DNA of 64,000 nt from Verrucomicrobia bacterium IMCC26134. Lineage in GTDB: Bacteria; Verrucomicrobiota; Verrucomicrobiia; Opitutales; Opitutaceae. Below, piece after piece: positions 1 to 64,000 of the stretch. The notes below the pieces were generated by a model that was given only the letters and a program-made list of their open reading frames with translations, made no database searches and was not told where the DNA came from. The position numbers were made by a program, and so were the translations under genes. Numbering within the stretch: position 1 is the stretch's first letter; every line of letters begins with the position of its first letter. The stretch spans positions 2,787,001 through 2,851,000 of the forward strand of contig CP011265.1 in the NCBI GenBank assembly GCA_000972765.1. The letters run 5' to 3'.

Positions 1-376
1 GGAAGGTGCGGCCTTCGACGGCGCGTTTACCGGCGTCCGACCAGTCGAGGCGGGCGCGCACGCCGCCGGTCTGCGGATCGTCTCCGGCCCAGTAGAACTC
101 GGTGGGCCAGGCGGAGGCCTCGCGGTCTTCGTGGTTGAAATCGAAGAAGGGACGATCTTCGCGGCCTTCGGCGGCGGCGGTCATTTTCGCCGCAAGGAAA
201 GTCTGGAGCACGGCGGCGGTGGCGGCGCTGACGGCGACCTCAACAGAGACGGGTTTGCCGCCCTGAGAGGCGCGGATGCGATGCCGACCGGGCGGCATGT
301 ATTGGATGTCGGACGGGAGCGCGGAGCCCTCGGCGAGGGCGTTGGAAAAGGCGGCGTGGAGCGGTGCGGGCGTCAT
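1..376 (-). CDS. Mu I-like phage head protease/scaffold (partial)
   Basis: An open reading frame from an ATG at 376 runs off the left edge without a stop, about 125 residues seen. Its middle contains an F-N-H-E-D-R-E-A-S stretch followed by PTEFYW, GDDPQTGGVRARLDWSDAG and AVEGRTF. These match the N-terminal half of Mu gpI-like prohead proteases, which cleave the scaffold during capsid maturation and often carry the scaffold as their own C-terminus. The gene starts 15 bp after the portal stop codon, the usual place for the protease in Mu-type head operons. The catalytic region is outside the window, so activity cannot be judged. Confidence 0.8.
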   Translation of the reverse strand, partial: MTPAPLHAAFSNALAEGSALPSDIQYMPPGRHRIRASQGGKPVSVEVAVSAATAAVLQTFLAAKMTAAAEGREDRPFFDFNHEDREASAWPTEFYWAGDDPQTGGVRARLDWSDAGKRAVEGRTF

Positions 377-391
377 GCCGCTGGCGCGGTG

Positions 392-2155
392 TCAATCCGG
401 CGACTGGTAGCTGGTCTTGGGCACGCGGATCAAAACGCTGCGGCAGTTGTAGTGCGCGGGTGGTGGCGAAAACCAACCGTCCCCCCAGCGGCGACCGTGA
501 CGGCCTTGGCAAAGGGGCGTGGTGCGGTTGTCGAGGGTCGCATCCCAAACGAGGTATTCGTCGGCGGCGTTGGCTTCGGCGACCTGTTGCGGAAACGCCG
601 CCTGCGCGGCGGCTTGGCGTGTGGAGAGTTCCTGCGCACTTTCGGACGAAGCCGAAAGTGCGTCGGCGTCTGTTTGCGAGTGCTCGCGCCCGCAAGACGG
701 GCACCCGCGATCACTCGCCCCTCCGCGAAGCTCCGGGGCCACGCCTGCGGCGCGACCATCTCCGCGCTGCCGCGCTACGTCACTCGTGGCGTCGATTGGG
801 ACGCCACAACCGCACGCGCACGACTTGGCGTCGGCGGGGGCTGGTTGCGGTTCCGTCGGCACGGCCTGAGCAACGGGTTTGGCGGGCTTGAAAAGCGCTT
901 CGCCCGCGTCCGGCGTCGGAACCTTGTGCCGCTCGTAGAGGTATTGGAGCGAGACGGGCAGGCCCATTTCGACGAATAGGGTTTTGTCGCGGGCGGCCAT
1001 GTCTTGCTCGCGACCGGGGCGCGAAATCTCGACCTCAACGAAGGGGATTTCTTCGGCGCTGCCCCAGTTGAGCGCGATCAACTGCGGGATGAGCTGATCG
1101 TTGAGGACGGCGACGATGAACTCGGCGTAGGTCTCGAAAAGATCCAGCTCGACCTCGCGATGAACTTCGCTGGCGGCGCGGCTGCCTTGGCCGTTGTGTT
1201 CAACGGAGAGGTTCTGACCGAGAAGCATGATGTCGCACGCGCGGTCGGCGATGCCCATGAGGCGTTCGCTGGGATCGTTCGGGCCGGCGACGCCGGGCGT
1301 GGTGCCTTGGAGAATTTGCAGATTCGTTCCCTGAGGAAACGCACCCCATGAGGCGGTGCCCATGTTGCGGAGCGCGGCGGTGATGGCGTCGATTTCGGAT
1401 TGGGTGGCGGTGGTCGGGTAGTTGGCCCAACGCAAGGGCGTGCCGAAGAGTTCGGCCTTCTGCACCAACCATTCCCAGCCGAGCATGTGACCAAGCCAGA
1501 GCGGAGCCAGGGCGCGGAGCTGCGCGGCCTCGCCGAGCGCGCCGGATTTCGACTGGAAAACGCCGGTCAGGAATTTACCGGGGTGTTTGGCGAAGGGAGT
1601 GAGCGTAGCGAACGCGGCGGGATCGAGGCGGAGCGCGAGGGTGCCGTCGGTGTTGATGCCGAGGTAACGGGACGGCACTCGGCGGAAGCCGACCGGGACG
1701 ACGAAACCCGTGGTGTCGGTCGTCCAGTCGATCTCGACCACAGACAGGCCGCGTGCGACGGCGTCCATGAGTTCGTAAACGGCGGAGCCGAGCGGGGCGC
1801 GCGTGGTGTCAACGTAGCCGCGTTGCAAGTGGAGCGCGGACTCGACGAAGGCTGCTTTCTCCTGAGCGGAAGCGGACGGCTTGCCGTTCTTCGGGGTGAA
1901 GGGCTGCACGTTGAGCGGCAGCTTGCGGATGGCGTTCTTGATCTTTTGGAGATTGGCGCGGAGGCGCGGCCAAGTGTCCTCCATCAGGTTGAATAGATCG
2001 CTCTGCGCGGCGAGGTCGCCACGGGCGCCGGCGTCGAGGAGCGCGCCGACGGTGTCGGGCGAAAGCGAACGGCCGAAAAGCTGCGGCTCGTAGTCGCGGT
2101 TGGATGGACGGATGACGGGCGCGGCGAGTTTTTGGGGAGTCGGTGAATCAGACAT
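392..2155 (-). CDS. DUF935 (Mu gp29-like) portal with MuF-type C-terminal tail
   Basis: 587 aa. Residues about 1-430 match the DUF935 portal family, the dodecameric ring at the capsid vertex through which DNA passes: an early L-F-G-R motif, then an M-G-I-A-D-R-A stretch and L-S-V-E-H-N-G-Q-G-S-R-A. Residues about 440-510 are a low-complexity linker with Cys clusters (CACGC, CPSCGREH). The last 60 or so residues (LDNRTTPLC, GDGWFSPPPAHYNCRS) look like the end of the phage Mu F minor head protein. Either portal and minor head protein are fused with most of MuF lost, or the MuF-like tail is a family extension. The linker DNA contains strong hairpins. The gene lies 15 bp after the large terminase gene. 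Confidence 0.85.
   Translation of the reverse strand: MSDSPTPQKLAAPVIRPSNRDYEPQLFGRSLSPDTVGALLDAGARGDLAAQSDLFNLMEDTWPRLRANLQKIKNAIRKLPLNVQPFTPKNGKPSASAQEKAAFVESALHLQRGYVDTTRAPLGSAVYELMDAVARGLSVVEIDWTTDTTGFVVPVGFRRVPSRYLGINTDGTLALRLDPAAFATLTPFAKHPGKFLTGVFQSKSGALGEAAQLRALAPLWLGHMLGWEWLVQKAELFGTPLRWANYPTTATQSEIDAITAALRNMGTASWGAFPQGTNLQILQGTTPGVAGPNDPSERLMGIADRACDIMLLGQNLSVEHNGQGSRAASEVHREVELDLFETYAEFIVAVLNDQLIPQLIALNWGSAEEIPFVEVEISRPGREQDMAARDKTLFVEMGLPVSLQYLYERHKVPTPDAGEALFKPAKPVAQAVPTEPQPAPADAKSCACGCGVPIDATSDVARQRGDGRAAGVAPELRGGASDRGCPSCGREHSQTDADALSASSESAQELSTRQAAAQAAFPQQVAEANAADEYLVWDATLDNRTTPLCQGRHGRRWGDGWFSPPPAHYNCRSVLIRVPKTSYQSPD
635..662. repeat. 11-bp perfect hairpin inside portal linker
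   Basis: CGCACTTTCGG at 635-645 and CCGAAAGTGCG at 652-662 are exact reverse complements around a 6-base loop. The hairpin encodes part of the low-complexity linker (about residues 499-507) between the portal and MuF-like parts. A second, imperfect hairpin follows at 676-718. Confidence 0.8.
676..718. repeat. Imperfect palindrome in portal linker
   Basis: GCGAGTG at 676-682 pairs with CACTCGC at 712-718. Further GC-rich complementary blocks lie inside, around the loop CAAGA. A third GC-rich palindromic stretch with a GCGAAGC core (725-731) follows at once. Three adjacent palindromes in one linker suggest an inserted palindromic element, but this is inference. Confidence 0.55.
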
Positions 2156-2170
2156 GCTCGGGGTTCCGTG

Positions 2171-3568
2171 TCATCGCGCCCACGCGCCGCGGTAGCGGGT
2201 GAGCGCGGGGCGATGGCGGGCGTTGAGGCCGGTCGGCACGCGCTCGGCGGCGAACGCTCCACACCCTGCGGAAGGGTTGCGCTGGGCGGCTTGGATGGCG
2301 AGGGCGAGCGCGGTGGAACGGTCGGCGTGACCGTCGGCGGTGCGCGCGGCGGCGTAGCGGATGGTGCCGCCGGGGCTGACGATGCGTTGCATACTGCCGA
2401 GGTCGTCGCGGATGACGGCGGCGGCGGGCAGCGCGACGGCGCGGGCCTGCATGGCCTTCTTCAAACGCTCGAACAGCTCGCGTTTGCGGTCAACGGTGAA
2501 GGTGACGCCCTCCAAGCGGGTTTCATCCAAAGCGGCGGCGAGGTGTTCGCTCACCGGGCCGCCGATGCCGGTCGCGTCGATGGCGGTGAACGCAGCGGCC
2601 ATGACGCGCGGTGCGAGAATTGCCTCCTGCTGCGGGAACGGGATACGGTCGAGGACGAGCACCTCGCGGGTAACGAGCTGGCCGCCGTGGAGGCGTTCGA
2701 GCGTCCAGGCGACGGTGAGGTCGCGTTTGCGGCCGACGTCGATGCCGACGAAGAGCGCGGGGCGGACGCGGGACTCGCGAGAAAACAACGACTCGGGCGC
2801 GTCGAGGGTGGCGTCTTCGGATTCGCAGGCGCGAACGAGATCGGCGGAGAACACCTGAGACGAGTGCTCCATGAACTGACACTCGAACTCCTGCGCCCAG
2901 CCGTCGGGGTCGGCGAGGTTGGCGCGGAGTTCGTCGATGTTGAGCGCGAGCCCTTGGGCAACCGCGTCGTAAACACTGGTCTTGTGGCGAGAGAACGCCG
3001 GGGCGTGCTCCCAGAGGTCGAAATACTTGTTGTTGCGACCGGCGGGTGTGGAGATGACGCGGAGTTTGAGTGCGCCGCGCAGCGGGTTGGAAATGATCGG
3101 ATAAACCGCGCGCCAGATTTCCTCAGGGTTCTCGTGGAAGGCGAATTCATCGAGGACGAGGTTGGCGGAGTAGCCGCGCGCGGTGGACGGATTGGCAGGG
3201 AGCGCGAGCACGCGCGCACCGTTGGGGAATCGCAGTTGGGATTTTTGAATCTCGGGGCGATATTCGCGGCCGGAGGAGTAACTGACGGCGTCGCAAAAGA
3301 TCGACGCGGCACGATTCACCTTGTCCATGAACTCAAGCGCCTGCCGCTCGCCTGCGCTCAAGATTACCCAGTCGCCGCCGGTCTCGATGGCGTCGGCGAC
3401 GACCTCGAACGAGGCCGCAAGTGAACCGCCGATCTGGCGGGACTTGAGCCAGATTTTGAAGCGCGCGGCGTCTTGCACCCACGCCCGTTGGTAGGGCAAG
3501 AGCAGGTCGAGTGGAGTGACCGCGAGGCGGCGCTCGGGCGTGGCGGATTTCTTGCGGGCGGCACTCAT
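2171..3568 (-). CDS. Phage terminase large subunit (Mu gp28-like)
   Basis: 465 aa. This is the ATP-driven DNA packaging motor with a C-terminal nuclease. A Walker-A-like SRQIGGS lies at residues 43-49, Walker B LVLDEFAF at 137-144, an IST-P coupling motif near 172, and the first RNase-H-fold aspartate at 277 in FVGIDVGRKRD. The canonical Walker A lysine is missing from the SRQIGGS segment, as is common in gp28-type terminases where an upstream Arg/Lys may serve. The start at 3568 was preferred to longer readings because it overlaps the small subunit stop by 4 bp (ATGA), and upstream residues are Arg/Pro-rich and look non-coding. The gene is translationally coupled to the small subunit and followed by the portal. 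Confidence 0.9.
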   Translation of the reverse strand: MSAARKKSATPERRLAVTPLDLLLPYQRAWVQDAARFKIWLKSRQIGGSLAASFEVVADAIETGGDWVILSAGERQALEFMDKVNRAASIFCDAVSYSSGREYRPEIQKSQLRFPNGARVLALPANPSTARGYSANLVLDEFAFHENPEEIWRAVYPIISNPLRGALKLRVISTPAGRNNKYFDLWEHAPAFSRHKTSVYDAVAQGLALNIDELRANLADPDGWAQEFECQFMEHSSQVFSADLVRACESEDATLDAPESLFSRESRVRPALFVGIDVGRKRDLTVAWTLERLHGGQLVTREVLVLDRIPFPQQEAILAPRVMAAAFTAIDATGIGGPVSEHLAAALDETRLEGVTFTVDRKRELFERLKKAMQARAVALPAAAVIRDDLGSMQRIVSPGGTIRYAAARTADGHADRSTALALAIQAAQRNPSAGCGAFAAERVPTGLNARHRPALTRYRGAWAR

Positions 3569-4092
3569 GGCGCGGGCGGCGTGGTCGTGGCCGGTGCCGG
3601 GGCCTCCGTCGCACCGAGGCGGGAGCGCCATTCGCGCATGATGTCCTTTTCCTTCTCGGGCGTGATATTGACCTGGGTGGCGACGACGGTGGTCGGCTGG
3701 TCGCGGTAAAGCTCCGGCTTGTGTGCCTTGAGGAAGAAAATCAGGCACGCGTCGGAGTAGCGGCGGCGCTCTCCGCACATCTGGCCTTTCGCGTCGAAAA
3801 CGGGTTCCGTCCAACCGTCGATGCCACGGCGCTTCAACTCCTGCTCGGCCTCCTCGATGCGCGACGCGTTCCGCACGCGGTCGCGTTCGAGCTGGGCGGC
3901 TTGCAGAATCGGCACGAGGTCGGGTTGGCGCTGCAAGTGCCGGTAGAACGTGGATTGGTCGATGCCCTGCGTCTCGATGGCGTTCAGGGACGGCGCGCCG
4001 TCACGGATCGCCGTGAGGACGCGGTCGAACAGGGCGCGGCTGAACTTGGAGCTGCGCCCGACCTTGGCAGCTTTCGGGACGGCGATGGGCAT
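3565..4092 (-). CDS. Phage terminase small subunit
   Basis: 175 aa. Residues about 15-60 form a helix-turn-helix-like segment (STFYRHLQRQPDL) expected to recognise the packaging site. A central helical part, EEAEQELKRRGIDGW, and a conserved C-terminal motif Y-S-D-A-C-L-I-F-F-L-K-A-H-K-P-E-L-Y-R follow. This layout is typical of terminase small subunits encoded directly before gp28-type large subunits. The Pro/Ala/Thr-rich C-terminus overlaps the large subunit start by 4 bp. It is the first gene of the late head block. A divergent promoter for the 4161 gene lies just upstream, so any late promoter for this gene must share the 4093-4160 interval or read in from the non-coding region. Confidence 0.8.
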   Translation of the reverse strand: MPIAVPKAAKVGRSSKFSRALFDRVLTAIRDGAPSLNAIETQGIDQSTFYRHLQRQPDLVPILQAAQLERDRVRNASRIEEAEQELKRRGIDGWTEPVFDAKGQMCGERRRYSDACLIFFLKAHKPELYRDQPTTVVATQVNITPEKEKDIMREWRSRLGATEAPAPATTTPPAP

Positions 4093-4124
4093 CGCCGGAG
4101 AGATGCTGTCAACACGCGCTGCCG

Positions 4125-4153
4125 TTGACTCAAGGTCGCTTGTCTTTTAATCT
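4125..4153 (+). promoter_or_regulatory. Sigma-70-like promoter facing away from terminase
   Basis: TTGACT at 4125-4130 and TAATCT at 4148-4153 are separated by exactly 17 bp. Each hexamer differs from consensus in one or two bases. The predicted start of transcription is within a base or two of the ATG at 4161. This is the best promoter match noticed in the prophage and points against the late operon. Confidence 0.65.
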
Positions 4154-4160
4154 GAGCGCA

Positions 4161-4358
4161 ATGAAAGCGACCAAAGTAATTAGGCCCGCGAAGTCCAATG
4201 CCTCGAAAAAGCAGTCGTCGCCCACGAAGGCCGAAGCGATACGGATGCTGCTGGCGTGCCGGGCAGAGAACGTGGCGGCGCTGGATCGGATGCGAAAGCA
4301 GGGGCCGCTATCGCTGGAAGAAATGCGCCGTCAGGTCAAAGCGCACGGACCCCGCTAG
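4161..4358 (+). CDS. Small basic protein of unknown function (65 aa)
   Basis: Not recognised. The 65-aa product has a Lys/Ser-rich N-terminus and a helical C-terminal half ending LSLEEMRRQVKAHGPR, a pattern seen in small regulators and antitoxins but not diagnostic. A longer reading starting at 4125 was rejected because it begins inside the -35 box. With the ATG only 7 bases after the -10 box there is no room for a Shine-Dalgarno site, so the message is probably leaderless. It is one of only two rightward genes in the prophage segment and is transcribed toward the 1.5-kb non-coding block. Confidence 0.5.
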   Translation: MKATKVIRPAKSNASKKQSSPTKAEAIRMLLACRAENVAALDRMRKQGPLSLEEMRRQVKAHGPR

Positions 4359-4852
4359 CGATACGCGCGGGGGCGGATTTGGCGATGGCTTAAAACGCGC
4401 GTGAACGGTGCGGGTTGCAGCGACGGGCGTTAGCCCGCCGCAACGAGTGGGCGGCATCCTTGCCGCCGCCGAGGCGCAGGAGGGCCGACGCGCGGCTCGG
4501 CGCGCCCGGCCCGACGGAGGCGGAGCCCGTCGCCCGCTGGTTCTGCGCGGAGCGCGCGGGCGACAGGGCGAAGCGGCGCGCCAGAGGCGCGCAAGCCCGC
4601 CGGTCGGCCAGCGAAGCTAGGCCGGGCGGGACGGGCGGGGCCACCGCCCTGCTTGGGTGGCGGGGGGAAGCTCCCCAGTGAACGAGCGAAGCGAGAGAAC
4701 GAAGGGGGCGCGTGGCGACGGCAGAACAGACGATGGCTTGTGAGCGAGGTAGCATCGGGGACAAGGCACCGCCAACGGACGGCCAGGGCGGGCGCGGGGG
4801 AACCTATTCATTGCGCGAAGCGCCGCTAGAATCTTCGTTGAGGCGCGGCGAA

Positions 4853-4872
4853 GCCGCAGTGGAATTGGTTCG
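4853..4872. repeat. Direct repeat copy 1
   Basis: GCCGCAGTGGAATTGGTTCG matches the copy at 5471-5490 at 18 of 20 bases; only the two bases after GCCGC differ. The copies are 618 bp apart within the non-coding block. Confidence 0.7.
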
Positions 4873-4914
4873 CGCGCGCGGACTGGTGACGCCCGAAGCT
4901 CGCCGCCGGCCCGA

Positions 4915-5020
4915 GCGCACTACTCCACCTTATGTCAAAAATGCCTCCGGACGGGTGCCCTGACAGGGTGCCGGACTCGCTCCGAAGGAGGGCATATTGG
5001 GCATAAGGTAAGTAGTGCGC
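4915..5020. repeat. Long nested inverted repeat (about 106 nt)
   Basis: The outer arms are 4915-4934 and 5002-5020 (8 bp and 10 bp of perfect pairing around a small bulge). The inner arms are 4941-4951 with 4981-4995, imperfect. The apex at 4958-4968 is a CCCTG-A-CAGGG hairpin. It would fold as a long stem in DNA or RNA on either strand. Candidates are a structured RNA domain, a packaging signal or a miniature transposable element. Confidence 0.7.
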
Positions 5021-5470
5021 GCAGGGGAAAGCAGGTCGCCTGACGGTGGCGCGGGACGAGGAGGGTTGGCCGACAAGACTCGGACGATGGACGCGGGACA
5101 CGACGTCGGACGTGAACGAAGGAACGCCGTCGCAGTGCCAGCGCCTCGCCGTGACGAAGGCCAACCCGGATCGCCAGCGACGCGGGCGGGCGACGTGCCC
5201 GGTGGCGAGCGGAGGGCTTTCCGCATTACGGGCGCGCGTGGTCGTTGGGTCGTGAGTGAGCTTTGCGAACGAACCGCACTCATTGTTCGAGCCGCGTTGT
5301 TCGCGGCGAGCATCAAGCCGACCGGCGTTTGAGGCCGGGCAGAGCGAGCCTCCGGCGCGCGTTGAGCGCGACGGGCGCGAGCGGCGGCCGGATTGCGTGT
5401 TGGCCCGGCGAGTCGGCGGCGCTCGGTGAGCACCCGCCTTGGCGGGCGCGGAACCGAGTGACGGCGTCTC

Positions 5471-5490
5471 GCCGCGCTGGAATTGGTTCG
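5471..5490. repeat. Direct repeat copy 2
   Basis: GCCGCGCTGGAATTGGTTCG is the second copy of the 20-bp repeat found at 4853-4872. Confidence 0.7.
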
Positions 5491-5878
5491 GAGCCTTGGG
5501 CGTTGTGAGCCGGACAGTCGAGCAGTCGGTGACGGTCGGGCGACTGGAATGGAGCGGAGTGCGGACGTGGAGCCGAAGGGGCGACGGCGACGCCGGGTCG
5601 GGGATCAGCCGCGACGACCGTAGCCCCGTTCGCGAAGCGAGACGGCGCGGTTCTCGGCTCGGCGAGATCCGCGACGGCAGGGGCGAAGGGCGTTGCGGCC
5701 CCCGACTGGGCGGAGTCGGCGCACCGTAGGCGGAACGGTAGCGCGGAGCGGAATGGAGGGAGGCCGAGCGGCACCGTCTGCGGGCGAATTATCGAGGACG
5801 CGGCGACGGAGCGCGTTAGCGGACGGCGACCAACGGGAGGCGCAGATCGCCAAGCGAACGGAGTGAGCGCGGGCGTTG

Positions 5879-6466
5879 TCAGGCGGCGAGGTCGTCGTGG
5901 AGCTTCTTGAACCAGGCGAGTTCGTTGCGGAGGAGACGGCGGGCTTCGGGAGTCCACTTGGCGAGGGGCTTGTCTTCGGTGCGGCGGTGGAACCAGCGGC
6001 GGAATTGATCAAGCCCCCGCGTGAAGGTGACGACGGGGGCGTTGGCGTCGGGGGTGACGTTGTCGCGAGGGGGTTCTTCGGGAAGAACCCCCGTGGCGAG
6101 GTAGGCTTGGCGGAGGGAGGTGGCGTCGGTGAGATCGGTCACTTGTGACCGTTTCGAGAGACGCATGTAACGGCGGGCGGTCTCGGCGGAGATGCCGGGG
6201 CAATGGGCGGCGAGCCAATCAAGCCAAGTGCCGTGGGGGACGCTGGCCTTCTGGCGGGTGAGGAGGTCGCCGCACTGCACGGCGGCGGTGATGGCGGCGC
6301 GGGCCTCGTTAGTGGCGGAGTCGGCGGCAGTGCGGGCGGTGGTGAAGGCGGCATTGATCGAGGCGGAGAGGTCGATGCTTAACATGGCCCCCTGAGTGTC
6401 GGGAGCGGCGGTGTCGGGCGGGAGGACTTCAAGGGCGGCGACGGGCTTAGGTTTTGGCTTGGTCAT
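5879..6466 (-). CDS. DUF3102 family phage protein
   Basis: 195 aa. The central part matches DUF3102: a helical stretch with repeated Ala and an early GDLL, then HGTWLDWLAAHCPG and SAETARRYMRLSK (about residues 98-125). DUF3102 proteins occur in phages and plasmids and their role is not established; the family resembles DNA-binding partition or replication accessory proteins. The C-terminal third (RWFHRRTEDKPL, ELAWFKKLHDDLAA) is helical. The start lies 20 bp inside the preceding gene. The coding sequence contains the 16-bp palindrome at 6136-6151, which recurs upstream of the early genes. This is the last gene of the replication operon before the non-coding block. Confidence 0.75.
   Translation of the reverse strand: MTKPKPKPVAALEVLPPDTAAPDTQGAMLSIDLSASINAAFTTARTAADSATNEARAAITAAVQCGDLLTRQKASVPHGTWLDWLAAHCPGISAETARRYMRLSKRSQVTDLTDATSLRQAYLATGVLPEEPPRDNVTPDANAPVVTFTRGLDQFRRWFHRRTEDKPLAKWTPEARRLLRNELAWFKKLHDDLAA
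6136..6151. promoter_or_regulatory. Palindrome CGGTCAC-TT-GTGACCG (candidate operator)
   Basis: Perfect 7-bp arms around TT, inside the DUF3102 gene. The same arms with GT as spacer occur at 16004-16019. Two copies 9.9 kb apart in one prophage suggest a binding site for a phage protein, as a repressor operator or a partition-like site. Confidence 0.5.
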
Positions 6467-7016
6467 GGTGATGGGCGAGGGATGTCAATCGGGCTTGGCG
6501 ATAGGCGTGGCGGGCGCGTTTGGAACGCATCCCGCGCGAGGGCGGGAGGCCGAAGGTCTCCGACCATGCGACGACGAGTTTGGAGAAGGCGGCGCGGGTG
6601 ACGCGGTGGCGCTTCGCGAGGGCGGTCTCGCTCAAGCCCTCGACGTCCATGAGGCCGGAGGCGAAACAGGCGGCATCGAAGGCGAGGAGTGGATTGGGGT
6701 GAGAGCGGATGCGGGCACAGAAGGAGGCGAGCACGTCGGCGGCGGTGGTGGTGGTGTCGGCGGGGGCGGAGGGCGAGACCGGGGCGGGCTCGTCGGCCAA
6801 CTCGGCGACATCGTCGGGCGTGGGCTCGGGCGCGGCGGTGCGGTCGAGGGTGGCGTCGTCGTGCTGGCGAGTGCAGGTGTGGCGGGTGGCGTCGGGTTCG
6901 GACAAGCCCCCTGCCGCGAGCTGGGCACGCTCGGCGGGAGGAAGGGACGCGACCCAATCGCGGTAGGCGGTGGAGTAAGCCGAATCGCGCTCGGCCTGGC
7001 GGTCGGCGTAGGTCAT
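6447..7016 (-). CDS. Putative HTH-containing phage protein
   Basis: 189 aa, family not certain. The N-terminus (residues 1-40) is charged, the middle (55-95) is an Ala/Pro/Asp/Thr-rich linker, and the C-terminal half carries LSETALAKRHRVTRAAFSKLV, which reads as a helix-turn-helix of the kind that checks codes of sigma-like or replication regulators. It ends in a basic tail (MRSKRARHAYRQAR). It overlaps the resolvase stop by 4 bp and the DUF3102 start by 20 bp, so it is translated as part of the replication operon. A role in transcription or replication control is an inference from the HTH only. Confidence 0.6.
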   Translation of the reverse strand: MTYADRQAERDSAYSTAYRDWVASLPPAERAQLAAGGLSEPDATRHTCTRQHDDATLDRTAAPEPTPDDVAELADEPAPVSPSAPADTTTTAADVLASFCARIRSHPNPLLAFDAACFASGLMDVEGLSETALAKRHRVTRAAFSKLVVAWSETFGLPPSRGMRSKRARHAYRQARLTSLAHHHDQAKT

Positions 7017-7399
7017 GGCGACACCTCCGGTGTGGGCGATGGGCTCGGGGCGATGGGCGATGGGTCGGGCTGCGCGACGTGTGACGACTCGCGGATGAGG
7101 GCGAGCCAGTCCTCGGCGCGCATGGTGACGAGCCAGCCGGAGCGGTTGCGGGTGTGGGCGACGACGGGAATCTTCTGAGCCCCGGCGTCGGCGATGGACT
7201 GGGCCATCGCACGCCAGATGTTCAGCGCCTCGACGGCTTTCACCTCGAAGTGAATCCCCGGCAACTCGGGACAGGCGACGTCGGGCGAGTCGGAGCCGCC
7301 GGAATACTGGACGCCGCGGTGGGCCTTCTGGAATCCGGCGTCGCGGAGCACGTCACGCCAACGGCGCTCGCCGCGCTTTCCTTTTTCGCGGGAGTTCAT
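7013..7399 (-). CDS. PD-(D/E)XK Holliday-junction-resolvase-like nuclease
   Basis: 128 aa. It shows the catalytic spacing of the PD-(D/E)XK fold: Glu11 in KGKRGERRW, Asp40 in GGSDSPDV, and Glu52-x-Lys54 in HFEVKAVE. The sequence resembles small phage Holliday junction resolvases of the Hjc type, which cut four-way junctions produced by recombination and before packaging. The Ser/Pro-rich tail after residue 105 is probably disordered. It overlaps the following HTH-like gene by 4 bp, and 213 bp with a strong hairpin separate it from the primase-helicase gene. Confidence 0.75.
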   Translation of the reverse strand: MNSREKGKRGERRWRDVLRDAGFQKAHRGVQYSGGSDSPDVACPELPGIHFEVKAVEALNIWRAMAQSIADAGAQKIPVVAHTRNRSGWLVTMRAEDWLALIRESSHVAQPDPSPIAPSPSPTPEVSP

Positions 7400-7454
7400 C
7401 GGGCACCTCCTGACTGGGTGATGAACGGCGCGCGCGGTTTGTCCGTCCCCTCGA

Positions 7455-7494
7455 AAGAAGAGAGGCGAGCGTTAGCGTAGCTCGCTCTCTTCTT
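7455..7494 (-). terminator. Hairpin between primase and resolvase genes
   Basis: AAGAAGAGAG-GCGAGC at 7455-7470 pairs with 7480-7494, a 15-bp stem with one bulged base and a 9-base loop. A smaller TTCT-tt-AGAA hairpin follows on the plus side. On the minus strand it is followed by a pyrimidine run without a clean U-tract, so it may be a leaky terminator or an mRNA processing/stability element. The surrounding 7400-7612 holds no convincing gene; a 77-aa reading through it lacks coding character. Confidence 0.5.
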
Positions 7495-7612
7495 CTTTAG
7501 AAGAATAGCACCAGGTGCAGCCCCCCGCCCTAGCACCGGCAGCGGAAAAAGTGTGCTAAGGAGACGGGTGGTGCCGGACACGGCACCAGTGGTGCGGCAG
7601 GTGGTGCGGAGA

Positions 7613-9622
7613 TCAGGTGCCGGGCTCATAATTTACCCCCTTCCATGTTTTGTTGGCGCGGTCGAAAACGAGAATTCCACGCTCCGGTTGCCGGATGCTG
7701 TGAAAGACCGACGTGGCCTTGGATGAGTCTTTCCCGGCGTCGGCCAACTTCTCGGCGATGTAGGCGATGACGGCGCTTTCCTCGGGATTGGCCGAGTTCG
7801 CGAGTGGGGGCATGGCGGAGAACAGGGCGCGGTAACTGCCCGGCAAGAACGCAACATCACGCCGGCCGGAGCCGGGCTTGGTGTCGCGACCCTGCACCGA
7901 CTTCGGATCTGCGGCGATGCGCTCGAAGTGCTGCGTCGTCCATTGGATGACGAACTCGGGCTGGGGCGGGAGGTCGCGGAGGATGGGCGAGACGGTGAAG
8001 GCGTCGGGCTGCTCGTGCGGCGTCATGATGAGGAGCGCGTCGGGGTCGCGGCCAAAGACCGACGCACCGGCGACGCGGTCGATGGCGTCGCGACCGGTGA
8101 GATTCCCTTTCGGGAAGTGGGCGGCGATGAGGACGGCGGCGCTGGTGTCCTGCGCGAGCTTCTCCAGCTCGTTCAAGACCTGCGCCATCTCGGTATTCGA
8201 GTTCTCCTCCCTGTCCCCGTAGGTCTTGTAGATCGGGTCGATGATGATGAGGTCGGCCCCGACGCGCGCAGCCTGGCGGCGAAGGCGGGCGGAGAGCTGA
8301 CTGATCTCGTTGTCCTTGCCGCGACGATTCCAGACGTGGAAGCGAGCGAGGTCGGAGGGCGTGAAGCCCCGGCCTGCGCAGACGAAGCGGATGCGCTTGC
8401 GGTAACTGAACCGGGCAATCTCCAAGTTGACGTAGAGGACGGCAGAGGCGCGCGTGGTGAAGCCGCACCACGGGCGACCAAGGGAGACGGAGATGGCGAG
8501 GTCGGTGAGATTCCAGGTCTTCCGGCTCTTCGATGGACCGGCGATAATCATCTTCGCGCCGCGAAACAGAATGCCCTCGATGAGCTGGGGCGGGTCGGGC
8601 TCGTCCTCGGCGCAGAACGTGGATGCGGCGACGATGTCGCGGGCGTCCTCGTGCGTGGCTTCCCAATCGGCGAAGCTGGGCGAGCCGAGGTTGACGGCGA
8701 GAAGGCGTTGCACGCCGTCGCCGCGCAGGCCGCCGGGGCAACGGGAGAAGCGGGACGGGTTCTTGTTGGCCTTGTCGATCTGGAAGCCGGGGAGCGAGGC
8801 CCAGACTTTCTCGCGGCGGGCGTGGTATTCCTCGCGGTTCTTGGCGTCGATACGCACCCATGCGTGAACGGAGTTTCCGGCCGAATCAATGAGGGCGGAG
8901 ATGGGCAGGCCGGAGGCGCGGAGCTGGCGCTCCTGCTCGGCCTTCGGGATGGCGTCGCTCTCGATGAGGACATGGCGGAGCGTGGTCACGTCCTCGTCGG
9001 TGCCATCGGCACCGGAGCGCACGGGATTGATGCGGATGAACAGACCATGGCGGGCGGAGAAGACGCGGGCGATGCCGCCGCGTGAGGCGGCACGCTCAAG
9101 CCAAGCGTCGCGGGACAGGGAGTTGATGCCGCCGTGTTCGGGGATGGCGCGTTCGGATTCGGGGTGGAGCGTGCCGGGTGCGATGGAGAGCACGTCGGCA
9201 GGCTCGAAACAGGCGCGGAGGAAGGTCTCGAACTGGGTGGCGTCGGGGATGGGTGCGGAAGGTGTGGCGATGGTGGACACGGGGGAGGCGTGAGGGCGTG
9301 GAGACGAGGGGCCGGTGGAGCGGGCGAGGTGGCCTCGGCCTTCGGCGGGTGGTGACGCGCGGTCGGCGTCGGTGAGTTTGTGGGCGAGGTCGTGCTCCGA
9401 CCACGGGGGCGAGCAACGGGCGTTATACTCGGCAAAGAGCGGAGCGGCCTCGGCGACGGACAGGCCGAAGCCCTGCACAAGCGTGCAGGCGACGGCGAAA
9501 GTCTGGTCGTGGCCGTGCTGTCCCGAAATGGCGGGCGGCATTTTGGCGAGGTAGCGCCGGGCGCGCTCGATGAGGTCGAGCGGCCCGGCGCAATCGGAGG
9601 GCGACGTGTAGCGCAGGGGCAT
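7613..9622 (-). CDS. Phage primase-helicase (AEP-like primase + RecA-fold ATPase)
   Basis: 669 aa, two functional halves. Residues about 130-320 carry a primase-like domain: VLIESDAIP (Asp223) and NSVHAWVRID (His253) match the acidic and S-x-H motifs of archaeo-eukaryotic type primases. Residues about 345-560 are an AAA_25/RepA-type hexameric helicase: Walker A GPSKSRKT at 362-369, Walker B LIIIDP ending at 463, and an AAHF sensor near 500. The N-terminal 90 residues resemble a small helical PriCT-like module. The protein probably unwinds and primes phage DNA. Its start overlaps the helicase stop by one base (TGATG). Confidence 0.85.
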   Translation of the reverse strand: MPLRYTSPSDCAGPLDLIERARRYLAKMPPAISGQHGHDQTFAVACTLVQGFGLSVAEAAPLFAEYNARCSPPWSEHDLAHKLTDADRASPPAEGRGHLARSTGPSSPRPHASPVSTIATPSAPIPDATQFETFLRACFEPADVLSIAPGTLHPESERAIPEHGGINSLSRDAWLERAASRGGIARVFSARHGLFIRINPVRSGADGTDEDVTTLRHVLIESDAIPKAEQERQLRASGLPISALIDSAGNSVHAWVRIDAKNREEYHARREKVWASLPGFQIDKANKNPSRFSRCPGGLRGDGVQRLLAVNLGSPSFADWEATHEDARDIVAASTFCAEDEPDPPQLIEGILFRGAKMIIAGPSKSRKTWNLTDLAISVSLGRPWCGFTTRASAVLYVNLEIARFSYRKRIRFVCAGRGFTPSDLARFHVWNRRGKDNEISQLSARLRRQAARVGADLIIIDPIYKTYGDREENSNTEMAQVLNELEKLAQDTSAAVLIAAHFPKGNLTGRDAIDRVAGASVFGRDPDALLIMTPHEQPDAFTVSPILRDLPPQPEFVIQWTTQHFERIAADPKSVQGRDTKPGSGRRDVAFLPGSYRALFSAMPPLANSANPEESAVIAYIAEKLADAGKDSSKATSVFHSIRQPERGILVFDRANKTWKGVNYEPGT

Positions 9623-11160
9623 CAGGCGGCCCTCCGGTGTTGGCCGAAGCGGTCATTCATCCAGGCGCCGGCCTCGCTGAAGGTGACGAGGTCGGGGCGC
9701 GGGTGTCCGTTGCGGCGGAGACACGCGACTTGCTTGGGCGTGGCGAGGCCGAGGTTTCGACGCGCGAGGATGCGGTCGATGATCGCGGCGGCGTGGCCCT
9801 TGTCGCGGATGGCGGTCGGGTCGAGGCCGTTGCGCTCGATCAAGGCGAGTTGCTTGGGCGAGGCGGGCTGACTGTGCCAAGGCATCGTCGGTTGGTATTC
9901 GGCGAGGTCGAGTTCGTGGAGGGACAGGGCGAACTCGACCGGATCGAGCTGGCGTGAGGCACGCTTGGCGTGTGCGGCCAACTCGGCGGCGAGGGCGGCC
10001 TCGCGCTGGGCCTTGGCGTCGATCTCGTCGGCAAGGAGGTCGTGCTCCTCGTCGCCGGCCGCTGCGGCCTTGGCAATCATGGCTTCGGCGATCTCGGGCG
10101 TGGACGCGACCAGGTGCGCGGGGCGCACAAGGGAGTGGCGACCGGTCATCCAGAGGAAGTCGAGGACGAGGAGGTTTTCCTTGCCTGGGTGAAGCCGCGT
10201 GCCGCGTCCGATGATCTGGGCGTAAAGGGCGCGGATCTTGGTCGGGCGGAGACAGACGACACACGCGACGGACGGCTCGTCGAAGCCCTCGGTCAGCAAC
10301 ATGGAATTGCTGAGGATCTGAAACTCACCGGCGGCGAAACGGGCGAGGATGTCGGCACGGTCTTCGCTCTGGCCGTCGATGTGGGCGGCGGTCAGGCCCG
10401 CCTCTTCGCAGAGTTCCACGAAGCGGCGGGACGTGCGGATGAGCGGGAGGAAGACGATGGTTTTGCGGGTGCCGATGGCGGCGCGCATGGCCGACACGAT
10501 CTCGCGGAGGGCGGGCTCGATGGCGTCGCCAAGGTCGGCGTCGCTGTAGTCACCGGCGAGCGTGCGGACGCTGCCGAGGTCGATCTCGACCGGCATCGTG
10601 CGGACGGCGATGCGGGCAAGATAACCCTGTTCGATGAGTTCGTGGAGACTGACCTCGAACGCGATGTCCTCGAAGTAAGCGCCGAGACTCTTCTTGTCGC
10701 CGCGGTCGGGGGTCGCGGTGACGCCGAGGATTTTGGCGTGGCCGTCGAAGTAGCCGAGCACGCGTTGGTAGCTCTCTGCGAGCGCGTGATGGGCTTCGTC
10801 AACGACGACGAGGTTGAAGTGATCGCGCGGCCAACGGTGCAGGCGTTTTTCGCGCATGAGCGTTTGGACGGAGGCGACGACGACAGGCGCGTTGAGGCTG
10901 GCGTAGGCGTCGCCGCACTCGGTCTCGGCGACGATACCGGTGGCGCGGGTCAGCTTGTCGGCGGCCTGGGTGAGCAGCTCCTCGCGATGGGCGAGGATAA
11001 GCGTGCGACCGGGTTGGAACCGCTCGGCCGTGTGCGAGAAAATCACGGTTTTTCCGGCGGCGGTCGGGAGGACGGCGAGGAGCTTGCCGCGCTCACGGAA
11101 CTTCGTGAGCACGGACTCGACGCACGCCGATTGGTAGGGGCGTAGGTTAAAACGGCTCAT
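9622..11160 (-). CDS. Phage DEAH-box superfamily 2 helicase
   Basis: 512 aa. It has the superfamily 2 motifs in order: a Q-like RPYQ near residue 8, Walker A PTAAGKT at 32-38, DEAH at 121-124, a TATP motif near 150, and motif VI QIIGRGTRLHPGK in the second RecA domain. It resembles the RecG/Rad25-like helicases of phage replication modules, which remodel forks or open DNA for replication. Residues after about 400 add two short repeats (SPKQLALIERNGLDP and TPKQVACLRRNGHPRP) that look like small helical DNA-binding modules. The start at 11160 gives RFNLRPYQ at the N-terminus, as in relatives; a 16-residue longer reading is Pro/Arg-rich. It overlaps the DUF669 gene by 14 bp. Confidence 0.9.
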   Translation of the reverse strand: MSRFNLRPYQSACVESVLTKFRERGKLLAVLPTAAGKTVIFSHTAERFQPGRTLILAHREELLTQAADKLTRATGIVAETECGDAYASLNAPVVVASVQTLMREKRLHRWPRDHFNLVVVDEAHHALAESYQRVLGYFDGHAKILGVTATPDRGDKKSLGAYFEDIAFEVSLHELIEQGYLARIAVRTMPVEIDLGSVRTLAGDYSDADLGDAIEPALREIVSAMRAAIGTRKTIVFLPLIRTSRRFVELCEEAGLTAAHIDGQSEDRADILARFAAGEFQILSNSMLLTEGFDEPSVACVVCLRPTKIRALYAQIIGRGTRLHPGKENLLVLDFLWMTGRHSLVRPAHLVASTPEIAEAMIAKAAAAGDEEHDLLADEIDAKAQREAALAAELAAHAKRASRQLDPVEFALSLHELDLAEYQPTMPWHSQPASPKQLALIERNGLDPTAIRDKGHAAAIIDRILARRNLGLATPKQVACLRRNGHPRPDLVTFSEAGAWMNDRFGQHRRAA

Positions 11161-11611
11161 TGGCGTCGTCCTCCTTTTTGGTGGTTGGTGCGGTCGGGGC
11201 AGAGGCACGCGGCGCGGGAGCGGGCGCGTTGCCGGAACCGGCGAGCGGGGCGAGCCAGGCCTCGACCTTGTTGTTGGCGCGGCCGTTGAACTCCTCGACC
11301 TTGAGGCGGGCGCGGAGCGTCCGGCCGATGAGGTCTTCGGCGGCGAGTTCGACCGGTTCGCCTTGGACGACCTCGTGACCGAGGGCGCGGCGGAACGCGT
11401 CGATTTTCCAGGCAGAGGACGCGGAGGCGACGAGGTAGTCGAACACCTTGGCGGTCGCGCCGTCGGGAGCTTCGGCGTCGAGCGTGAGTTTGATCATGTC
11501 CGCGCCGGTGGAGCGCGAGACAGTTTCGGAGGCCTCGACGATGGTGACGGAGTAGTCACCGGCGGGGAGGTGGTAGGATTTCGGGGCTTCGTTGGAGGCG
11601 ATGTATTTCAT
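11147..11611 (-). CDS. DUF669 phage recombination accessory protein
   Basis: 154 aa. The core (YHLPAGDYSVTIVEA, ADMIKLTLDAE, LIGRTLRARLKVEEFNG) matches DUF669, a beta-rich family encoded next to phage single-strand annealing or Sak4-type recombinases and thought to act like an SSB partner. The C-terminus is Ala/Pro-rich and ends with acidic and aromatic residues (DDANEPF). That resembles the acidic tail by which SSBs recruit partners and supports the SSB-like role. The start at 11611 was chosen because it gives the usual short N-terminus and lies 5 bp after the exonuclease stop. Confidence 0.75.
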   Translation of the reverse strand: MKYIASNEAPKSYHLPAGDYSVTIVEASETVSRSTGADMIKLTLDAEAPDGATAKVFDYLVASASSAWKIDAFRRALGHEVVQGEPVELAAEDLIGRTLRARLKVEEFNGRANNKVEAWLAPLAGSGNAPAPAPRASAPTAPTTKKEDDANEPF

Positions 11612-11616
11612 GGCGA

Positions 11617-12270
11617 TTAGAGGGAGGGTTGGGTTTCTGCGATGAGGCCGAGCGCGACGGCGCAGCGGCGGGTGAGACGGAGATCGTTGGCGAGGTAGGC
11701 CAGCGCACCGGAGGGATCGGTTGCCCACTGCGAGGCGAAGTCGGCGCCGCTGCCGTTCTTGCGGCCGACGCCGAGGAACTGGGCGAGGCGGTCGAGCGAG
11801 ACGGAGTCCTCGCGGTTGCCGCAGCGCCAACAGTCGAGCACGTCGCGGCACTGCGACGGAAGCCAACGACCGGAGACGAGATCGGCCGGGACGGGCACGC
11901 GGTGGTGCCAGGAACGGCGAATGAGGAATGGCAGGTCGAAGCGGTTGGAACTGAAACCGATGAGGTCGGCGTTGAGGTAGCCGGTGGGCGCGACCAAGCG
12001 CCAGAAGGCGGCGAGGTCGGCGGCTTCGTCGCCGGTGGCGAAGTAGCCGAGTTCATCGGTGACCGCATCGAGGTAGCCGATGGCGAGCACGCGACCGGTG
12101 AGCGCGGAGAGCGCGGCGGATTGGAACCACTCAGCCTCCTTCTCGGCGACGTAGGCGCGGATCTTTTCAGGGTCTTTCCAGTTGGACGGGGCCTCGAACG
12201 TGGGCACGCATTCGGCTAGTTCGGCGCGGGAGCGGGGGCCGGTTTCGATGTCGAAGATGTAGGTGCTCAT
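11617..12270 (-). CDS. DnaQ/PolB-like 3'-5' exonuclease
   Basis: 217 aa. The first catalytic motif is FDIET (Asp7, Glu9). A second appears in GFSSNRFDLPFL (Asp near 113), and the C-terminal NDLRLTRRC carries the late DEDD aspartate. This is the layout of the PolB-type exonuclease domain occurring alone, common in phage recombination modules where it produces or trims single strands. It is coupled to the Sak4-like gene by a 4-bp overlap at its start and followed after 5 bp by DUF669, so the three likely work together in strand annealing. Confidence 0.8.
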   Translation of the reverse strand: MSTYIFDIETGPRSRAELAECVPTFEAPSNWKDPEKIRAYVAEKEAEWFQSAALSALTGRVLAIGYLDAVTDELGYFATGDEAADLAAFWRLVAPTGYLNADLIGFSSNRFDLPFLIRRSWHHRVPVPADLVSGRWLPSQCRDVLDCWRCGNREDSVSLDRLAQFLGVGRKNGSGADFASQWATDPSGALAYLANDLRLTRRCAVALGLIAETQPSL

Positions 12271-13361
12271 CGGGCACCTCCTTTGCCGGCTTTGGCGGCC
12301 GTCGAGGTGGACGCCTCGGCGATCTTGTTCATCTGGTCTTGGAGTTTGGAGATGAGCTTCGCGGCCTGGTCGGCGGTGAGTTCAGTCCAGTGGAGGTCGA
12401 TGCTGTCGCAGCCGACCCAAGCGAACGCCTTGGCGCGGTCTTCGGGCGTCTTCTTGAGCGTCGTCCAGTAGAGATCGAGTTTGGCGGCCTGCTCGTGGGT
12501 GATGAGGAGAACGGGGCCGGGACGCGGCGCGGTTTCGGCAGTCTTTTCCATTTTGGAAACAACTGCGGCTGGGGCCGGAGTGGTCGGCGGCGGCGTGGGC
12601 GCGGGTGGAGTGCCGACGCGGGCGAAGATCGGGGCGAGGGACGCCGCGACGCAGGGGAGTTTGTCGTCGAGGTTGTAACGATTTTTCGCATCCCAGGCGG
12701 CGGTGTGCGTGGTGTGGATCACGCGCTCGCGGCCACCGACGGCGCGTTGCTTGCCGTCTTTCTCGGTCACCTTCGTGACGAAGTTCACGAAGAGAAGAGC
12801 ATCGACCCACTCCTTGACGAGGGCGGCGACCTGCTTGGCGAGTTTCAGCTCGAAGCGGTCGTAAGCGCCGGCCGCGTCGGGGGCCTCGAACTTGCGGATG
12901 GTGCTATGACCGACGAGGACGACGTGGACGCCGCGGTCGCGGAGCTTTTCGAGCAGGGCGAGAAAGCGGGCGAACTCCTCGGCGAGATAGACGAGTCCCT
13001 TGCCGTAGCCGAAATCTTCAAGGCCGTCCTTGTTGGCTTTGCGGCAGACTTCCTCGATGAGGAGTTTTTCGGCCCAGTCGATGGAGTCGATGACGAGGGT
13101 TTTGTGACCGTGCTCGGCAGTGAGCAGGTGGTTGATGGCCGCGATCAACTCGGCCCAGTTACGGGGACGAGGGAAGCGGGCGACGTCGAGGTGAGCGGTG
13201 CCGCCTTCGGTGTCGATGAACACCGGTTCGGGAAAACCGGCGGTGATGGTGGTCTTGCCGACGCCTTCGGGCCCGTAGAGGGCGAGGCGCGCGGCGCTCT
13301 GGATAAGACCGCGCGTGATCGAGATCGGCGCGGTGGATTTAGTGACGGGAGGAACGGACAT
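12267..13361 (-). CDS. Sak4-like RecA-fold ATPase (phage recombination)
   Basis: 364 aa. Walker A GPEGVGKTT lies at residues 30-38, FIDTEGGTAHL follows, Walker B TLVIDSIDW near 95-103, and a polar VVLVGHS sensor near 150. The order matches the phage AAA_24/Sak4 group, RecA-core proteins that promote annealing of single strands. After residue 250 comes a Pro/Ala/Thr linker and a small helical C-terminal domain. The start at 13361 gives a normal N-terminus; a 12-residue longer reading is possible. It is the first gene of the recombination/replication operon, 135 bp below the terminator at 13496-13529. Confidence 0.8.
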   Translation of the reverse strand: MSVPPVTKSTAPISITRGLIQSAARLALYGPEGVGKTTITAGFPEPVFIDTEGGTAHLDVARFPRPRNWAELIAAINHLLTAEHGHKTLVIDSIDWAEKLLIEEVCRKANKDGLEDFGYGKGLVYLAEEFARFLALLEKLRDRGVHVVLVGHSTIRKFEAPDAAGAYDRFELKLAKQVAALVKEWVDALLFVNFVTKVTEKDGKQRAVGGRERVIHTTHTAAWDAKNRYNLDDKLPCVAASLAPIFARVGTPPAPTPPPTTPAPAAVVSKMEKTAETAPRPGPVLLITHEQAAKLDLYWTTLKKTPEDRAKAFAWVGCDSIDLHWTELTADQAAKLISKLQDQMNKIAEASTSTAAKAGKGGAR

Positions 13362-13495
13362 GGTTGCGAAATCGCCAGTCGCCAAGCGGGGAAGCATAAC
13401 CCCGGAGCCTCCCCGCCCGGCTCCGCTGGCGGCGGAGGTCTTGCGGATGTGAAAGGGTTACGAGGGCTCGCGGGGAATTTCCCAAAATCCGGGCA

Positions 13496-13529
13496 CAAAA
13501 AAGGCCGCTCGCGTGATGCAAGCGGCCTA
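13496..13529 (-). terminator. Intrinsic terminator ending the two-gene unit
   Basis: On the minus strand the stem GGCCGCT (13527-13521 with 13509-13503) and an 11-base loop are followed by a run of at least six U. It lies 29 bp after the stop of the 13558 gene and separates that unit from the recombination operon. The rest of 13362-13495 shows no gene. Confidence 0.8.
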
Positions 13530-13557
13530 TTGCCAGAGAGAAATGCGGGCGGGCGCG

Positions 13558-14706
13558 TTAATCGCGTTCGTCTGGGAAATCATCTGGATCGCTTGGGGAA
13601 TTCCCCAAACGGGCGGCACCCCGGCGCACGCGGTCGGACTGCGTGCGGAACTTGAACAGGGGCCAGTAGCCGCGACCGGCGTTTCGACGGCGGGGGCCAT
13701 CCTCTGGGCTATCGCGGAGGGCAAAGGCCGTGCCTTCGATGCCGGTTACGGCGGCGAGTTTCTTCGTGATGCTCTTCACCCGGCTGCGCGTATCCTCGTC
13801 GCGCTCGGTGCCTGATGCCGGTTCGGGAATATAGCCGATGCGGGCGGCAGCTTGAAACGCGCGCCAGTCTTTTGATGGTTTGCCATGCTGCGACTCAAAG
13901 CCGAGTTCGCGCGGCGTGAACTCAGCTTTTGGGGAGCCGGTGTGGTGAGAAATCGCAATGTGGTCGTTGTCGAGGAGGGTGACGACGAGGTGTTTCCAAT
14001 CGGTGCCCTCCGGCAAACGTAGTTTGCGGAGGGCGCGGCCTAGTTCTCGCTCCAGATCCGACCATCGTTCGGAGAGTTCGAGGGTGGCGATAAGACCGCC
14101 CTTGGGGTCGGGCGCGATGAAGTCGCCAAGGACGCCAAGCCGACCTCCGCAGGCTTTGAGGGAGTCGGCCACGGGTTGCAGGGCCGAGTTGGCGGTCGGA
14201 ACGAACAAAACTGGCCGCTCAAGCCGGCGCGCGGCTACGAACGCCACGTTCTGCACGTGCTCGGACACCGTGCGCGCGAACGAAAGAAAGATGGGGACGT
14301 GGAGCTTCGTGACGGTGCCTATGCGCCATAGCGACGGCGTGAGGCTCTCCGGTGGGCCTTCAAGTGTGAGAGCGGCGGCGAGCTCGGCCATGAGACCGGG
14401 GAGGTCGATCCGCCAGACGAGACGCTCTTCTGGCGTGATGGTGAATGGGCGGCAGTCGGCCCCGCGTTGCGGGCAGGCGACAAGACGGCCGTCATCCTCT
14501 TCCTCGATGCGATGGTGACGACGGCAAGACCGGGTCGGCTGTTTGCACGGCACAGTGCCTGCGGCCTCGCGGGTGTTGTGAAAGACGCAGGCAGGCAGTC
14601 CACGGAAACACTCCGCGCCAAGGTGCCCGTGCCACTCGGACGGCACGGCGGCGAGATCCGCCACCAACGGCAGGCGCTCAAGGAACTTCGGCCAGAGCGT
14701 GGGCAT
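13558..14706 (-). CDS. Unknown phage protein with three CX6C motifs
   Basis: 382 aa, not recognised. Cysteines fall in three equally spaced pairs: C33-x6-C40 (CFRGLPAC), C54-x6-C61 (CKQPTRSC) and C78-x6-C85 (CPQRGADC), with His residues at 43 and 64-65, suggesting a zinc- or metal-binding N-terminal domain. Residues about 95-270 look like an alpha/beta domain. Residues 285-382 contain TPRELGFE and a basic segment RVKSITKKLAAVTGIE, which could form a DNA-binding wing. The ATG lies 29 bp inside the upstream gene, so the two are coupled, and a terminator follows. Function unknown; regulation or defence is possible but unproven. Confidence 0.65.
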   Translation of the reverse strand: MPTLWPKFLERLPLVADLAAVPSEWHGHLGAECFRGLPACVFHNTREAAGTVPCKQPTRSCRRHHRIEEEDDGRLVACPQRGADCRPFTITPEERLVWRIDLPGLMAELAAALTLEGPPESLTPSLWRIGTVTKLHVPIFLSFARTVSEHVQNVAFVAARRLERPVLFVPTANSALQPVADSLKACGGRLGVLGDFIAPDPKGGLIATLELSERWSDLERELGRALRKLRLPEGTDWKHLVVTLLDNDHIAISHHTGSPKAEFTPRELGFESQHGKPSKDWRAFQAAARIGYIPEPASGTERDEDTRSRVKSITKKLAAVTGIEGTAFALRDSPEDGPRRRNAGRGYWPLFKFRTQSDRVRRGAARLGNSPSDPDDFPDERD

Positions 14707-15883
14707 TGGCGGGTGGCGCGGCCTCGGGTTCGGGTTGCTCGATAATGAAGCCGGCGGTGCGGAGCCACTGCTCGACCAGCTTGCCGTCGTTGTCGCGTTT
14801 GAAATTGGCCTTGTTGGGCGTCTCGATCTTCACCGTGCGGGTGTGCTTCGCGGTGGTGAAGGAGATATCGAAGGTGGCGGCCTGCAAAACGCGGTTGGCG
14901 AGGAACGCATCGTTCTTGAGACGATCTGATTGAAAGAGGTTATCGGAGCGATAAACGATGGATTCTGAGAGCCTGCCGCCGAGATAGACGTCGAGCTCAA
15001 CCAAGGTAATTTTCTTCAAGCCGACGACATGGGCGCAGGCGAGGGACTGCTCTCCCTTGAGGCGAAGCGGGTCGAGCGTATATTTGTCGGTGTCGGGAAA
15101 GGCTGCCTCGTCATCGACGAAGTGAACGCCGCACGCGCGGGTGTAGAGATCGGCGTCGCGCTTTTTCGAGTTTATACGCACCTCGTCGTTTTCGGGATCG
15201 TAAACGATCACATCGAAGACCTCGCGGCGGAAAAGGGCGCTGTCGGACTCACCGGGGGCGTCGGCCTTGACGATGCCCTCGCGGACGAGTGGCCCGCCGT
15301 GGCGAACGAGGAAGCGGATAGATTTCGAGTCTTTCTCAGGGAACTGGTAGAGCTTGATGCTCTCGCGCGGATAGAACGGGGCGAGCCGTTCGGCGATTTC
15401 ATCGCAGAACTCGGCCAAGGTCGCGTCGTCGAGTTGGCCCTCGGGCAAATCGAGCTGCGTGCGATAGGAGCGGAAGCTCCGGTTTTCGCGGGCGTAGCGG
15501 CGGGCGTTGGTGTTTTCGACCAACACCGGATCGAGCAACCAGCGTTGAATGACGAAGACCGCAGGCTCGATTTCCTTATCCTTGGTGAAGTTCGGATCGG
15601 TTTCGCGGATCGCGTCCACCAGAGCCGAGACGCCGGCTTCGTCGGCCATCTCGTGGACGATGAACATGGCATCGGCCAGGTTCTTGTCGGGCGTGGGGCC
15701 GGCGGGCTTAAGAAGGGTTTCGTGAAGGACTTTGTGGTCGAGCGTTTCGGGGTCTGCCGGCCACTCGAAACCCTGTGACTCCATATAAACGCGATGGCGT
15801 TCAAAAAACTTGTGCAGCAGGGCGGCCGGAATGGAACGAAGAAGGCCGAGGGAAGTGAATGTGCGCGGGTTGTAGTTCGACAT
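14678..15883 (-). CDS. Unknown phage protein, first gene of a coupled pair
   Basis: 401 aa, not recognised. No signal peptide, membrane segment or nucleotide-binding loop is visible. The N-terminus reads SNYNPRTFTSLGLLRSIP, the middle is rich in charged residues (FRREVFDVIVYDPENDEVRI near 220-240), and the C-terminus ends Pro/Ala-rich. The overall composition suggests a soluble mixed alpha/beta protein. It overlaps the CX6C gene by 29 bp. A terminator-like hairpin with a U-run ends only about 12 bp before the ATG, so expression may depend on antitermination or attenuation. Confidence 0.6.
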   Translation of the reverse strand: MSNYNPRTFTSLGLLRSIPAALLHKFFERHRVYMESQGFEWPADPETLDHKVLHETLLKPAGPTPDKNLADAMFIVHEMADEAGVSALVDAIRETDPNFTKDKEIEPAVFVIQRWLLDPVLVENTNARRYARENRSFRSYRTQLDLPEGQLDDATLAEFCDEIAERLAPFYPRESIKLYQFPEKDSKSIRFLVRHGGPLVREGIVKADAPGESDSALFRREVFDVIVYDPENDEVRINSKKRDADLYTRACGVHFVDDEAAFPDTDKYTLDPLRLKGEQSLACAHVVGLKKITLVELDVYLGGRLSESIVYRSDNLFQSDRLKNDAFLANRVLQAATFDISFTTAKHTRTVKIETPNKANFKRDNDGKLVEQWLRTAGFIIEQPEPEAAPPANAHALAEVP

Positions 15884-15892
15884 GGTTGGAGA

Positions 15893-15926
15893 CGAAAAAA
15901 CCGCGACCTAGAGCGGGCGCGGTTGG
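15893..15926 (-). terminator. Terminator/attenuator just upstream of the unknown pair
   Basis: On the minus strand AACCGCG (15924-15918) pairs with CGCGGTT (15905-15899), loop 12, followed by a U-run at 15900-15895. It ends about 12 bases before the ATG at 15883, overlapping the ribosome-binding zone. Confidence 0.65.
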
Positions 15927-16003
15927 ATGGTGCTGTTGATGCGCAGAGGCTGACAGGCGAGCCGTTTGCAGCAAGCCCAACAAGGCATGAAAACGATTCA
16001 TAA

Positions 16004-16019
16004 CGGTCACGTGTGACCG
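16004..16019. promoter_or_regulatory. Palindrome CGGTCAC-GT-GTGACCG (candidate operator)
   Basis: Perfect 7-bp arms in the gap between the AlpA-like gene and the unknown pair, the place expected for an early operator. The arms are identical to those at 6136-6151. Confidence 0.55.
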
Positions 16020-16040
16020 CTTCGCCGCCTCCGGCCGACG

Positions 16041-16274
16041 CTAGACGCGCGCCGGGATTTTGAGCTTCGTGCGGATGTGGGTGGAGACCTCGGCGGGGTC
16101 GAAGTAAACGAGACGGCCGATTTTATGGTAAGGGATGCGGCGGAGCTTCGTCCAGTCGCGGAGGGTGCGAATCGAGGGCTCTTTGCCGGTCGGGAAAATG
16201 CCGCAAGTGCGGAGGCCGACGATGTCGATGAGCTGCGAATTGATGTGAGTAGCGGAGTCGGTAGGCGTGTGCAT
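16041..16274 (-). CDS. AlpA/excisionase-like winged HTH protein
   Basis: 77 aa. The segment SIRTLRDWTKLRRIPYHKIGRLVYFDPAEVSTHI (given here as key residues: Arg-Trp of the recognition helix, RIPYHKIG, the YFDP wing) is the MerR-like winged helix used by excisionases and AlpA activators. Such proteins bend att DNA for excision or switch on prophage genes. The start at 16274 was chosen because longer readings have no family similarity. The gene heads the leftward transcription and is divergent from the cargo gene at 16357. With no CI-like repressor visible, it may be the main regulator in this half of the phage. Confidence 0.75.
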   Translation of the reverse strand: MHTPTDSATHINSQLIDIVGLRTCGIFPTGKEPSIRTLRDWTKLRRIPYHKIGRLVYFDPAEVSTHIRTKLKIPARV

Positions 16275-16356
16275 GCAGCGGGCGCGGTGTCCACCAGGCA
16301 GAAACGAGTTTGCCGGAACAGGGTTTAACTGTCGTTGTCGCAGTTCTATTCCATTC

Positions 16357-17664
16357 ATGAATATCGCTGAATACGCCAAGAATAAGGTGCAGGCGGCTGT
16401 TGCCAAGGTATCCGCAGCCACAGCGGCTGCTAAGGCAATCGAGAACGACATCAAAGGATTTGAGACCAAGGCGCGTGACTTGAAAATGACACGAGACCGA
16501 CTCGTTGCCGAAGAGATCGACAAAACGGCTGTCGAAGAAAGACTTCGTGGTGTTGAAACTAAAACCGCTTCACTAGTGGCGGAGTTGAAACTAAAAAATG
16601 AAGCTGTTGAAGCGGCTACAGCAGAGCGTGAAGGGCTAAAGCCGTTGGAGGAATTAGCTGAACTGTGTGTTGAAAAGCTTAAGTTGGTCGAGATCCCTGA
16701 GATCCAGTCAGCGCACGAGTTGCTGAAACATTTTGAAGTCCACTTAAAATTTGAGGATCAACGAGCCACGGCATGTAGTTTTTGGTGGTTGGGTAAGGGT
16801 AGATCAGGAGCTCCAAACCCCCTCTTTGAATTGCCCTTGGCCTCGAAAGAGTCTCGGGGACGCGCGACACTGATTCCTGACGCCGTGTCATGGATTCCAG
16901 ATCAATGGCTACCGGCAAAAGGAAGCCGGCGCGAAGAGATGCAGCGTTGGGATTATGACAAGAAACCGCTGAAACCAGCAGACGATTTAGAGCCAAAACC
17001 AATTTATTACGTTATACCAGAGGATGAGTTCAGCTCGCTCAGTGAGAAGGTTACCTGGAGGGAAACAGAGCGGCAGGCGAAACCAAGGCAACAGGGCTAC
17101 CAGTGGCAGCAAACTGAATGGCAGGATGTAGTCGTCACGAAGGACTCTGAAATATGCGAAGATACTACACCTCTGATCGATGTTCTATTGAGCGAAGTGG
17201 AGGACGTTGAGATCAATCTTTCGGGTAAAAACGAAATCCCGTATTTTGATGAAATCGCGAAGCTAGTCATCGACGCTACCCACGTCATTGGCGAGAGCCC
17301 ATATGCAGAGTATCGGGACGCACAGACAACGCTTGAGATCGAAAAGATTCTTGGGCCGTTTCTGGGGAAATTCATTGATGCTCCGTGGACGGCAGAAACC
17401 ACGGGCATTCTCGCTAATTTCAAATACTACTGTGAACAGCGAGAGCGACCGAGGTTTCATAACCTCTCGATTGACGGGCTCTATGGCTTTCGACTGCGCA
17501 CCCGGGATCACAGCTGGATAACCGGTCGAATTTATATTGTCCCCAAGACGATGACATACGCATCCCCTGAGTCGAAAGTGCCGGAAATTAAAATACTAAA
17601 CAGCGGGCAGCAAATCCTTGCCCGAATGGGTCGCATGATCCTGCTAGTCACTGAAGCCAGATGA
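16357..17664 (+). CDS. Coiled-coil cargo protein of unknown function
   Basis: 435 aa, not recognised. Residues about 1-110 are Ala/Lys/Glu-rich heptad-like sequence predicted to form a long coiled coil. The rest is a globular part rich in Trp and Tyr (CSFWWLGKGRSG, QGYQWQQTEWQD, EYRDAQTTLEIEKILG). No signal peptide or membrane segment. Base composition is clearly more AT-rich than its neighbours and codon use differs, which points to separate acquisition. The ATG at 16357 has no Shine-Dalgarno match; a longer reading overlaps the divergent gene. The position, facing opposite to all phage genes beside the integrase, is typical of lysogen-expressed cargo, often defence genes. Confidence 0.65.
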   Translation: MNIAEYAKNKVQAAVAKVSAATAAAKAIENDIKGFETKARDLKMTRDRLVAEEIDKTAVEERLRGVETKTASLVAELKLKNEAVEAATAEREGLKPLEELAELCVEKLKLVEIPEIQSAHELLKHFEVHLKFEDQRATACSFWWLGKGRSGAPNPLFELPLASKESRGRATLIPDAVSWIPDQWLPAKGSRREEMQRWDYDKKPLKPADDLEPKPIYYVIPEDEFSSLSEKVTWRETERQAKPRQQGYQWQQTEWQDVVVTKDSEICEDTTPLIDVLLSEVEDVEINLSGKNEIPYFDEIAKLVIDATHVIGESPYAEYRDAQTTLEIEKILGPFLGKFIDAPWTAETTGILANFKYYCEQRERPRFHNLSIDGLYGFRLRTRDHSWITGRIYIVPKTMTYASPESKVPEIKILNSGQQILARMGRMILLVTEAR

Positions 17665-17692
17665 AAAAGCCCGCACCGGCGAAGGTGCGGGC
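17664..17692 (-). terminator. Terminator of the integrase gene
   Basis: GCCCGCACC (17669-17677) pairs with GGTGCGGGC (17684-17692), loop GGCGAA. On the minus strand it is followed by five U. It lies directly after the integrase stop and touches the stop of the convergent cargo gene. Confidence 0.8.
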
Positions 17693-17698
17693 GGGTGC

Positions 17699-18904
17699 TC
17701 AAGCCGCGAGTGCCGCGGGTGGCGGTGTCTCGGGAACGGGAGCGGTTTTCGCGTGCTTTGGCGTGATGCCGAAAAATAGCTCGGCCTCCTCCTTGGTCTT
17801 CAAGTCGAGGTAGTGCTTGCGAATGATGCTCTCGGAGTTGCCGGCCTGCAAAGCGGCCTCGCCCATCGAGCGGAATTTGCCGACGTGCATCGAAATGAAT
17901 GTGTGGCGCATGACGTCGTGGGAGAGGTCGAAGTCTTTGGCGACGGCCGCGCGCTTGTGCTGAAGGTTGGTCGGGATTATCGGAAACTTCTCCAGCGGGT
18001 AGGCGGTCAACCAGGCCGCAAGGTTGGGCTGAATGGCGACGCTGCGCTTCATGCGGACTTTCGAGACCTCGGGCTCGATGAGGATGACGCCGGTATCGAG
18101 CCGGACATGCTCGGCCTTGAGTTTGAGGATCTCACCATGACGGACGCATGGGCGGATGCCTGCGAACAGGGCGAGCGCGAAGAACGGGACGAGGCTGCCG
18201 CCGTCGATCTTTTCGACGTGGTGCATAAGCTTTTCGGCCTGCTCGGCGGATATGGTCTTGGCGGAGCCGCGACGGTGAGCGATGCGGTGGTGTGGAATTT
18301 TTTCGACTGGATTGACGGCGACCCAGTCCTTCTGAAACGCGAACTTAAAGAAGGTGTGGAGGATGCCGCGCCGGTTATTGATGGTCTTCGGGCCGGCATT
18401 GCCGCGCTGGCAATGGGCGGTGAGCTGCTGAGTGGTCAACTGCGAGACAAGGACGGCGGGAAACCGTTTTTTGAGAACGCCTAGATGGCGGCGGATGTGG
18501 TCGAACTGGGAAATCGAAAGAAGCTTCTGGTCGTGCTCGCGCTGCTTGAAGGCGAGGTAGGTCGTGACGGCATCGGCCAAGGACTGCTCGCGATCTGGGG
18601 CGCGGTAGTTGGCCAAGGCAAAATCGAGGTAGAACGAAAGCGACTTGGGCGCGTCGGCGAGGCGGCGGAAAGCGGCCTCAGCCTCGTGAAGCTGGGCATC
18701 GGTCAAACGCGTGGCGGTGGTGCGAATGCCGGTCTCGGCCTGCAGACGTTGGATTTCCAAGGCCTGACGCTCGGCGGAAGCCTCGGCGCGGGAAGGGAAA
18801 TTCTTGCGGATGCGCTTACCGTCGAGCCAACCGGTGACGCGAAAAACGATCTCCCCTGAGGGATTCGTGAATTCTGAGATGATGAACTGTGCGGCCTGGG
18901 CCAT
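17699..18904 (-). CDS. int: Tyrosine-type site-specific integrase
   Basis: 401 aa. It joins phage and host DNA at the tRNA-Ser gene. Residues about 85-190 form the SAM-like core-binding domain (QFDHIRRHLGVLKKRF). The catalytic domain shows the first Arg in ALFAGIRPCVRHGEIL, His-x-x-Arg in SHDVMRHTFISMH, and the nucleophile Tyr in SIIRKHYLDL near residue 365. The N-terminal part resembles an AP2-like arm-binding domain (residues 5-45). The gene reads away from the tRNA 3' end, with 61 bp between them. A perfect inverted repeat ends three bases before its ATG and could form an mRNA hairpin or protein site that limits expression. Confidence 0.92.
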   Translation of the reverse strand: MAQAAQFIISEFTNPSGEIVFRVTGWLDGKRIRKNFPSRAEASAERQALEIQRLQAETGIRTTATRLTDAQLHEAEAAFRRLADAPKSLSFYLDFALANYRAPDREQSLADAVTTYLAFKQREHDQKLLSISQFDHIRRHLGVLKKRFPAVLVSQLTTQQLTAHCQRGNAGPKTINNRRGILHTFFKFAFQKDWVAVNPVEKIPHHRIAHRRGSAKTISAEQAEKLMHHVEKIDGGSLVPFFALALFAGIRPCVRHGEILKLKAEHVRLDTGVILIEPEVSKVRMKRSVAIQPNLAAWLTAYPLEKFPIIPTNLQHKRAAVAKDFDLSHDVMRHTFISMHVGKFRSMGEAALQAGNSESIIRKHYLDLKTKEEAELFFGITPKHAKTAPVPETPPPAALAA

Positions 18905-18907
18905 GTG

Positions 18908-18934
18908 AGATTTGCCACGTCAACTGGCAAATCT
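18908..18934. promoter_or_regulatory. 10-bp inverted repeat at the integrase start
   Basis: AGATTTGCCA (18908-18917) and TGGCAAATCT (18925-18934) are exact reverse complements separated by 7 bases. The repeat ends 3 bp before the integrase ATG, so it covers the ribosome-binding site. It may be an integrase arm site, an operator or a translational hairpin. Confidence 0.65.
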
Positions 18935-18965
18935 GCTGTCTGCCTTAGCCCGTCAGAGGTAAAAA

Positions 18966-19053
18966 CTGGCGGAGAGGGGGGATTCGAACCCCCGGAACCT
19001 TTCGGTTCACCGCATTTCGAGTGCGGCGCGATCGACCACTCTGCCACCTCTCC
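18966..19053 (-). tRNA. tRNA-Ser(CGA), prophage attachment site
   Basis: Cloverleaf on the minus strand: GGAGAGG acceptor, D-arm, anticodon arm CCGCA-CTCGAAA-TGCGG with anticodon CGA, long variable arm GAACC-GAAA-GGTTC, T-arm GGGGG-TTCGAAT, and encoded CCA. The 3' C-run has six C before TCTCC where a full 5-bp T-stem plus 7-bp acceptor would need seven, so one pair is lost or a homopolymer base is miscounted. The integrase gene starts 61 bp beyond its 3' end. Confidence 0.9.
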
Positions 19054-19159
19054 TGATCACGAAGGGGAGGAAGCTAGAATCGCCCCTGCAAAACGGAAGC
19101 CGAAAGTTTCGGTTCGAATCATTTCATCCCCCCCCGGACCGCCGGCGCCCGGCCAGCCC

Positions 19160-19573
19160 CTACGTATTCGCATCTTCACTACCGGAGAGCGCCCTCTGGT
19201 TGGCAGGCAGATGATGCGGCACGACCAGGTAATAATTCATCAGCCACCAGCTGCGGGAGGAGCGGTAAAACAACACCGGAAACCCCAGCGCGCCGACTCC
19301 GGCCAGAACCGCCGCCACCATGCCCGACAACACGCCGCACAGATAACACACCAGCACCGGCACCAGAAACACCACCAGCGTCACCCCGTAATTGAGCGAC
19401 ATCGCACCGAGAAAGCTCCCCTCGTCGCGCTCGAACTTCAAGCCGCAGGAGGGACAGGCGGGCTGCAGGGTGAAGGGCTTGCCCGGCTCAAAGAGTCCGC
19501 GCGAACCGCAGTTCGGGCAACGATGGGTGAGACCGCGCGCGATGATCCGTCCCCGGGTGACTTGCATTTCCAT
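19160..19573 (-). CDS. DUF983 small membrane protein with zinc ribbon
   Basis: 137 aa. The N-terminal CPNCGSRGLF and CPSCGLKF (CxxC pairs about 20 residues apart) form a zinc ribbon. Two or three membrane helices follow (TLVVFLVPVLVCYL, AAVLAGVGALGFPVLFY). This is the DUF983 layout; the function is unknown in most bacteria. The start is either the first ATG or the one two codons later. It is read toward the tRNA-Ser and separated from tsf by the terminator at 19583. The gap 19054-19159 shows nothing. Confidence 0.8.
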   Translation of the reverse strand: MEMQVTRGRIIARGLTHRCPNCGSRGLFEPGKPFTLQPACPSCGLKFERDEGSFLGAMSLNYGVTLVVFLVPVLVCYLCGVLSGMVAAVLAGVGALGFPVLFYRSSRSWWLMNYYLVVPHHLPANQRALSGSEDANT

Positions 19574-19582
19574 GCGGGCATG

Positions 19583-19618
19583 AAAAAGGCGCCTCCCCGC
19601 AAGGGGAAGCGCCTTTTT
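19583..19618. terminator. Bidirectional terminator below tsf
   Basis: AAAAAGGCGC...GCGCCTTTTT: a 10-bp GC stem with CCCC/GGGG near the loop, A-run on one side and U-run on the other. It ends the rpsB-tsf transcript on the minus strand and would work in either direction. Confidence 0.85.
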
Positions 19619-19667
19619 AACACCACCGGCCGGGTCAACCCGGTGCGGCGGCGGCGGATTGCAGGTC

Positions 19668-20261
<594 letters not shown>

Positions 20262-20276
20262 GGATACGAGGAAGAG

Positions 20277-21149
<873 letters not shown>

Positions 21150-21243
21150 GGGATGTGTGGATCTATGTATCTTGGCGGGACACAGGTCGGCCAGAGGGCC
21201 GCCTTGCGATCGATTTGATAGGATGGTTACGGTTGAGGTGAGT

Positions 21244-21263
21244 CTCTTTTCGTAGGAAAAGAG
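21244..21263 (-). promoter_or_regulatory. Leader hairpin upstream of rpsB
   Basis: CTCTTTTC-GTAG-GAAAAGAG, a perfect 8-bp stem, about 95 bp before the rpsB start. It could be part of an S2-binding leader or simply a structured 5' end. Confidence 0.4.
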
Positions 21264-21328
21264 GGTTAAGCACACGGAAACGAAAAAGCGGAGGCAAGCG
21301 TCTTCTGGAGATTTTTAGCAAAAGGGCG

Positions 21329-21357
21329 TTGACAGCGGTTTTTTGAGGCGCACGTTT
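21329..21357 (+). promoter_or_regulatory. Possible promoter of the initiator tRNA gene
   Basis: TTGACA at 21329-21334 is a consensus -35 box. A -10 hexamer 17 bp later (21352-21357, ACGTTT) is weak. Distance to the tRNA 5' end (21373) is plausible. Confidence 0.4.
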
Positions 21358-21372
21358 CGCCACCTCACTTGT

Positions 21373-21449
<77 letters not shown>

Positions 21450-21454
21450 ATTTC

Positions 21455-21486
21455 AGCCCTTCCCACTGCTCGGAAGGGCTTTTTTG
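21455..21486 (+). terminator. Terminator after tRNA-Met
   Basis: AGCCCTTCC (21455-21463) pairs with GGAAGGGCT (21472-21480), followed by six or more T. Confidence 0.9.
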
Positions 21487-21491
21487 TTAAC

Positions 21492-21700
21492 GTGCATCAG
21501 GTTTACCTCATCTCCAATGCCGAGGGCCAACGCTACGTGAGGCTCAGCGAAGATATTGCGCTTCGTCTCTCCCAGCATAACGCCGGCCTTTCCCAGGTGC
21601 CTGCAAAAACCGACGATGGACACTCATCTGGACCAGCCTCCCCCGTTCGCTCGACTCCTGCTTGAGCGTGCTACCGAACGATTCCCTAGTGCGGCCTTAT
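21492..21700 (+). pseudogene. Broken GIY-YIG nuclease gene
   Basis: From a GTG at 21492 the reading QVYLISN...GQRYVRLSEDIALRLSQHNAG matches the start of single-domain GIY-YIG (UvrC-like) nucleases, but the YIG element is altered to Y-V-R. At about 21607 the frame breaks; the next frame continues with NRRWTLIWTS, which matches the family's RPW-LIWTS segment. The C-terminal part is not recoverable without another shift. The product would be inactive. The remaining sequence up to the AraC gene shows no other gene. Confidence 0.7.
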
Positions 21701-21801
21701 CGTAGCAGTTACCCCCCCCAGACTGGGAAGACGTCCGCTTGCGACCACAAGGAAAGGCCGGCGGAGACAATCCATGAGTTGCAGCGCCGCCCCCGGCCGG
21801 T

Positions 21802-22725
21802 ATGGAGGATCAGATGCCGCCAGCCTCCCCTACCCCTCAAACCCCAGCCGGAAGCCCCGGTTTTTTCCGGGGCCAGCGCATCGTCGTCCTGCCGCCCTCG
21901 GTGGTTCGCAACGCGCTGGCTCAACCGCTTTTCTCCGGTCTTCTTCCGACTGACATCGGCTGGTTTCCCTCCGCATCGGGGCATCATCGCGTGCGCCCGG
22001 CCGGGGCGGCCGAAACCGTGTTTATCCACTGTATATCGGGCGCGGGTTGGTGCGAATGGGGCGGTCGCCGCCACACCGTCGGCGCGGGTGATCTCGTCGC
22101 CCTCCCGTCCCACGCCGCCCATGCCTACGGTGCCGATCAACGCCACCCTTGGACTATTCGCTGGTTCCATCTGGTGGGCGCCGACTTGCCAGCATTGCGC
22201 GAGGCCCTGGGTTTTGACGCAAATCGTCCTGTTCGCTCAATGACTGACGATGCCACGCTGGCACTCCTTTTTGACGACGCGCTTTCCGTGCTCGAACAGG
22301 GCTACACCAGCTCCCACCTCCTGCGAGCCAGCCGGGCACTGGCGCACTATCTCGCGCATGCCGCGTGGCTTGTCCACCATTCGCCAGTCACCATGCCCGA
22401 CACCCCGGCACGGATCGCCCGCTGCATAGACTATATGCGCCTGCACCTGGACCGCCCTCTGCGCCTGGCCGAACTCGCCGCGCTCGCGCATTGGTCTCCG
22501 TCGCATTTCAAGGCGCGCTTCCGCCAGCACACCGGCTATGGCTGCATCGACTACTTCATACGCCTGCGCATTCACGCCGCCTGCCAACTGCTCGACACCA
22601 CCGCCCTGGATATTCAATCCGTGGCCGCACGCGTCGGCTACCCGGATTCCCTCTGGTTTTCCAAGGCCTTCAAAACCATCACCGGGCTGCCGCCTTCGTC
22701 CTATCGTAAGAAAAAGAAAGGATGA
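21802..22725 (+). CDS. AraC family transcriptional regulator
   Basis: 307 aa. The N-terminal half is a cupin-type sugar-sensing domain (HHRVRP, GWCEWGGRRHTVGAGDLVALPSHAAHAY). The C-terminal half carries two AraC helix-turn-helices (LAELAALAHWSPSHFKARFRQHTG and VAARVGYPDSLWFSKAFKTITG, here abbreviated by key residues) ending in the usual G-L-P-P-S-x-Y-R. It lies 70 bp upstream of the DUF5107/TPR gene and the GH2 gene, same strand, so it probably activates that locus in response to a carbohydrate. The start could also be at 21814. Confidence 0.9.
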   Translation: MEDQMPPASPTPQTPAGSPGFFRGQRIVVLPPSVVRNALAQPLFSGLLPTDIGWFPSASGHHRVRPAGAAETVFIHCISGAGWCEWGGRRHTVGAGDLVALPSHAAHAYGADQRHPWTIRWFHLVGADLPALREALGFDANRPVRSMTDDATLALLFDDALSVLEQGYTSSHLLRASRALAHYLAHAAWLVHHSPVTMPDTPARIARCIDYMRLHLDRPLRLAELAALAHWSPSHFKARFRQHTGYGCIDYFIRLRIHAACQLLDTTALDIQSVAARVGYPDSLWFSKAFKTITGLPPSSYRKKKKG

Positions 22726-22795
22726 TCAGCCGATCCTCCATGCGATTCAGCCGACCCGCCATTCCCCCTTCCGGCCCGCTGCGCTAGGATGCGGC

Positions 22796-25700
22796 ATGGC
22801 CTCCAGCCCGTCTTTTACCCCCGTCCTGATTTCCCGCGACGACGTGGTTCTGCCCACCTACGCGCCCGCCACCCCGGACCGGAACCCGATGTTCCTGGAA
22901 AAACGCGTCTATCAAGGCAGCTCGGGCAAGGTTTACCCGCTCCCCTTCATCGATCGCATCGCTGAAAAACCCGAGCCGCGCGCGTGGAAGGCCATCCATC
23001 TGGAAAACGCCTTCATCCGCGTGATGATCCTGCCCGAACTGGGCGGCCGTATCCACGTCGGCGAGGACAAGACCAACGGCTACGATTTCTTCTACCGTCA
23101 GGACGTCATCAAACCCGCGCTCGTCGGCCTGGCAGGCCCGTGGATCAGTGGCGGCGTCGAGTTCAACTGGCCGCAGCACCACCGCCCCTCGACCTTCATG
23201 CCGGCCGACGCCCATATCGAGCGGCACCCCGACGGCGCCGTCACCGTCTGGCTCTCCGAGCACGATCCGATGGCGCGCATGAAGGGCATGCACGGCGTCA
23301 CGTTGCATCCCGACAAGGCTTACATCGAGCTGCGCGCCCGCGTCTATAACCGCACCCCGCACGTCCAGACCTTCCTCTGGTGGGCCAACGTCGCCACCCG
23401 CGTGCACGAGCGCTACCAGTCGTTTTTCCCGCGCGACGTCTCCTACGTCGCCGACCACGCCAAACGCGCCATGAGCCGCTTCCCGCGCGCCGAGGGCAGT
23501 TACTACGGCGTCGATTACGCCAAGCGCCACCGTGAGGGCGTGCCGGCCTCCGAGACGCCACCGCAATTCGTCCCCGGCGGCGACTTCCCGGCCGACGATC
23601 TCTCGTGGTATGCGAACATCCCCGTGCCCACCTCCTACATGGCGATGGGCTCGTCCGAGGACTTTTTTGGCGGCTACGACCACGCCGCCGGTGCGGGTCT
23701 CGTGCACGTTGCCAACCACCACATCTCGCCCGGCAAGAAACAGTGGACCTGGGGCAACCATCCCTTCGGCTACGCCTGGGATCACAACCTCACCGATCCC
23801 GACGCGAAGGGCCAATACGCCCCATACATCGAGCTCATGGCCGGCGTCTACACCGACAACCAGCCCGACTTCTCCTTCCTCCAGCCCGGCGAAACCAAAA
23901 CCTGGTCCCAATATTGGTATCCCATCCAAAAGATCGGCCCCGCGCACCAAGCCAACCTCCACGCCGCCGTCAGCCTGATCGTCCGCGACGGCAAGGCCCG
24001 CATCGGCGTCTCGCCCGCCCGTCCGCTGCCCGGCGCAGTCGTTACGCTTTCCCACAAGGGCAAACCCCTCGCCCGCTTCACCCGCGCCCTCGCGCCCGGC
24101 TCCGCCCTCCTTGAGGTCGTGTCGCTTCCGCGCGGCGCAGTCGACACCGACCTCGTCCTCACTGTCCGCGACGCCGAGGGCACCGAGGACCTGATGACCT
24201 ACCAGCCACTCGCGCAAAAAGCCGGTGACGTCCCGCCCGCCGCCACCGCCCCCCCCTTGCCCGCCGACGTCGCGAGCAACGACGAGCTCTACCTCACCGG
24301 CCTCCACCTCGACCAATACCGCCACGCCACGCGCCACCCCGAGCACTACTGGCGCGAGGCCCTCCGCCGCGATCCGGGCGACGCCCGCTGCCACGCTGCG
24401 CTGGGCAAATGGCACCTCCGTCGCGGCGAGTTTGCCGCCGCCGAGCGCCACCTCCGCGCCGCCATCGCCCGACTCACCGTCCGCAACCCCAATCCCTACG
24501 ACGGCGAACCCCATTACCAGCTCGGCCTGACCCTGCGCTATCAGGGCAAAGCAGCCGAGGCCTACGCCGCGTTCTACAAGGCCACCTGGAACCAGGCCTG
24601 GGCAGGCGCAGGCTACCACGCCATTGCCGAGCTCGACTCCGCTCGCGGGGACTTCGCCCTCGCCCTCACCCACCTCGACCACGCCCTGCGTCACGCGGCC
24701 GACAACCTCCGCGCCCTCGCCCTGCGCGTGCTTGTGCTGCGCCGCCTGGGCCGCACCGCCGAGGCCGACGCAGCGCTCGCCGCCACCCGCGCCCTCGATC
24801 CGCTCGACGCCTGGACGCACCACCTCGCCGAAGGCGACTTCCCCTTCGACGCCCAGATCCGCCTCGACGTCGCCCACGACTACGTCCGCGCCGGTTTTTA
24901 CGACGAAGCCCTCGCCCTGCTCGCCGCCGCTCCAAGCTCCTCGGAAAACCCCGCCGACCTCGGCAGCGCCCCACTCCTCTCCTACACCGCCGCCTGGATC
25001 TCCGGACTCGCCGGTCAAACCGCCGCGCGTCGCCGCCACCTCGCGGCCGCCCGCAAGGCCTCGCCCGACCACTGCTTCCCCGCGCGCCTAGAAGAAATCA
25101 TCGTCCTTGAAGCCGCGCTCGCCACCGAAGCCAAGGACGGACGCGCCGCGCTCTACCTCGGCCACCTGCTCTACGACCGCCGCCGCCACGCCGAGGCCAT
25201 CGAGCAGTGGCGCGCCGCCTCCCGTCACGACCCGAAAAACGCCGTCGCCTGGCGCTGCCTAGGACTCGGCGCCTTTAACATCCTCGGCAAACCCGCGCTC
25301 GCCCGCGCCGCCTACGAAAAAGCCTTTTCTGCCGCGCCAGCTGATGCGCGGCTGCTCTACGAGCGCGACCAACTCTGGAAACGCCTCGGCGTCGCCCCCG
25401 CCAAACGCCTGCTCGAACTGGAAAAACACGCCGTCCTCGTCGCCACCCGCGACGACCTCTGCGTCGAGTTCTGCGCCCTTCAAAACCAGACCGGACGCCC
25501 CGAGAAAGCCCTGCCCATCGTCTCGACCCGCCACTTTCAGCCGTGGGAAGGCGGCGAGGGCCAGGCGCTCGGCCAGCACGTTCGCACCCATCAACTGCTC
25601 GCCCGCCGCGCCCTTGCGTCCGGCGACGCCACCGAGGCTGTCCGCCTGCTCGAAACCGCGCTCTCCGCGCCGCTCAACCTCGGCGAGGCCAACCACCTGC

Positions 25701-26161
25701 TCGCCAACCAGAGCGATCTTCGCCTCACCCTGGGCGACGCCCTCGCCGCCGCTGGACGCCGCGCCGACGCACTGTCGCAGTGGCGCGCCGCCGCCGGGTT
25801 CAAGGGTGACTTCCAAGGCATGAGCGTCCGCGCGTATTCGGAGATCACCTACTACTCCGCGCTCGCCTTGCGCCGCCTCGGCAAAAAAGCCGACGCCGAA
25901 AAACTCCTGCGCGCCCTGCTCGCCTACGCCCAGACCCTCGCCAAGACCGAGGCGAAGATCGACTACTTCGCCACCTCATTGCCGACCATGCTGCTCTTCG
26001 ACGACGACCTGCAGGCCCGCCAATTGACCACCGCCGTTTTTATCGAAGCCCAGGCCCGCCTTGGCCTCGGCCAAAAGGCCCGCGCCACCGCGCTCCTCTT
26101 GACTGTCTTGAAACGCGACCCCTCCCACGCCTTCGCCGCCGATTTACTCACGATTGCCTGA
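22796..26161 (+). CDS. DUF5107 and tetratricopeptide repeat protein
   Basis: 1121 aa. Residues about 30-340 match DUF5107 (LENAFIRVMILPELGGRI, VGLAGPWISGGVEFNWPQHH), a beta-sandwich related to galactose-mutarotase-like folds and found with glycoside hydrolases. Residues about 500-1110 hold helical TPR-type repeats (ALGKWHLRRGEFAAAERHLRAAI, YQLGLTLRYQGKAAEAYAAFYKATW and similar). No signal peptide is apparent. The start at 22796 has a weak GGAT upstream. It lies 15 bp ahead of the GH2 gene and is likely co-transcribed, suggesting a role in recognition or processing of the same sugar. Its biochemical activity is not established. Confidence 0.85.
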   Translation: MASSPSFTPVLISRDDVVLPTYAPATPDRNPMFLEKRVYQGSSGKVYPLPFIDRIAEKPEPRAWKAIHLENAFIRVMILPELGGRIHVGEDKTNGYDFFYRQDVIKPALVGLAGPWISGGVEFNWPQHHRPSTFMPADAHIERHPDGAVTVWLSEHDPMARMKGMHGVTLHPDKAYIELRARVYNRTPHVQTFLWWANVATRVHERYQSFFPRDVSYVADHAKRAMSRFPRAEGSYYGVDYAKRHREGVPASETPPQFVPGGDFPADDLSWYANIPVPTSYMAMGSSEDFFGGYDHAAGAGLVHVANHHISPGKKQWTWGNHPFGYAWDHNLTDPDAKGQYAPYIELMAGVYTDNQPDFSFLQPGETKTWSQYWYPIQKIGPAHQANLHAAVSLIVRDGKARIGVSPARPLPGAVVTLSHKGKPLARFTRALAPGSALLEVVSLPRGAVDTDLVLTVRDAEGTEDLMTYQPLAQKAGDVPPAATAPPLPADVASNDELYLTGLHLDQYRHATRHPEHYWREALRRDPGDARCHAALGKWHLRRGEFAAAERHLRAAIARLTVRNPNPYDGEPHYQLGLTLRYQGKAAEAYAAFYKATWNQAWAGAGYHAIAELDSARGDFALALTHLDHALRHAADNLRALALRVLVLRRLGRTAEADAALAATRALDPLDAWTHHLAEGDFPFDAQIRLDVAHDYVRAGFYDEALALLAAAPSSSENPADLGSAPLLSYTAAWISGLAGQTAARRRHLAAARKASPDHCFPARLEEIIVLEAALATEAKDGRAALYLGHLLYDRRRHAEAIEQWRAASRHDPKNAVAWRCLGLGAFNILGKPALARAAYEKAFSAAPADARLLYERDQLWKRLGVAPAKRLLELEKHAVLVATRDDLCVEFCALQNQTGRPEKALPIVSTRHFQPWEGGEGQALGQHVRTHQLLARRALASGDATEAVRLLETALSAPLNLGEANHLLANQSDLRLTLGDALAAAGRRADALSQWRAAAGFKGDFQGMSVRAYSEITYYSALALRRLGKKADAEKLLRALLAYAQTLAKTEAKIDYFATSLPTMLLFDDDLQARQLTTAVFIEAQARLGLGQKARATALLLTVLKRDPSHAFAADLLTIA

Positions 26162-26176
26162 GCATTTAATCCTGTC

Positions 26177-31041
<4,865 letters not shown>

Positions 31042-31716
31042 TTAGCGGCGACGGGTGGCGGAGACGACCTGGATGGGTTCGGCGAGCCAGGTGGCTCCGC
31101 AGGTGATGACTGTGGCATCGGCGTCGGCGCCCCAATTTGCGAGCAGAGGGAGGGCGACGGCGAGTTCCTCGGCGGCGCGCTGGCCCTTGAGGGCGAGCAG
31201 GCGGCCGCCGATGCGCAGGTGCGGGAAACTCCAGCCGGCAAGGTTGTCGAGGGCGGTGACGGCGCGTGAGGTGACGACGTCGGCATTGCAGGCGGCGACC
31301 ATGTGGGCCTTGCCGCGCCGAAGGGTGACCCGTTTGCCGAAGCGGTAGCGGAGGATCATCTCCTGAAGAAAGTCGCAGCGACGCTGGAGCGGCTCGATAA
31401 GGATGATGCGGAGGTCGGGACGGACGAGGGCGAGCACGATACCCGGCAAGCCGGCGCCGGTGCCGATGTCGGCGACGAGTTCACCCGGGTGGATGGCCTC
31501 GGCGAGGGCGGCGCAGTTGAGCAGATGCCGGTCCCAGAGGCGCGGCACTTCGCGCGGGCCGATGAGTCCGCGGATGACGCCCTCGGTGGCGAGCTGGCGG
31601 CCGTAGTCATCGAGGCGCGCAAGCACGTCGGGAGCGAAGGCTTGGGAAGCCTCGGGCGGCGCGGGAGGAAAAGGTTCGGGAGCGGAGGATGCGGGGAGTT
31701 CGGGAGCGGTGGACAT
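31042..31716 (-). CDS. rsmG: 16S rRNA (guanine-N7) methyltransferase RsmG
   Basis: 224 aa. It methylates G527 of 16S rRNA. The N-terminal 25 residues are a Pro/Ala-rich extension. Then the family features follow: VPRLWDRHLLNCAAL, the SAM motif VADIGTGAGLPGIVLAL, LIEPLQRRCDFLQ, and SRAVTALDNLAGW. The gene lies between engB (18 bp upstream) and tgt on the same strand. No mnmG/gidA neighbour, the usual partner in other phyla, is present here. Confidence 0.93.
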   Translation of the reverse strand: MSTAPELPASSAPEPFPPAPPEASQAFAPDVLARLDDYGRQLATEGVIRGLIGPREVPRLWDRHLLNCAALAEAIHPGELVADIGTGAGLPGIVLALVRPDLRIILIEPLQRRCDFLQEMILRYRFGKRVTLRRGKAHMVAACNADVVTSRAVTALDNLAGWSFPHLRIGGRLLALKGQRAAEELAVALPLLANWGADADATVITCGATWLAEPIQVVSATRRR

Positions 31717-31734
31717 GGCGCGTGCGGCGGGCGA

Positions 31735-32334
31735 TCAGCGGGCGGTGGCGATGCGATCGGCGATGAATTGCAGGATCTCCATGCGGCCCGCCTTGGTGTG
31801 GGCGGAGCTTATGAACACGGGCGGCGTCTCGGGGATGATGGGGGCGATGGCGGCGAGGAAGGTCGTGACGGCCTGCTGGGTTTTGGCAGAGGACTGTTTG
31901 TCCGCCTTGGTGAAGATGAGGGCGAAATCGACATCGGCGGTGTTGAGCCATTCGAGGAAGGCGAGGTCGATGCCCTGGGGCGGGATGCGGGAATCGATGA
32001 GCACAAAGACGCAGTCGAGCAGATCGCGGCCGGCGATGTAGTCGTTCACCGCAAGGTTGAACTCGCGCTTATCCTGCTGGGCGACCTTGGCGTAGCCGTA
32101 ACCGGGAAGGTCAACGAGACACCAGCGATCGTTGATACGGAAAAAGTTCAGCAGCTTGGTCTTGCCCGGCACGCTGGAAACCATGGCGAGCTCGCGGCGC
32201 TCGGTGAGGGCGTTGACGAGGGAAGATTTGCCGACGTTGGAGCGGCCGATGAAAGCGAACTCGGGCAAATGCCAGCGCGGGCAATGGGCGAGATCGGGCG
32301 AGCTGAGCTCAAAATCGGCGGATTTGATTTTCAT
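31735..32334 (-). CDS. engB: Ribosome biogenesis GTPase EngB/YsxC
   Basis: 199 aa. GTPase motifs: G1 GRSNVGKSS at residues 30-38, G2 Thr in PGKTKLLNFF, G3 DLPGYG, G4 TKAD, and a G5 SSA. It assists late assembly of the large subunit. The start at 32334 gives the usual short N-terminus before the G domain; the long upstream reading has no similarity. It is the first gene of engB-rsmG-tgt, divergent from the DUF2959 lipoprotein gene with about 110 bp between them. Confidence 0.95.
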   Translation of the reverse strand: MKIKSADFELSSPDLAHCPRWHLPEFAFIGRSNVGKSSLVNALTERRELAMVSSVPGKTKLLNFFRINDRWCLVDLPGYGYAKVAQQDKREFNLAVNDYIAGRDLLDCVFVLIDSRIPPQGIDLAFLEWLNTADVDFALIFTKADKQSSAKTQQAVTTFLAAIAPIIPETPPVFISSAHTKAGRMEILQFIADRIATAR

Positions 32335-32442
32335 AATTACACAGATGAGAAAGGGAATGTGGGCGCATGGGCATAAAAAACGTGCGGCGCTGTTTCGGCC
32401 GGAGACTTGCAGCAGGTGCGGGCAAGGTCCACGATACGAAGC

Positions 32443-33111
32443 ATGAAAACCTCTTTTTTCCGTGCGACGGTGACGGCGGTCGTCGTCACCGCCTCGATGC
32501 TGGTGGGTGGCTGCCAATCGAATGCGTATTACAGTATGATGGAAAAAATGGGGAAACCGAAGCGCGAGATCCTGGTTAATCGAGTGACGGAGACCCGCGC
32601 GGCGCAGGAGGAGGCAAAAAACCAATTTCGCAGCGCACTGGACCAGTTCCTCGCCGTGACAAAGGTGGACGGCGGAGATTTGCTGGTGAAATACGAGGGG
32701 CTCGCCTCCGAGCTCAAGGAAAGCGAGGCGAAGGCCAAGGCGGTGAAGGATCGCATCGCCGCGCTCGACAGCGTGGCGACCGCGCTCTTCTCCGAATGGA
32801 AAAGAGAATTAGGCCAATACACCAGCGAGGCGCTGCGCGCCCAGAGCGAAGCGCAATACAAGGACACGCTGGCGCGCTACCAAAAGCTGACGGCCAGCAT
32901 GCAAAAAGCGGCCGGGCGCATGGAGCCGGTGCTGGCAAGCTTTCGCGACCAAGTGCTTTTCCTGAAACACAACCTCAACGCCCGCGCGGTCACGGGCCTG
33001 AGCGGCACGGCCCGGGATCTCGAGCGCGACATCAGCCGGCTGGTCTCGGAGATGGAACGCTCGATCACCGAAGCCGACGCCTTCATCCGCACGCTGCAGG
33101 GGCATAATTGA
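32443..33111 (+). CDS. DUF2959 lipoprotein
   Basis: 222 aa. A signal peptide with lipobox V-G-G-C near residue 24 predicts a lipid-anchored envelope protein. The mature part is almost wholly helical and coiled-coil-like (ILVNRVTETRAAQEEAKNQF, ELKESEAKAKAVKDRI, VLASFRDQVLFLKHNLNARA), matching DUF2959. Its function is unknown. The start at 32443 puts a normal Lys plus hydrophobic signal at the N-terminus. It lies 60 bp before the carbonic anhydrase gene on the same strand. Confidence 0.85.
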   Translation: MKTSFFRATVTAVVVTASMLVGGCQSNAYYSMMEKMGKPKREILVNRVTETRAAQEEAKNQFRSALDQFLAVTKVDGGDLLVKYEGLASELKESEAKAKAVKDRIAALDSVATALFSEWKRELGQYTSEALRAQSEAQYKDTLARYQKLTASMQKAAGRMEPVLASFRDQVLFLKHNLNARAVTGLSGTARDLERDISRLVSEMERSITEADAFIRTLQGHN

Positions 33112-33172
33112 GCTGACGTCAGCACTGATTCGGAGTTGGACAAACACGCCCCTGATTTAGAGCTTAAATCAC

Positions 33173-33826
33173 ATGGATTCACTCACACAGCTTTTCGGAC
33201 AAAACCGGGCCTGGGCGGAAAAGATCTGTGCGACAGACCCCGATTTCTTCTCAAAACTGGCCCGCCAGCAAAACCCGGAGTTTCTCTGGATCGGGTGTTC
33301 GGACAGCCGGGTGCCGGCCAATGAGATCGTGGGGCTGCTACCCGGCGAGCTATTCGTGCATCGCAACATCGCCAACGTCGTCGTGCACACCGACCTGAAC
33401 TGCCTGTCGGTCATCCAATTCGCGGTGGATGTGCTGAAGGTGAAACACATCATCGTCGTCGGCCACTACGGATGCAGCGGCGTGCGTTCGGCGCTTCGTT
33501 GCGAACGGGTGGGTCTGGCCGACAACTGGCTCCGCCACGTCCAGGATGTCTGCGAGAAACACGAGCGCTGCCTCGCCGCCCTGCCTGATGAAGCCGGACG
33601 TTACCGGAAGCTATGCGAACTGAACGTGGTCGAGCAGGTTTCCAACGTCTGCCAGACCTCAATCGTGCGGGATGCCTGGGATCGCGGGCAAAACCTGACC
33701 GTCCACGGCTGGATCTACGGCCTCAAAGACGGGTTGATCAAAGACCTGACTGTAACCGCTCAAGATCGTGAGGGTGCGCAACTGGCCTACCGGGCGGCCG
33801 TGGCCGAACTGAGCAAAGGCGATTAA
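33173..33826 (+). CDS. can: Beta-class carbonic anhydrase
   Basis: 217 aa. Zinc ligands are visible: Cys42 in WIGCSDSRVPAN with the Asp44-Arg46 dyad, His98 and Cys101 in VVGHYGCSGV. It interconverts CO2 and bicarbonate, supplying carboxylases in the cytoplasm. The length and the C-terminal DGLIKDLTVT segment fit the E. coli Can type. It is convergent with the receiver gene; a perfect 20-bp palindrome lies between and overlaps that gene's end. Confidence 0.95.
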   Translation: MDSLTQLFGQNRAWAEKICATDPDFFSKLARQQNPEFLWIGCSDSRVPANEIVGLLPGELFVHRNIANVVVHTDLNCLSVIQFAVDVLKVKHIIVVGHYGCSGVRSALRCERVGLADNWLRHVQDVCEKHERCLAALPDEAGRYRKLCELNVVEQVSNVCQTSIVRDAWDRGQNLTVHGWIYGLKDGLIKDLTVTAQDREGAQLAYRAAVAELSKGD

Positions 33827-33855
33827 GCGGGCATCGGTTGAACCCGAAATCCGCC

Positions 33856-33875
33856 GCGAATCACGCGTGATTCGC
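33856..33875. repeat. Perfect 20-bp palindrome at a convergent gene junction
   Basis: GCGAATCACG-CGTGATTCGC has no loop. It covers the stop of the receiver gene and ends 49 bp after the can stop. No U-run follows, so it is not a standard terminator; it might still stop or protect both messages. Confidence 0.6.
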
Positions 33876-35111
33876 AGTCTCCGCCTTGAGCCGGGCGCTG
33901 GAGATTTTCTCCGGCAGGAATTCGTGGTAGAGCGGATGGCGGAAGTCTGCTTCCTGCTCCAATGCGGCGGTAAAATCAGCCACCGTGAGGCGCTTCCCCT
34001 CGGCCAGCCGGAATGCAAGTTCGACGGTGCGGTGCAACTGCATGTATTCGCCCGGCCAGTCCTGCTGCGCCATCCATTCACCCACCTCGTCAGCGAGGCC
34101 CGAGACGCCCGGTGAGATACGACGGACCACCGCCTGGGCGATGAAAATGAGGTCGTCTTTGCGCTGCATGAGTGAAGGAATCTTCATGATCGAAGCGCCG
34201 ACCCGCATGAGAAGAATCTCATCAAAGTCACCGCTATCGGCGAGGGCGCTGAGCGAGGTTTCGGTGCAAAGCACCAGACGAATCCGACCCGCATAGGCAA
34301 GGAACCGTGTCTCGAGTCTGGCATCAAAGAAGCTAGACAGTAAATCCTGCTGCTCCGGGGTGAGTCGCTCGGTGTTGGTAACGATCAGAAGTATGGGCTG
34401 TTTACCGGCTGCGACGCTGGAGAAACGCTCGGCGAGCAGTTCGGCGTCCAAATCGGCCGCCGCGATGGTCACGATCAGGGTTTGCGGCTCCATCGTCACG
34501 CCCAGCGCGAGTTCGAGCGCCCCGGTTCCGTGATCCCCCTCGATAATGGCGGCGGTGCGAAACTCACGGAGCCGGACATAGTCGTCACGAAACTTAAGCG
34601 CGACGCGGGAGATGCCGGTAAAGAGAGGCCGATTAAGGGCCTCCTCGCGTTCCGAGACCGGAAAGCCAGGCGAGGTCTGCGTGCCAACGCTGGAGTGGGC
34701 GCCGGACTTCCCGAGTGCAGTCTGGCGGCGGAGATCAAGGACCTGGGCGATTTTATCGCGCAGTTTGCGTGGATCGACGGGCTTGTCGAAAAGATCATTG
34801 ATCCGCAGCTCCATGTATTTGACCGCCTGCTCAGGGGAAACCGTGCCGGAACAGATCACGACGGGCAGATCGGGTAAAAAAGTGCGGAGCTCCGTGAGCG
34901 TCTTGATTCCATCAAGATTGGGCATCTCGTTGTCGATTATCGCCAGGTCACACTTCTCCTTGCGCAACGACGCAAGGGCCTGGATGCCGTCCAGAGCACT
35001 CGTCACCCGATAACCGGCGTTCTCAAGCAAGATGACAAGAACGCTCCGGCAAACGATGGAATCATCGGCAACGAGAATATGGGGGGCGGCCTTATCCGGC
35101 GGTTTGGACAT
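33861..35111 (-). CDS. Receiver protein with degenerate NtrC-like ATPase domain
   Basis: 416 aa. Residues about 10-130 are a CheY-like receiver (HILVADDS, phospho-acceptor Asp in LAIIDNEMPNLDG, Thr/Ser and Lys in CSGT and DKPVD). Residues about 170-400 follow the order of a sigma-54 activator AAA+ domain and its lid (MKIPSLMQRKDDLIFIAQAVVRR, WPGEYMQLHRTVELAF), but Walker A reads EGDHGTGALE without Lys-Thr/Ser, GAFTGA is absent, and no Fis-type HTH follows. It therefore probably cannot hydrolyse ATP or open promoters and may act as a phospho-switch. The start at 35111 puts the receiver at the N-terminus. No histidine kinase is adjacent. Confidence 0.8.
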   Translation of the reverse strand: MSKPPDKAAPHILVADDSIVCRSVLVILLENAGYRVTSALDGIQALASLRKEKCDLAIIDNEMPNLDGIKTLTELRTFLPDLPVVICSGTVSPEQAVKYMELRINDLFDKPVDPRKLRDKIAQVLDLRRQTALGKSGAHSSVGTQTSPGFPVSEREEALNRPLFTGISRVALKFRDDYVRLREFRTAAIIEGDHGTGALELALGVTMEPQTLIVTIAAADLDAELLAERFSSVAAGKQPILLIVTNTERLTPEQQDLLSSFFDARLETRFLAYAGRIRLVLCTETSLSALADSGDFDEILLMRVGASIMKIPSLMQRKDDLIFIAQAVVRRISPGVSGLADEVGEWMAQQDWPGEYMQLHRTVELAFRLAEGKRLTVADFTAALEQEADFRHPLYHEFLPEKISSARLKAETANHA

Positions 35112-35207
35112 GTCGTAAATAAAGTATGAAAAAAAGACGGATAAAAAAGCGTAAACTGGACCAAACCACGCTAACTTCAACAATAAGAACGATAAAAGCG
35201 CTATCGA

Positions 35208-36122
35208 TCAGTTTTTGGCAATAATGCGAGGTGGTTTTGGAGCGGAGCGTGCACGCCAGGAGATAAGACCGATCACCCCTAGCCCCACCCATAGACTCAA
35301 GGTTCCTATAATCTCATGCATGACATGATAGTGTCCGGGGAAATAGGGTGCATTCAGACTGATGAGCAGGATGCGTAGCAAGTTAATGACGAACCCGAGC
35401 GCCATCGACAGAGGGATGAGCAGCAGAGTGACATACCACGAACGCTTGCTGATGGTGGCAGCCAGCACGGACAACAAGGCCCCGGAAGTGATCAACCCGA
35501 AGCCGTTACACTCTGTAGCGACATGGAAAACCTGGGTGCCGACTGTCAGTAAAAGCTGCGGATCCTCCGCACTGCCGGCTAAATTGAGCCTGGGCGCCAG
35601 ATTCAAGGCATTCAGGACGTTTGCGGCTTCAATTCCGGCGAGTTGACGCAGCGGCCAATCGAGCACCGGAAAAGCGAGGATCATCACCACCAACCCCAAC
35701 ACACCTATGATCAAGGGACGGAAAAAATGATAACCGCTGCGACCAAAGAGGGCTTGCAAGCTGCCCGCCAAACCAAAGGCGAGCCCCAGCAAGACCAAGA
35801 GAGGCCAATTCAACATGCGTGCCACCCCGACCAGACCGAAGGCCAGACCGAGCAGGCAAAGGGTGCGGTTTCCAAGATCACCAACGACCCGGAGCTCTTT
35901 GCGATGATACCACGCCACCAGCACGGCGGCAGCCACAAGCAGGACCAAGGATTGGCGTATCTGTTGCTTGGAAGCTGTTTCCTTGAGAATCCATAAGGTC
36001 ACAGGCGCAAAAACCGTGGCCGTGCAAACGATCAGCAGCCAAGCCATCCAAGGGTGCCCGGCTGGAACAGTCGTCGCCTTCGGAGTCGAGACAGGATCGG
36101 TTGGGGGTAGAATTTCGGTCAT
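35208..36122 (-). CDS. Exosortase/archaeosortase family membrane protein
   Basis: 304 aa, about eight membrane helices. The catalytic trio of the family is visible: Cys in HVATECNGFGLITSG, Arg in NLLRILLIS, and His in YHVMHEIIG. Exosortases process PEP-CTERM-like C-terminal sorting signals in the membrane, usually alongside exopolysaccharide genes. No PEP-CTERM protein or polysaccharide cluster is seen next to it here; the following gene (36255, upstream in transcription) has no such C-terminus. A longer N-terminal helical part than the minimal domain is present. Three 10-bp direct repeats lie in its upstream region. Confidence 0.85.
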   Translation of the reverse strand: MTEILPPTDPVSTPKATTVPAGHPWMAWLLIVCTATVFAPVTLWILKETASKQQIRQSLVLLVAAAVLVAWYHRKELRVVGDLGNRTLCLLGLAFGLVGVARMLNWPLLVLLGLAFGLAGSLQALFGRSGYHFFRPLIIGVLGLVVMILAFPVLDWPLRQLAGIEAANVLNALNLAPRLNLAGSAEDPQLLLTVGTQVFHVATECNGFGLITSGALLSVLAATISKRSWYVTLLLIPLSMALGFVINLLRILLISLNAPYFPGHYHVMHEIIGTLSLWVGLGVIGLISWRARSAPKPPRIIAKN

Positions 36123-36206
36123 GGTCGGAACTGAGCCTTCAATCGGTCAGACAAAGCAGAAGCAGGGCAAGCATACAAGGCGAGCCTTGAGCACAAACAC
36201 GACCGC

Positions 36207-36236
36207 TCTAAACCAATCTAAACCAGTCTAAACTAG
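36207..36236. repeat. Three tandem 10-bp repeats
   Basis: TCTAAACCAA, TCTAAACCAG and TCTAAACTAG follow each other directly at one helical turn each. They lie 85 bp upstream of the exosortase-like start and 18 bp after the end of the next gene. Helical phasing suggests a cooperative protein-binding site. Confidence 0.7.
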
Positions 36237-36254
36237 TTTTTAAACGCTTTTCAT

Positions 36255-37607
36255 TCAGGGTTTTTTGGGGCGGGGCGGCGGTGAGTCCACACGCCGGCGG
36301 CTCTCCCCCCCCTCCTCATTAAAGGTGACCACCGTGCCTTGCTCGAGCTGGGATATCCAGTTCATGCCACCGTTGGCCAGGAAGGTGTCCGCCACGACGG
36401 CGCCGAGGGTGGTGCGCAACTGGTCGCGCGTAGAACTGGCCAGGGCGGCGAGGGCGGATTTCTTCTCCGCCGCAGGCAGCTGGGCGTCATCGAGGATCTT
36501 GGTGGCAGCGGCAGGGACCTCCTTGCGCAATGCGTAGGCGCGCGCCGTGGTATCAGCAGGAAGATTGAATCGCTTCACCGCCGCCTGAAGCTGCTGGTAT
36601 TCGTAGTTCTGTGCGAGTTGATAGGCTTGGTATCGGTCTTCGCCGAGGGCGGTCTTGAGCTGGTCCCGAAGGATTTTTTCGGCCTCTTGGCGTAATTTCC
36701 AATCGTCAGGGTTTTGATTTCTTGCGCGTCCGCCAGCGGAGTCGCCGTCGTTAAAAACGTCGTCGAACTGTTTCTGCAGATCAAAGACGGCACGGTATTC
36801 CTGCTCGGTGGCGTCCATCTGGGTCATGCGCCAGCGAAGCTGCTGCGCCGTCTGGGAATTACGAAGATCGTAATCCTTCAATTCCTCCGGCGTGAGAAGC
36901 GCGGCGAGATCCCGGCGTTTTTCCTCGGCGATGAAACGTGCTTTTTCCTTATCAGCCGGGGTCTGAAAACCCTGGGTCTCCTGCTGAAGCTCGCCCGATA
37001 ACTCGTTGTAATCCTGTTCGAGCTTCTGGAGCGACTCGCGTTTATCAGACGGCAGAAACCCGTATTGGCGTTCGAGCCAGGGATGCGCGTTCGCGCTGCG
37101 ATCCGGATCGGGCCCAAGCAGCCGCTCGCCCTCCGCCTTGAGTTCGGCCTGCAAGGTTTTCATCTGCTCGCGCTTTTCCTTGCTTTGACCACCCCAGGGG
37201 GCGTTTTGCTGCTTCCACCATGCGGAGTCGGCATCGCCAGACGTCTGCAGGGCTTTGAACTTTGCCTCATGGCGCTTCCACAGACGAGAGCCGACGATCA
37301 TACGAATAGCATCATCGGGCAGACCGGCGGCTCGAAGTTCATCGCGCAGCGCCTCAAGGTCATCGCCCCGGATTGCTTCCGCGATGGCGCGCCCTTCACC
37401 AGTGACAGGCCCGGCTGAACGGGCGGTGGTCGAGGGGCGGAACGCGTGGGATGAGGCCGTTGTAGCTCCGCCCTGAGCGCGCGCGGCTGAATCGGTCGAT
37501 GGGGACGTCCGCCGCACCCCTGGGAAAAGGAGGACCGCGTTGGCGGCAAGCGACCCGATGAGAAGGACGGGGAGAATTTTCACGGCGGCATATGGGGTTT
37601 CACTCAT
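36255..37607 (-). CDS. Membrane-anchored coiled-coil protein, unknown
   Basis: 450 aa, family not recognised. The N-terminus has a membrane anchor (AAVKILPVLLIGSLAANAVLLF, cited here by position 5-27). The rest is mostly charged helix: segments KREQMKTLQAELKAEGERLL, QKLEQDYNELSGEL and EEKRRDLAALLTPEELKDYDLR. The last 60 residues contain GGMNWISQLEQGTVVTF and end Pro/Arg-rich. The pattern suggests a periplasm-facing scaffold or stress-type protein. The start at 37607 omits five residues that lack anchor character. It lies 132 bp ahead of the exosortase-like gene on the same strand. Confidence 0.65.
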   Translation of the reverse strand: MSETPYAAVKILPVLLIGSLAANAVLLFPGVRRTSPSTDSAARAQGGATTASSHAFRPSTTARSAGPVTGEGRAIAEAIRGDDLEALRDELRAAGLPDDAIRMIVGSRLWKRHEAKFKALQTSGDADSAWWKQQNAPWGGQSKEKREQMKTLQAELKAEGERLLGPDPDRSANAHPWLERQYGFLPSDKRESLQKLEQDYNELSGELQQETQGFQTPADKEKARFIAEEKRRDLAALLTPEELKDYDLRNSQTAQQLRWRMTQMDATEQEYRAVFDLQKQFDDVFNDGDSAGGRARNQNPDDWKLRQEAEKILRDQLKTALGEDRYQAYQLAQNYEYQQLQAAVKRFNLPADTTARAYALRKEVPAAATKILDDAQLPAAEKKSALAALASSTRDQLRTTLGAVVADTFLANGGMNWISQLEQGTVVTFNEEGGESRRRVDSPPPRPKKP

Positions 37608-37651
37608 GTTGACTTGTAACAAGAACGCGGGGCGAACAATTTTACGCCCGC

Positions 37652-38110
37652 ATGAATGTAAATCCGTTCGGCGCCGTTCGCCGCCTGCTGATGATCACGC
37701 TGCTTGGAGCCTGGGCTTCGAGCTTTGCTTACGCCACCGACCAAGCCCCCGTCACGGCTCCCGTGGCGATTTCCACCGAGGCAAAACTCCCCGCGAACCA
37801 CGACCTGCTCCTGCAGGCGATCCGCGAAAAACGCGTGCTGCGTTTCACCTACCGAGGCCATGCTCGCGCCGTGGAACCGCATGCCTATGGCCGCAACACC
37901 AAGGGCGAGACGGTCTTGCATGCCTTTCAAACCGAAGGCACGAGCGCCTCCCGCCCGCCGCCCGGGTGGCGGACCTTCACCGTCTCCGCCATCGAGCAAC
38001 TCAAACTGGAGGAACTCTCCTTCGCCCAGGCTCGCGACGGTTATTCACCCAACGAGCTTCGTCTCGCGCCGCTCTGGGCCGAAGTGCCCGCGCTGGTGGC
38101 GGAAGAGTAA
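37652..38110 (+). CDS. Exported WYL-like domain protein
   Basis: 152 aa. Residues 1-29 form a signal peptide (RRLLMITLLGAWASSFAYA). The mature part, LLLQAIREKRVLRFTYRGHARAVEPHAYG and RTFTVSAIEQLKLEE in key elements, matches stand-alone WYL-type domains that normally bind nucleotide-like or phage-related ligands in the cytoplasm. A secreted WYL-like domain is unusual. The ligand is unknown. It is divergent from the 37607 gene, with 44 bp between the starts. Confidence 0.7.
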   Translation: MNVNPFGAVRRLLMITLLGAWASSFAYATDQAPVTAPVAISTEAKLPANHDLLLQAIREKRVLRFTYRGHARAVEPHAYGRNTKGETVLHAFQTEGTSASRPPPGWRTFTVSAIEQLKLEELSFAQARDGYSPNELRLAPLWAEVPALVAEE

Positions 38111-38387
38111 AGCCCGCGCAAGTGCTGCGCGACCTGCCGCAAAACGCCCTCGACAAGGTCCCGGCTTGTTCTCCACGTTGCCAGCGTGATCAAGCGCAGC
38201 ATTACTAACGCGATTATTATTCCCGCCCTCCAGCCCGGGCAGGAAATCGCCGCGTAACGCACTCACGAAACGCCACCGACTTTCCTAAACCCCGGGCACA
38301 AACTGCCCGGGGTTTTTTGTTTTTACGCCCCGCCCAACCCACCTCACGCTCCCACCCTTATCCGCTCTGAAGCCGAACTCTTTTACC
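38111..38387. other. Intergenic region before citramalate synthase
   Basis: 277 bp without a convincing gene. It contains one clear terminator (38290-38318). No leader peptide or T-box for branched-chain amino acids was recognised. Confidence 0.5.
38290..38318 (+). terminator. Terminator upstream of cimA
   Basis: CCCCGGGCA, loop CAAAC, then TGCCCGGGG followed by six T. It ends the 37652 transcript. Confidence 0.9.
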
Positions 38388-39953
38388 ATGAACAACGCCG
38401 TTAAAATCTACGACACCACCCTGCGCGATGGCACCCAGGGCGAAGGCATCAGTTTCTCCGTGACCGATAAACTGCTCATCACCGAGAAGCTCGACCTCTT
38501 CGGCGTGGACTACATCGAGGGCGGCTTCCCCGGCTCCAACCCGCGCGACATCACCTTCTTCAACGAGGCCAAAAAACTCCGCCTCAAACACGCCCGCCTC
38601 GCCGCCTTCGGCTCCACCCGCCGCGCCGGCGTCAAGGCCTCCGAGGACGCCCAGCTCGCCACCCTCCTCGCCGCCGACACCCCCGTGCTCACCCTCGTGG
38701 GCAAGACCTGGACCCTCCACGTCACCGAGATCATCCGCACCACCCTCGAAGAGAACCTCGCGATGATCGAGGACTCCATCCGCCACGTCACCGGCCAGGG
38801 CCGCGAGGTGGTTTACGACGCCGAGCACTTCTTCGACGGCTTCAAGGCCGACCCCGACTACGCCCTCCGCACCCTCGCCGCCGCGCTCAAGGGCGGCGCC
38901 AGCAACCTCACCCTTTGCGACACCAACGGCGGCACCCTGGTCGACGACTTCAAACGCATCGTCACCCGCGTGGTCGGCGAATTCGGCGCGGACAAGGTCG
39001 GCGTGCATTGCCATAACGACTCCGGCCTCGGCGTCGCCCTCACCCTCGCCGGGGTCGAAGCCGGGGCCTGCCTCGTGCAAGGCACCGCCAACGGCTACGG
39101 CGAACGCACCGGCAACGCCAACCTCTTCACCGTCCTGCCCAGCCTCTTCCTCAAAATGGGCCGCACCGCCCGCTGCGCGCAAAACCTCGCCCAGATCCGC
39201 GAACTTTCCCTCACCTTCGACGAGCTCGCCAATCTCAAGCCCGACACCAAGACCCCCTACGTCGGCGCCTCCGCCTTCGCCCACAAGGGCGGCCTCCACG
39301 CCAACGCCGCCCAGAAGGTCAAATCCTCCTACGAACACATCGACCCCTCCCTCGTCGGCAACCGCACCCGCGTGCTCGTGTCCGACATGGCGGGCCGCAG
39401 CTCCATCGCCATGAAGGCCAAGGAACTCGGCTTCGAACTCGACGAGAAGGCCCCCGAGATGAAGACCCTCATCGAACAACTCAAGGAACTCGAGTTCCGC
39501 GGCTACGAGTTCGAGGCCGCCGACGCCTCCCTCCAGCTCCTCATCGCCCGGACCATGGGCGGCACGAAGTCTTTCTTCGAGGTCGAGGGCTACCGCGTCA
39601 TCGTCGAGCGCAACGCCTCCGGCCAGCTCGTCGCCGAGGCCACGGTCAAACTCCGCGTCAACGGCGAGACCCGCCACACCGTCGCCGACTGCACCGGCCC
39701 GGTCGGCGCGCTCGACAAGGCCCTCCGCCTCGCCCTCGAGCCCGAGTATCCGCAAATCCGCGACGTCACCCTGCGCGATTACAAGGTCCGCATCCTCGAC
39801 GGCCGCAACGGCGCCAACGCCCGCACCCGCGTGCTTATCGAGAGCGGCTTCGACCACCGCGTCTGGGGCACGGTCGGCGTGAGCGACAACGTCATCGACG
39901 CTTCCTGGGAAGCGCTGGTAGACGCGGTCAACTACAAGCTCGCCCTCGTCTGA
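38388..39953 (+). CDS. cimA: (R)-citramalate synthase
   Basis: 521 aa. It condenses pyruvate and acetyl-CoA, the threonine-independent start of isoleucine synthesis. The TIM-barrel signature is KIYDTTLRDGTQGEGI; the metal-binding HCHNDSGLG and the GGLHANA segment match the CimA/2-isopropylmalate synthase family. The C-terminal 130 residues (EVEGYRVIVERNASG, TVKLRVNGETRHTVA) are the regulatory LeuA_dimer domain. The length and the DLFGVDYIEGGFPGSNPRD element fit CimA rather than LeuA. No leu or ilv neighbour is present. Confidence 0.9.
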   Translation: MNNAVKIYDTTLRDGTQGEGISFSVTDKLLITEKLDLFGVDYIEGGFPGSNPRDITFFNEAKKLRLKHARLAAFGSTRRAGVKASEDAQLATLLAADTPVLTLVGKTWTLHVTEIIRTTLEENLAMIEDSIRHVTGQGREVVYDAEHFFDGFKADPDYALRTLAAALKGGASNLTLCDTNGGTLVDDFKRIVTRVVGEFGADKVGVHCHNDSGLGVALTLAGVEAGACLVQGTANGYGERTGNANLFTVLPSLFLKMGRTARCAQNLAQIRELSLTFDELANLKPDTKTPYVGASAFAHKGGLHANAAQKVKSSYEHIDPSLVGNRTRVLVSDMAGRSSIAMKAKELGFELDEKAPEMKTLIEQLKELEFRGYEFEAADASLQLLIARTMGGTKSFFEVEGYRVIVERNASGQLVAEATVKLRVNGETRHTVADCTGPVGALDKALRLALEPEYPQIRDVTLRDYKVRILDGRNGANARTRVLIESGFDHRVWGTVGVSDNVIDASWEALVDAVNYKLALV

Positions 39954-40023
39954 CCCCATACGTTTCCGCCCCGCCAACCGCGAAGGCGGTGGCCAGGGGG
40001 GAAGCCGCCCCCTCCCCCACCCG

Positions 40024-41184
40024 ATGAAACGCCTGCTCTGGATCGCCGCCGCCCTCGCCCTGCTTTTGGCCGGCATTGGCTGGTCTTTTTACCGCCGCCA
40101 CGCCGAGTCCGCCGTGGCCGTGACCTATACTTACGTAAAGGCCCAGCCCCGCGAGCTAAAGCAGATCGTGACGATCAACGGCACCATCACCCCCGTGCTC
40201 TCCACCGAGATCCGCTCCGAGGTCAGCGGCCGTATCGCGCGCGTGCTCATCACGGCCGGCGATGTCGTCACCGTGGGCCAGCCCCTGGTCGAACTCGACC
40301 AAAGCACCCTCAGGGTGCAGCTCGATCAGGTGCGGCTCGATATCGAGTCCTCCCGCCTGCGCTCCGAGCGCGCCCGGCTCGACTTCGAACGCCTGAGCAA
40401 GCTCGGCGAACAAAAATTCGTTAACACCAAGGAGCTCCAGGATGCCGAGATCGCCTACAAGCTCTCCCGCACCGACGCGGAATCACAACAGGCCCGCGTT
40501 CGTCTGCTCGAAAACTCCCTCGGCAAGGCCGTCATCAACGCGCCCTACGCCGGCACCGTGCTCAACGTCGTCGCCCGCCCCGGCATGGTCGTCACCGGCG
40601 CCGACGCCGGCCGCGAGGGCGTGGCCTTGCTGGAGGTCGCCGACCTCAGCCAGCTCCGCGTCGAGGCCACAATCAACGAGATCGACGTCGCCTCGCTCAG
40701 CCTCAACCAGCCCGTCGAGGTCACCTTCGAGTCCGTGCCCGAGGCCCGCGCCACCGGCCGCGTTTCCTTCGTCTCGCCCGCCGCCAAAAGCACCGGCACC
40801 AACTCCAACGCCGCGAAGGAGTTCCCCCTCCAGATCGCCATCGAGTCCGCCCATCCGCGGGTCAAGCCGGGCATGACCGCTCGCGTCCACATCGAGACCG
40901 CCCGCGTCGAGAAGGCGATCTCCGTCGACGCCGCCGTGGTTTTCTACGATTTCGACAAGGACGAGAGCTATGTCTTCGTCCGCCCCGCGAAGGCCGGACC
41001 CGACTACGGTGCCGACGCCGGGCCGGTGAAGCGCGTCGTCACCCTCGGCGTGCGAGGCAAGGAACACGTCGAGATCAAGTCCGGACTCGCCGCCGGCGAA
41101 GAGGTCTCCCGCCAGCGTCCGCCCGCCGTGCGCGAGGCCGACGCAAAGTCGGCCAAGAAGGACAAGTCGAACGACGACAACTGA
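40024..41184 (+). CDS. Periplasmic adaptor (MacA/HlyD-type) of ABC exporter
   Basis: 386 aa. One N-terminal membrane anchor (LLWIAAALALLLAGIGW), then a lipoyl-like hairpin (SEVSGRIARVLITAGDVV), a coiled-coil hairpin, the second lipoyl half (VINAPYAGTVLNVVARPG) and a beta-barrel. This order is that of RND/MacA membrane fusion proteins that link an inner-membrane pump to an outer channel. It stands 7 bp before the ATPase gene and forms an operon with it and the permease. The C-terminus is Lys/Asp-rich. No outer-membrane channel gene is next to it. Confidence 0.9.
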   Translation: MKRLLWIAAALALLLAGIGWSFYRRHAESAVAVTYTYVKAQPRELKQIVTINGTITPVLSTEIRSEVSGRIARVLITAGDVVTVGQPLVELDQSTLRVQLDQVRLDIESSRLRSERARLDFERLSKLGEQKFVNTKELQDAEIAYKLSRTDAESQQARVRLLENSLGKAVINAPYAGTVLNVVARPGMVVTGADAGREGVALLEVADLSQLRVEATINEIDVASLSLNQPVEVTFESVPEARATGRVSFVSPAAKSTGTNSNAAKEFPLQIAIESAHPRVKPGMTARVHIETARVEKAISVDAAVVFYDFDKDESYVFVRPAKAGPDYGADAGPVKRVVTLGVRGKEHVEIKSGLAAGEEVSRQRPPAVREADAKSAKKDKSNDDN

Positions 41185-41191
41185 TCCGACG

Positions 41192-41868
<677 letters not shown>

Positions 41869-41872
<4 letters not shown>

Positions 41873-43095
41873 ACCTCTTCGGCGGCATTCTCAACGGTCT
41901 CGGCGAACTCTGGGCGCACAAGCTGCGCTCGGCGCTCACCATTTGCTGCGTGCTGCTCGGCGTCGCCTCGATGGTCGTGACCACCGGCTTCATGGACGGA
42001 CTTTTCGCCGTCTGGGGGCAGTCGCTCGAAGAGCAGGGCGGCCCGGAGAAAATCACCGGCTCGCCGAGCGCGGTTGAAGAGCGCCAGGAGCCCTTCGCCC
42101 AGCTCTCGCGCGGCTTTCGTTTCGACGATGTCCGCCTCATCCGCCGCCTCGTGCCGGAAGCCCGCTACATCGCGCCGGAAATCGAGGGCAATCCCCGGAT
42201 CAACCACGGTCGCAAGCGCGGTCTGGTCCGCACCCAGGGCGTCACCAACGATAGCTTCGTCATCAACCGCTACGAGGTCGCGCAGGGCCGCGCCTTCAAC
42301 GACCTCGACCTGCTCGACCGCGCCAGCGTCATCATCCTCGGCAGCGAGATCAGGAAGCGCTTTTTCGATGAAACCGAGAATCCGATCGGCCAGTTCATCG
42401 ACCTCGACAACAAACCCTTCCGCGTCATCGGCGTGATGCGCGCCTACGAGAGGTTTTATGGGAAATACAATGTGCTGAACTGGAAGAACGACATCGCCTT
42501 CATCCCTGTCACCACCATGGCGGCCAAGGTGCAGCGCAGCGACCGCCTGAGTTACCTCAACGTCAAAGCGGGCGACATCACCGCGCTGCCCGACACGATC
42601 GACGCCCTCGAAAATGTTTTCCGCCATCAGCACCGCGGCATCGTGGATTACAAGGCCAAGACCAACGAGCAGGCGCTCGCCTCCTACACCCAGACCAAAA
42701 GCGCCTTCGTCATCGGCGGCGGCGCCATCGCCGGAGTGTCGCTCCTGGTGAGCGGCATCGGCATCATGAACCTCATGCTCGCCTCGATCAACGAGCGCGT
42801 GCGCGAGATCGGCATCCGCAAGGCGCTCGGCGCCACGCCCGCGAACATCTTCAGCCAGTTCGTAACCGAGGCCGTGACGCTCAGTCTGGTCGGCGGCGTC
42901 TTCGGTGTGCTGGCCGCAAGCGGCTTGATCAAGGGCCTGCAGGCGGTGCTCCCGCCGGGCAACGCCCCCCTGCTCTCGCCCACGGCCTTCGTCGTAGGCT
43001 TCGGCTTCAGTGTGGTAGCTGGCGTGGTGGCAGGCGTTTACCCCGCCATTCAGGCCGCCAAACTCGACCCCATTGATGCCCTGCGTTACGAGTAA
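41869..43095 (+). CDS. MacB-like ABC transporter permease
   Basis: 408 aa. One N-terminal helix (ALTICCVLLGVASMVVTTGF), a large MacB periplasmic core (residues about 60-270), and three C-terminal helices around the FtsX domain with the conserved ERVREIGIRKALGA. It completes an adaptor-ATPase-permease exporter. The substrate is unknown; MacAB homologues export peptides, antibiotics or lipids. Confidence 0.92.
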
Positions 43096-43201
43096 CCCGC
43101 TACGCGGCGGGCCACTTTCCCCAAATCCGCCGTATTTTACCTTGCGCACGGTGGGAACGATGCTTTTTGCTCAACCTTTTAACTTTAACCAACACACCAC
43201 C

Positions 43202-43432
43202 ATGGCACGCATCTGCGCTATCACCGGCAAACGCCCCACCACGGGTTCCATCATTCACCGCAAGGGTCAGTCCAAGAAGAGCGGTGGTATCGGCACCCAC
43301 ATCACCTCGATCACCAAGCGCAAGTTCCGTCCGAACCTCCAGCGCATCCGGGTCAAGCTGCCCAACGGCACCATCAAGCGCATGCTCGTCTCGGTGAAGG
43401 CCATCAAGGCCGGTCTCGTCACCAAGGCCTAA
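43202..43432 (+). CDS. rpmB: Large ribosomal subunit protein bL28
   Basis: 76 aa. ARICAITGKRPTTG at the N-terminus and the basic KRKFRPNLQRIRVK segment are the L28 signature. The start at 43202 was chosen because the longer reading contains no family match. It has its own terminator 47 bp after the stop. Confidence 0.97.
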   Translation: MARICAITGKRPTTGSIIHRKGQSKKSGGIGTHITSITKRKFRPNLQRIRVKLPNGTIKRMLVSVKAIKAGLVTKA

Positions 43433-43478
43433 GCTCACCCGCTTTTCGAACGACTCCCGTCGTTAAAAAGAGTTTCAA

Positions 43479-43509
43479 ACCCGCTTCCTGCCCAGGGAGC
43501 GGGTTTTTT
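43479..43509 (+). terminator. Terminator after rpmB
   Basis: AACCCGCT and AGCGGGTT form a GC-rich stem followed by a T-run. Confidence 0.88.
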
Positions 43510-43588
43510 CTTGGGCAAGGATTTGCACATGGGGTCTATTCCAATCAGATAGGGTCTCACGCCTTCGCCGCGTTTCCTTCGCAGCCCC

Positions 43589-44365
43589 ATGCCGTCGCCT
43601 TACATATCCCTGCAGTCCGTCACGAAGCGCTTCGGCAGCGCTCCGCCGGTGCTGGAGGCTTTGACGCTCGAAGTCGAGGCCGGCGAATTCGTCAGCCTGA
43701 TCGGCCCCTCCGGCTGCGGTAAATCCACCCTGCTCAAGCTGCTTTCCGGCCTCACCCCGACCACGTCCGGCGGCATCAGTATCGACACCCGCGCACCGGG
43801 GCTCTCCGACGAGTTGGCCTACGTCTTCCAAGACGCCACCTTGCTACCCTGGCTCAACGTCAGCGCCAACGTCGAGACTCTGCTGCGCCTCCGCCGCATG
43901 CCTACCGAGGAACGGCTCCGCCGTCGGGACGCCGCGCTGGACCTCGTCCGGCTGTCGTCCAAGGCCCTCGCCTACCCGCGCCAACTCTCGGGCGGGCAAA
44001 AGATGCGGGTCTCCCTCGCCCGCGCGCTCGCCCTGGAGCCGCGCCTCATCCTCCTCGACGAGCCGTTCGGCGCACTCGACGAGATGACCCGCGACCACCT
44101 CGGCGAGGAGTTACTCGCCATCCGCGAGCGCCAGCGCTGGACCGCCCTCTTCGTCACCCACTCCGTCGCAGAGGCGGTTTTTCTCTCCACCCGCATCCTC
44201 ATACTCGCGCCGCACCCGGGACGCATCGCCCACGATCTCCCGGTCCACCTGCCCTACCCCCGTAATCACAAGACACGACGGGACCCCGCCTACCTCCAGC
44301 TCGTCGCCGAGGTCTCCACCCGGTTGCGTGCCGTCGAGGAAGGCGACCCCACCCCTGCCTCATGA
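43589..44365 (+). CDS. ABC importer ATP-binding protein (SsuB/ThiZ-type)
   Basis: 258 aa. Walker A GPSGCGKST, signature LSGGQKMRVSLA, Walker B LILLDEPFGALDE and the switch His in FVTHSVAEAVFL fit the nitrate/sulfonate/HMP importer group. It is the first of three overlapping genes; the permease starts 4 bp before its stop. No TPP riboswitch element was recognised in the 79 bp upstream after the rpmB terminator. Confidence 0.9.
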   Translation: MPSPYISLQSVTKRFGSAPPVLEALTLEVEAGEFVSLIGPSGCGKSTLLKLLSGLTPTTSGGISIDTRAPGLSDELAYVFQDATLLPWLNVSANVETLLRLRRMPTEERLRRRDAALDLVRLSSKALAYPRQLSGGQKMRVSLARALALEPRLILLDEPFGALDEMTRDHLGEELLAIRERQRWTALFVTHSVAEAVFLSTRILILAPHPGRIAHDLPVHLPYPRNHKTRRDPAYLQLVAEVSTRLRAVEEGDPTPAS

Positions 44366-45153
44366 ATCCGCGCCTCCTTCGCTGGCTTCTGCCTTTGCTC
44401 CTCGCCGTGGCTCTCCTCGCCGGGTGGGAGACGCTCCATCATCTGCTCCCAGCTTCGCGGCGGTTTCTCCTGCCCGACCTCGCCCGCCTCGGCGCGGCCT
44501 TCCGTGAACACGGCGCCGAGCTGGCCCGGGCCGCCCGCTACACCGCCGGCGCGGCGCTCGCCGGCTTTGGTCTGGCCGCGCTGGTGTCGGTTGGCGCCTC
44601 CCTGCTCCTCGCCAGCTCCGGCCTGATCCGCACCACACTCTACCCCTACCTGATGCTCCTCCAGATGGTGCCTGTCATCATCATCGCCCCCATCCTCATC
44701 CTTTGGGTAGGGCCGGGCGCGCCGAGCGTCATCATCGTGACGTTTCTCATCTCGTTTTTCCCACTCGTGGTGAACACCACCCAAGGACTGCTCTCGGTCG
44801 AACGCGCCCAGGTGGACCTTTTCCGCATGGGCCGGGCTTCGCGTTTGCAGGAGATGTTCCTGCTGCGCGTGCCGGCCGCCCTGCCGTATTTTTTCACCGG
44901 CCTGCGCATCTCCGCCATCCTGGCGCCCATCGGCGCGCTCACCGCCGACTACCTCGTGGGCAGCACTACCGGCGGCCTGTCCGGTCTGGGCATCACCGCG
45001 TTGCTCTTCAGCGCTCGCAACGAGATCGCCGCCCTCTACGCCACCGCCCTCGTGGGCTGCCTTCTGGGCTTCGCGCTCGTCGCGGCCGTCTCCGGTCTCG
45101 CCTGGCTCGCCCTGCGCCGCTGGCATGATAGTTACACTCCTTCCGATTTATGA
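44362..45153 (+). CDS. ABC importer permease (SsuC/ThiX-type)
   Basis: 263 aa, about six membrane helices. The EAA-like coupling segment for the ATPase is RMGRASRLQEMFLLRVPAALPYFFTGL (key residues Arg-Gly at the loop, Leu-Pro-Ala). It forms the membrane channel. It overlaps its neighbours by 4 bp on each side, showing tight coupling of the importer. Confidence 0.9.
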   Translation: MNPRLLRWLLPLLLAVALLAGWETLHHLLPASRRFLLPDLARLGAAFREHGAELARAARYTAGAALAGFGLAALVSVGASLLLASSGLIRTTLYPYLMLLQMVPVIIIAPILILWVGPGAPSVIIVTFLISFFPLVVNTTQGLLSVERAQVDLFRMGRASRLQEMFLLRVPAALPYFFTGLRISAILAPIGALTADYLVGSTTGGLSGLGITALLFSARNEIAALYATALVGCLLGFALVAAVSGLAWLALRRWHDSYTPSDL

Positions 45154-46163
45154 AAACCTCCGCCCTCGCCGTCCTCACCGCCGCCAGTCTACTGCTCTTC
45201 GGCTGCTCCAAATCAGAGCCCGCCGCCGCTTCCGCCAAGGCTCCTGCCTCCGCTCCCGCGCTGACACACATCATCGTCCAGCTCGACTGGGTGCCCGAGC
45301 CCGAACACGGCGGTCTTTTCCAAGCCCAGGCGCGCGGCTGGTTCCGCGAGGCCGGCCTCGATGTCACCCTCGTCCCCGGCGGCCCCAACGCGCTCGTCAA
45401 CCAACGCATCGCCACCGGCCAGGCCCAGATCGGCCAGGGCGAGAGCGTCACCACCCTGCTCGATACCCACAAGGGCCTGCCGCTGCTCCAGGTCGCCGCC
45501 GTTTTCCAAAACGATCCGTCCGTCTTCCTCCTCCACGCCGACAACCCCGTCCATGATTTCAAAGCCCTCGCCGGCCGTAAAATCATGGCCCGCCCGGGCT
45601 GGATCTTCCTCGATTTCCTGCGCCAGAAATACGCCATCGATTTCACGATCATCCCCTTTAATTTCTCCGTCTCCAACTTCATCGCCGACAAGGAATTCAT
45701 CCAGCAGGGCTACTACATCGCGGAGCCCTACTTCATCACCAAGGGCGGCGCCCCCGCCCCGCGTTACCTCTACGCGTGGGACGCCGGCTACGATTCCTAC
45801 GCCGTGCTGATCGCCAACCCTGAGTGGGCCGCGAAAAACCCCGCCGCCCTACGCGCCTTCCTCGCCGCCTATATTCGCGGCTGGCGCGACTACATCGAAG
45901 GCGATCCCACCGCCGCCCACACCGCGATGAAGCAAATCAACCCGAAGAACGACGACGCCTTCCTCGCCTTCTCCCGAAAGATGATCATCGACGAAAAACT
46001 CGTCGTCGGTCGCGACGCCACCGACGCCTCCCGCATCGGCCGCATCGACCCCGCCCGCTACGCAACCCAGCTCAAAATCGTCGAGGACCTCAAACTCATC
46101 CCCGCCGGCGCGCTCAAAGTCTCCGATGTCATGAGCACCGACTTCCTCCCGGCCGCGCCCTAA
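45150..46163 (+). CDS. NMT1/THI5-like substrate-binding lipoprotein
   Basis: 337 aa. Signal peptide and lipobox L-F-G-C with Cys19, then Ala-rich linker. The mature protein opens with VQLDWVPEPEHGGLFQAQARGWF, the mark of NMT1/THI5-like binding proteins, and GIAGGQAQIG-like and LQVAAVFQNDPSVF elements follow. These proteins most often bind pyrimidine (HMP) precursors of thiamine, but taurine or other small ligands are possible. Thiamine precursor import is therefore an inference. No thi genes are adjacent. Confidence 0.85.
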   Translation: MKTSALAVLTAASLLLFGCSKSEPAAASAKAPASAPALTHIIVQLDWVPEPEHGGLFQAQARGWFREAGLDVTLVPGGPNALVNQRIATGQAQIGQGESVTTLLDTHKGLPLLQVAAVFQNDPSVFLLHADNPVHDFKALAGRKIMARPGWIFLDFLRQKYAIDFTIIPFNFSVSNFIADKEFIQQGYYIAEPYFITKGGAPAPRYLYAWDAGYDSYAVLIANPEWAAKNPAALRAFLAAYIRGWRDYIEGDPTAAHTAMKQINPKNDDAFLAFSRKMIIDEKLVVGRDATDASRIGRIDPARYATQLKIVEDLKLIPAGALKVSDVMSTDFLPAAP

Positions 46164-46187
46164 ACCACGCCGACGTCCCGGCTCCGC

Positions 46188-47060
46188 GTGTCCTCCGCCC
46201 CCCGCCCCTCCCGCGCGCCCCTGCGCTGCCGCGCGCTCTCCCTCGCGCTGGACGGCCCCCCGCGCTTCATGGGCATCCTTAACGTCACCGACGACTCCTT
46301 CTTCGACGGTGGCCGCCACCTCGCCCTCGACTCCGCCCTCGCCCGCGCCCGTCAACTCGTCGCCGAGGGTGCGGACCTGCTCGATATCGGCGGCCAGTCC
46401 ACCCGCCCCGGCTACGTCGAGATTTCCGAGGCCGAGGAGATAAGCCGCACCGTCCCCGTCCTCCGCGCCCTCGCCGCCGAGTTCCCCTGCCTTCCGCTCT
46501 CGATCGACACCTATAAACCGGCGGTCGCCGCCGCCGCGCTCGCCGCCGGCGCTCACCTGCTGAACGACATCCACGGCCTCCAGGGCCCCGGCGGCCCCGC
46601 CCTCGCCCGCCTCGCCGCCGAATCAGGCGCGGCCGTGGTGATCATGCACCACGACCCCGAGCTGCGCGAAACCCCGGACGCGGATCCCTTGCCCGCCGTG
46701 CTCTCCTGGTTGCGTCGCAGCCTCGACCTCGCCGCGGTCGCCGGGCTGCCCGCCGACCGCCTCGCGCTCGACCCCGGCATCGGATTCGGTAAAACCCAGC
46801 CTCAAAACCTCGCGCTGCTCGCCCGCCTCGACGCGTTCCACGCCCTCGGCCAGCCGCTCCTGCTCGGCATCTCGCGCAAATCCGTCATCGCCCACGTCTG
46901 CCCCGGCCTAGAGCCCGGGGAGCGGCTGGAAGGCACGCTGGCCCTCACCGCCCTCGCCGTCAGCCAGGGCGTGCAACTCCACCGCGTGCACGACGTGCAG
47001 GCCAACCGCCGCGCCGCCCTCGTCGCCACCGCGCTTGCCGGAGTCCGCGCGTCGCTTTGA
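46188..47060 (+). CDS. folP: Dihydropteroate synthase
   Basis: 290 aa, with a GTG start at 46188. It joins pABA to the pterin pyrophosphate in folate synthesis. MGILNVTDDSFFDGG, LLDIGGQSTRPG, the GGAHLLNDIHG-like loop and LDPGIGFGKT, then LLGISRKSVI, are the DHPS signatures. The conserved NVTPDSF is varied to NVTDDSF. An ATG further in (M28 in RFMGIL) would drop 27 residues without the family region and is possible. It lies 24 bp after the binding-protein gene. Confidence 0.95.
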   Translation: MSSAPRPSRAPLRCRALSLALDGPPRFMGILNVTDDSFFDGGRHLALDSALARARQLVAEGADLLDIGGQSTRPGYVEISEAEEISRTVPVLRALAAEFPCLPLSIDTYKPAVAAAALAAGAHLLNDIHGLQGPGGPALARLAAESGAAVVIMHHDPELRETPDADPLPAVLSWLRRSLDLAAVAGLPADRLALDPGIGFGKTQPQNLALLARLDAFHALGQPLLLGISRKSVIAHVCPGLEPGERLEGTLALTALAVSQGVQLHRVHDVQANRRAALVATALAGVRASL

Positions 47061-47111
47061 GCTTCCGCCCCGGCCGCCTCCGCCGCAAGGCTGTGCGGCG
47101 CCGCCCCCACC

Positions 47112-47816
47112 ATGTCGCCGCCCGCCACCTCCGCCGCCCCCGCCCGCCCAGCCAAACCCGTCAAGGTGATCACGGGCGGCCAACGCGCGCTGGCCGTCTT
47201 CGCCGGACTCATCATGCGGACGTGGGCGAGTTCGTTGCGCATCGTGGCGCTGCGGATGGACCGCGAATTATTCGCCGAGGCGGATAAGCCGACCCTGTTT
47301 GTGCTCTGGCACAACCGGCTCTTCATCGCCGCCGAGATTTCCCGTCGCTTCCGCCCCAGCCGGCCCTTGCACGCGCTCGTGTCCGCAAGCAAGGACGGCG
47401 CCTGGTTGACCGCCTTTTTCGAAGCGGTGGGCCTGCGCGTGGTGCGCGGCTCAAGCCACCGGGGCGGCCGCGAAGCGGTCAGCGCGCTGGTGCAGATGCT
47501 GCGCGCCGGGCACGACGCAGGCATCACGCCGGACGGTCCGCGCGGTCCGATTTACCAGTTCAAGCCGGGCGCACTGATCGTGGCGCGGCGCGCCAAGGTG
47601 CGGGTGGCTCTGGTGGGCATGGCCTACGATCATAGCTGGCGCCTGCCCAGCTGGGATCGCTTTCACCTGCCGCATCCCTTTAGCACCGTCTGGCTCGAGA
47701 CCCGGCTCCTCGACGAGGAAACGCTCGCGGCCGACGACGCGGCGGCGCGGATCGAGCGGCTCTTGATCCAGATGAACCCGGATCCCCATCCCTTCGAAGG
47801 CGGAGTGATCGTCTGA
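47112..47816 (+). CDS. DUF374 lysophospholipid acyltransferase-like protein
   Basis: 234 aa. VLWHNRLF is the HX4D-like catalytic element of the family; ITPDGPRGPIYQFKPGALIVARR is the DUF374 signature. Such proteins acylate lysophospholipids or lipid A precursors at the inner membrane. The Ala/Pro-rich N-terminal 20 residues carry no membrane segment. A hairpin ends 41 bp after its stop. Confidence 0.85.
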   Translation: MSPPATSAAPARPAKPVKVITGGQRALAVFAGLIMRTWASSLRIVALRMDRELFAEADKPTLFVLWHNRLFIAAEISRRFRPSRPLHALVSASKDGAWLTAFFEAVGLRVVRGSSHRGGREAVSALVQMLRAGHDAGITPDGPRGPIYQFKPGALIVARRAKVRVALVGMAYDHSWRLPSWDRFHLPHPFSTVWLETRLLDEETLAADDAAARIERLLIQMNPDPHPFEGGVIV

Positions 47817-47822
47817 AGCCAA

Positions 47823-47857
47823 GCGCAACGCACCCCCGGGACGGGGGAGCGTTGCGC
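47823..47857. terminator. Hairpin between convergent genes
   Basis: GCGCAACGC (47823-47831) pairs with GCGTTGCGC (47849-47857), with CCCCG/GGGG inside. No U-run on either side, but it lies at the convergent junction of two genes and may serve both. Confidence 0.5.
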
Positions 47858-47863
47858 AAAACC

Positions 47864-48322
47864 TCAAAAGCTCGGCGAGAGCACGACGCTCGAGCCGGGC
47901 AAGACGGTGTAGTCGTCGCCCGCGCTCCACGTGACATCGTTCAAGAGGAACTTGAACACCACCGGATGGTTGGTCTCGGGCAGAATGATTGCCCAAAGGT
48001 CGCTGGTGGTGTTATCCATATCGACGCCGCGTTCCCAACTCAGACCGGGGCCCGCGCCGCGGAGCGTGAGCTTGTTGCCGAAGCCGACATCGATGGAAGC
48101 CACGATGGTAGTGGTGCCCGAGGGCACTGCCGGCGCGGGCGTGGCGACGGAGGCTTTTACCGCACGGGACTTCTTGGGTGCAGGCGCGACTTTTTTGACG
48201 GGAACCGGTGTCTTCGCCTTCACCAGCTTGACGGCTGGAGCAGCGGTTTTCTTAACCGGCGCGGCCTTGATGGCGGGCGCGGCTTTGGTGATGGCTTTGG
48301 TTTTAGCAGCGGTCTTTTTCAT
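47864..48322 (-). CDS. Lys/Ala-tailed carbohydrate-binding-like domain protein
   Basis: 152 aa. Residues 1-70 are a Lys/Ala/Pro-rich tail of histone-H1 type (KKTAAKTKA, KKVAPAPKKSRAVKA). Residues about 75-152 are a beta domain with DVGFGNKLTLRGAGPGLSWERG and LNDVTWSAGDDYTV, resembling isoamylase-N/AMPK-type carbohydrate-binding modules. No signal peptide, so it acts in the cytoplasm, possibly as a nucleic acid or glycogen-associated protein. This is inference. The start at 48322 removes a Pro-rich upstream stretch. 48323-48533 contains no gene. Confidence 0.6.
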   Translation of the reverse strand: MKKTAAKTKAITKAAPAIKAAPVKKTAAPAVKLVKAKTPVPVKKVAPAPKKSRAVKASVATPAPAVPSGTTTIVASIDVGFGNKLTLRGAGPGLSWERGVDMDNTTSDLWAIILPETNHPVVFKFLLNDVTWSAGDDYTVLPGSSVVLSPSF

Positions 48323-48533
48323 CTTATTTGGTGGGTTTGATGGATTGATTCGCGGCGGGGGCCCGGATGGCGCGCAAACTATGATTAGGATTAAATGCCC
48401 AGTCCGGCATACAATAGCAATTCCAAGACCAAGCCCGCCCGACACAATTTTTTAACACAACCGAAGAGCAAGCGCCGAGCTTACAGGCTGATGCAGATAA
48501 ACTTAAAAGGATATCGGCCTGGGCGGACGATTC

Positions 48534-48609
48534 TGGTGGAGCAGATCGGGATCAAACCGACGACCTCGTCATTGCGAACGACGCGCTCTATCAACTGAGC
48601 TACTGCCCC
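48534..48609 (-). tRNA. tRNA-Ala(CGC) with A19-U56 tertiary pair
   Basis: 76 nt with encoded CCA. The acceptor GGGGCAG/CTGCTCC has the G3-U70 alanine identity pair, and the anticodon loop TTCGCAA gives CGC. The D-loop reads AGTTGATA (A19) and the T-loop TTTGATC (U56), a paired change of the usual G19-C56. Confidence 0.88.
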
Positions 48610-48690
48610 AAATTTTCCAGAGAATGAAAGTTATGAAAGCAGCTCCGCCACTGAGTAAACACCTATTTTCACCCGCCGGGCCGGAGGATC

Positions 48691-50085
48691 TCACGCCTTG
48701 ATCACGCAGGGCAGCAAGGCGGCGTCCTGCATGCCGTGGATGATCTTTTTATCCGGCGGACAAAAAGTCGCGAGCGCGCCGCTCAGCACCGCCTGATCAC
48801 CGTGCACCAGATAATACGGGCACAACCGCAAACGTCCCGACTCCGGCACCGACTCGCCCCCCGCCGCCGGATAGAGCGGGTGCAGGGCGCGCCGCGGTTT
48901 CCGGTAGGTTTGCAACACGTGCAGGTTCGTGGGCGCGTCGGCGAGCGCGAGGTCGATCGCACCCTGCCACTCCTCCCGCGAGCAGTCCGCGCCGTAGGCC
49001 ACGCTGCGCGCCCCCCAGGCCGTCTCGTGGAAGCCCGATATTTTGAGGATCAACTCGCGCTCCTTCTGCGACGCCGCCGCGAGCCCGCGCCAGTCGTTGA
49101 GCGCCCGACCGCCGACCATGGGGCCCACCAGCACCGCGCCCGGCGGCAAGGGCGCTGAATCCACCGCCCACGACGACGGGATGAGTGCGCGCAGGCGTTC
49201 GCGGGACTTTGCCCCGATCTGCTCCGCCCAAAAATCCTGCAACAAATGGTGATGAAACAACGCCAGCCCCAGCTTCTCCTCTTGAAAGGGGCGCATCGGC
49301 GGCGTGATCACCACCTCGCCCGCCGCCCAGGATTCGAAGTAAAAATGCGCAGTGGGGATCTGTGCCAAATCGAAGAGCTCGAAGAACCGGTAGATGATGT
49401 CGATCTTCTCGGGGTTGCCCTCAACATCGAAGCACAGCGCGCTGCCGAGGGGGAAAATCTCGTCGGGATCGAGACAGAAGACGCGTTTGCCCTGGCGCTG
49501 CAACTGCTCCGCCAGCCACTCCATCTCGGGCCGGTAGGTGGCCGCCTCCTCGCTCACCACCAGAGCGATGAGCGGATTGCGGATGTCGGCGCGCAGCGCG
49601 GCCACCGCCTGGTAAAAGTTGCGAATCATCGCGTCGCCCGCCCCGAGCACGTCGCCGGAGGCGGCGTAGAGGCGGTTGAGAAACGCGGTCAGACCGATGC
49701 CGCCGGGCACCGAGTCCAGCTCGGTCAGCGCCCAACCCTCGTCGGTCAACAGCAGGTCGGGACGGAGCACGACGGGAAAAGTCCCGCGCTGACGCGGGTC
49801 GCGGGCGTGGTCCACCAATTCCGCCGGTTTTCCACGGTCCAGATACTCCGCGACCCAGGGTGCGAACAGGGCTTTGTTGCGCAGGAGGTTTTTGCCCGCC
49901 GCACTGCGCAGATAGAGCGTCTCCAGCGCCCGGTGATAATCGAGACAGGCCGAGCCGATGGCCTCGAGTTCCTGCACCTGCGCCGGGCTCAGCGGCCAGG
50001 CCTCGGGCGCAATTCGCCACGACTTGGCCTCGAAAAGGGGCGTGGCGGCGAAAGCGGCTTTTAATTCTTCGTGGGCAAGCGGCAT
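48691..50085 (-). CDS. ATP-grasp/glutathionylspermidine synthase-like protein
   Basis: 464 aa. TDEGWALTELDSVPGGIG and FYQAVAALRADIRNP, EEAATYRPEMEWLAEQLQ, and the late WGARSVAYGADCSREEW resemble the circularly permuted ATP-grasp group of glutathionylspermidine-synthase-like ligases, which form amide bonds with ATP. The substrates cannot be read. The start at 50085 skips a Cys-rich upstream reading. It stands 99 bp after the nucleotidyltransferase gene on the same strand, which suggests a shared pathway. Confidence 0.65.
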   Translation of the reverse strand: MPLAHEELKAAFAATPLFEAKSWRIAPEAWPLSPAQVQELEAIGSACLDYHRALETLYLRSAAGKNLLRNKALFAPWVAEYLDRGKPAELVDHARDPRQRGTFPVVLRPDLLLTDEGWALTELDSVPGGIGLTAFLNRLYAASGDVLGAGDAMIRNFYQAVAALRADIRNPLIALVVSEEAATYRPEMEWLAEQLQRQGKRVFCLDPDEIFPLGSALCFDVEGNPEKIDIIYRFFELFDLAQIPTAHFYFESWAAGEVVITPPMRPFQEEKLGLALFHHHLLQDFWAEQIGAKSRERLRALIPSSWAVDSAPLPPGAVLVGPMVGGRALNDWRGLAAASQKERELILKISGFHETAWGARSVAYGADCSREEWQGAIDLALADAPTNLHVLQTYRKPRRALHPLYPAAGGESVPESGRLRLCPYYLVHGDQAVLSGALATFCPPDKKIIHGMQDAALLPCVIKA

Positions 50086-50184
50086 GGAGAAGGGCACGCA
50101 CCCAAACCCAAAGCCGCGCCTTCCGCAAACGTGGAGTGCGGGACAAAAAACCGCCCGGCACCACACTCCCGCCCTGCCTCGGCC

Positions 50185-51072
50185 TCAGAGCGGCGAGGGG
50201 TAGCGTCCCTCGGCGATGAGCGCGGCGATGGCGGCCTGCACGCGAGGTTTGTCCTCGCGGTAGGTGACGCCGAACCACGCGTCCGCCGTCGGCAGCACCC
50301 GCACCCCGGCCTCGCCGGCGGCGAGCAGTTCATTGACCGCGAAGGGCAGGTAAAACTCTGTCTTTTCGCTCGCTCCATTGACAGCAAGGAAGGCACGCCA
50401 ACGTGCCTCGAGCTGGGGCAGGAAGGCGGCGGTGAAGCCCCAGCAGTTCATCGATACCACCGTATCGCCAGCGTAACGCCGGCCCGCGCCCACCTCGGTC
50501 GCGAGAATGCCGGTGTGCTCCTCGATGCCACGCAGGCGGCCGTCCGCCGCCACCGTGCAAACGCCGCGCGAAACCGCACCGTGTTCGGAAAGGGTGTTCG
50601 CCAGCGCAAAGCCGACCATCGCGTAGTCGGGCACCCCGCCGGCAGCCGGCACGGGAGCGGCGCGCAAAAACCCAGCCAGGACCCGAAAGGACGCCGCGCC
50701 GTAAAAGTCGTCCGCGTTCACCACCGCGAAGGGACCGTCGAGCGCCTCGCGCGCACACCAGACGGCGTGACCCGTGCCCCACGGTTTCACCCGCCCGGCA
50801 GGCACGGCGAAGCCCGCCGGCAGCGCGTCGAGCGCCTGAAACGCATAGTCCACCCGCACCCGGCCCGAAAAACGCACCCCGACGGTGGCTTTGAACTCGG
50901 CCTCAAAATCGCGCCGGATGATGAACAGCACCCGATCGAAACCCGCGCGCACCGCATCGTGCACCGAATAGTCGAGCACGGTTTCCCCGGCCGGCCCCAT
51001 GGGGTCGACCTGCTTTAGTCCGCCGTAGCGGGAGCCCATGCCGGCGGCGAGAACGACAAGCGTGAGTGACAT
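50185..51072 (-). CDS. NDP-sugar pyrophosphorylase-like nucleotidyltransferase
   Basis: 295 aa. LVVLAAGMGSRYGGLKQ is the nucleotide-binding loop of the sugar nucleotidyltransferase fold, FAVVNADDFYG carries the metal-binding Asp, and WCAREAL is present. It is closer to the glucose-1-phosphate-type nucleotidyltransferases of unknown substrate than to RfbA/GalU. The product could feed cell-surface or compatible-solute synthesis. It precedes the ATP-grasp-like gene; no glycosyltransferase is adjacent. Confidence 0.75.
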   Translation of the reverse strand: MSLTLVVLAAGMGSRYGGLKQVDPMGPAGETVLDYSVHDAVRAGFDRVLFIIRRDFEAEFKATVGVRFSGRVRVDYAFQALDALPAGFAVPAGRVKPWGTGHAVWCAREALDGPFAVVNADDFYGAASFRVLAGFLRAAPVPAAGGVPDYAMVGFALANTLSEHGAVSRGVCTVAADGRLRGIEEHTGILATEVGAGRRYAGDTVVSMNCWGFTAAFLPQLEARWRAFLAVNGASEKTEFYLPFAVNELLAAGEAGVRVLPTADAWFGVTYREDKPRVQAAIAALIAEGRYPSPL

Positions 51073-51131
51073 CACCCCATGCGAGCGAAGCACACCGGCT
51101 CTTGCAAGACGCCGTATCCTGCCCGCTCAAG

Positions 51132-52802
51132 CTATGTCCGGCGCATGCTGGAGGGCGCGGCGCGGCGGAGTTTTTTCGGGTAATCGGCGATGGCGTGCAG
51201 GCCCCGGCTTTCGTGACGCTGCAACGCGCAATCCACGATCAGCTCGGCGACCTGCACGAGGTTGCGCAGCTCCAGAAGGCGCGGATCGACGGAAAAATTC
51301 CAATAATACTCCTGAATCTCGCGGGAGAGGTTGGCGATGCGGGTGCGCGCGCGTTCGAGTCGCTTGGTCGTGCGCATGATGCTCACGTAGTCCCAGAGTG
51401 TGCGGCGCAACTCATCCCAGTTGTGGGTCAGCACCACGCGCTCATCGAGATCGCCGACGCCATGATCCTGCCACTCAGGGATGGCGGGCACGGGCGCGGC
51501 CGCCTTGCGCACGCGACCCAGGTAGGCATTCACCGAGGCGGCGCCGCGATGCGCCATGACCACGGCTTCAAGCAGCGAATTGGAAGCGAGACGGTTCGCC
51601 CCGTGCAGACCGGTGCAGGCGACTTCGCCGCACGCATAGAGGCCGGCCAGCGACGTCTCGGCCGCCGTGGTGGTGGCGACGCCGCCGCAAGTGTAGTGCG
51701 CGGCGGGGACGACCGGGATCTTGTCCTTCGCGATGTCGATACCTTCGGCAGCGCAGAACCGGTAGATCTGCGGAAAACGCTCGCGCAGGAAGGCGGTATT
51801 GCGGTGGGTGATATCGAGCCAGACGTGGGGCGCGCCGGTGCGCTTCATTTCGGCGTCGATGGCCCGGGCCACGATATCGCGCGGGGCGAGATCGGCCAGA
51901 GGGTGGTAACGCGTCATGAACGCCTCGCCCTCGGCGTTACGCAGGAGCGCGCCTTCGCCACGCACCGCTTCGCTGATCAGAAAACGCTTTCCACTCAGGG
52001 AATAAAGCGCGGTGGGATGGAACTGGATAAACTCCATGTTCCGCACCTCGACGCCGGCGCGGTAGGCCATGGCGATGCCGTCGCCGGTGGCAATGTCGGG
52101 ATTGGTGGTGTAGAGGTAAACCTGCCCCGCGCCGCCGGTGCTCAGCATGACGACGGGAGCGCGAAAGGTCAGCACGCGGCCGTCACGCACATCAAGCGCG
52201 TAAACGCCGGCGATACGATCGGGCGCCGCCGCATTTGCGGTCGTGGTTTTTTTGGCGGCGGTCTTGCCGCCGGCCAGGCCTGCCAGCTTGCCGGTGGTGA
52301 TGACGTCGATCGCGAAGACATGCTCAAAGAGCGCCACGCGCGGCTCGCGGGCGATAGACTTCAAGAGAGCGTTTTCGATCGCCTTCCCTGTCATGTCTTT
52401 GACGTGAAGGATGCGGCGTTCGCTGTGGCCACCCTCACGGCCAAGGTCATAAGCGCCATCATCGTCCCGTGAGAATTTCAGCCCGAGCTCGACGAGTTCC
52501 CGGATGCGGGCGGGGCCGTCACGGATGATTTCTTTTACGACCGCGCGGTCACAAAGCCCGTCGCCGGCCACCAGGGTGTCTTCGACATGCTTGTCGAAGT
52601 CATCCGTCTCGCCCGTGACCACCGCGATGCCTCCTTGGGCCCAGTTGGTGTTGGAGTCGGCCTTGTTTTTCTTGGTGAGGATGGCGACGGAATGGCCAAG
52701 CCTCGCGACCTTGAGGGCAAAACTGAGTCCGGCGATGCCGCTGCCGATCACCAATACATCGAAGGAGCGCGACACGGCGGGCGAGGAGGAGGCGGGACGC
52801 AT
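51132..52802 (-). CDS. nadB: L-aspartate oxidase
   Basis: 556 aa. It makes iminoaspartate in NAD synthesis. FAD loop VLVIGSGIAGLSFALKVA, the TNWAQGGIAVV motif, the AcTIVE-site HPTALYSL region and HGANRLASNSLLEAVV are typical of NadB. The C-terminal helical domain (RLERARTRIANLSREIQEYY) is complete. nadA and nadC are not in the window. It overlaps panC by one base (TGATG), so translation is coupled. Confidence 0.95.
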   Translation of the reverse strand: MRPASSSPAVSRSFDVLVIGSGIAGLSFALKVARLGHSVAILTKKNKADSNTNWAQGGIAVVTGETDDFDKHVEDTLVAGDGLCDRAVVKEIIRDGPARIRELVELGLKFSRDDDGAYDLGREGGHSERRILHVKDMTGKAIENALLKSIAREPRVALFEHVFAIDVITTGKLAGLAGGKTAAKKTTTANAAAPDRIAGVYALDVRDGRVLTFRAPVVMLSTGGAGQVYLYTTNPDIATGDGIAMAYRAGVEVRNMEFIQFHPTALYSLSGKRFLISEAVRGEGALLRNAEGEAFMTRYHPLADLAPRDIVARAIDAEMKRTGAPHVWLDITHRNTAFLRERFPQIYRFCAAEGIDIAKDKIPVVPAAHYTCGGVATTTAAETSLAGLYACGEVACTGLHGANRLASNSLLEAVVMAHRGAASVNAYLGRVRKAAAPVPAIPEWQDHGVGDLDERVVLTHNWDELRRTLWDYVSIMRTTKRLERARTRIANLSREIQEYYWNFSVDPRLLELRNLVQVAELIVDCALQRHESRGLHAIADYPKKLRRAAPSSMRRT

Positions 52803-53644
52803 CAGAGCACGATGTTATCGATGAGGCGCACGTCCTCCATCCACACCGCGATGGCCATGAGGGCGCGGCCGGAAATGACCTCGCGCTGCGGCTCCATCGT
52901 ATCGGCATCGACCATGGAAACGTAGATGACGCGGATGCGGCGGTGCTGGCTGAGAATATGGGTGGCCTCGGCGACGAGGCGGTCGGCCCGGCGTTCACCG
53001 CTGGCCACCATGTCACGGGCCTTGAAAAGCGCGCGGCTGATGGCCAGCGCCTCCTGACGCTGGGTGACGGAGAGATAGCGGTTGCGCGAGCTCATGGCCA
53101 GACCGTCCGCCTCGCGCAGGGTGGGTGCGACGACGATCGCCACCGTGAAGTTCAGGTCGACGATCATCTTCTTGATCACCGCGACTTGCTGCGCGTCCTT
53201 CTGGCCGAAGACGGCGACGTCGGGCCGGCAAATGTTAAACAACTTGGCCACCACAGTGGTCACGCCGCGAAAATGCGACGGTCTCGACACACCCTCCAGC
53301 GGACGGGCGATAAACTCCTCGGTGATGTAGGTGGAGTAGCCCTTCGGGTAGATCTGGTCGGCGGGAGGGGCGAAGATGACGTGCGCCCCCGCCGCTTCGC
53401 ACTTGGCGATGTCAGCCTCCAGCTCGCGGGGATATTTATTAAAATCCTCGTTGGGCGAAAACTGCGTGGGATTGACGAATATCGACACGACCACGCACTC
53501 CGCACGCCCGACGGCGGTGGTCACCAGACTGACGTGGCCGGCATGGAGCGCCCCCATGGTGGGCACCAGGGCGATCGTCCTGCCCTGGGCGTGGAGCGAC
53601 GAGGCCAGGGTCTGCATTTCGGAGACTGAAGTGATGATTTGCAT
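52802..53644 (-). CDS. panC: Pantothenate synthetase
   Basis: 280 aa. It ligates pantoate and beta-alanine. [16 protein letters not shown] (His-x-Gly-His) and [15 protein letters not shown], then [16 protein letters not shown] and SSRNRYLS, are the PanC motifs. The start at 53644 gives the usual QIITSVSEM opening. It is divergent from dapL, 91 bp away. The nadB, panC and dapL products all depend on aspartate-derived metabolites. Confidence 0.96.
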
Positions 53645-53735
53645 ATCGGAAAGGGAATGCGCGCGGTGCGACGCAAGGCTTGAACAAAGACCCGCCCGCA
53701 CGTTTGTTCAAGCGTTTCACCCATCTCTTACACGC

Positions 53736-54962
53736 ATGATCCGCATCAACGAAAACTACCTGAAACTGAAGGCCTCCTACCTTTTTGCCGACATCGCCAA
53801 GCGCGTGACGGCCTACACCGCCGCCAATCCCGGCAAACCGATCATCCGTCTGGGCATCGGCGATGTGACCGAGCCCCTCACCCCGGCCTCCATCGAAGCC
53901 TTCCACGCCGGCGTTGCCGAGATGGCCGTGCGAAGCACGTTCAAGGGCTACGGCCCGGAGCAGGGCTATGCCTTCCTGCGCGAAGCCATCGCCACTCACG
54001 ACTACGCCGCCCGCGGCGCCGACATCGCAGCCGACGAGATTTTCGTCTCCGACGGCTCCAAGTGCGATTGCGGCAACATCCAGGAGATCTTCGCCACCGA
54101 GGGCCTGAAACTCGCCATCCCCGACCCCGTTTACCCGGTTTACGTTGATACCAACGTCATGGCCGGCCGCACCGGCGCCAACCTCGACGGACGCTATCAG
54201 GGCATCACCTACCTCGATTGCACCCCCGCGAATGGCTACGTCCCCGCCATCCCCTCCGTCGCCACCGACCTGATCTACCTCTGTTTCCCCAACAACCCCA
54301 CCGGCGCCGTCGCCACCCGTGAACAACTCGTCGCCTGGGTCGCCTACGCGAAGGCCAACAAGGCCATCATCCTCTTCGACAGCGCCTACGAGGCCTACAT
54401 CCGCGACCCGAAAATCCCCCACTCCATCTACGAGATCCCCGGCGCGCGCGACGTCGCCATCGAGTTCCGCAGCTTCTCCAAGACCGCCGGCTTCACCGGC
54501 ACCCGCTGCGCCTACACCGTCGTGCCCAAGTCGCTCATGGCCTACGACGACGCCGGCAACGCCCACTCCGTCCACGCCCTCTGGAACCGCCGCCACACCA
54601 CCAAGTTCAACGGCGTCTCCTACCCCGTGCAGAAGGCCGCCGCCGCCATCTACACCGACGCCGGCAAGGCCCAGGTCAAGGCCATGACCGATTTCTACCT
54701 CGGCAACGCCGCCCTTATCCGCGCCGCCATGACCAAGCTCGGCCTCTCCTGCGTCGGCGGCGACAACGCCCCCTACATCTGGATCAACACCGGCACCGAT
54801 TCGTGGGCGTTTTTCGATAAGCTTCTCAACGAAGCCCAGGTCGTGTGCACGCCCGGCGCCGGCTTCGGCAAGTGCGGCGAGGGCCACGTCCGCATCAGCG
54901 CCTTCAACTCCCGCGAGAACGTGGAGACCGCCCTCGCCCGCATCGCCGCCACCCTCAAGTAA
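53736..54962 (+). CDS. dapL: LL-diaminopimelate aminotransferase
   Basis: 408 aa. It makes LL-diaminopimelate in one step from tetrahydrodipicolinate. The N-terminal [19 protein letters not shown] is the DapL opening. The PLP lysine is in [21 protein letters not shown], and VPCNPNNPTG-like NNPTGAVA is present. DapL occurs in Verrucomicrobia, chlamydiae, plants and some others, which fits the organism. It ends 50 bp before a strong terminator. Confidence 0.95.
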
Positions 54963-55012
54963 AACGCCCCCGTCGTCGCGTGACGCCCCGCCGAGGGGTT
55001 CTCACTCCCGCG

Positions 55013-55042
55013 CCCCGCCCCCTCCGGGGCGGGGCTTTTTTA
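55013..55042 (+). terminator. Terminator after dapL
   Basis: GCCCCGCCCC and GGGGCGGGGC separated by four bases, followed by six T. Confidence 0.92.
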
Positions 55043-55098
55043 TAGCCGCGACATCCGCCTCACCGCCCGCGCCGGTCGCAAAGGCCGGCGCTCCCAGC

Positions 55099-55953
55099 TC
55101 AGCCCAACCTCGCTTCACGACGTTTCTGCACCTGCGCGCCCACGAGAATGGCGAGCTCGAACAGCACATACAAAGGCGCCGCGAACATCGTCTGCGTAAA
55201 CGGATCCGGCGTCGGGGTGACCACCGCCGCGATGATGAAAATCGCCACGATCGCATGCCGCCGGTATTTCCGCAGGGTCTCCACCCGCAAAAACCCGAGA
55301 TGGATCGCCAGCACGATCAACAGAGGAAACTCGAACGCCACCCCCACTCCCATCACCAGCCACACCAACAGCGAATAGTAGCTGTCCGGAGTCCAGCGCA
55401 GGGTGAAACCCAGCTGCTCGTTCAGCTCCAGCGATATGCGGATGGTGCTCGGCACAAGCAGGAAAAACCCAAATGCCGCCCCCAGTAAAAACAGGATCAA
55501 CGCGCTAAACCCGACCGGCAGCGCCAGCCGTGCCTCTTTTTTACTCAGGGCGGGAGCGACGAATTGCCCGATGAAAATCAGGATGAATGGCGAGGCCATG
55601 ACCAGGCCGCCGTAGCCGCACAACTGAAGGGTGACATTAAAGCCCTCCATGATGCTCGTAGTGCCAAGCTCCATGATCAGCTTGGGATTTTCCGCCTGCA
55701 CATGATGCAGCGGCCACATCAGCACATCGTTGAACTGCCCGATAAAGTAGGCGATCAAGGACGCCATCACGATAAAGACCGCCACGCACTTCACCAGCGT
55801 CCAGCGCAATTCTTCCAAGTGATCCAGAAAACCCATCGGCTTCTCCGCGGGGTTAATGGGCACGCCCGAGCCATCGAGTTCGATGACTTGCTCCCGGGCT
55901 GAATCTGCAGGGTTCGTGCTCACAAGCCGTCGAGCAAACCCTTGCCCGCCCAT
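55099..55953 (-). CDS. tatC: Twin-arginine translocase subunit TatC
   Basis: 284 aa, six membrane helices. FLDHLEELRWTL is the conserved opening that binds the twin-arginine signal; the Pro-Glu-type loop VPSTIRISLELN and RKYRRHAIVAIFIIAA are present. The start at 55953 is supported by AAGGAAGG 9 bases upstream; a GTG at 55923 would make a shorter form. TatA/B are not in the window. It lies beside the Mo-cofactor genes, which makes sense because many Mo enzymes are exported by Tat. Confidence 0.95.
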   Translation of the reverse strand: MGGQGFARRLVSTNPADSAREQVIELDGSGVPINPAEKPMGFLDHLEELRWTLVKCVAVFIVMASLIAYFIGQFNDVLMWPLHHVQAENPKLIMELGTTSIMEGFNVTLQLCGYGGLVMASPFILIFIGQFVAPALSKKEARLALPVGFSALILFLLGAAFGFFLLVPSTIRISLELNEQLGFTLRWTPDSYYSLLVWLVMGVGVAFEFPLLIVLAIHLGFLRVETLRKYRRHAIVAIFIIAAVVTPTPDPFTQTMFAAPLYVLFELAILVGAQVQKRREARLG

Positions 55954-55987
55954 AATTCAACGCCTTCCTTGCATTCTCTTATATCGA

Positions 55988-57082
55988 ATGAACCGCTACG
56001 AACGCCAAAGCTGCCTGCCTGAACTCGGTGCCGCAGGCCAGTCGCGCCTCCGCGCCGCCCGCGTGCTCATCATCGGGCTAGGCGGTCTTGGCAGCCCGGT
56101 TGCGCTCTACCTCGCCGCCGCCGGCGTCGGCACCCTCGGCCTCGCCGACTTCGACTCGGTCGCCGGCCACAACCTGCAACGCCAAATCCTCCACGACACC
56201 CCGTCCGTCGGCGCCCCAAAACTGGCCAGCGCCATGGCGCGCCTCCACGCACTCAACCCCGAGATCCGTCTCATCCCCCACCCCGGGGGCATCACCGCCG
56301 TCAATGCCGCCGAGCTCGTCGCCGGCTACGATGTCGTGATCGATTGCACGGACAACTTCGCCACCCGCTACCTCGCCAACGACGCCGCCGTGCTCGCCCG
56401 CGTGCCGCTGGTGCACGGCAGCGTTTTCCAATGGGAGGGACAGGTCACGGTCTTCGCTCCGCATCTCGGCGGCCCTTGCTACCGCTGCCTCCACCCCGAA
56501 CCGCCCGCCGCCGGTCTCGTCCCCAGCTGCGGCGAAGCCGGCGTGATGGGCGCGCTCTGCGGACTGGTCGGCACGATGCAGGCGATGGAAGCGATTAAAC
56601 TCCTCGCCGGTATCGGCGAACCGCTGCTCGGCCGCCTCTGGCAACACGACGCCCTCTCGGCCACCAGCCGCGTCCTGACATTTTCCCCCGATCCCGCCTG
56701 CGCGCTCTGCGGCGCTTCACCCTCGATCACCTCGCTCGACCTCGCACGCTACGACGCCTACGCCTACGCCTGCGCCTGCGCCACTCCACCCCCGCCCGCC
56801 CCCGCCACCGCCGACGAGGAAACCACCACGACCGACGGCGCCGCCGCCCTGATCGATGTGCGAGAGCCCTCCGAAACCGCGCGCGGCATCCTGTCCGGCG
56901 CGCACCGGGTGCCGCTCGGCCAGCTCTCCGCCTGCGCCGCCGCCGCCGTGCCGCGCCTCGGCCGCGTCGTGGTCTATTGCGCGAAAGGCGGCCGCAGCCT
57001 GCGCGCCGTGCGCCAGCTCCGCGCCCTCGGCTGGACCAACGTGTTCAGTCTGCGCGGCGGCTACGACGGCCGCGCGGTTTGA
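55988..57082 (+). CDS. moeB: MoeB/ThiF-like E1 enzyme with rhodanese domain
   Basis: 364 aa. The adenylating domain has IGLGGLGSPVALYLAAAGVG (ATP loop), the DNFATRYL element and CxxC zinc pairs (CYRC, CALC). Residues about 275-364 are a rhodanese domain with the active Cys in VVYCAKGGRS. It would activate the C-terminal Gly-Gly of MoaD and could transfer sulfur to it, as in eukaryotic MOCS3. It is transcribed against the other Mo genes. It converges with mobA with a 22-bp overlap. Confidence 0.88.
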   Translation: MNRYERQSCLPELGAAGQSRLRAARVLIIGLGGLGSPVALYLAAAGVGTLGLADFDSVAGHNLQRQILHDTPSVGAPKLASAMARLHALNPEIRLIPHPGGITAVNAAELVAGYDVVIDCTDNFATRYLANDAAVLARVPLVHGSVFQWEGQVTVFAPHLGGPCYRCLHPEPPAAGLVPSCGEAGVMGALCGLVGTMQAMEAIKLLAGIGEPLLGRLWQHDALSATSRVLTFSPDPACALCGASPSITSLDLARYDAYAYACACATPPPPAPATADEETTTTDGAAALIDVREPSETARGILSGAHRVPLGQLSACAAAAVPRLGRVVVYCAKGGRSLRAVRQLRALGWTNVFSLRGGYDGRAV

Positions 57083-57657
57083 TCGCCCGCCAGATCGGCC
57101 GGCGAGTTCCAGTTCACAAAGGCCGCAGGATCGGGATCATCGACCGCGAGCATCCAACCCTCGGACACGCCGCGCACAATTAGCGGCTGCAAAGCGAACT
57201 CCTTCCCGGATTGCGCCGAGCGAAAGGTGGGCCAGACGCGTTTGGGATACACCGCGCACAAGGGCTCAAAACCACCCGGACGACGCACCACCACGCCGCG
57301 GTCCGACGACGACCGCGCGACGAGGTCGCGCACCAAATCCGGCCCCACGAAAGGCATGTCCACCGCGAGCAGAAACAACACCGGCTGGCTGATCACGCCT
57401 AATGCGCGCTCGATCACCGGCAGGGGACCGCCATCACCCTCGTCGAACAAACGCGGCACCCCGGGACCGACCTGCGCGTAGTCGGCGCCGGTGCGCACCG
57501 AGATAAAAAACTCCGCGCACCCCGCCGCGCGCAGCGTTTCCGCCTGATGCAGAATCAAGGGCAGGCCGGAAACCGGATGCGGCAGCAGAGCCTTGTCACG
57601 CGCCATGCGTGAGGAGCGGCCGCCGGCGAGCAGGACCGCGCTAAACGGAGGGGTCAT
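57061..57657 (-). CDS. mobA: Molybdenum cofactor guanylyltransferase
   Basis: 198 aa. AVLLAGGRSSRMARDKALLP is the nucleotide loop of MobA, followed by the LAVDMPFV metal-binding Asp. It adds GMP to molybdopterin. The start at 57657 removes a Cys/Arg-rich stretch. The gene overlaps the MOSC gene start region by 17 bp and lies at the 3' end of the Mo operon. Confidence 0.9.
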   Translation of the reverse strand: MTPPFSAVLLAGGRSSRMARDKALLPHPVSGLPLILHQAETLRAAGCAEFFISVRTGADYAQVGPGVPRLFDEGDGGPLPVIERALGVISQPVLFLLAVDMPFVGPDLVRDLVARSSSDRGVVVRRPGGFEPLCAVYPKRVWPTFRSAQSGKEFALQPLIVRGVSEGWMLAVDDPDPAAFVNWNSPADLAGDQTARPS

Positions 57658-58126
57658 CGACGCGCAGGATTCCATCCTTGAGGATCTTCGCGCGCAGGCC
57701 GCCACGGCCTTTTAACGCTGCCTCGGTGCCCGGACCGAAGGCCTGGTTCATCCAGTGGCAAGGGCTGCACTCGGCGCAGCCCAGAAAACGCACCCCCTGA
57801 ATCTCGAACTCAACACCGATGAGCGCGTTCAAATCCACCCCGCGGGTGATGATATTCCGGCGAAAGACCGAGGGCTCCCGGTCGTGCACGTCAAACCGGA
57901 TGCAAAGCTCATCGTAAATCGCGCCATCGAAGAAGGTGACCTGGCCCTTGTAATCGGGCTTGAAGTCAAAAAAACGATCCCCGCGCAGCCCGCGACCCGC
58001 CACGCACTCGACCTCCCGCACGGCCAGCACGGGATGCCCGCCAGCGTCCGCGCCATGATGACCGAAAAAGTTATGCCCCGGCGACAGGTAGAGGTATTCG
58101 ATGCGAATCATCAGGTCAGTGTCCAT
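57641..58126 (-). CDS. MOSC domain protein
   Basis: 161 aa. VECVAGRGLRGDRFFD (Gly-rich strand) and the conserved Cys in GCAECSPCHWMNQA with PGTEAALKG fit the MOSC beta-barrel, which binds molybdopterin-sulfur or carries sulfur. It overlaps mog by 11 bp and mobA by 17 bp. Its role in maturation is an inference from the neighbours. Confidence 0.85.
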   Translation of the reverse strand: MDTDLMIRIEYLYLSPGHNFFGHHGADAGGHPVLAVREVECVAGRGLRGDRFFDFKPDYKGQVTFFDGAIYDELCIRFDVHDREPSVFRRNIITRGVDLNALIGVEFEIQGVRFLGCAECSPCHWMNQAFGPGTEAALKGRGGLRAKILKDGILRVDDPSV

Positions 58127-58589
58127 TGAGGTGTTTTAAACATTCGCGAATCGCAGGCACCAGCGGAGGCAGGCACTCGCCGATCGCGCGCGGATTGCCC
58201 GGCAGATTGATCAGCAACGTGCGGCCGCGCGTCCCGGCGGTGGCGCGGGAGAGGATGGCGGTGGGCACCTTGGCAAAACTCACCGCACGCATCGCCTCGC
58301 CGAAGCCCGGCAACTCGCGCTCCAGCACATCGCGTGTAGCCTCGGGCGTGACGTCACGGGCCGCCGGGCCGGTGCCACCCGTGGTGACGACAAGGTCGCA
58401 GCGGTCCTCATCGCAAAGCGCGCTCAGGGCGGCGGCGATGCCGGCGCGGTCGTCGGGCAGGAGTCGCACGACGAAGGTGTGCCCGGCGCCGAGTGTTTCA
58501 CTCAACACCCGCTCTATCTCGGGACCGCTCAGGTCGGCGTAAACACCAGCCGAAGCACGGTCGCTCAAGGTTACTCGGGCGATTTTCAT
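58116..58589 (-). CDS. mog: Molybdopterin adenylyltransferase (MogA/MoaB family)
   Basis: 157 aa. [33 protein letters not shown] and [13 protein letters not shown] are the MogA/MoaB motifs. It adenylates molybdopterin so that MoeA can insert Mo. It overlaps moaC by 4 bp at its start. Confidence 0.9.
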
Positions 58590-59044
58590 ATTTTTTCTTT
58601 GGCGGTCACACGGACGGCGCCGAGCACCATGGTTTTGTCCACCGCCTTCATCATGTCGTAGAGGGTGAGCCCGGCGATCGACACCGCCACGAGCGCCTCC
58701 ATCTCGACGCCGGTGCGGGCGGCGGTGCGGGTCGTCGCGGTGATGCGGATACGGTCGTCCAGCACGGCAAAATCAACCGCCACGGAATCGAGCGGCAGGC
58801 CGTGGCAAAGCGGGATGAGTTCGTCGGTGCGCTTGGCGGCCAGGATCCCGGCAAGACGGGCCGCCGCGATGACGTCGCCCTTGGGTAAAGCCCGGTCGCG
58901 GAGCAGCGCAATCGTCGCAGGCTGGCACACGAGCTCGCCCTCGGCCGTGGCGACGCGGGTCTGCACCGGCTTATGGCCGACATCGACCATGCGGGCGGCT
59001 CCGGCGGCATCGAGATGGCTTAAGGCGGGGGAGGGATCGGACAT
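58586..59044 (-). CDS. moaC: Cyclic pyranopterin monophosphate synthase
   Basis: 152 aa. The catalytic [28 protein letters not shown] stretch (key residues Lys, Arg, Asp-Glu, His) and [22 protein letters not shown] match MoaC. It acts with MoaA on GTP. The start at 59044 removes six residues. It overlaps mog and follows moeA by 42 bp. Confidence 0.95.
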
Positions 59045-59086
59045 GCGGGTAGTGTTGGCCACAAAACAGGTCTAACGACACGAAAA

Positions 59087-60250
59087 TCAGACCAGCATGC
59101 CCTCGGCGGTTTTTTCCGGCGCGGCGGTGGACGGGATCCGAAGCAAGGCGTGGGTGCGGCTGAGCACGGTGAGATCGCTCGAGTCTGCCCAAGGCAGCGG
59201 CGCGTAACCGTCGGCGGTGCGGGTCGCCGGCCACCAGGTTTCACGCGGGTTGGCACGGAGCGGGGCGCCGGGCGCGAGCGGCAGACGCAGAACCGAGGCC
59301 GGATCGGCCCCGCGCAACCGGGCGAGGAGGCGCGCGACAAAGAGATGGTAGCACACGAAGTGCGAAAGCGGATTACCAGGAAGACCGATGGCGACCTGCG
59401 CGCCGCGGGTGGCAATGAGCAACGGTTTCCCGGGACGAGAAGCGACCTGATCGACTACGGGCGCAAACCCGTGGCTGGCGAAAAGCCGCGCCGCGTGGTC
59501 GTGCTCGCCGCCTGACGAGCCACCGGAAACAAGGATGAGGTCAGGTTCGGCGGCAAGGAGCGTCGCGAACGCGGCAATGTGCTCGGCGTAAGTTTCACCG
59601 GCGCGGGCATGGGCGACCAAGGCTGCGGATGAAGCGGCCAGCAGGGCGGCGATCAGGGTGGAGTTGCTATCGCGGATACGTCCGGGAGCGCACCCGGCCT
59701 CCGGTGCGAGCAACTCCCCGCCGGTGACGAGATGGGCCACACGCGGGAGGCGGGAGACCGAGGGGGAAATGCGCCCGACGGAGGCGAGCAAGGCGAGGGA
59801 GCCGGGATTAAGCACGACGCCAGCAGGGAGCAGCGCGTGACCAGCCCGGGCCTGCGAAGCCCGGCGACGGATGAAGGAAGCGGAGGGCGCGACGCGCAGC
59901 GTGATGGTTTCGCCCACCAGACCGGCATCCTCCCACATTACCAGGCCGACTTCACCAGCAGGGACAGCCGAGCCGGTGAAGAGTTTGAGCGCAGTGCCGG
60001 GGGCAGGCGCAGCGGGTGCGAGTTGCCCCATTGGAATGCTGCCCACGACCCGGAGCGTGGCCGCGACGGGCGCGTCGAGTGAAACGACATAGCCATCAAT
60101 CGCAGCACGATCGAAGGCCGGTTGATCCTCCGGCGCGTGCACCGTCTCGCGCAAAACCCGCCCCGACGCGCCGGTCAGCGGAACCGTCTCCACGGGCAGC
60201 AGAGGGGCCAGCGAATCGATTTTTTCCCAGACTTCGGAAACAGTCAGCAT
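59087..60250 (-). CDS. moeA: Molybdopterin molybdotransferase
   Basis: 387 aa. PAFDRAAIDGYVV (substrate loop), LFTGSAVPAGEVGLVMWED, and SGGSSGGEHDHAARL plus VAIGLPGNPLSHFVCYHLF match MoeA. It inserts molybdate into adenylated molybdopterin. Domain IV at the C-terminus is present. It is preceded by moaE 12 bp away. Confidence 0.93.
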   Translation of the reverse strand: MLTVSEVWEKIDSLAPLLPVETVPLTGASGRVLRETVHAPEDQPAFDRAAIDGYVVSLDAPVAATLRVVGSIPMGQLAPAAPAPGTALKLFTGSAVPAGEVGLVMWEDAGLVGETITLRVAPSASFIRRRASQARAGHALLPAGVVLNPGSLALLASVGRISPSVSRLPRVAHLVTGGELLAPEAGCAPGRIRDSNSTLIAALLAASSAALVAHARAGETYAEHIAAFATLLAAEPDLILVSGGSSGGEHDHAARLFASHGFAPVVDQVASRPGKPLLIATRGAQVAIGLPGNPLSHFVCYHLFVARLLARLRGADPASVLRLPLAPGAPLRANPRETWWPATRTADGYAPLPWADSSDLTVLSRTHALLRIPSTAAPEKTAEGMLV

Positions 60251-60262
60251 GCGAGTGAAAGG

Positions 60263-60646
60263 TTAAAACGTATCCGTCTTCCAGATCGGCACGTCTTGTT
60301 TCAGAAGGTCCATGAAACCAGCGAGCAGAGCGAAGGCCTCGGCCCGGTGTTTTGCGACCACCGCAACGTAGATCGCGGCCTCGCCCACCGGCACCCGTCC
60401 GAGACGATGGACCACCCGCACACCCAGCACCGGACGTGCGCCGCACAACTTCGTCACGATGCGCGCGATCTCGCGTTCGGCCATAGGCTGGTAGGCCTCG
60501 TAAATCAGGCCGCCGATGGACGCACCGTTTTCCTCCCCTCGCGCCAGTCCGGTGAACTCCGCGAGAGCGCCGACGCCAGCGTCGATCACGGGAGCGGGCT
60601 GCGGGCGGACGATGGGCTCGGGGCCGATGTGAATTTGGAGCTGCAT
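60263..60646 (-). CDS. moaE: Molybdopterin synthase large subunit
   Basis: 127 aa. GLIYEAYQPMAEREIARI and HRLGRVPVGEAAIYVAVVAKHRAEAF are the MoaE signature with the catalytic Lys in VAKHR and DVPIWKTDTF near the end. It receives the MoaD tail. The start at 60646 follows moaD by 7 bp. Confidence 0.95.
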   Translation of the reverse strand: MQLQIHIGPEPIVRPQPAPVIDAGVGALAEFTGLARGEENGASIGGLIYEAYQPMAEREIARIVTKLCGARPVLGVRVVHRLGRVPVGEAAIYVAVVAKHRAEAFALLAGFMDLLKQDVPIWKTDTF

Positions 60647-60653
60647 CGAACGA

Positions 60654-60893
60654 TCAGCCGCCAGAGACGGGGGGAATGAGGGCGATCTCGTCGCCGGGAG
60701 CGAATACCGTATCGACGGTTGTGAATTCGCCATTGCGAGCGAGGCGGGTCACGGAGCGGAGCGGAGCGAGCGCGGGGTGCCGGGCGAGAATCTCGTTCCA
60801 AAGCGCCTCAGCGTTCACCGGAGACGACAGCGCCAAGGTCTCGGAAGCGAGGCCGGCGAGGCGGCGGGTCTGGGCGAAGTAGAGCACGGTCAT
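60654..60893 (-). CDS. moaD: Molybdopterin synthase sulfur carrier subunit
   Basis: 79 aa, ubiquitin-like. It opens TVLYFAQTRRLAGLASE and ends IPPVSGG, the C-terminal Gly-Gly that is adenylated by MoeB and thiocarboxylated. The start at 60893 fits the family length. It lies between moaA and moaE. Confidence 0.95.
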   Translation of the reverse strand: MTVLYFAQTRRLAGLASETLALSSPVNAEALWNEILARHPALAPLRSVTRLARNGEFTTVDTVFAPGDEIALIPPVSGG

Positions 60894-60906
60894 GGCAAAA
60901 GTAGAA

Positions 60907-61875
60907 TCAGCCGCCAATCGCAGTCATCGGACGATCGGGATGGTAGTCGGCGTGGAACTCGTGGGCCTCCGGCTTTTGCGCGATGGCCTCCGAGATGGCG
61001 GCGTCCAGTTGGTCGTTGGCCAGGGCGGCGGCGAGGTCGAGTTCGCCATGGCGGCCGAGGCAGGGGCGGAGTTTACCGTCGGCGGTGAGGCGGAGTTTAT
61101 TGCAGGAGGCGCAAAAGTCCTGCTCGGAGAGTGCGCCGATGAAACCGATGCGCGCGCGCGGGAAGTCGCGGCATTCGTGGTAGCGGGCGGGACCGTGACC
61201 GGCGCGGTAATCAGGCAAGGCGCTGAGCGGGCCGAGAGCGTTTTCCAAAATCACACGGGCGTCGGCGAGTGAGAGGAAGTTGGCCGGAGTCAGCACATCG
61301 GTGCGGGTAAGCGGCATCAGCTCGATGAAACGGATCGGCATGCGGCGGGCGGCGGCGAAACGCACCAGCGAAGGCAGCTCGCTCTCGTTCACGCCGCGCA
61401 TGAGCACGGTGTTGAGTTTCACGAAGAGGCCGTTCGCGAGGGCGGCATCGATGCCGGCGAGCACCTGCGCAAGGTCGCCGCCGGTGATGCGGCGGTAGGC
61501 GGCGGGGTCCAGCGCATCGAGCGAGATGTTGGCGGCGCGCACCCCGGCGGCGGCGAGATCGGCGGCGAGCGGGGCGAGGCGGGTGCCGTTGGTGGAGAGA
61601 CCGAGCGAGTGAAGATTATCGAAGGCGCCGATGCCCTGGGCGATTTCGAGAAAATCGGAACGAAGAAGGGGTTCGCCACCGGTGAGACGGAACTTGGTGA
61701 AGCCGAGCCGGGACGCGGCGCGGGCGATGGAGACGATTTGCGCGGCGGTGAGATGATCGGCGCGTTTAGCCCAGCCCTTGTAGCCCTCGGGCATGCAATA
61801 CAAGCAGCGCTCGTTGCACCGGTCGGTGACGGAGATGCGCAGATAATCGATGGAGCGTCCGAAAGGGTCGGTCAT
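60907..61875 (-). CDS. moaA: GTP 3',8-cyclase
   Basis: 322 aa. Radical SAM cluster Cys in TDRCNERCLYCMPEG; second cluster Cys in SEQDFCASCNKLRLTADGKLRPC; the C-terminal Gly-Gly needed for activity is present (TAIGG). It performs the first Mo-cofactor step. It starts the moaA-moaD-moaE-moeA-moaC-mog-MOSC-mobA run. Confidence 0.96.
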   Translation of the reverse strand: MTDPFGRSIDYLRISVTDRCNERCLYCMPEGYKGWAKRADHLTAAQIVSIARAASRLGFTKFRLTGGEPLLRSDFLEIAQGIGAFDNLHSLGLSTNGTRLAPLAADLAAAGVRAANISLDALDPAAYRRITGGDLAQVLAGIDAALANGLFVKLNTVLMRGVNESELPSLVRFAAARRMPIRFIELMPLTRTDVLTPANFLSLADARVILENALGPLSALPDYRAGHGPARYHECRDFPRARIGFIGALSEQDFCASCNKLRLTADGKLRPCLGRHGELDLAAALANDQLDAAISEAIAQKPEAHEFHADYHPDRPMTAIGG

Positions 61876-61881
61876 GGGGCG

Positions 61882-62679
61882 TCAGGCAATCACAAGCTTG
61901 AAACAAGCCACGACCAACACCGCGGCAAGCACGGGGCGAAGTTGGGGTGCACGAGCGGAGATACTGCCCCAACGGGCCCCAAGGCAGCCGCCCGCCACGA
62001 CCGTGAGGGCGAGCCAGGGCCAGAACGAAGGGAGCTTATCCAAGGAGGCGGAATGCCCGGCGAGGCCGGCGGCGGAATTCACAAAAATGAACGGCGCGGA
62101 AACGGCGGCGGCTGTCTTGGCGTCGGACCAGCGCAGCAGGAGTAAAAGCGGGGTCAGGAAAATCCCTCCGCCGACGCCAATGAGGCCGGAGACAAAACCC
62201 ATGAGGGCGCCTGCCGCCAAAACCCACCCGAGCGGAGCGGGACGGAGCGCGGAGTTTTTCGGCGCCGGCATGAGCAAGCGCAGCGCGGCAAAGGCCAAGG
62301 CCACCGCGAGCAGGAGTTTGAAAACATGCGTCGGCAGCTCGATGGCTCCGCCGAGGTAGGCGCAGGGAATAGAGGTCAGCGCGAAAGGCCAAAAAAGCCG
62401 CCACAGAAAATGCCCGGCGCGAAAAAACAGCACCGTGCCGATGAGCGACACCGCCAGATTCAGGGTGAGCGCGGCGGGCTTCATCACGACCGGAGCGACG
62501 CCCGCGAGCGCCATGACGGCGAGGTAACCGGAAGCGCCGCCGTGTCCGACCATGCCATACAGCGCGGCGACGAAAAACAGCGGAACAAGCAGGATAATCC
62601 AATCGGGAGACACCTCACTGAGCAGGGCGAGAGCGCCGAACAGCGCAAGCCTTGTAACTGGGCTGGCGGCGTGCCGCAT
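61882..62679 (-). CDS. TauE/SafE family permease
   Basis: 265 aa, eight predicted helices. Two copies of the GGASGYL / GVGGGIFLTPLLLLL-type Gly-rich helix mark the sulfite exporter TauE/SafE family of anion transporters. The start at 62679 is the first ATG compatible with a short N-terminus; the very long upstream reading is a shadow of ppdK on the other strand. It lies 6 bp before moaA and may be co-transcribed. Sulfite or sulfoacetate transport is a family guess. Confidence 0.85.
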   Translation of the reverse strand: MRHAASPVTRLALFGALALLSEVSPDWIILLVPLFFVAALYGMVGHGGASGYLAVMALAGVAPVVMKPAALTLNLAVSLIGTVLFFRAGHFLWRLFWPFALTSIPCAYLGGAIELPTHVFKLLLAVALAFAALRLLMPAPKNSALRPAPLGWVLAAGALMGFVSGLIGVGGGIFLTPLLLLLRWSDAKTAAAVSAPFIFVNSAAGLAGHSASLDKLPSFWPWLALTVVAGGCLGARWGSISARAPQLRPVLAAVLVVACFKLVIA

Positions 62680-62901
62680 GGATCGAAGGCCGGAAAGGTC
62701 GGCTGGTTCACCGCGTCGGCCAGGCCCGACCCTTGCCAGGCCTCCGCCCTTGTCCCGTCGGGACGACCGGGCGAGGTGGGGGGCCTCATTAACGGGAGCC
62801 ACCGCTGCGCCGTTGACACCCCGCCCGCCACCCCTCTCTAGTCTTGCTTTTACGCGCCCCCTGAAAGGGCGGAAAACTCCTTCCCTAGACCCACACATAC
62901 C
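62680..62901. other. Divergent intergenic region
   Basis: 222 bp between the TauE/SafE and ppdK starts. No RNA gene or strong promoter was recognised. Confidence 0.5.

Positions 62902-64000
<1,099 letters not shown>

Follow-up and report, generated by a model that had tools for sequence, protein, structure and literature searches.

Paired overlapping genes beside the replication operon of a verrucomicrobial element as a candidate allele-specific regulator of early genes

The window, the whole 64,000-nucleotide stretch of Verrucomicrobia bacterium IMCC26134 DNA analysed here, contains two overlapping open reading frames on the reverse strand, gene A (401 aa, 14678..15883) and gene B (382 aa, 13558..14706), which share 29 bp (14678-14706) as an earlier note on this DNA had described. 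Frames are kept open in 31 aligned homologues of A (19-87% identity to the window A) and 27 of B (14-69% identity to the window B), indicating that both are real genes; chance ORFs are ruled out by conservation of A-B across many lineages. B lies directly downstream of A in 39/41 viral loci selected by A, the remaining two ending at a contig edge, and A is present in 20/20 loci selected by B. Pairing in further locus sets is 20/25 and 7/8, and six of the eight exceptions across all sets are truncated by a contig end. Full-length A or B is thus seldom seen without its partner, which bears out the proposal of an undescribed two-gene module.

Searches of family databases return no match for A in Pfam, PHROGs, PADLOC or NCBIfam and none for B in Pfam (E up to 1), PADLOC or NCBIfam; PADLOC gives zero families for both at E up to 1. 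The phrog_25695 match of B (E 0.027, 21 residues) is judged to be chance, as are the Pfam matches obtained with all 31 A members, to GGDEF_2 (five members, best E 0.015) and one DUF. By tblastn, A is not found in 50,697 phage or 72,556 plasmid records, nor B in these phage records, and a search with A of another group (L125) likewise finds nothing. Profiles of A and B give chance-level matches only against PDB sequences, and hhalign lends no support to kinship between the two proteins. The earlier note held that clear matches to known replication proteins would count against its proposal; no such sequence match is found for A or B. Readings as a toxin-antitoxin system or a simple defence gene pair were rejected, with no known family recognised.

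The pair is carried on an element that groups integrase, replication, capsid and packaging genes within about 22 kb beside a tRNA gene. A tyrosine integrase (17699..18904, reverse strand; phrog_1, E 5.7e-23) adjoins tRNA-Ser (18968-19054). Upstream of A lies an excisionase-like HTH ORF (16041..16523, reverse strand; weak match to phrog_1840, E 0.018), whose C-terminal part is kept in relatives. On the other side of the pair, a gene for a Sak4-like single-strand annealing protein (12267..13397, reverse strand; phrog_124, E 8.6e-56) is the first of a replication/recombination block. Two further elements share this gene order, and the elements encode their own primase and helicase. In gene content, size and tRNA-adjacent position the element resembles the cfPICIs described in excerpts of PMC11389934, also in that no tail genes were seen among the ORFs searched (a subset); compared with the cfPICIs of those excerpts, no helper is known for it and its left end is not located. 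No attL was found with repeats of at least 15 bp. The label of phage given earlier fits the capsid and packaging genes but not the lack of visible tail genes, and is therefore uncertain. Defence matches are frequent among the genes on the left side of the head gene.

In several relatives A-B is an allele-exchangeable cassette within an otherwise conserved element, in keeping with the accessory-module character first claimed for it. Some relatives have replication genes that are 87-99% identical, yet for A and B identity drops to 31-43% or the genes can no longer be recognised; in G044, for example, sak4, exonuclease, helicase and integrase are 93-99% identical to those of the window, A 31% and B 43%. 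A is not always hypervariable, being 85-87% identical to the window in L014 and G013 (B 66-68%), and in G013 it is about as conserved as sak4, exonuclease and helicase (81-89%). Identity within B is uneven: compared with the window, residues 1-225 are 26-32% and residues 226-382 57-70% identical in G044, and the same segments are 79-92% and 44-49% identical in L014. The identity of A tracks that of the first 225 residues of B, and the C-terminal domain of B is exchangeable. A second element in the same genome carries another allele, A'/B', with two tandem GGTAACG..CGTTACC palindromes at the equivalent spot; the window has none of these.

The AlphaFold2 model of B (pLDDT 87.6, pTM 0.60) predicts an N-terminal domain, an alpha/beta domain (about residues 100-225) and a winged-helix-like C-terminal domain (about 226-352). 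Foldseek gives nothing for this model at E up to 0.001, and its likeness to OmpR-type regulators is weak at a best VIA Z of 6.5, a value tied with a CRISPR ancillary nuclease and followed by EndoMS and PIWI rows at 5.5-5.8, so that the response-regulator likeness is a lead only. Residues 102-352 align with OmpR/PhoB regulators (receiver plus winged helix) at Z 5.0-6.5, with large rmsd, and residues 239-352 weakly with the OmpR-type winged helix (Z 4.8-5.1). Unlike these regulators, B has an additional N-terminal domain, and its C-terminal domain has been exchanged among relatives; a receiver domain with phosphoacceptor is not found by Pfam at E up to 1. Among the 27 B members, three have a C-terminal Rrf2 match (best E 7.5e-6) and one a Fis-type HTH_8 match; in a further scan three members match an HTH or Rrf2 model, all under curated cut-offs, and the HTH matches are accompanied by similarly weak unrelated ones (e.g. 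MDMPI_C, E 0.0048). By hhalign we find no support for kinship of B with RdgC, and B lacks any strongly hydrophobic stretch (19-residue Kyte-Doolittle means reach 1.14 at most). The exchangeable domain is probably DNA-binding.

The AlphaFold2 model of A (pLDDT 85.1, pTM 0.80) places a helical N-terminal region (residues 1-131) before a predicted RdgC/CENP-N/CENP-L-like fold (about 132-385). Its matches to RdgC, CENP-N/Chl4 and CENP-L/Iml3 span VIA Z 7.9-11.9, with some kinetochore chain names inferred from the chain letter; the best values are 11.9, 11.1 and 10.8 for RdgC, CENP-N and CENP-L, and Foldseek E values are 1.3e-4 to 8.6e-4. CENP-N, which consists of a pyrin-like helical domain and a CENP-L-homology domain, aligns with residues 68-379 (Z 11.0-11.1; 6eqt, 7xhn_N), a stretch that takes in the alpha/beta part together with some of the helical region. 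Both the base and centre domains of RdgC are recognised in the model: residues 132-387 align with RdgC (PDB 2owl, 2owy) at Z 11.6-11.9 over 216-224 residues (Foldseek E 4.1e-4 and 8.6e-4), and the ten BFVD matches at E up to 0.001 include viral RdgC models. The structural checks proposed by the earlier note thus give A an RdgC/CENP-N-type predicted fold and B a set of modelled domains with a weak fold match. The likeness of A to RdgC does not extend to sequence: VIA rmsd is 4.2-5.4 A, Foldseek TM 0.33-0.36 and identity 10-11%, hhalign gives a probability of 0.7% over 30 columns, and no RdgC chain is among the nine PDB sequence matches at E up to 10. RdgC, a ring dimer with sequence-independent DNA binding, is not known to have a partner like B. 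Identity to CENP-N and CENP-L is 7-12%, the biology differs, and the fold match shows no function. The resemblance of RdgC to Iml3 and Chl4 is already noted in excerpts of earlier work (PMC4080450, PMC11077077).

This predicted fold, together with the adjoining sak4, would also suit an RdgC-type recombination or replication accessory acting with Sak4 and exonuclease, with B as its DNA-targeting partner. RdgC-type proteins are common in phages, as relatives of E. coli RdgC are found in 430 phage records (tblastn), and A occurs in 25 of the best 80 sak4 loci. We regard this reading as unlikely, given that A has no sequence kinship to RdgC, that no A is recognised in the other 55 of these 80 loci (some of them short), that A-B and sak4 lie on opposite strands in a whole group, and that A-B alleles are exchanged without a matching change in sak4 and exonuclease, which stay near-identical.

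A palindrome, O1 (TTGGGGAATTCCCCAA, 13593..13608, no mismatches), lies inside the 3' end of B, and a second, O2 (13470..13485), which is O1 with three mismatches, stands 123 bp away; from O2 it is 73 bp to the start of the sak4 ORF, the first gene of the block downstream. For O1-type sites with up to three mismatches, 0.16 are expected per 64 kb. The two sites flank an intrinsic terminator after B (13502..13528, reverse strand; stem of 11 pairs, then T6), which has the most base pairs among 17 terminator-like sites in the 11-18.5 kb scan and folds at -23.6 kcal/mol (z -4.6; 0/200 shuffles as good). By eye, four of the six sequences aligned here show this terminator clearly, among them L014, G013 and G044; in L015 it is altered, and in L016 none is evident.

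Of 53 distinct units, 27 have matching palindrome pairs next to A-B, compared with 14 of 2042 control windows; by strict criteria the figures are 17 of 53 units and two other pairs in 688 kb. The scan covered spacings of 80-140 bp; its pair criteria and score threshold were set after the pattern had been seen and then tested against control windows taken from the same loci. The 27 pair-bearing units share ancestry and represent about eight sequence classes. At the threshold, 26 of the 53 units have no pair, including those with Rrf2- or Fis-type C-terminal domains in B; L101-L104, L015 and L098 are among the loci concerned, and in L016 the arrangement differs, being tandem. Sites within a pair are 87-144 bp apart. 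In the cases examined the pairs precede sak4 or another early gene: the window pair precedes the sak4 operon, and in L031 the nearest site is, by eye, about 46 nt ahead of a candidate sak4 start. A sigma-70-like promoter is not found in two scanned operator regions or at the window site.

In the about half of units that have them, the pairs follow the C-terminal domain of B in sequence. Sites of GGGGAATTCCCC type are found in the window and G044, and of GGGTAATTACCC type in L014 and G013. Across 25 units (24 of the 27 with pairs, leaving out L033, L116 and L206, plus G013, whose spacing of 144 bp falls outside the scanned range), the partial correlation of the operator with the C-terminal domain given the N-terminal part is 0.47, and with the N-terminal part given the C-terminal domain 0.14. 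Regulator allele and putative operator sequence thus co-vary, as in an immunity region, although this may partly reflect linkage, since the two lie side by side and could travel together in a single tract.

Palindrome pairs that adjoin a replication operon might instead mark a replication origin or a centromere-like site, with B as initiator or site binder and A, which in its model resembles the centromere proteins CENP-N and CENP-L, as a clamp. This we consider quite improbable. The elements have an integrase, a tRNA-adjacent position and their own primase and helicase; the window sites flank a terminator, and O2, like the L031 site, stands shortly before a gene; two palindromes would be few for an iteron origin.

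The reading we favour, as fairly probable, is that the two proteins together control the early replication operon in an allele-specific way, most likely as its repressor or immunity switch. A travelling pair with palindromes apparently read before replication genes looks like an immunity or early-gene switch rather than defence. Of the roles first suggested (defence, counter-defence or lysogeny control), lysogeny or early-gene control is preferred, as the palindromes follow the C-terminal domain of B and a repressor or antirepressor gene lies beside A in three relatives; defence and counter-defence have no direct support. These neighbours, hand-picked from few loci, are directly upstream of A and encode a LexA-type repressor (L103), an XRE repressor with an M78 peptidase (L036) and a BRO-N protein (L126). 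That some relatives already have a classical repressor beside the pair also weighs against the favoured reading.

Lambda RexA offers a comparison: excerpts of PMC11077077 describe an RdgC-like fold, DNA binding, a bias on the CI/Cro switch and a rexA gene adjoining cI. RexA/RexB, like A-B, is a two-gene unit, and A of L103 likewise follows a repressor gene directly. RexA itself is unlisted among the folds matched by A, which shows nothing, and its relatives RdgC, Iml3 and Chl4 are listed. Compared with RexA, A has an extra N-terminal helical region and no sequence kinship (hhalign probability 0.1%, with a shallow three-sequence RexA alignment), and B, unlike the membrane protein RexB, is not of membrane type and probably carries a DNA-binding domain. 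The same excerpts report that RexAB excludes T4rII, and A-B could thus be a Rex-like cassette that blocks other phages, which would suit its hypervariable position and the many defence matches on the left side of the head gene. We find this very unlikely: PADLOC and known effector families give no match, a RexB-like membrane partner is missing, and the paired palindromes point to regulation.

As a repressor or immunity switch, A-B may work through a B dimer on each palindrome, held by the C-terminal winged helix, with the two sites bridged or cooperatively bound. Residues 1-225 of B and A would form one complex, A perhaps being a DNA-bridging or modulating partner as RexA is in lambda; the complex would repress the early operon while the element is integrated, and induction would relieve this. 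The overall acidity of A is unlike that expected of a DNA clamp and counts against this reading. A bolder version, possible but doubtful, is a new immunity class in which B dimers sit on two phased palindromes, the DNA between these is encircled or bridged by a subunit of RdgC/CENP-N fold, and specificity changes by joint exchange of B domain and operator pair; a distant structural relative of CENP-N/CENP-L would then serve as a repressor. If A-B is an immunity or early-gene switch, it would be widespread and would consist of components that are not known to act as phage repressors, and its domain and operator exchanges would be a natural series for the evolution of immunity specificity. A would add a further phage-borne branch to the RdgC/RexA/CENP-N fold, bearing on the role of RexA in lambda and on the origin of the CENP-N/CENP-L fold.

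The leader of A holds a terminator-like hairpin with a U-run (15895..15924, reverse strand, with the hairpin itself at about 15924-15899; -14.4 kcal/mol, z -3.6, 0/200 shuffles as good), which is missing from the terminator scan because loops were limited there to 3-8 nt. By eye, all seven sequences of the alignment (six relatives plus the window) have this hairpin, even L016, where tblastn recognises no A. Its U-run stops about 11 nt ahead of the A start codon, too close for a separate promoter to fit in between, and the hairpin therefore resembles an attenuator in the leader more than an insulator. The earlier view of terminators insulating both sides holds in that both U-run hairpins are stable, but probably not for the upstream one as insulator. 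Further upstream in the leader is the palindrome CGGTCACNNGTGACCG (16004..16019). Through this site and the attenuator, the level of A-B may be tuned by a protein conserved in the element, perhaps that of the excisionase-like HTH ORF. A looser test of CGGTCACNNGTGACCG (up to three mismatches) is not striking, with four sites against 0.97 expected and as many in 3/100 shuffles. With exact arms the element has three copies, one more at 6136-6151 and one about 2.25 kb beyond the left end of the window, compared with none in 200 Markov copies.

The two overlapping genes of the earlier note were confirmed as open reading frames on the minus strand, A (401 aa, 14678-15883) and B (382 aa, 13558-14706), with an overlap of 29 bp. 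On one side of the pair are an excisionase-like ORF and the integrase of the virus-like element that carries it, and on the other is the gene for a Sak4-type annealing protein (sak4), heading a block of exonuclease-like, SSB-like, helicase, primase and RusA-like genes. The pair had also been described as insulated on both sides by U-run terminators. Both terminator-like hairpins are judged real by folding energy, but the upstream one is taken to be not an insulator but an attenuator in the leader, since its U-run ends about 11 nt 5' of the A start codon. This upstream hairpin is kept in all seven aligned sequences (the window and six relatives). The downstream hairpin is clear in four of six aligned sequences, changed in the related locus L015 and not evident in L016, which we take, from identical tblastn values, to be a second element of the same genome. 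We further note an unrecognised 465-aa ORF of low GC3 at 16267-17664 (+) that overlaps the excisionase-like ORF on the opposite strand and extends to the integrase; among 19 loci listed, it has a match only in genome G075 (L003 and L097).

The check on co-occurrence suggested for the two genes came out in favour of an almost strict pair. In counts made with profiles of A and of B, where some contigs are common to the A- and B-selected sets, B lies directly downstream of A in 39 of 41 A-selected viral loci, the other two stopping at a contig edge, and A is present in 20 of 20 B-selected loci. When loci are selected by sak4, 25 of 80 carry A and 20 of those 25 a recognised B; the remaining five are three contig-end cuts, L018, and L016 with a diverged ORF of B size. 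Among genome loci B is found in seven of eight, the other being cut. Across 337 genomes of the phylum A occurs in 29, B in 29 and both in 22. Copies in the seven A-only genomes are partial, broken or at a contig edge, and the seven B-only genomes comprise one with a 58-residue match, three where the match is partial and the frame 319-422 aa long, and three from a single genus (G448, G336 and G412; loci L182, L183 and L184). In each of these last three, six or more copies of a 220-270 aa protein like the N-terminal part of B occur without a recognised A.

Structure prediction, likewise suggested for both proteins, gave models with an RdgC/CENP-N/CENP-L-like fold for A and a weak regulator likeness for B. 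The AlphaFold2 model of A, built from 31 sequences (pLDDT 85.1, pTM 0.80), matches RdgC (Z 11.9 and 11.6), CENP-N (11.1 and 11.0), CENP-L (10.8), Iml3 (8.8) and Chl4 (7.9-8.8), with the next unrelated row at 6.2; for whole-complex entries the CENP-N/Chl4 and CENP-L names were taken from the chain letter. Foldseek at E up to 0.001 returned six PDB matches to A, each either an N chain of a kinetochore complex or RdgC, and ten BFVD matches, named RdgC proteins among them. A fold common to RdgC, Iml3/Chl4 and lambda RexA is described in two papers (PMC11077077, PMC4080450). Sequence profiles gave no connection of A to RdgC or to RexA, and what the model suggests for A is likeness of fold to RdgC, CENP-N and CENP-L, not membership of a family. 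The CENP-N alignments start at residues 64-68 of the A model and those of RdgC and CENP-L near 130, which suggests that the helical region of A may be the counterpart of the CENP-N N-terminal domain. Three domains make up the B model (pLDDT 87.6, pTM 0.60), the first N-terminal, the second alpha/beta and the last, at the C-terminus, winged-helix-like; its likeness to response regulators is weak, the best Z of 6.5 being tied with a CRISPR ancillary nuclease. Among 27 relatives, the C-terminal part of B has Rrf2-type matches in three (best E 7.5e-6), a Fis-type HTH in one (E 3.1e-4) and a transposase-type HTH in one (E 1.6e-3), the three members with HTH/Rrf2 matches checked against cut-offs falling under curated thresholds. 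From these sequences, the C-terminal part of B looks to have been replaced in relatives.

A-B is hypervariable in several relatives. Genome G044 is 93% identical to the window in sak4, 99% in the exonuclease, 98% in the helicase and 96% in the integrase, against 31% in A and 43% in B; for L015 the values are 90% (sak4), 99% (exonuclease) and 94% (helicase), with 31% each for A and B. The second element retains 89% (sak4), 92% (exonuclease) and 97% (helicase), and the alleles in its slot, A' and B', are not recognised by tblastn; the A profile recognises A', though not independently, since A' was already in it. L014 and G013 are 87 and 85% identical to the window in A and 68 and 66% in B, and in G013 the variation of A does not exceed that of sak4, exonuclease and helicase (81-89%), which counts against general hypervariability. 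In G075 (L097:7380-15114), A stops after residue 129 and B goes unrecognised; near this broken A lie a gene like those for type IV restriction enzymes and a gene that is HipA-like by eye with a weak PDC-M03A match. Exchange within B can be seen directly in close relatives. Along B, identity between the window and G044 is 26% for residues 1-100, 32% for 101-225, 57% for 226-300 and 70% for 301-382. The same segments give 92, 79, 44 and 49% between the window and L014, and 71, 58, 25 and 16% between G044 and L015, where A is 71-84% identical. In these comparisons A and the first 225 residues of B move together, and the last 150 residues of B separately.

Paired palindromes accompany the locus. 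O1, TTGGGGAATTCCCCAA, lies at 13593 in the 3' end of B, and O2, a copy of TTGGGGAATTCCCCAA with three mismatches, at 13470, 73 bp before sak4; allowing up to three mismatches, 0.16 matches are expected in 64 kb. G044 has TTGGGGAATTCCCCAA-type palindromes at both corresponding places, which in L014 and G013 are occupied by TTGGGTAATTACCCAA and TTGGGTAACTACCCCC; the change from window/G044 to L014/G013 is symmetrical in O1 and alters the same positions in O2. A scan of 53 distinct A-B loci for pairs of similar palindromes separated by 80-140 bp, with criteria fixed after the pattern had been seen, found a pair in the A-B flank of 27, compared with 14 of 2042 control windows from the same loci; these 27 form about eight sequence classes by our own grouping and are not independent cases. 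The pairs lie downstream of B in 17 of 47 and upstream of A in 10 of 53, and stricter settings leave a pair in 17 of 53 loci, with two pairs elsewhere in 688,287 bp. The distances within pairs group around 87-88, 97-98, 117-124 and 130-134 bp, and G013 has 144; their increments of roughly one helical turn are suggestive only.

In the window and a divergent group (L026, L031, L034) the palindromes fall between A-B and sak4, the nearest in L031 about 46 nt before the candidate sak4 start (by eye). In L110 the gene that follows the palindromes matches Sigma70_r2 (E 3.7e-6), and in L038 they are followed by a similar gene, as judged by eye. A terminator separates the two sites in the window and L110 and, by eye, in G044, L014, G013, L038 and L204. 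At the same spot the second element has two tandem GGTAACG..CGTTACC palindromes (7237 and 7259 in L016; 0.00 expected), of which the window has none. The L015 element is missing the usual pair beside B and has perfect 18-bp palindromes in its SSB-helicase region, TGTGGACACGTGTCCACA at 7780 and TGTGGTCACGTGACCACA at 7816, 36 bp apart. Across 25 loci, half-site similarity follows the B C-terminal domain, with the N-terminal part controlled for (partial r 0.47), more than it follows the N-terminal part with the C-terminal domain controlled for (0.14); this covariation could be partly linkage, since the B domain and the sites adjoin.

We propose that B, complexed with A via its first two domains, would bind both palindromes and that the bound complex would control the early replication operon promoter, each allele having its own specificity as in an immunity region. 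The direction would be repression, as inferred from the sites near the gene start and the allele difference of co-resident elements. Directly upstream of A in four relatives picked by hand are a LexA-type repressor (LexA DNA-binding and S24 peptidase; L103), an XRE repressor with M78 peptidase (L036), a BRO-N protein (L126) and a protein that weakly matches a ParB-type HTH (L130). Repressor- and antirepressor-type genes are typical surroundings of lysogeny switches. Given such repressor-type neighbours, A-B need not be the sole repressor; in the window element no other was found among the proteins scanned. An allele-specific regulator with its operators is of a known kind, cluster A mycobacteriophage immunity being apparently an example (PMC6550527). 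The A and B proteins and their combination had no match in the libraries searched, except a weak PHROG hit of B, and no paper recognisable as on A-B emerged from a literature search that had no name for the pair to go by and left preprints and most subscription papers outside its scope.

A second palindrome, CGGTCACNNGTGACCG, is independent of the A-B allele. Its three exact-arm copies in the element lie in the A leader (16004-16019), inside ORF 5879-6466 (6136-6151) and after the head gene (about -2252). It also occurs in the second element and, at two of the three places and in some cases with one mismatch, in L014, G013, G044 and L015; L017 has none. When up to two mismatches are allowed, the remaining 44 kb of the window has no copy and a further 20 kb to the left has a single one, which carries two mismatches; exact arms are absent from 200 Markov copies. 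CGGTCACNNGTGACCG is a candidate site through which a conserved protein could control A-B.

The element, of about 22 kb (L188:17801-18703, in the locus reaching left of the window, to window 18904), extends to the left from beside tRNA-Ser (18968-19054) and holds integrase, replication, terminase, portal, scaffold and head genes, those for terminase, portal, scaffold and major head protein beyond the window's left edge. Outside the A-B slot its gene order is common to the second element, beside tRNA-Glu, and to G013. No tail gene was seen among the element ORFs searched, and its left end was looked for and not found. It may be a capsid-forming satellite instead of a complete phage; such satellites, cfPICI, are described in PMC11389934. 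Left of the head gene, plus-strand genes (L188:2967-17056) match defence models, one of the seven proteins scanned lacking a match; the matches are to HmaB-, HmaC- and PLD-helicase-like proteins, an oligonucleotide cyclase, PDC-M04A and PDC-M04B.
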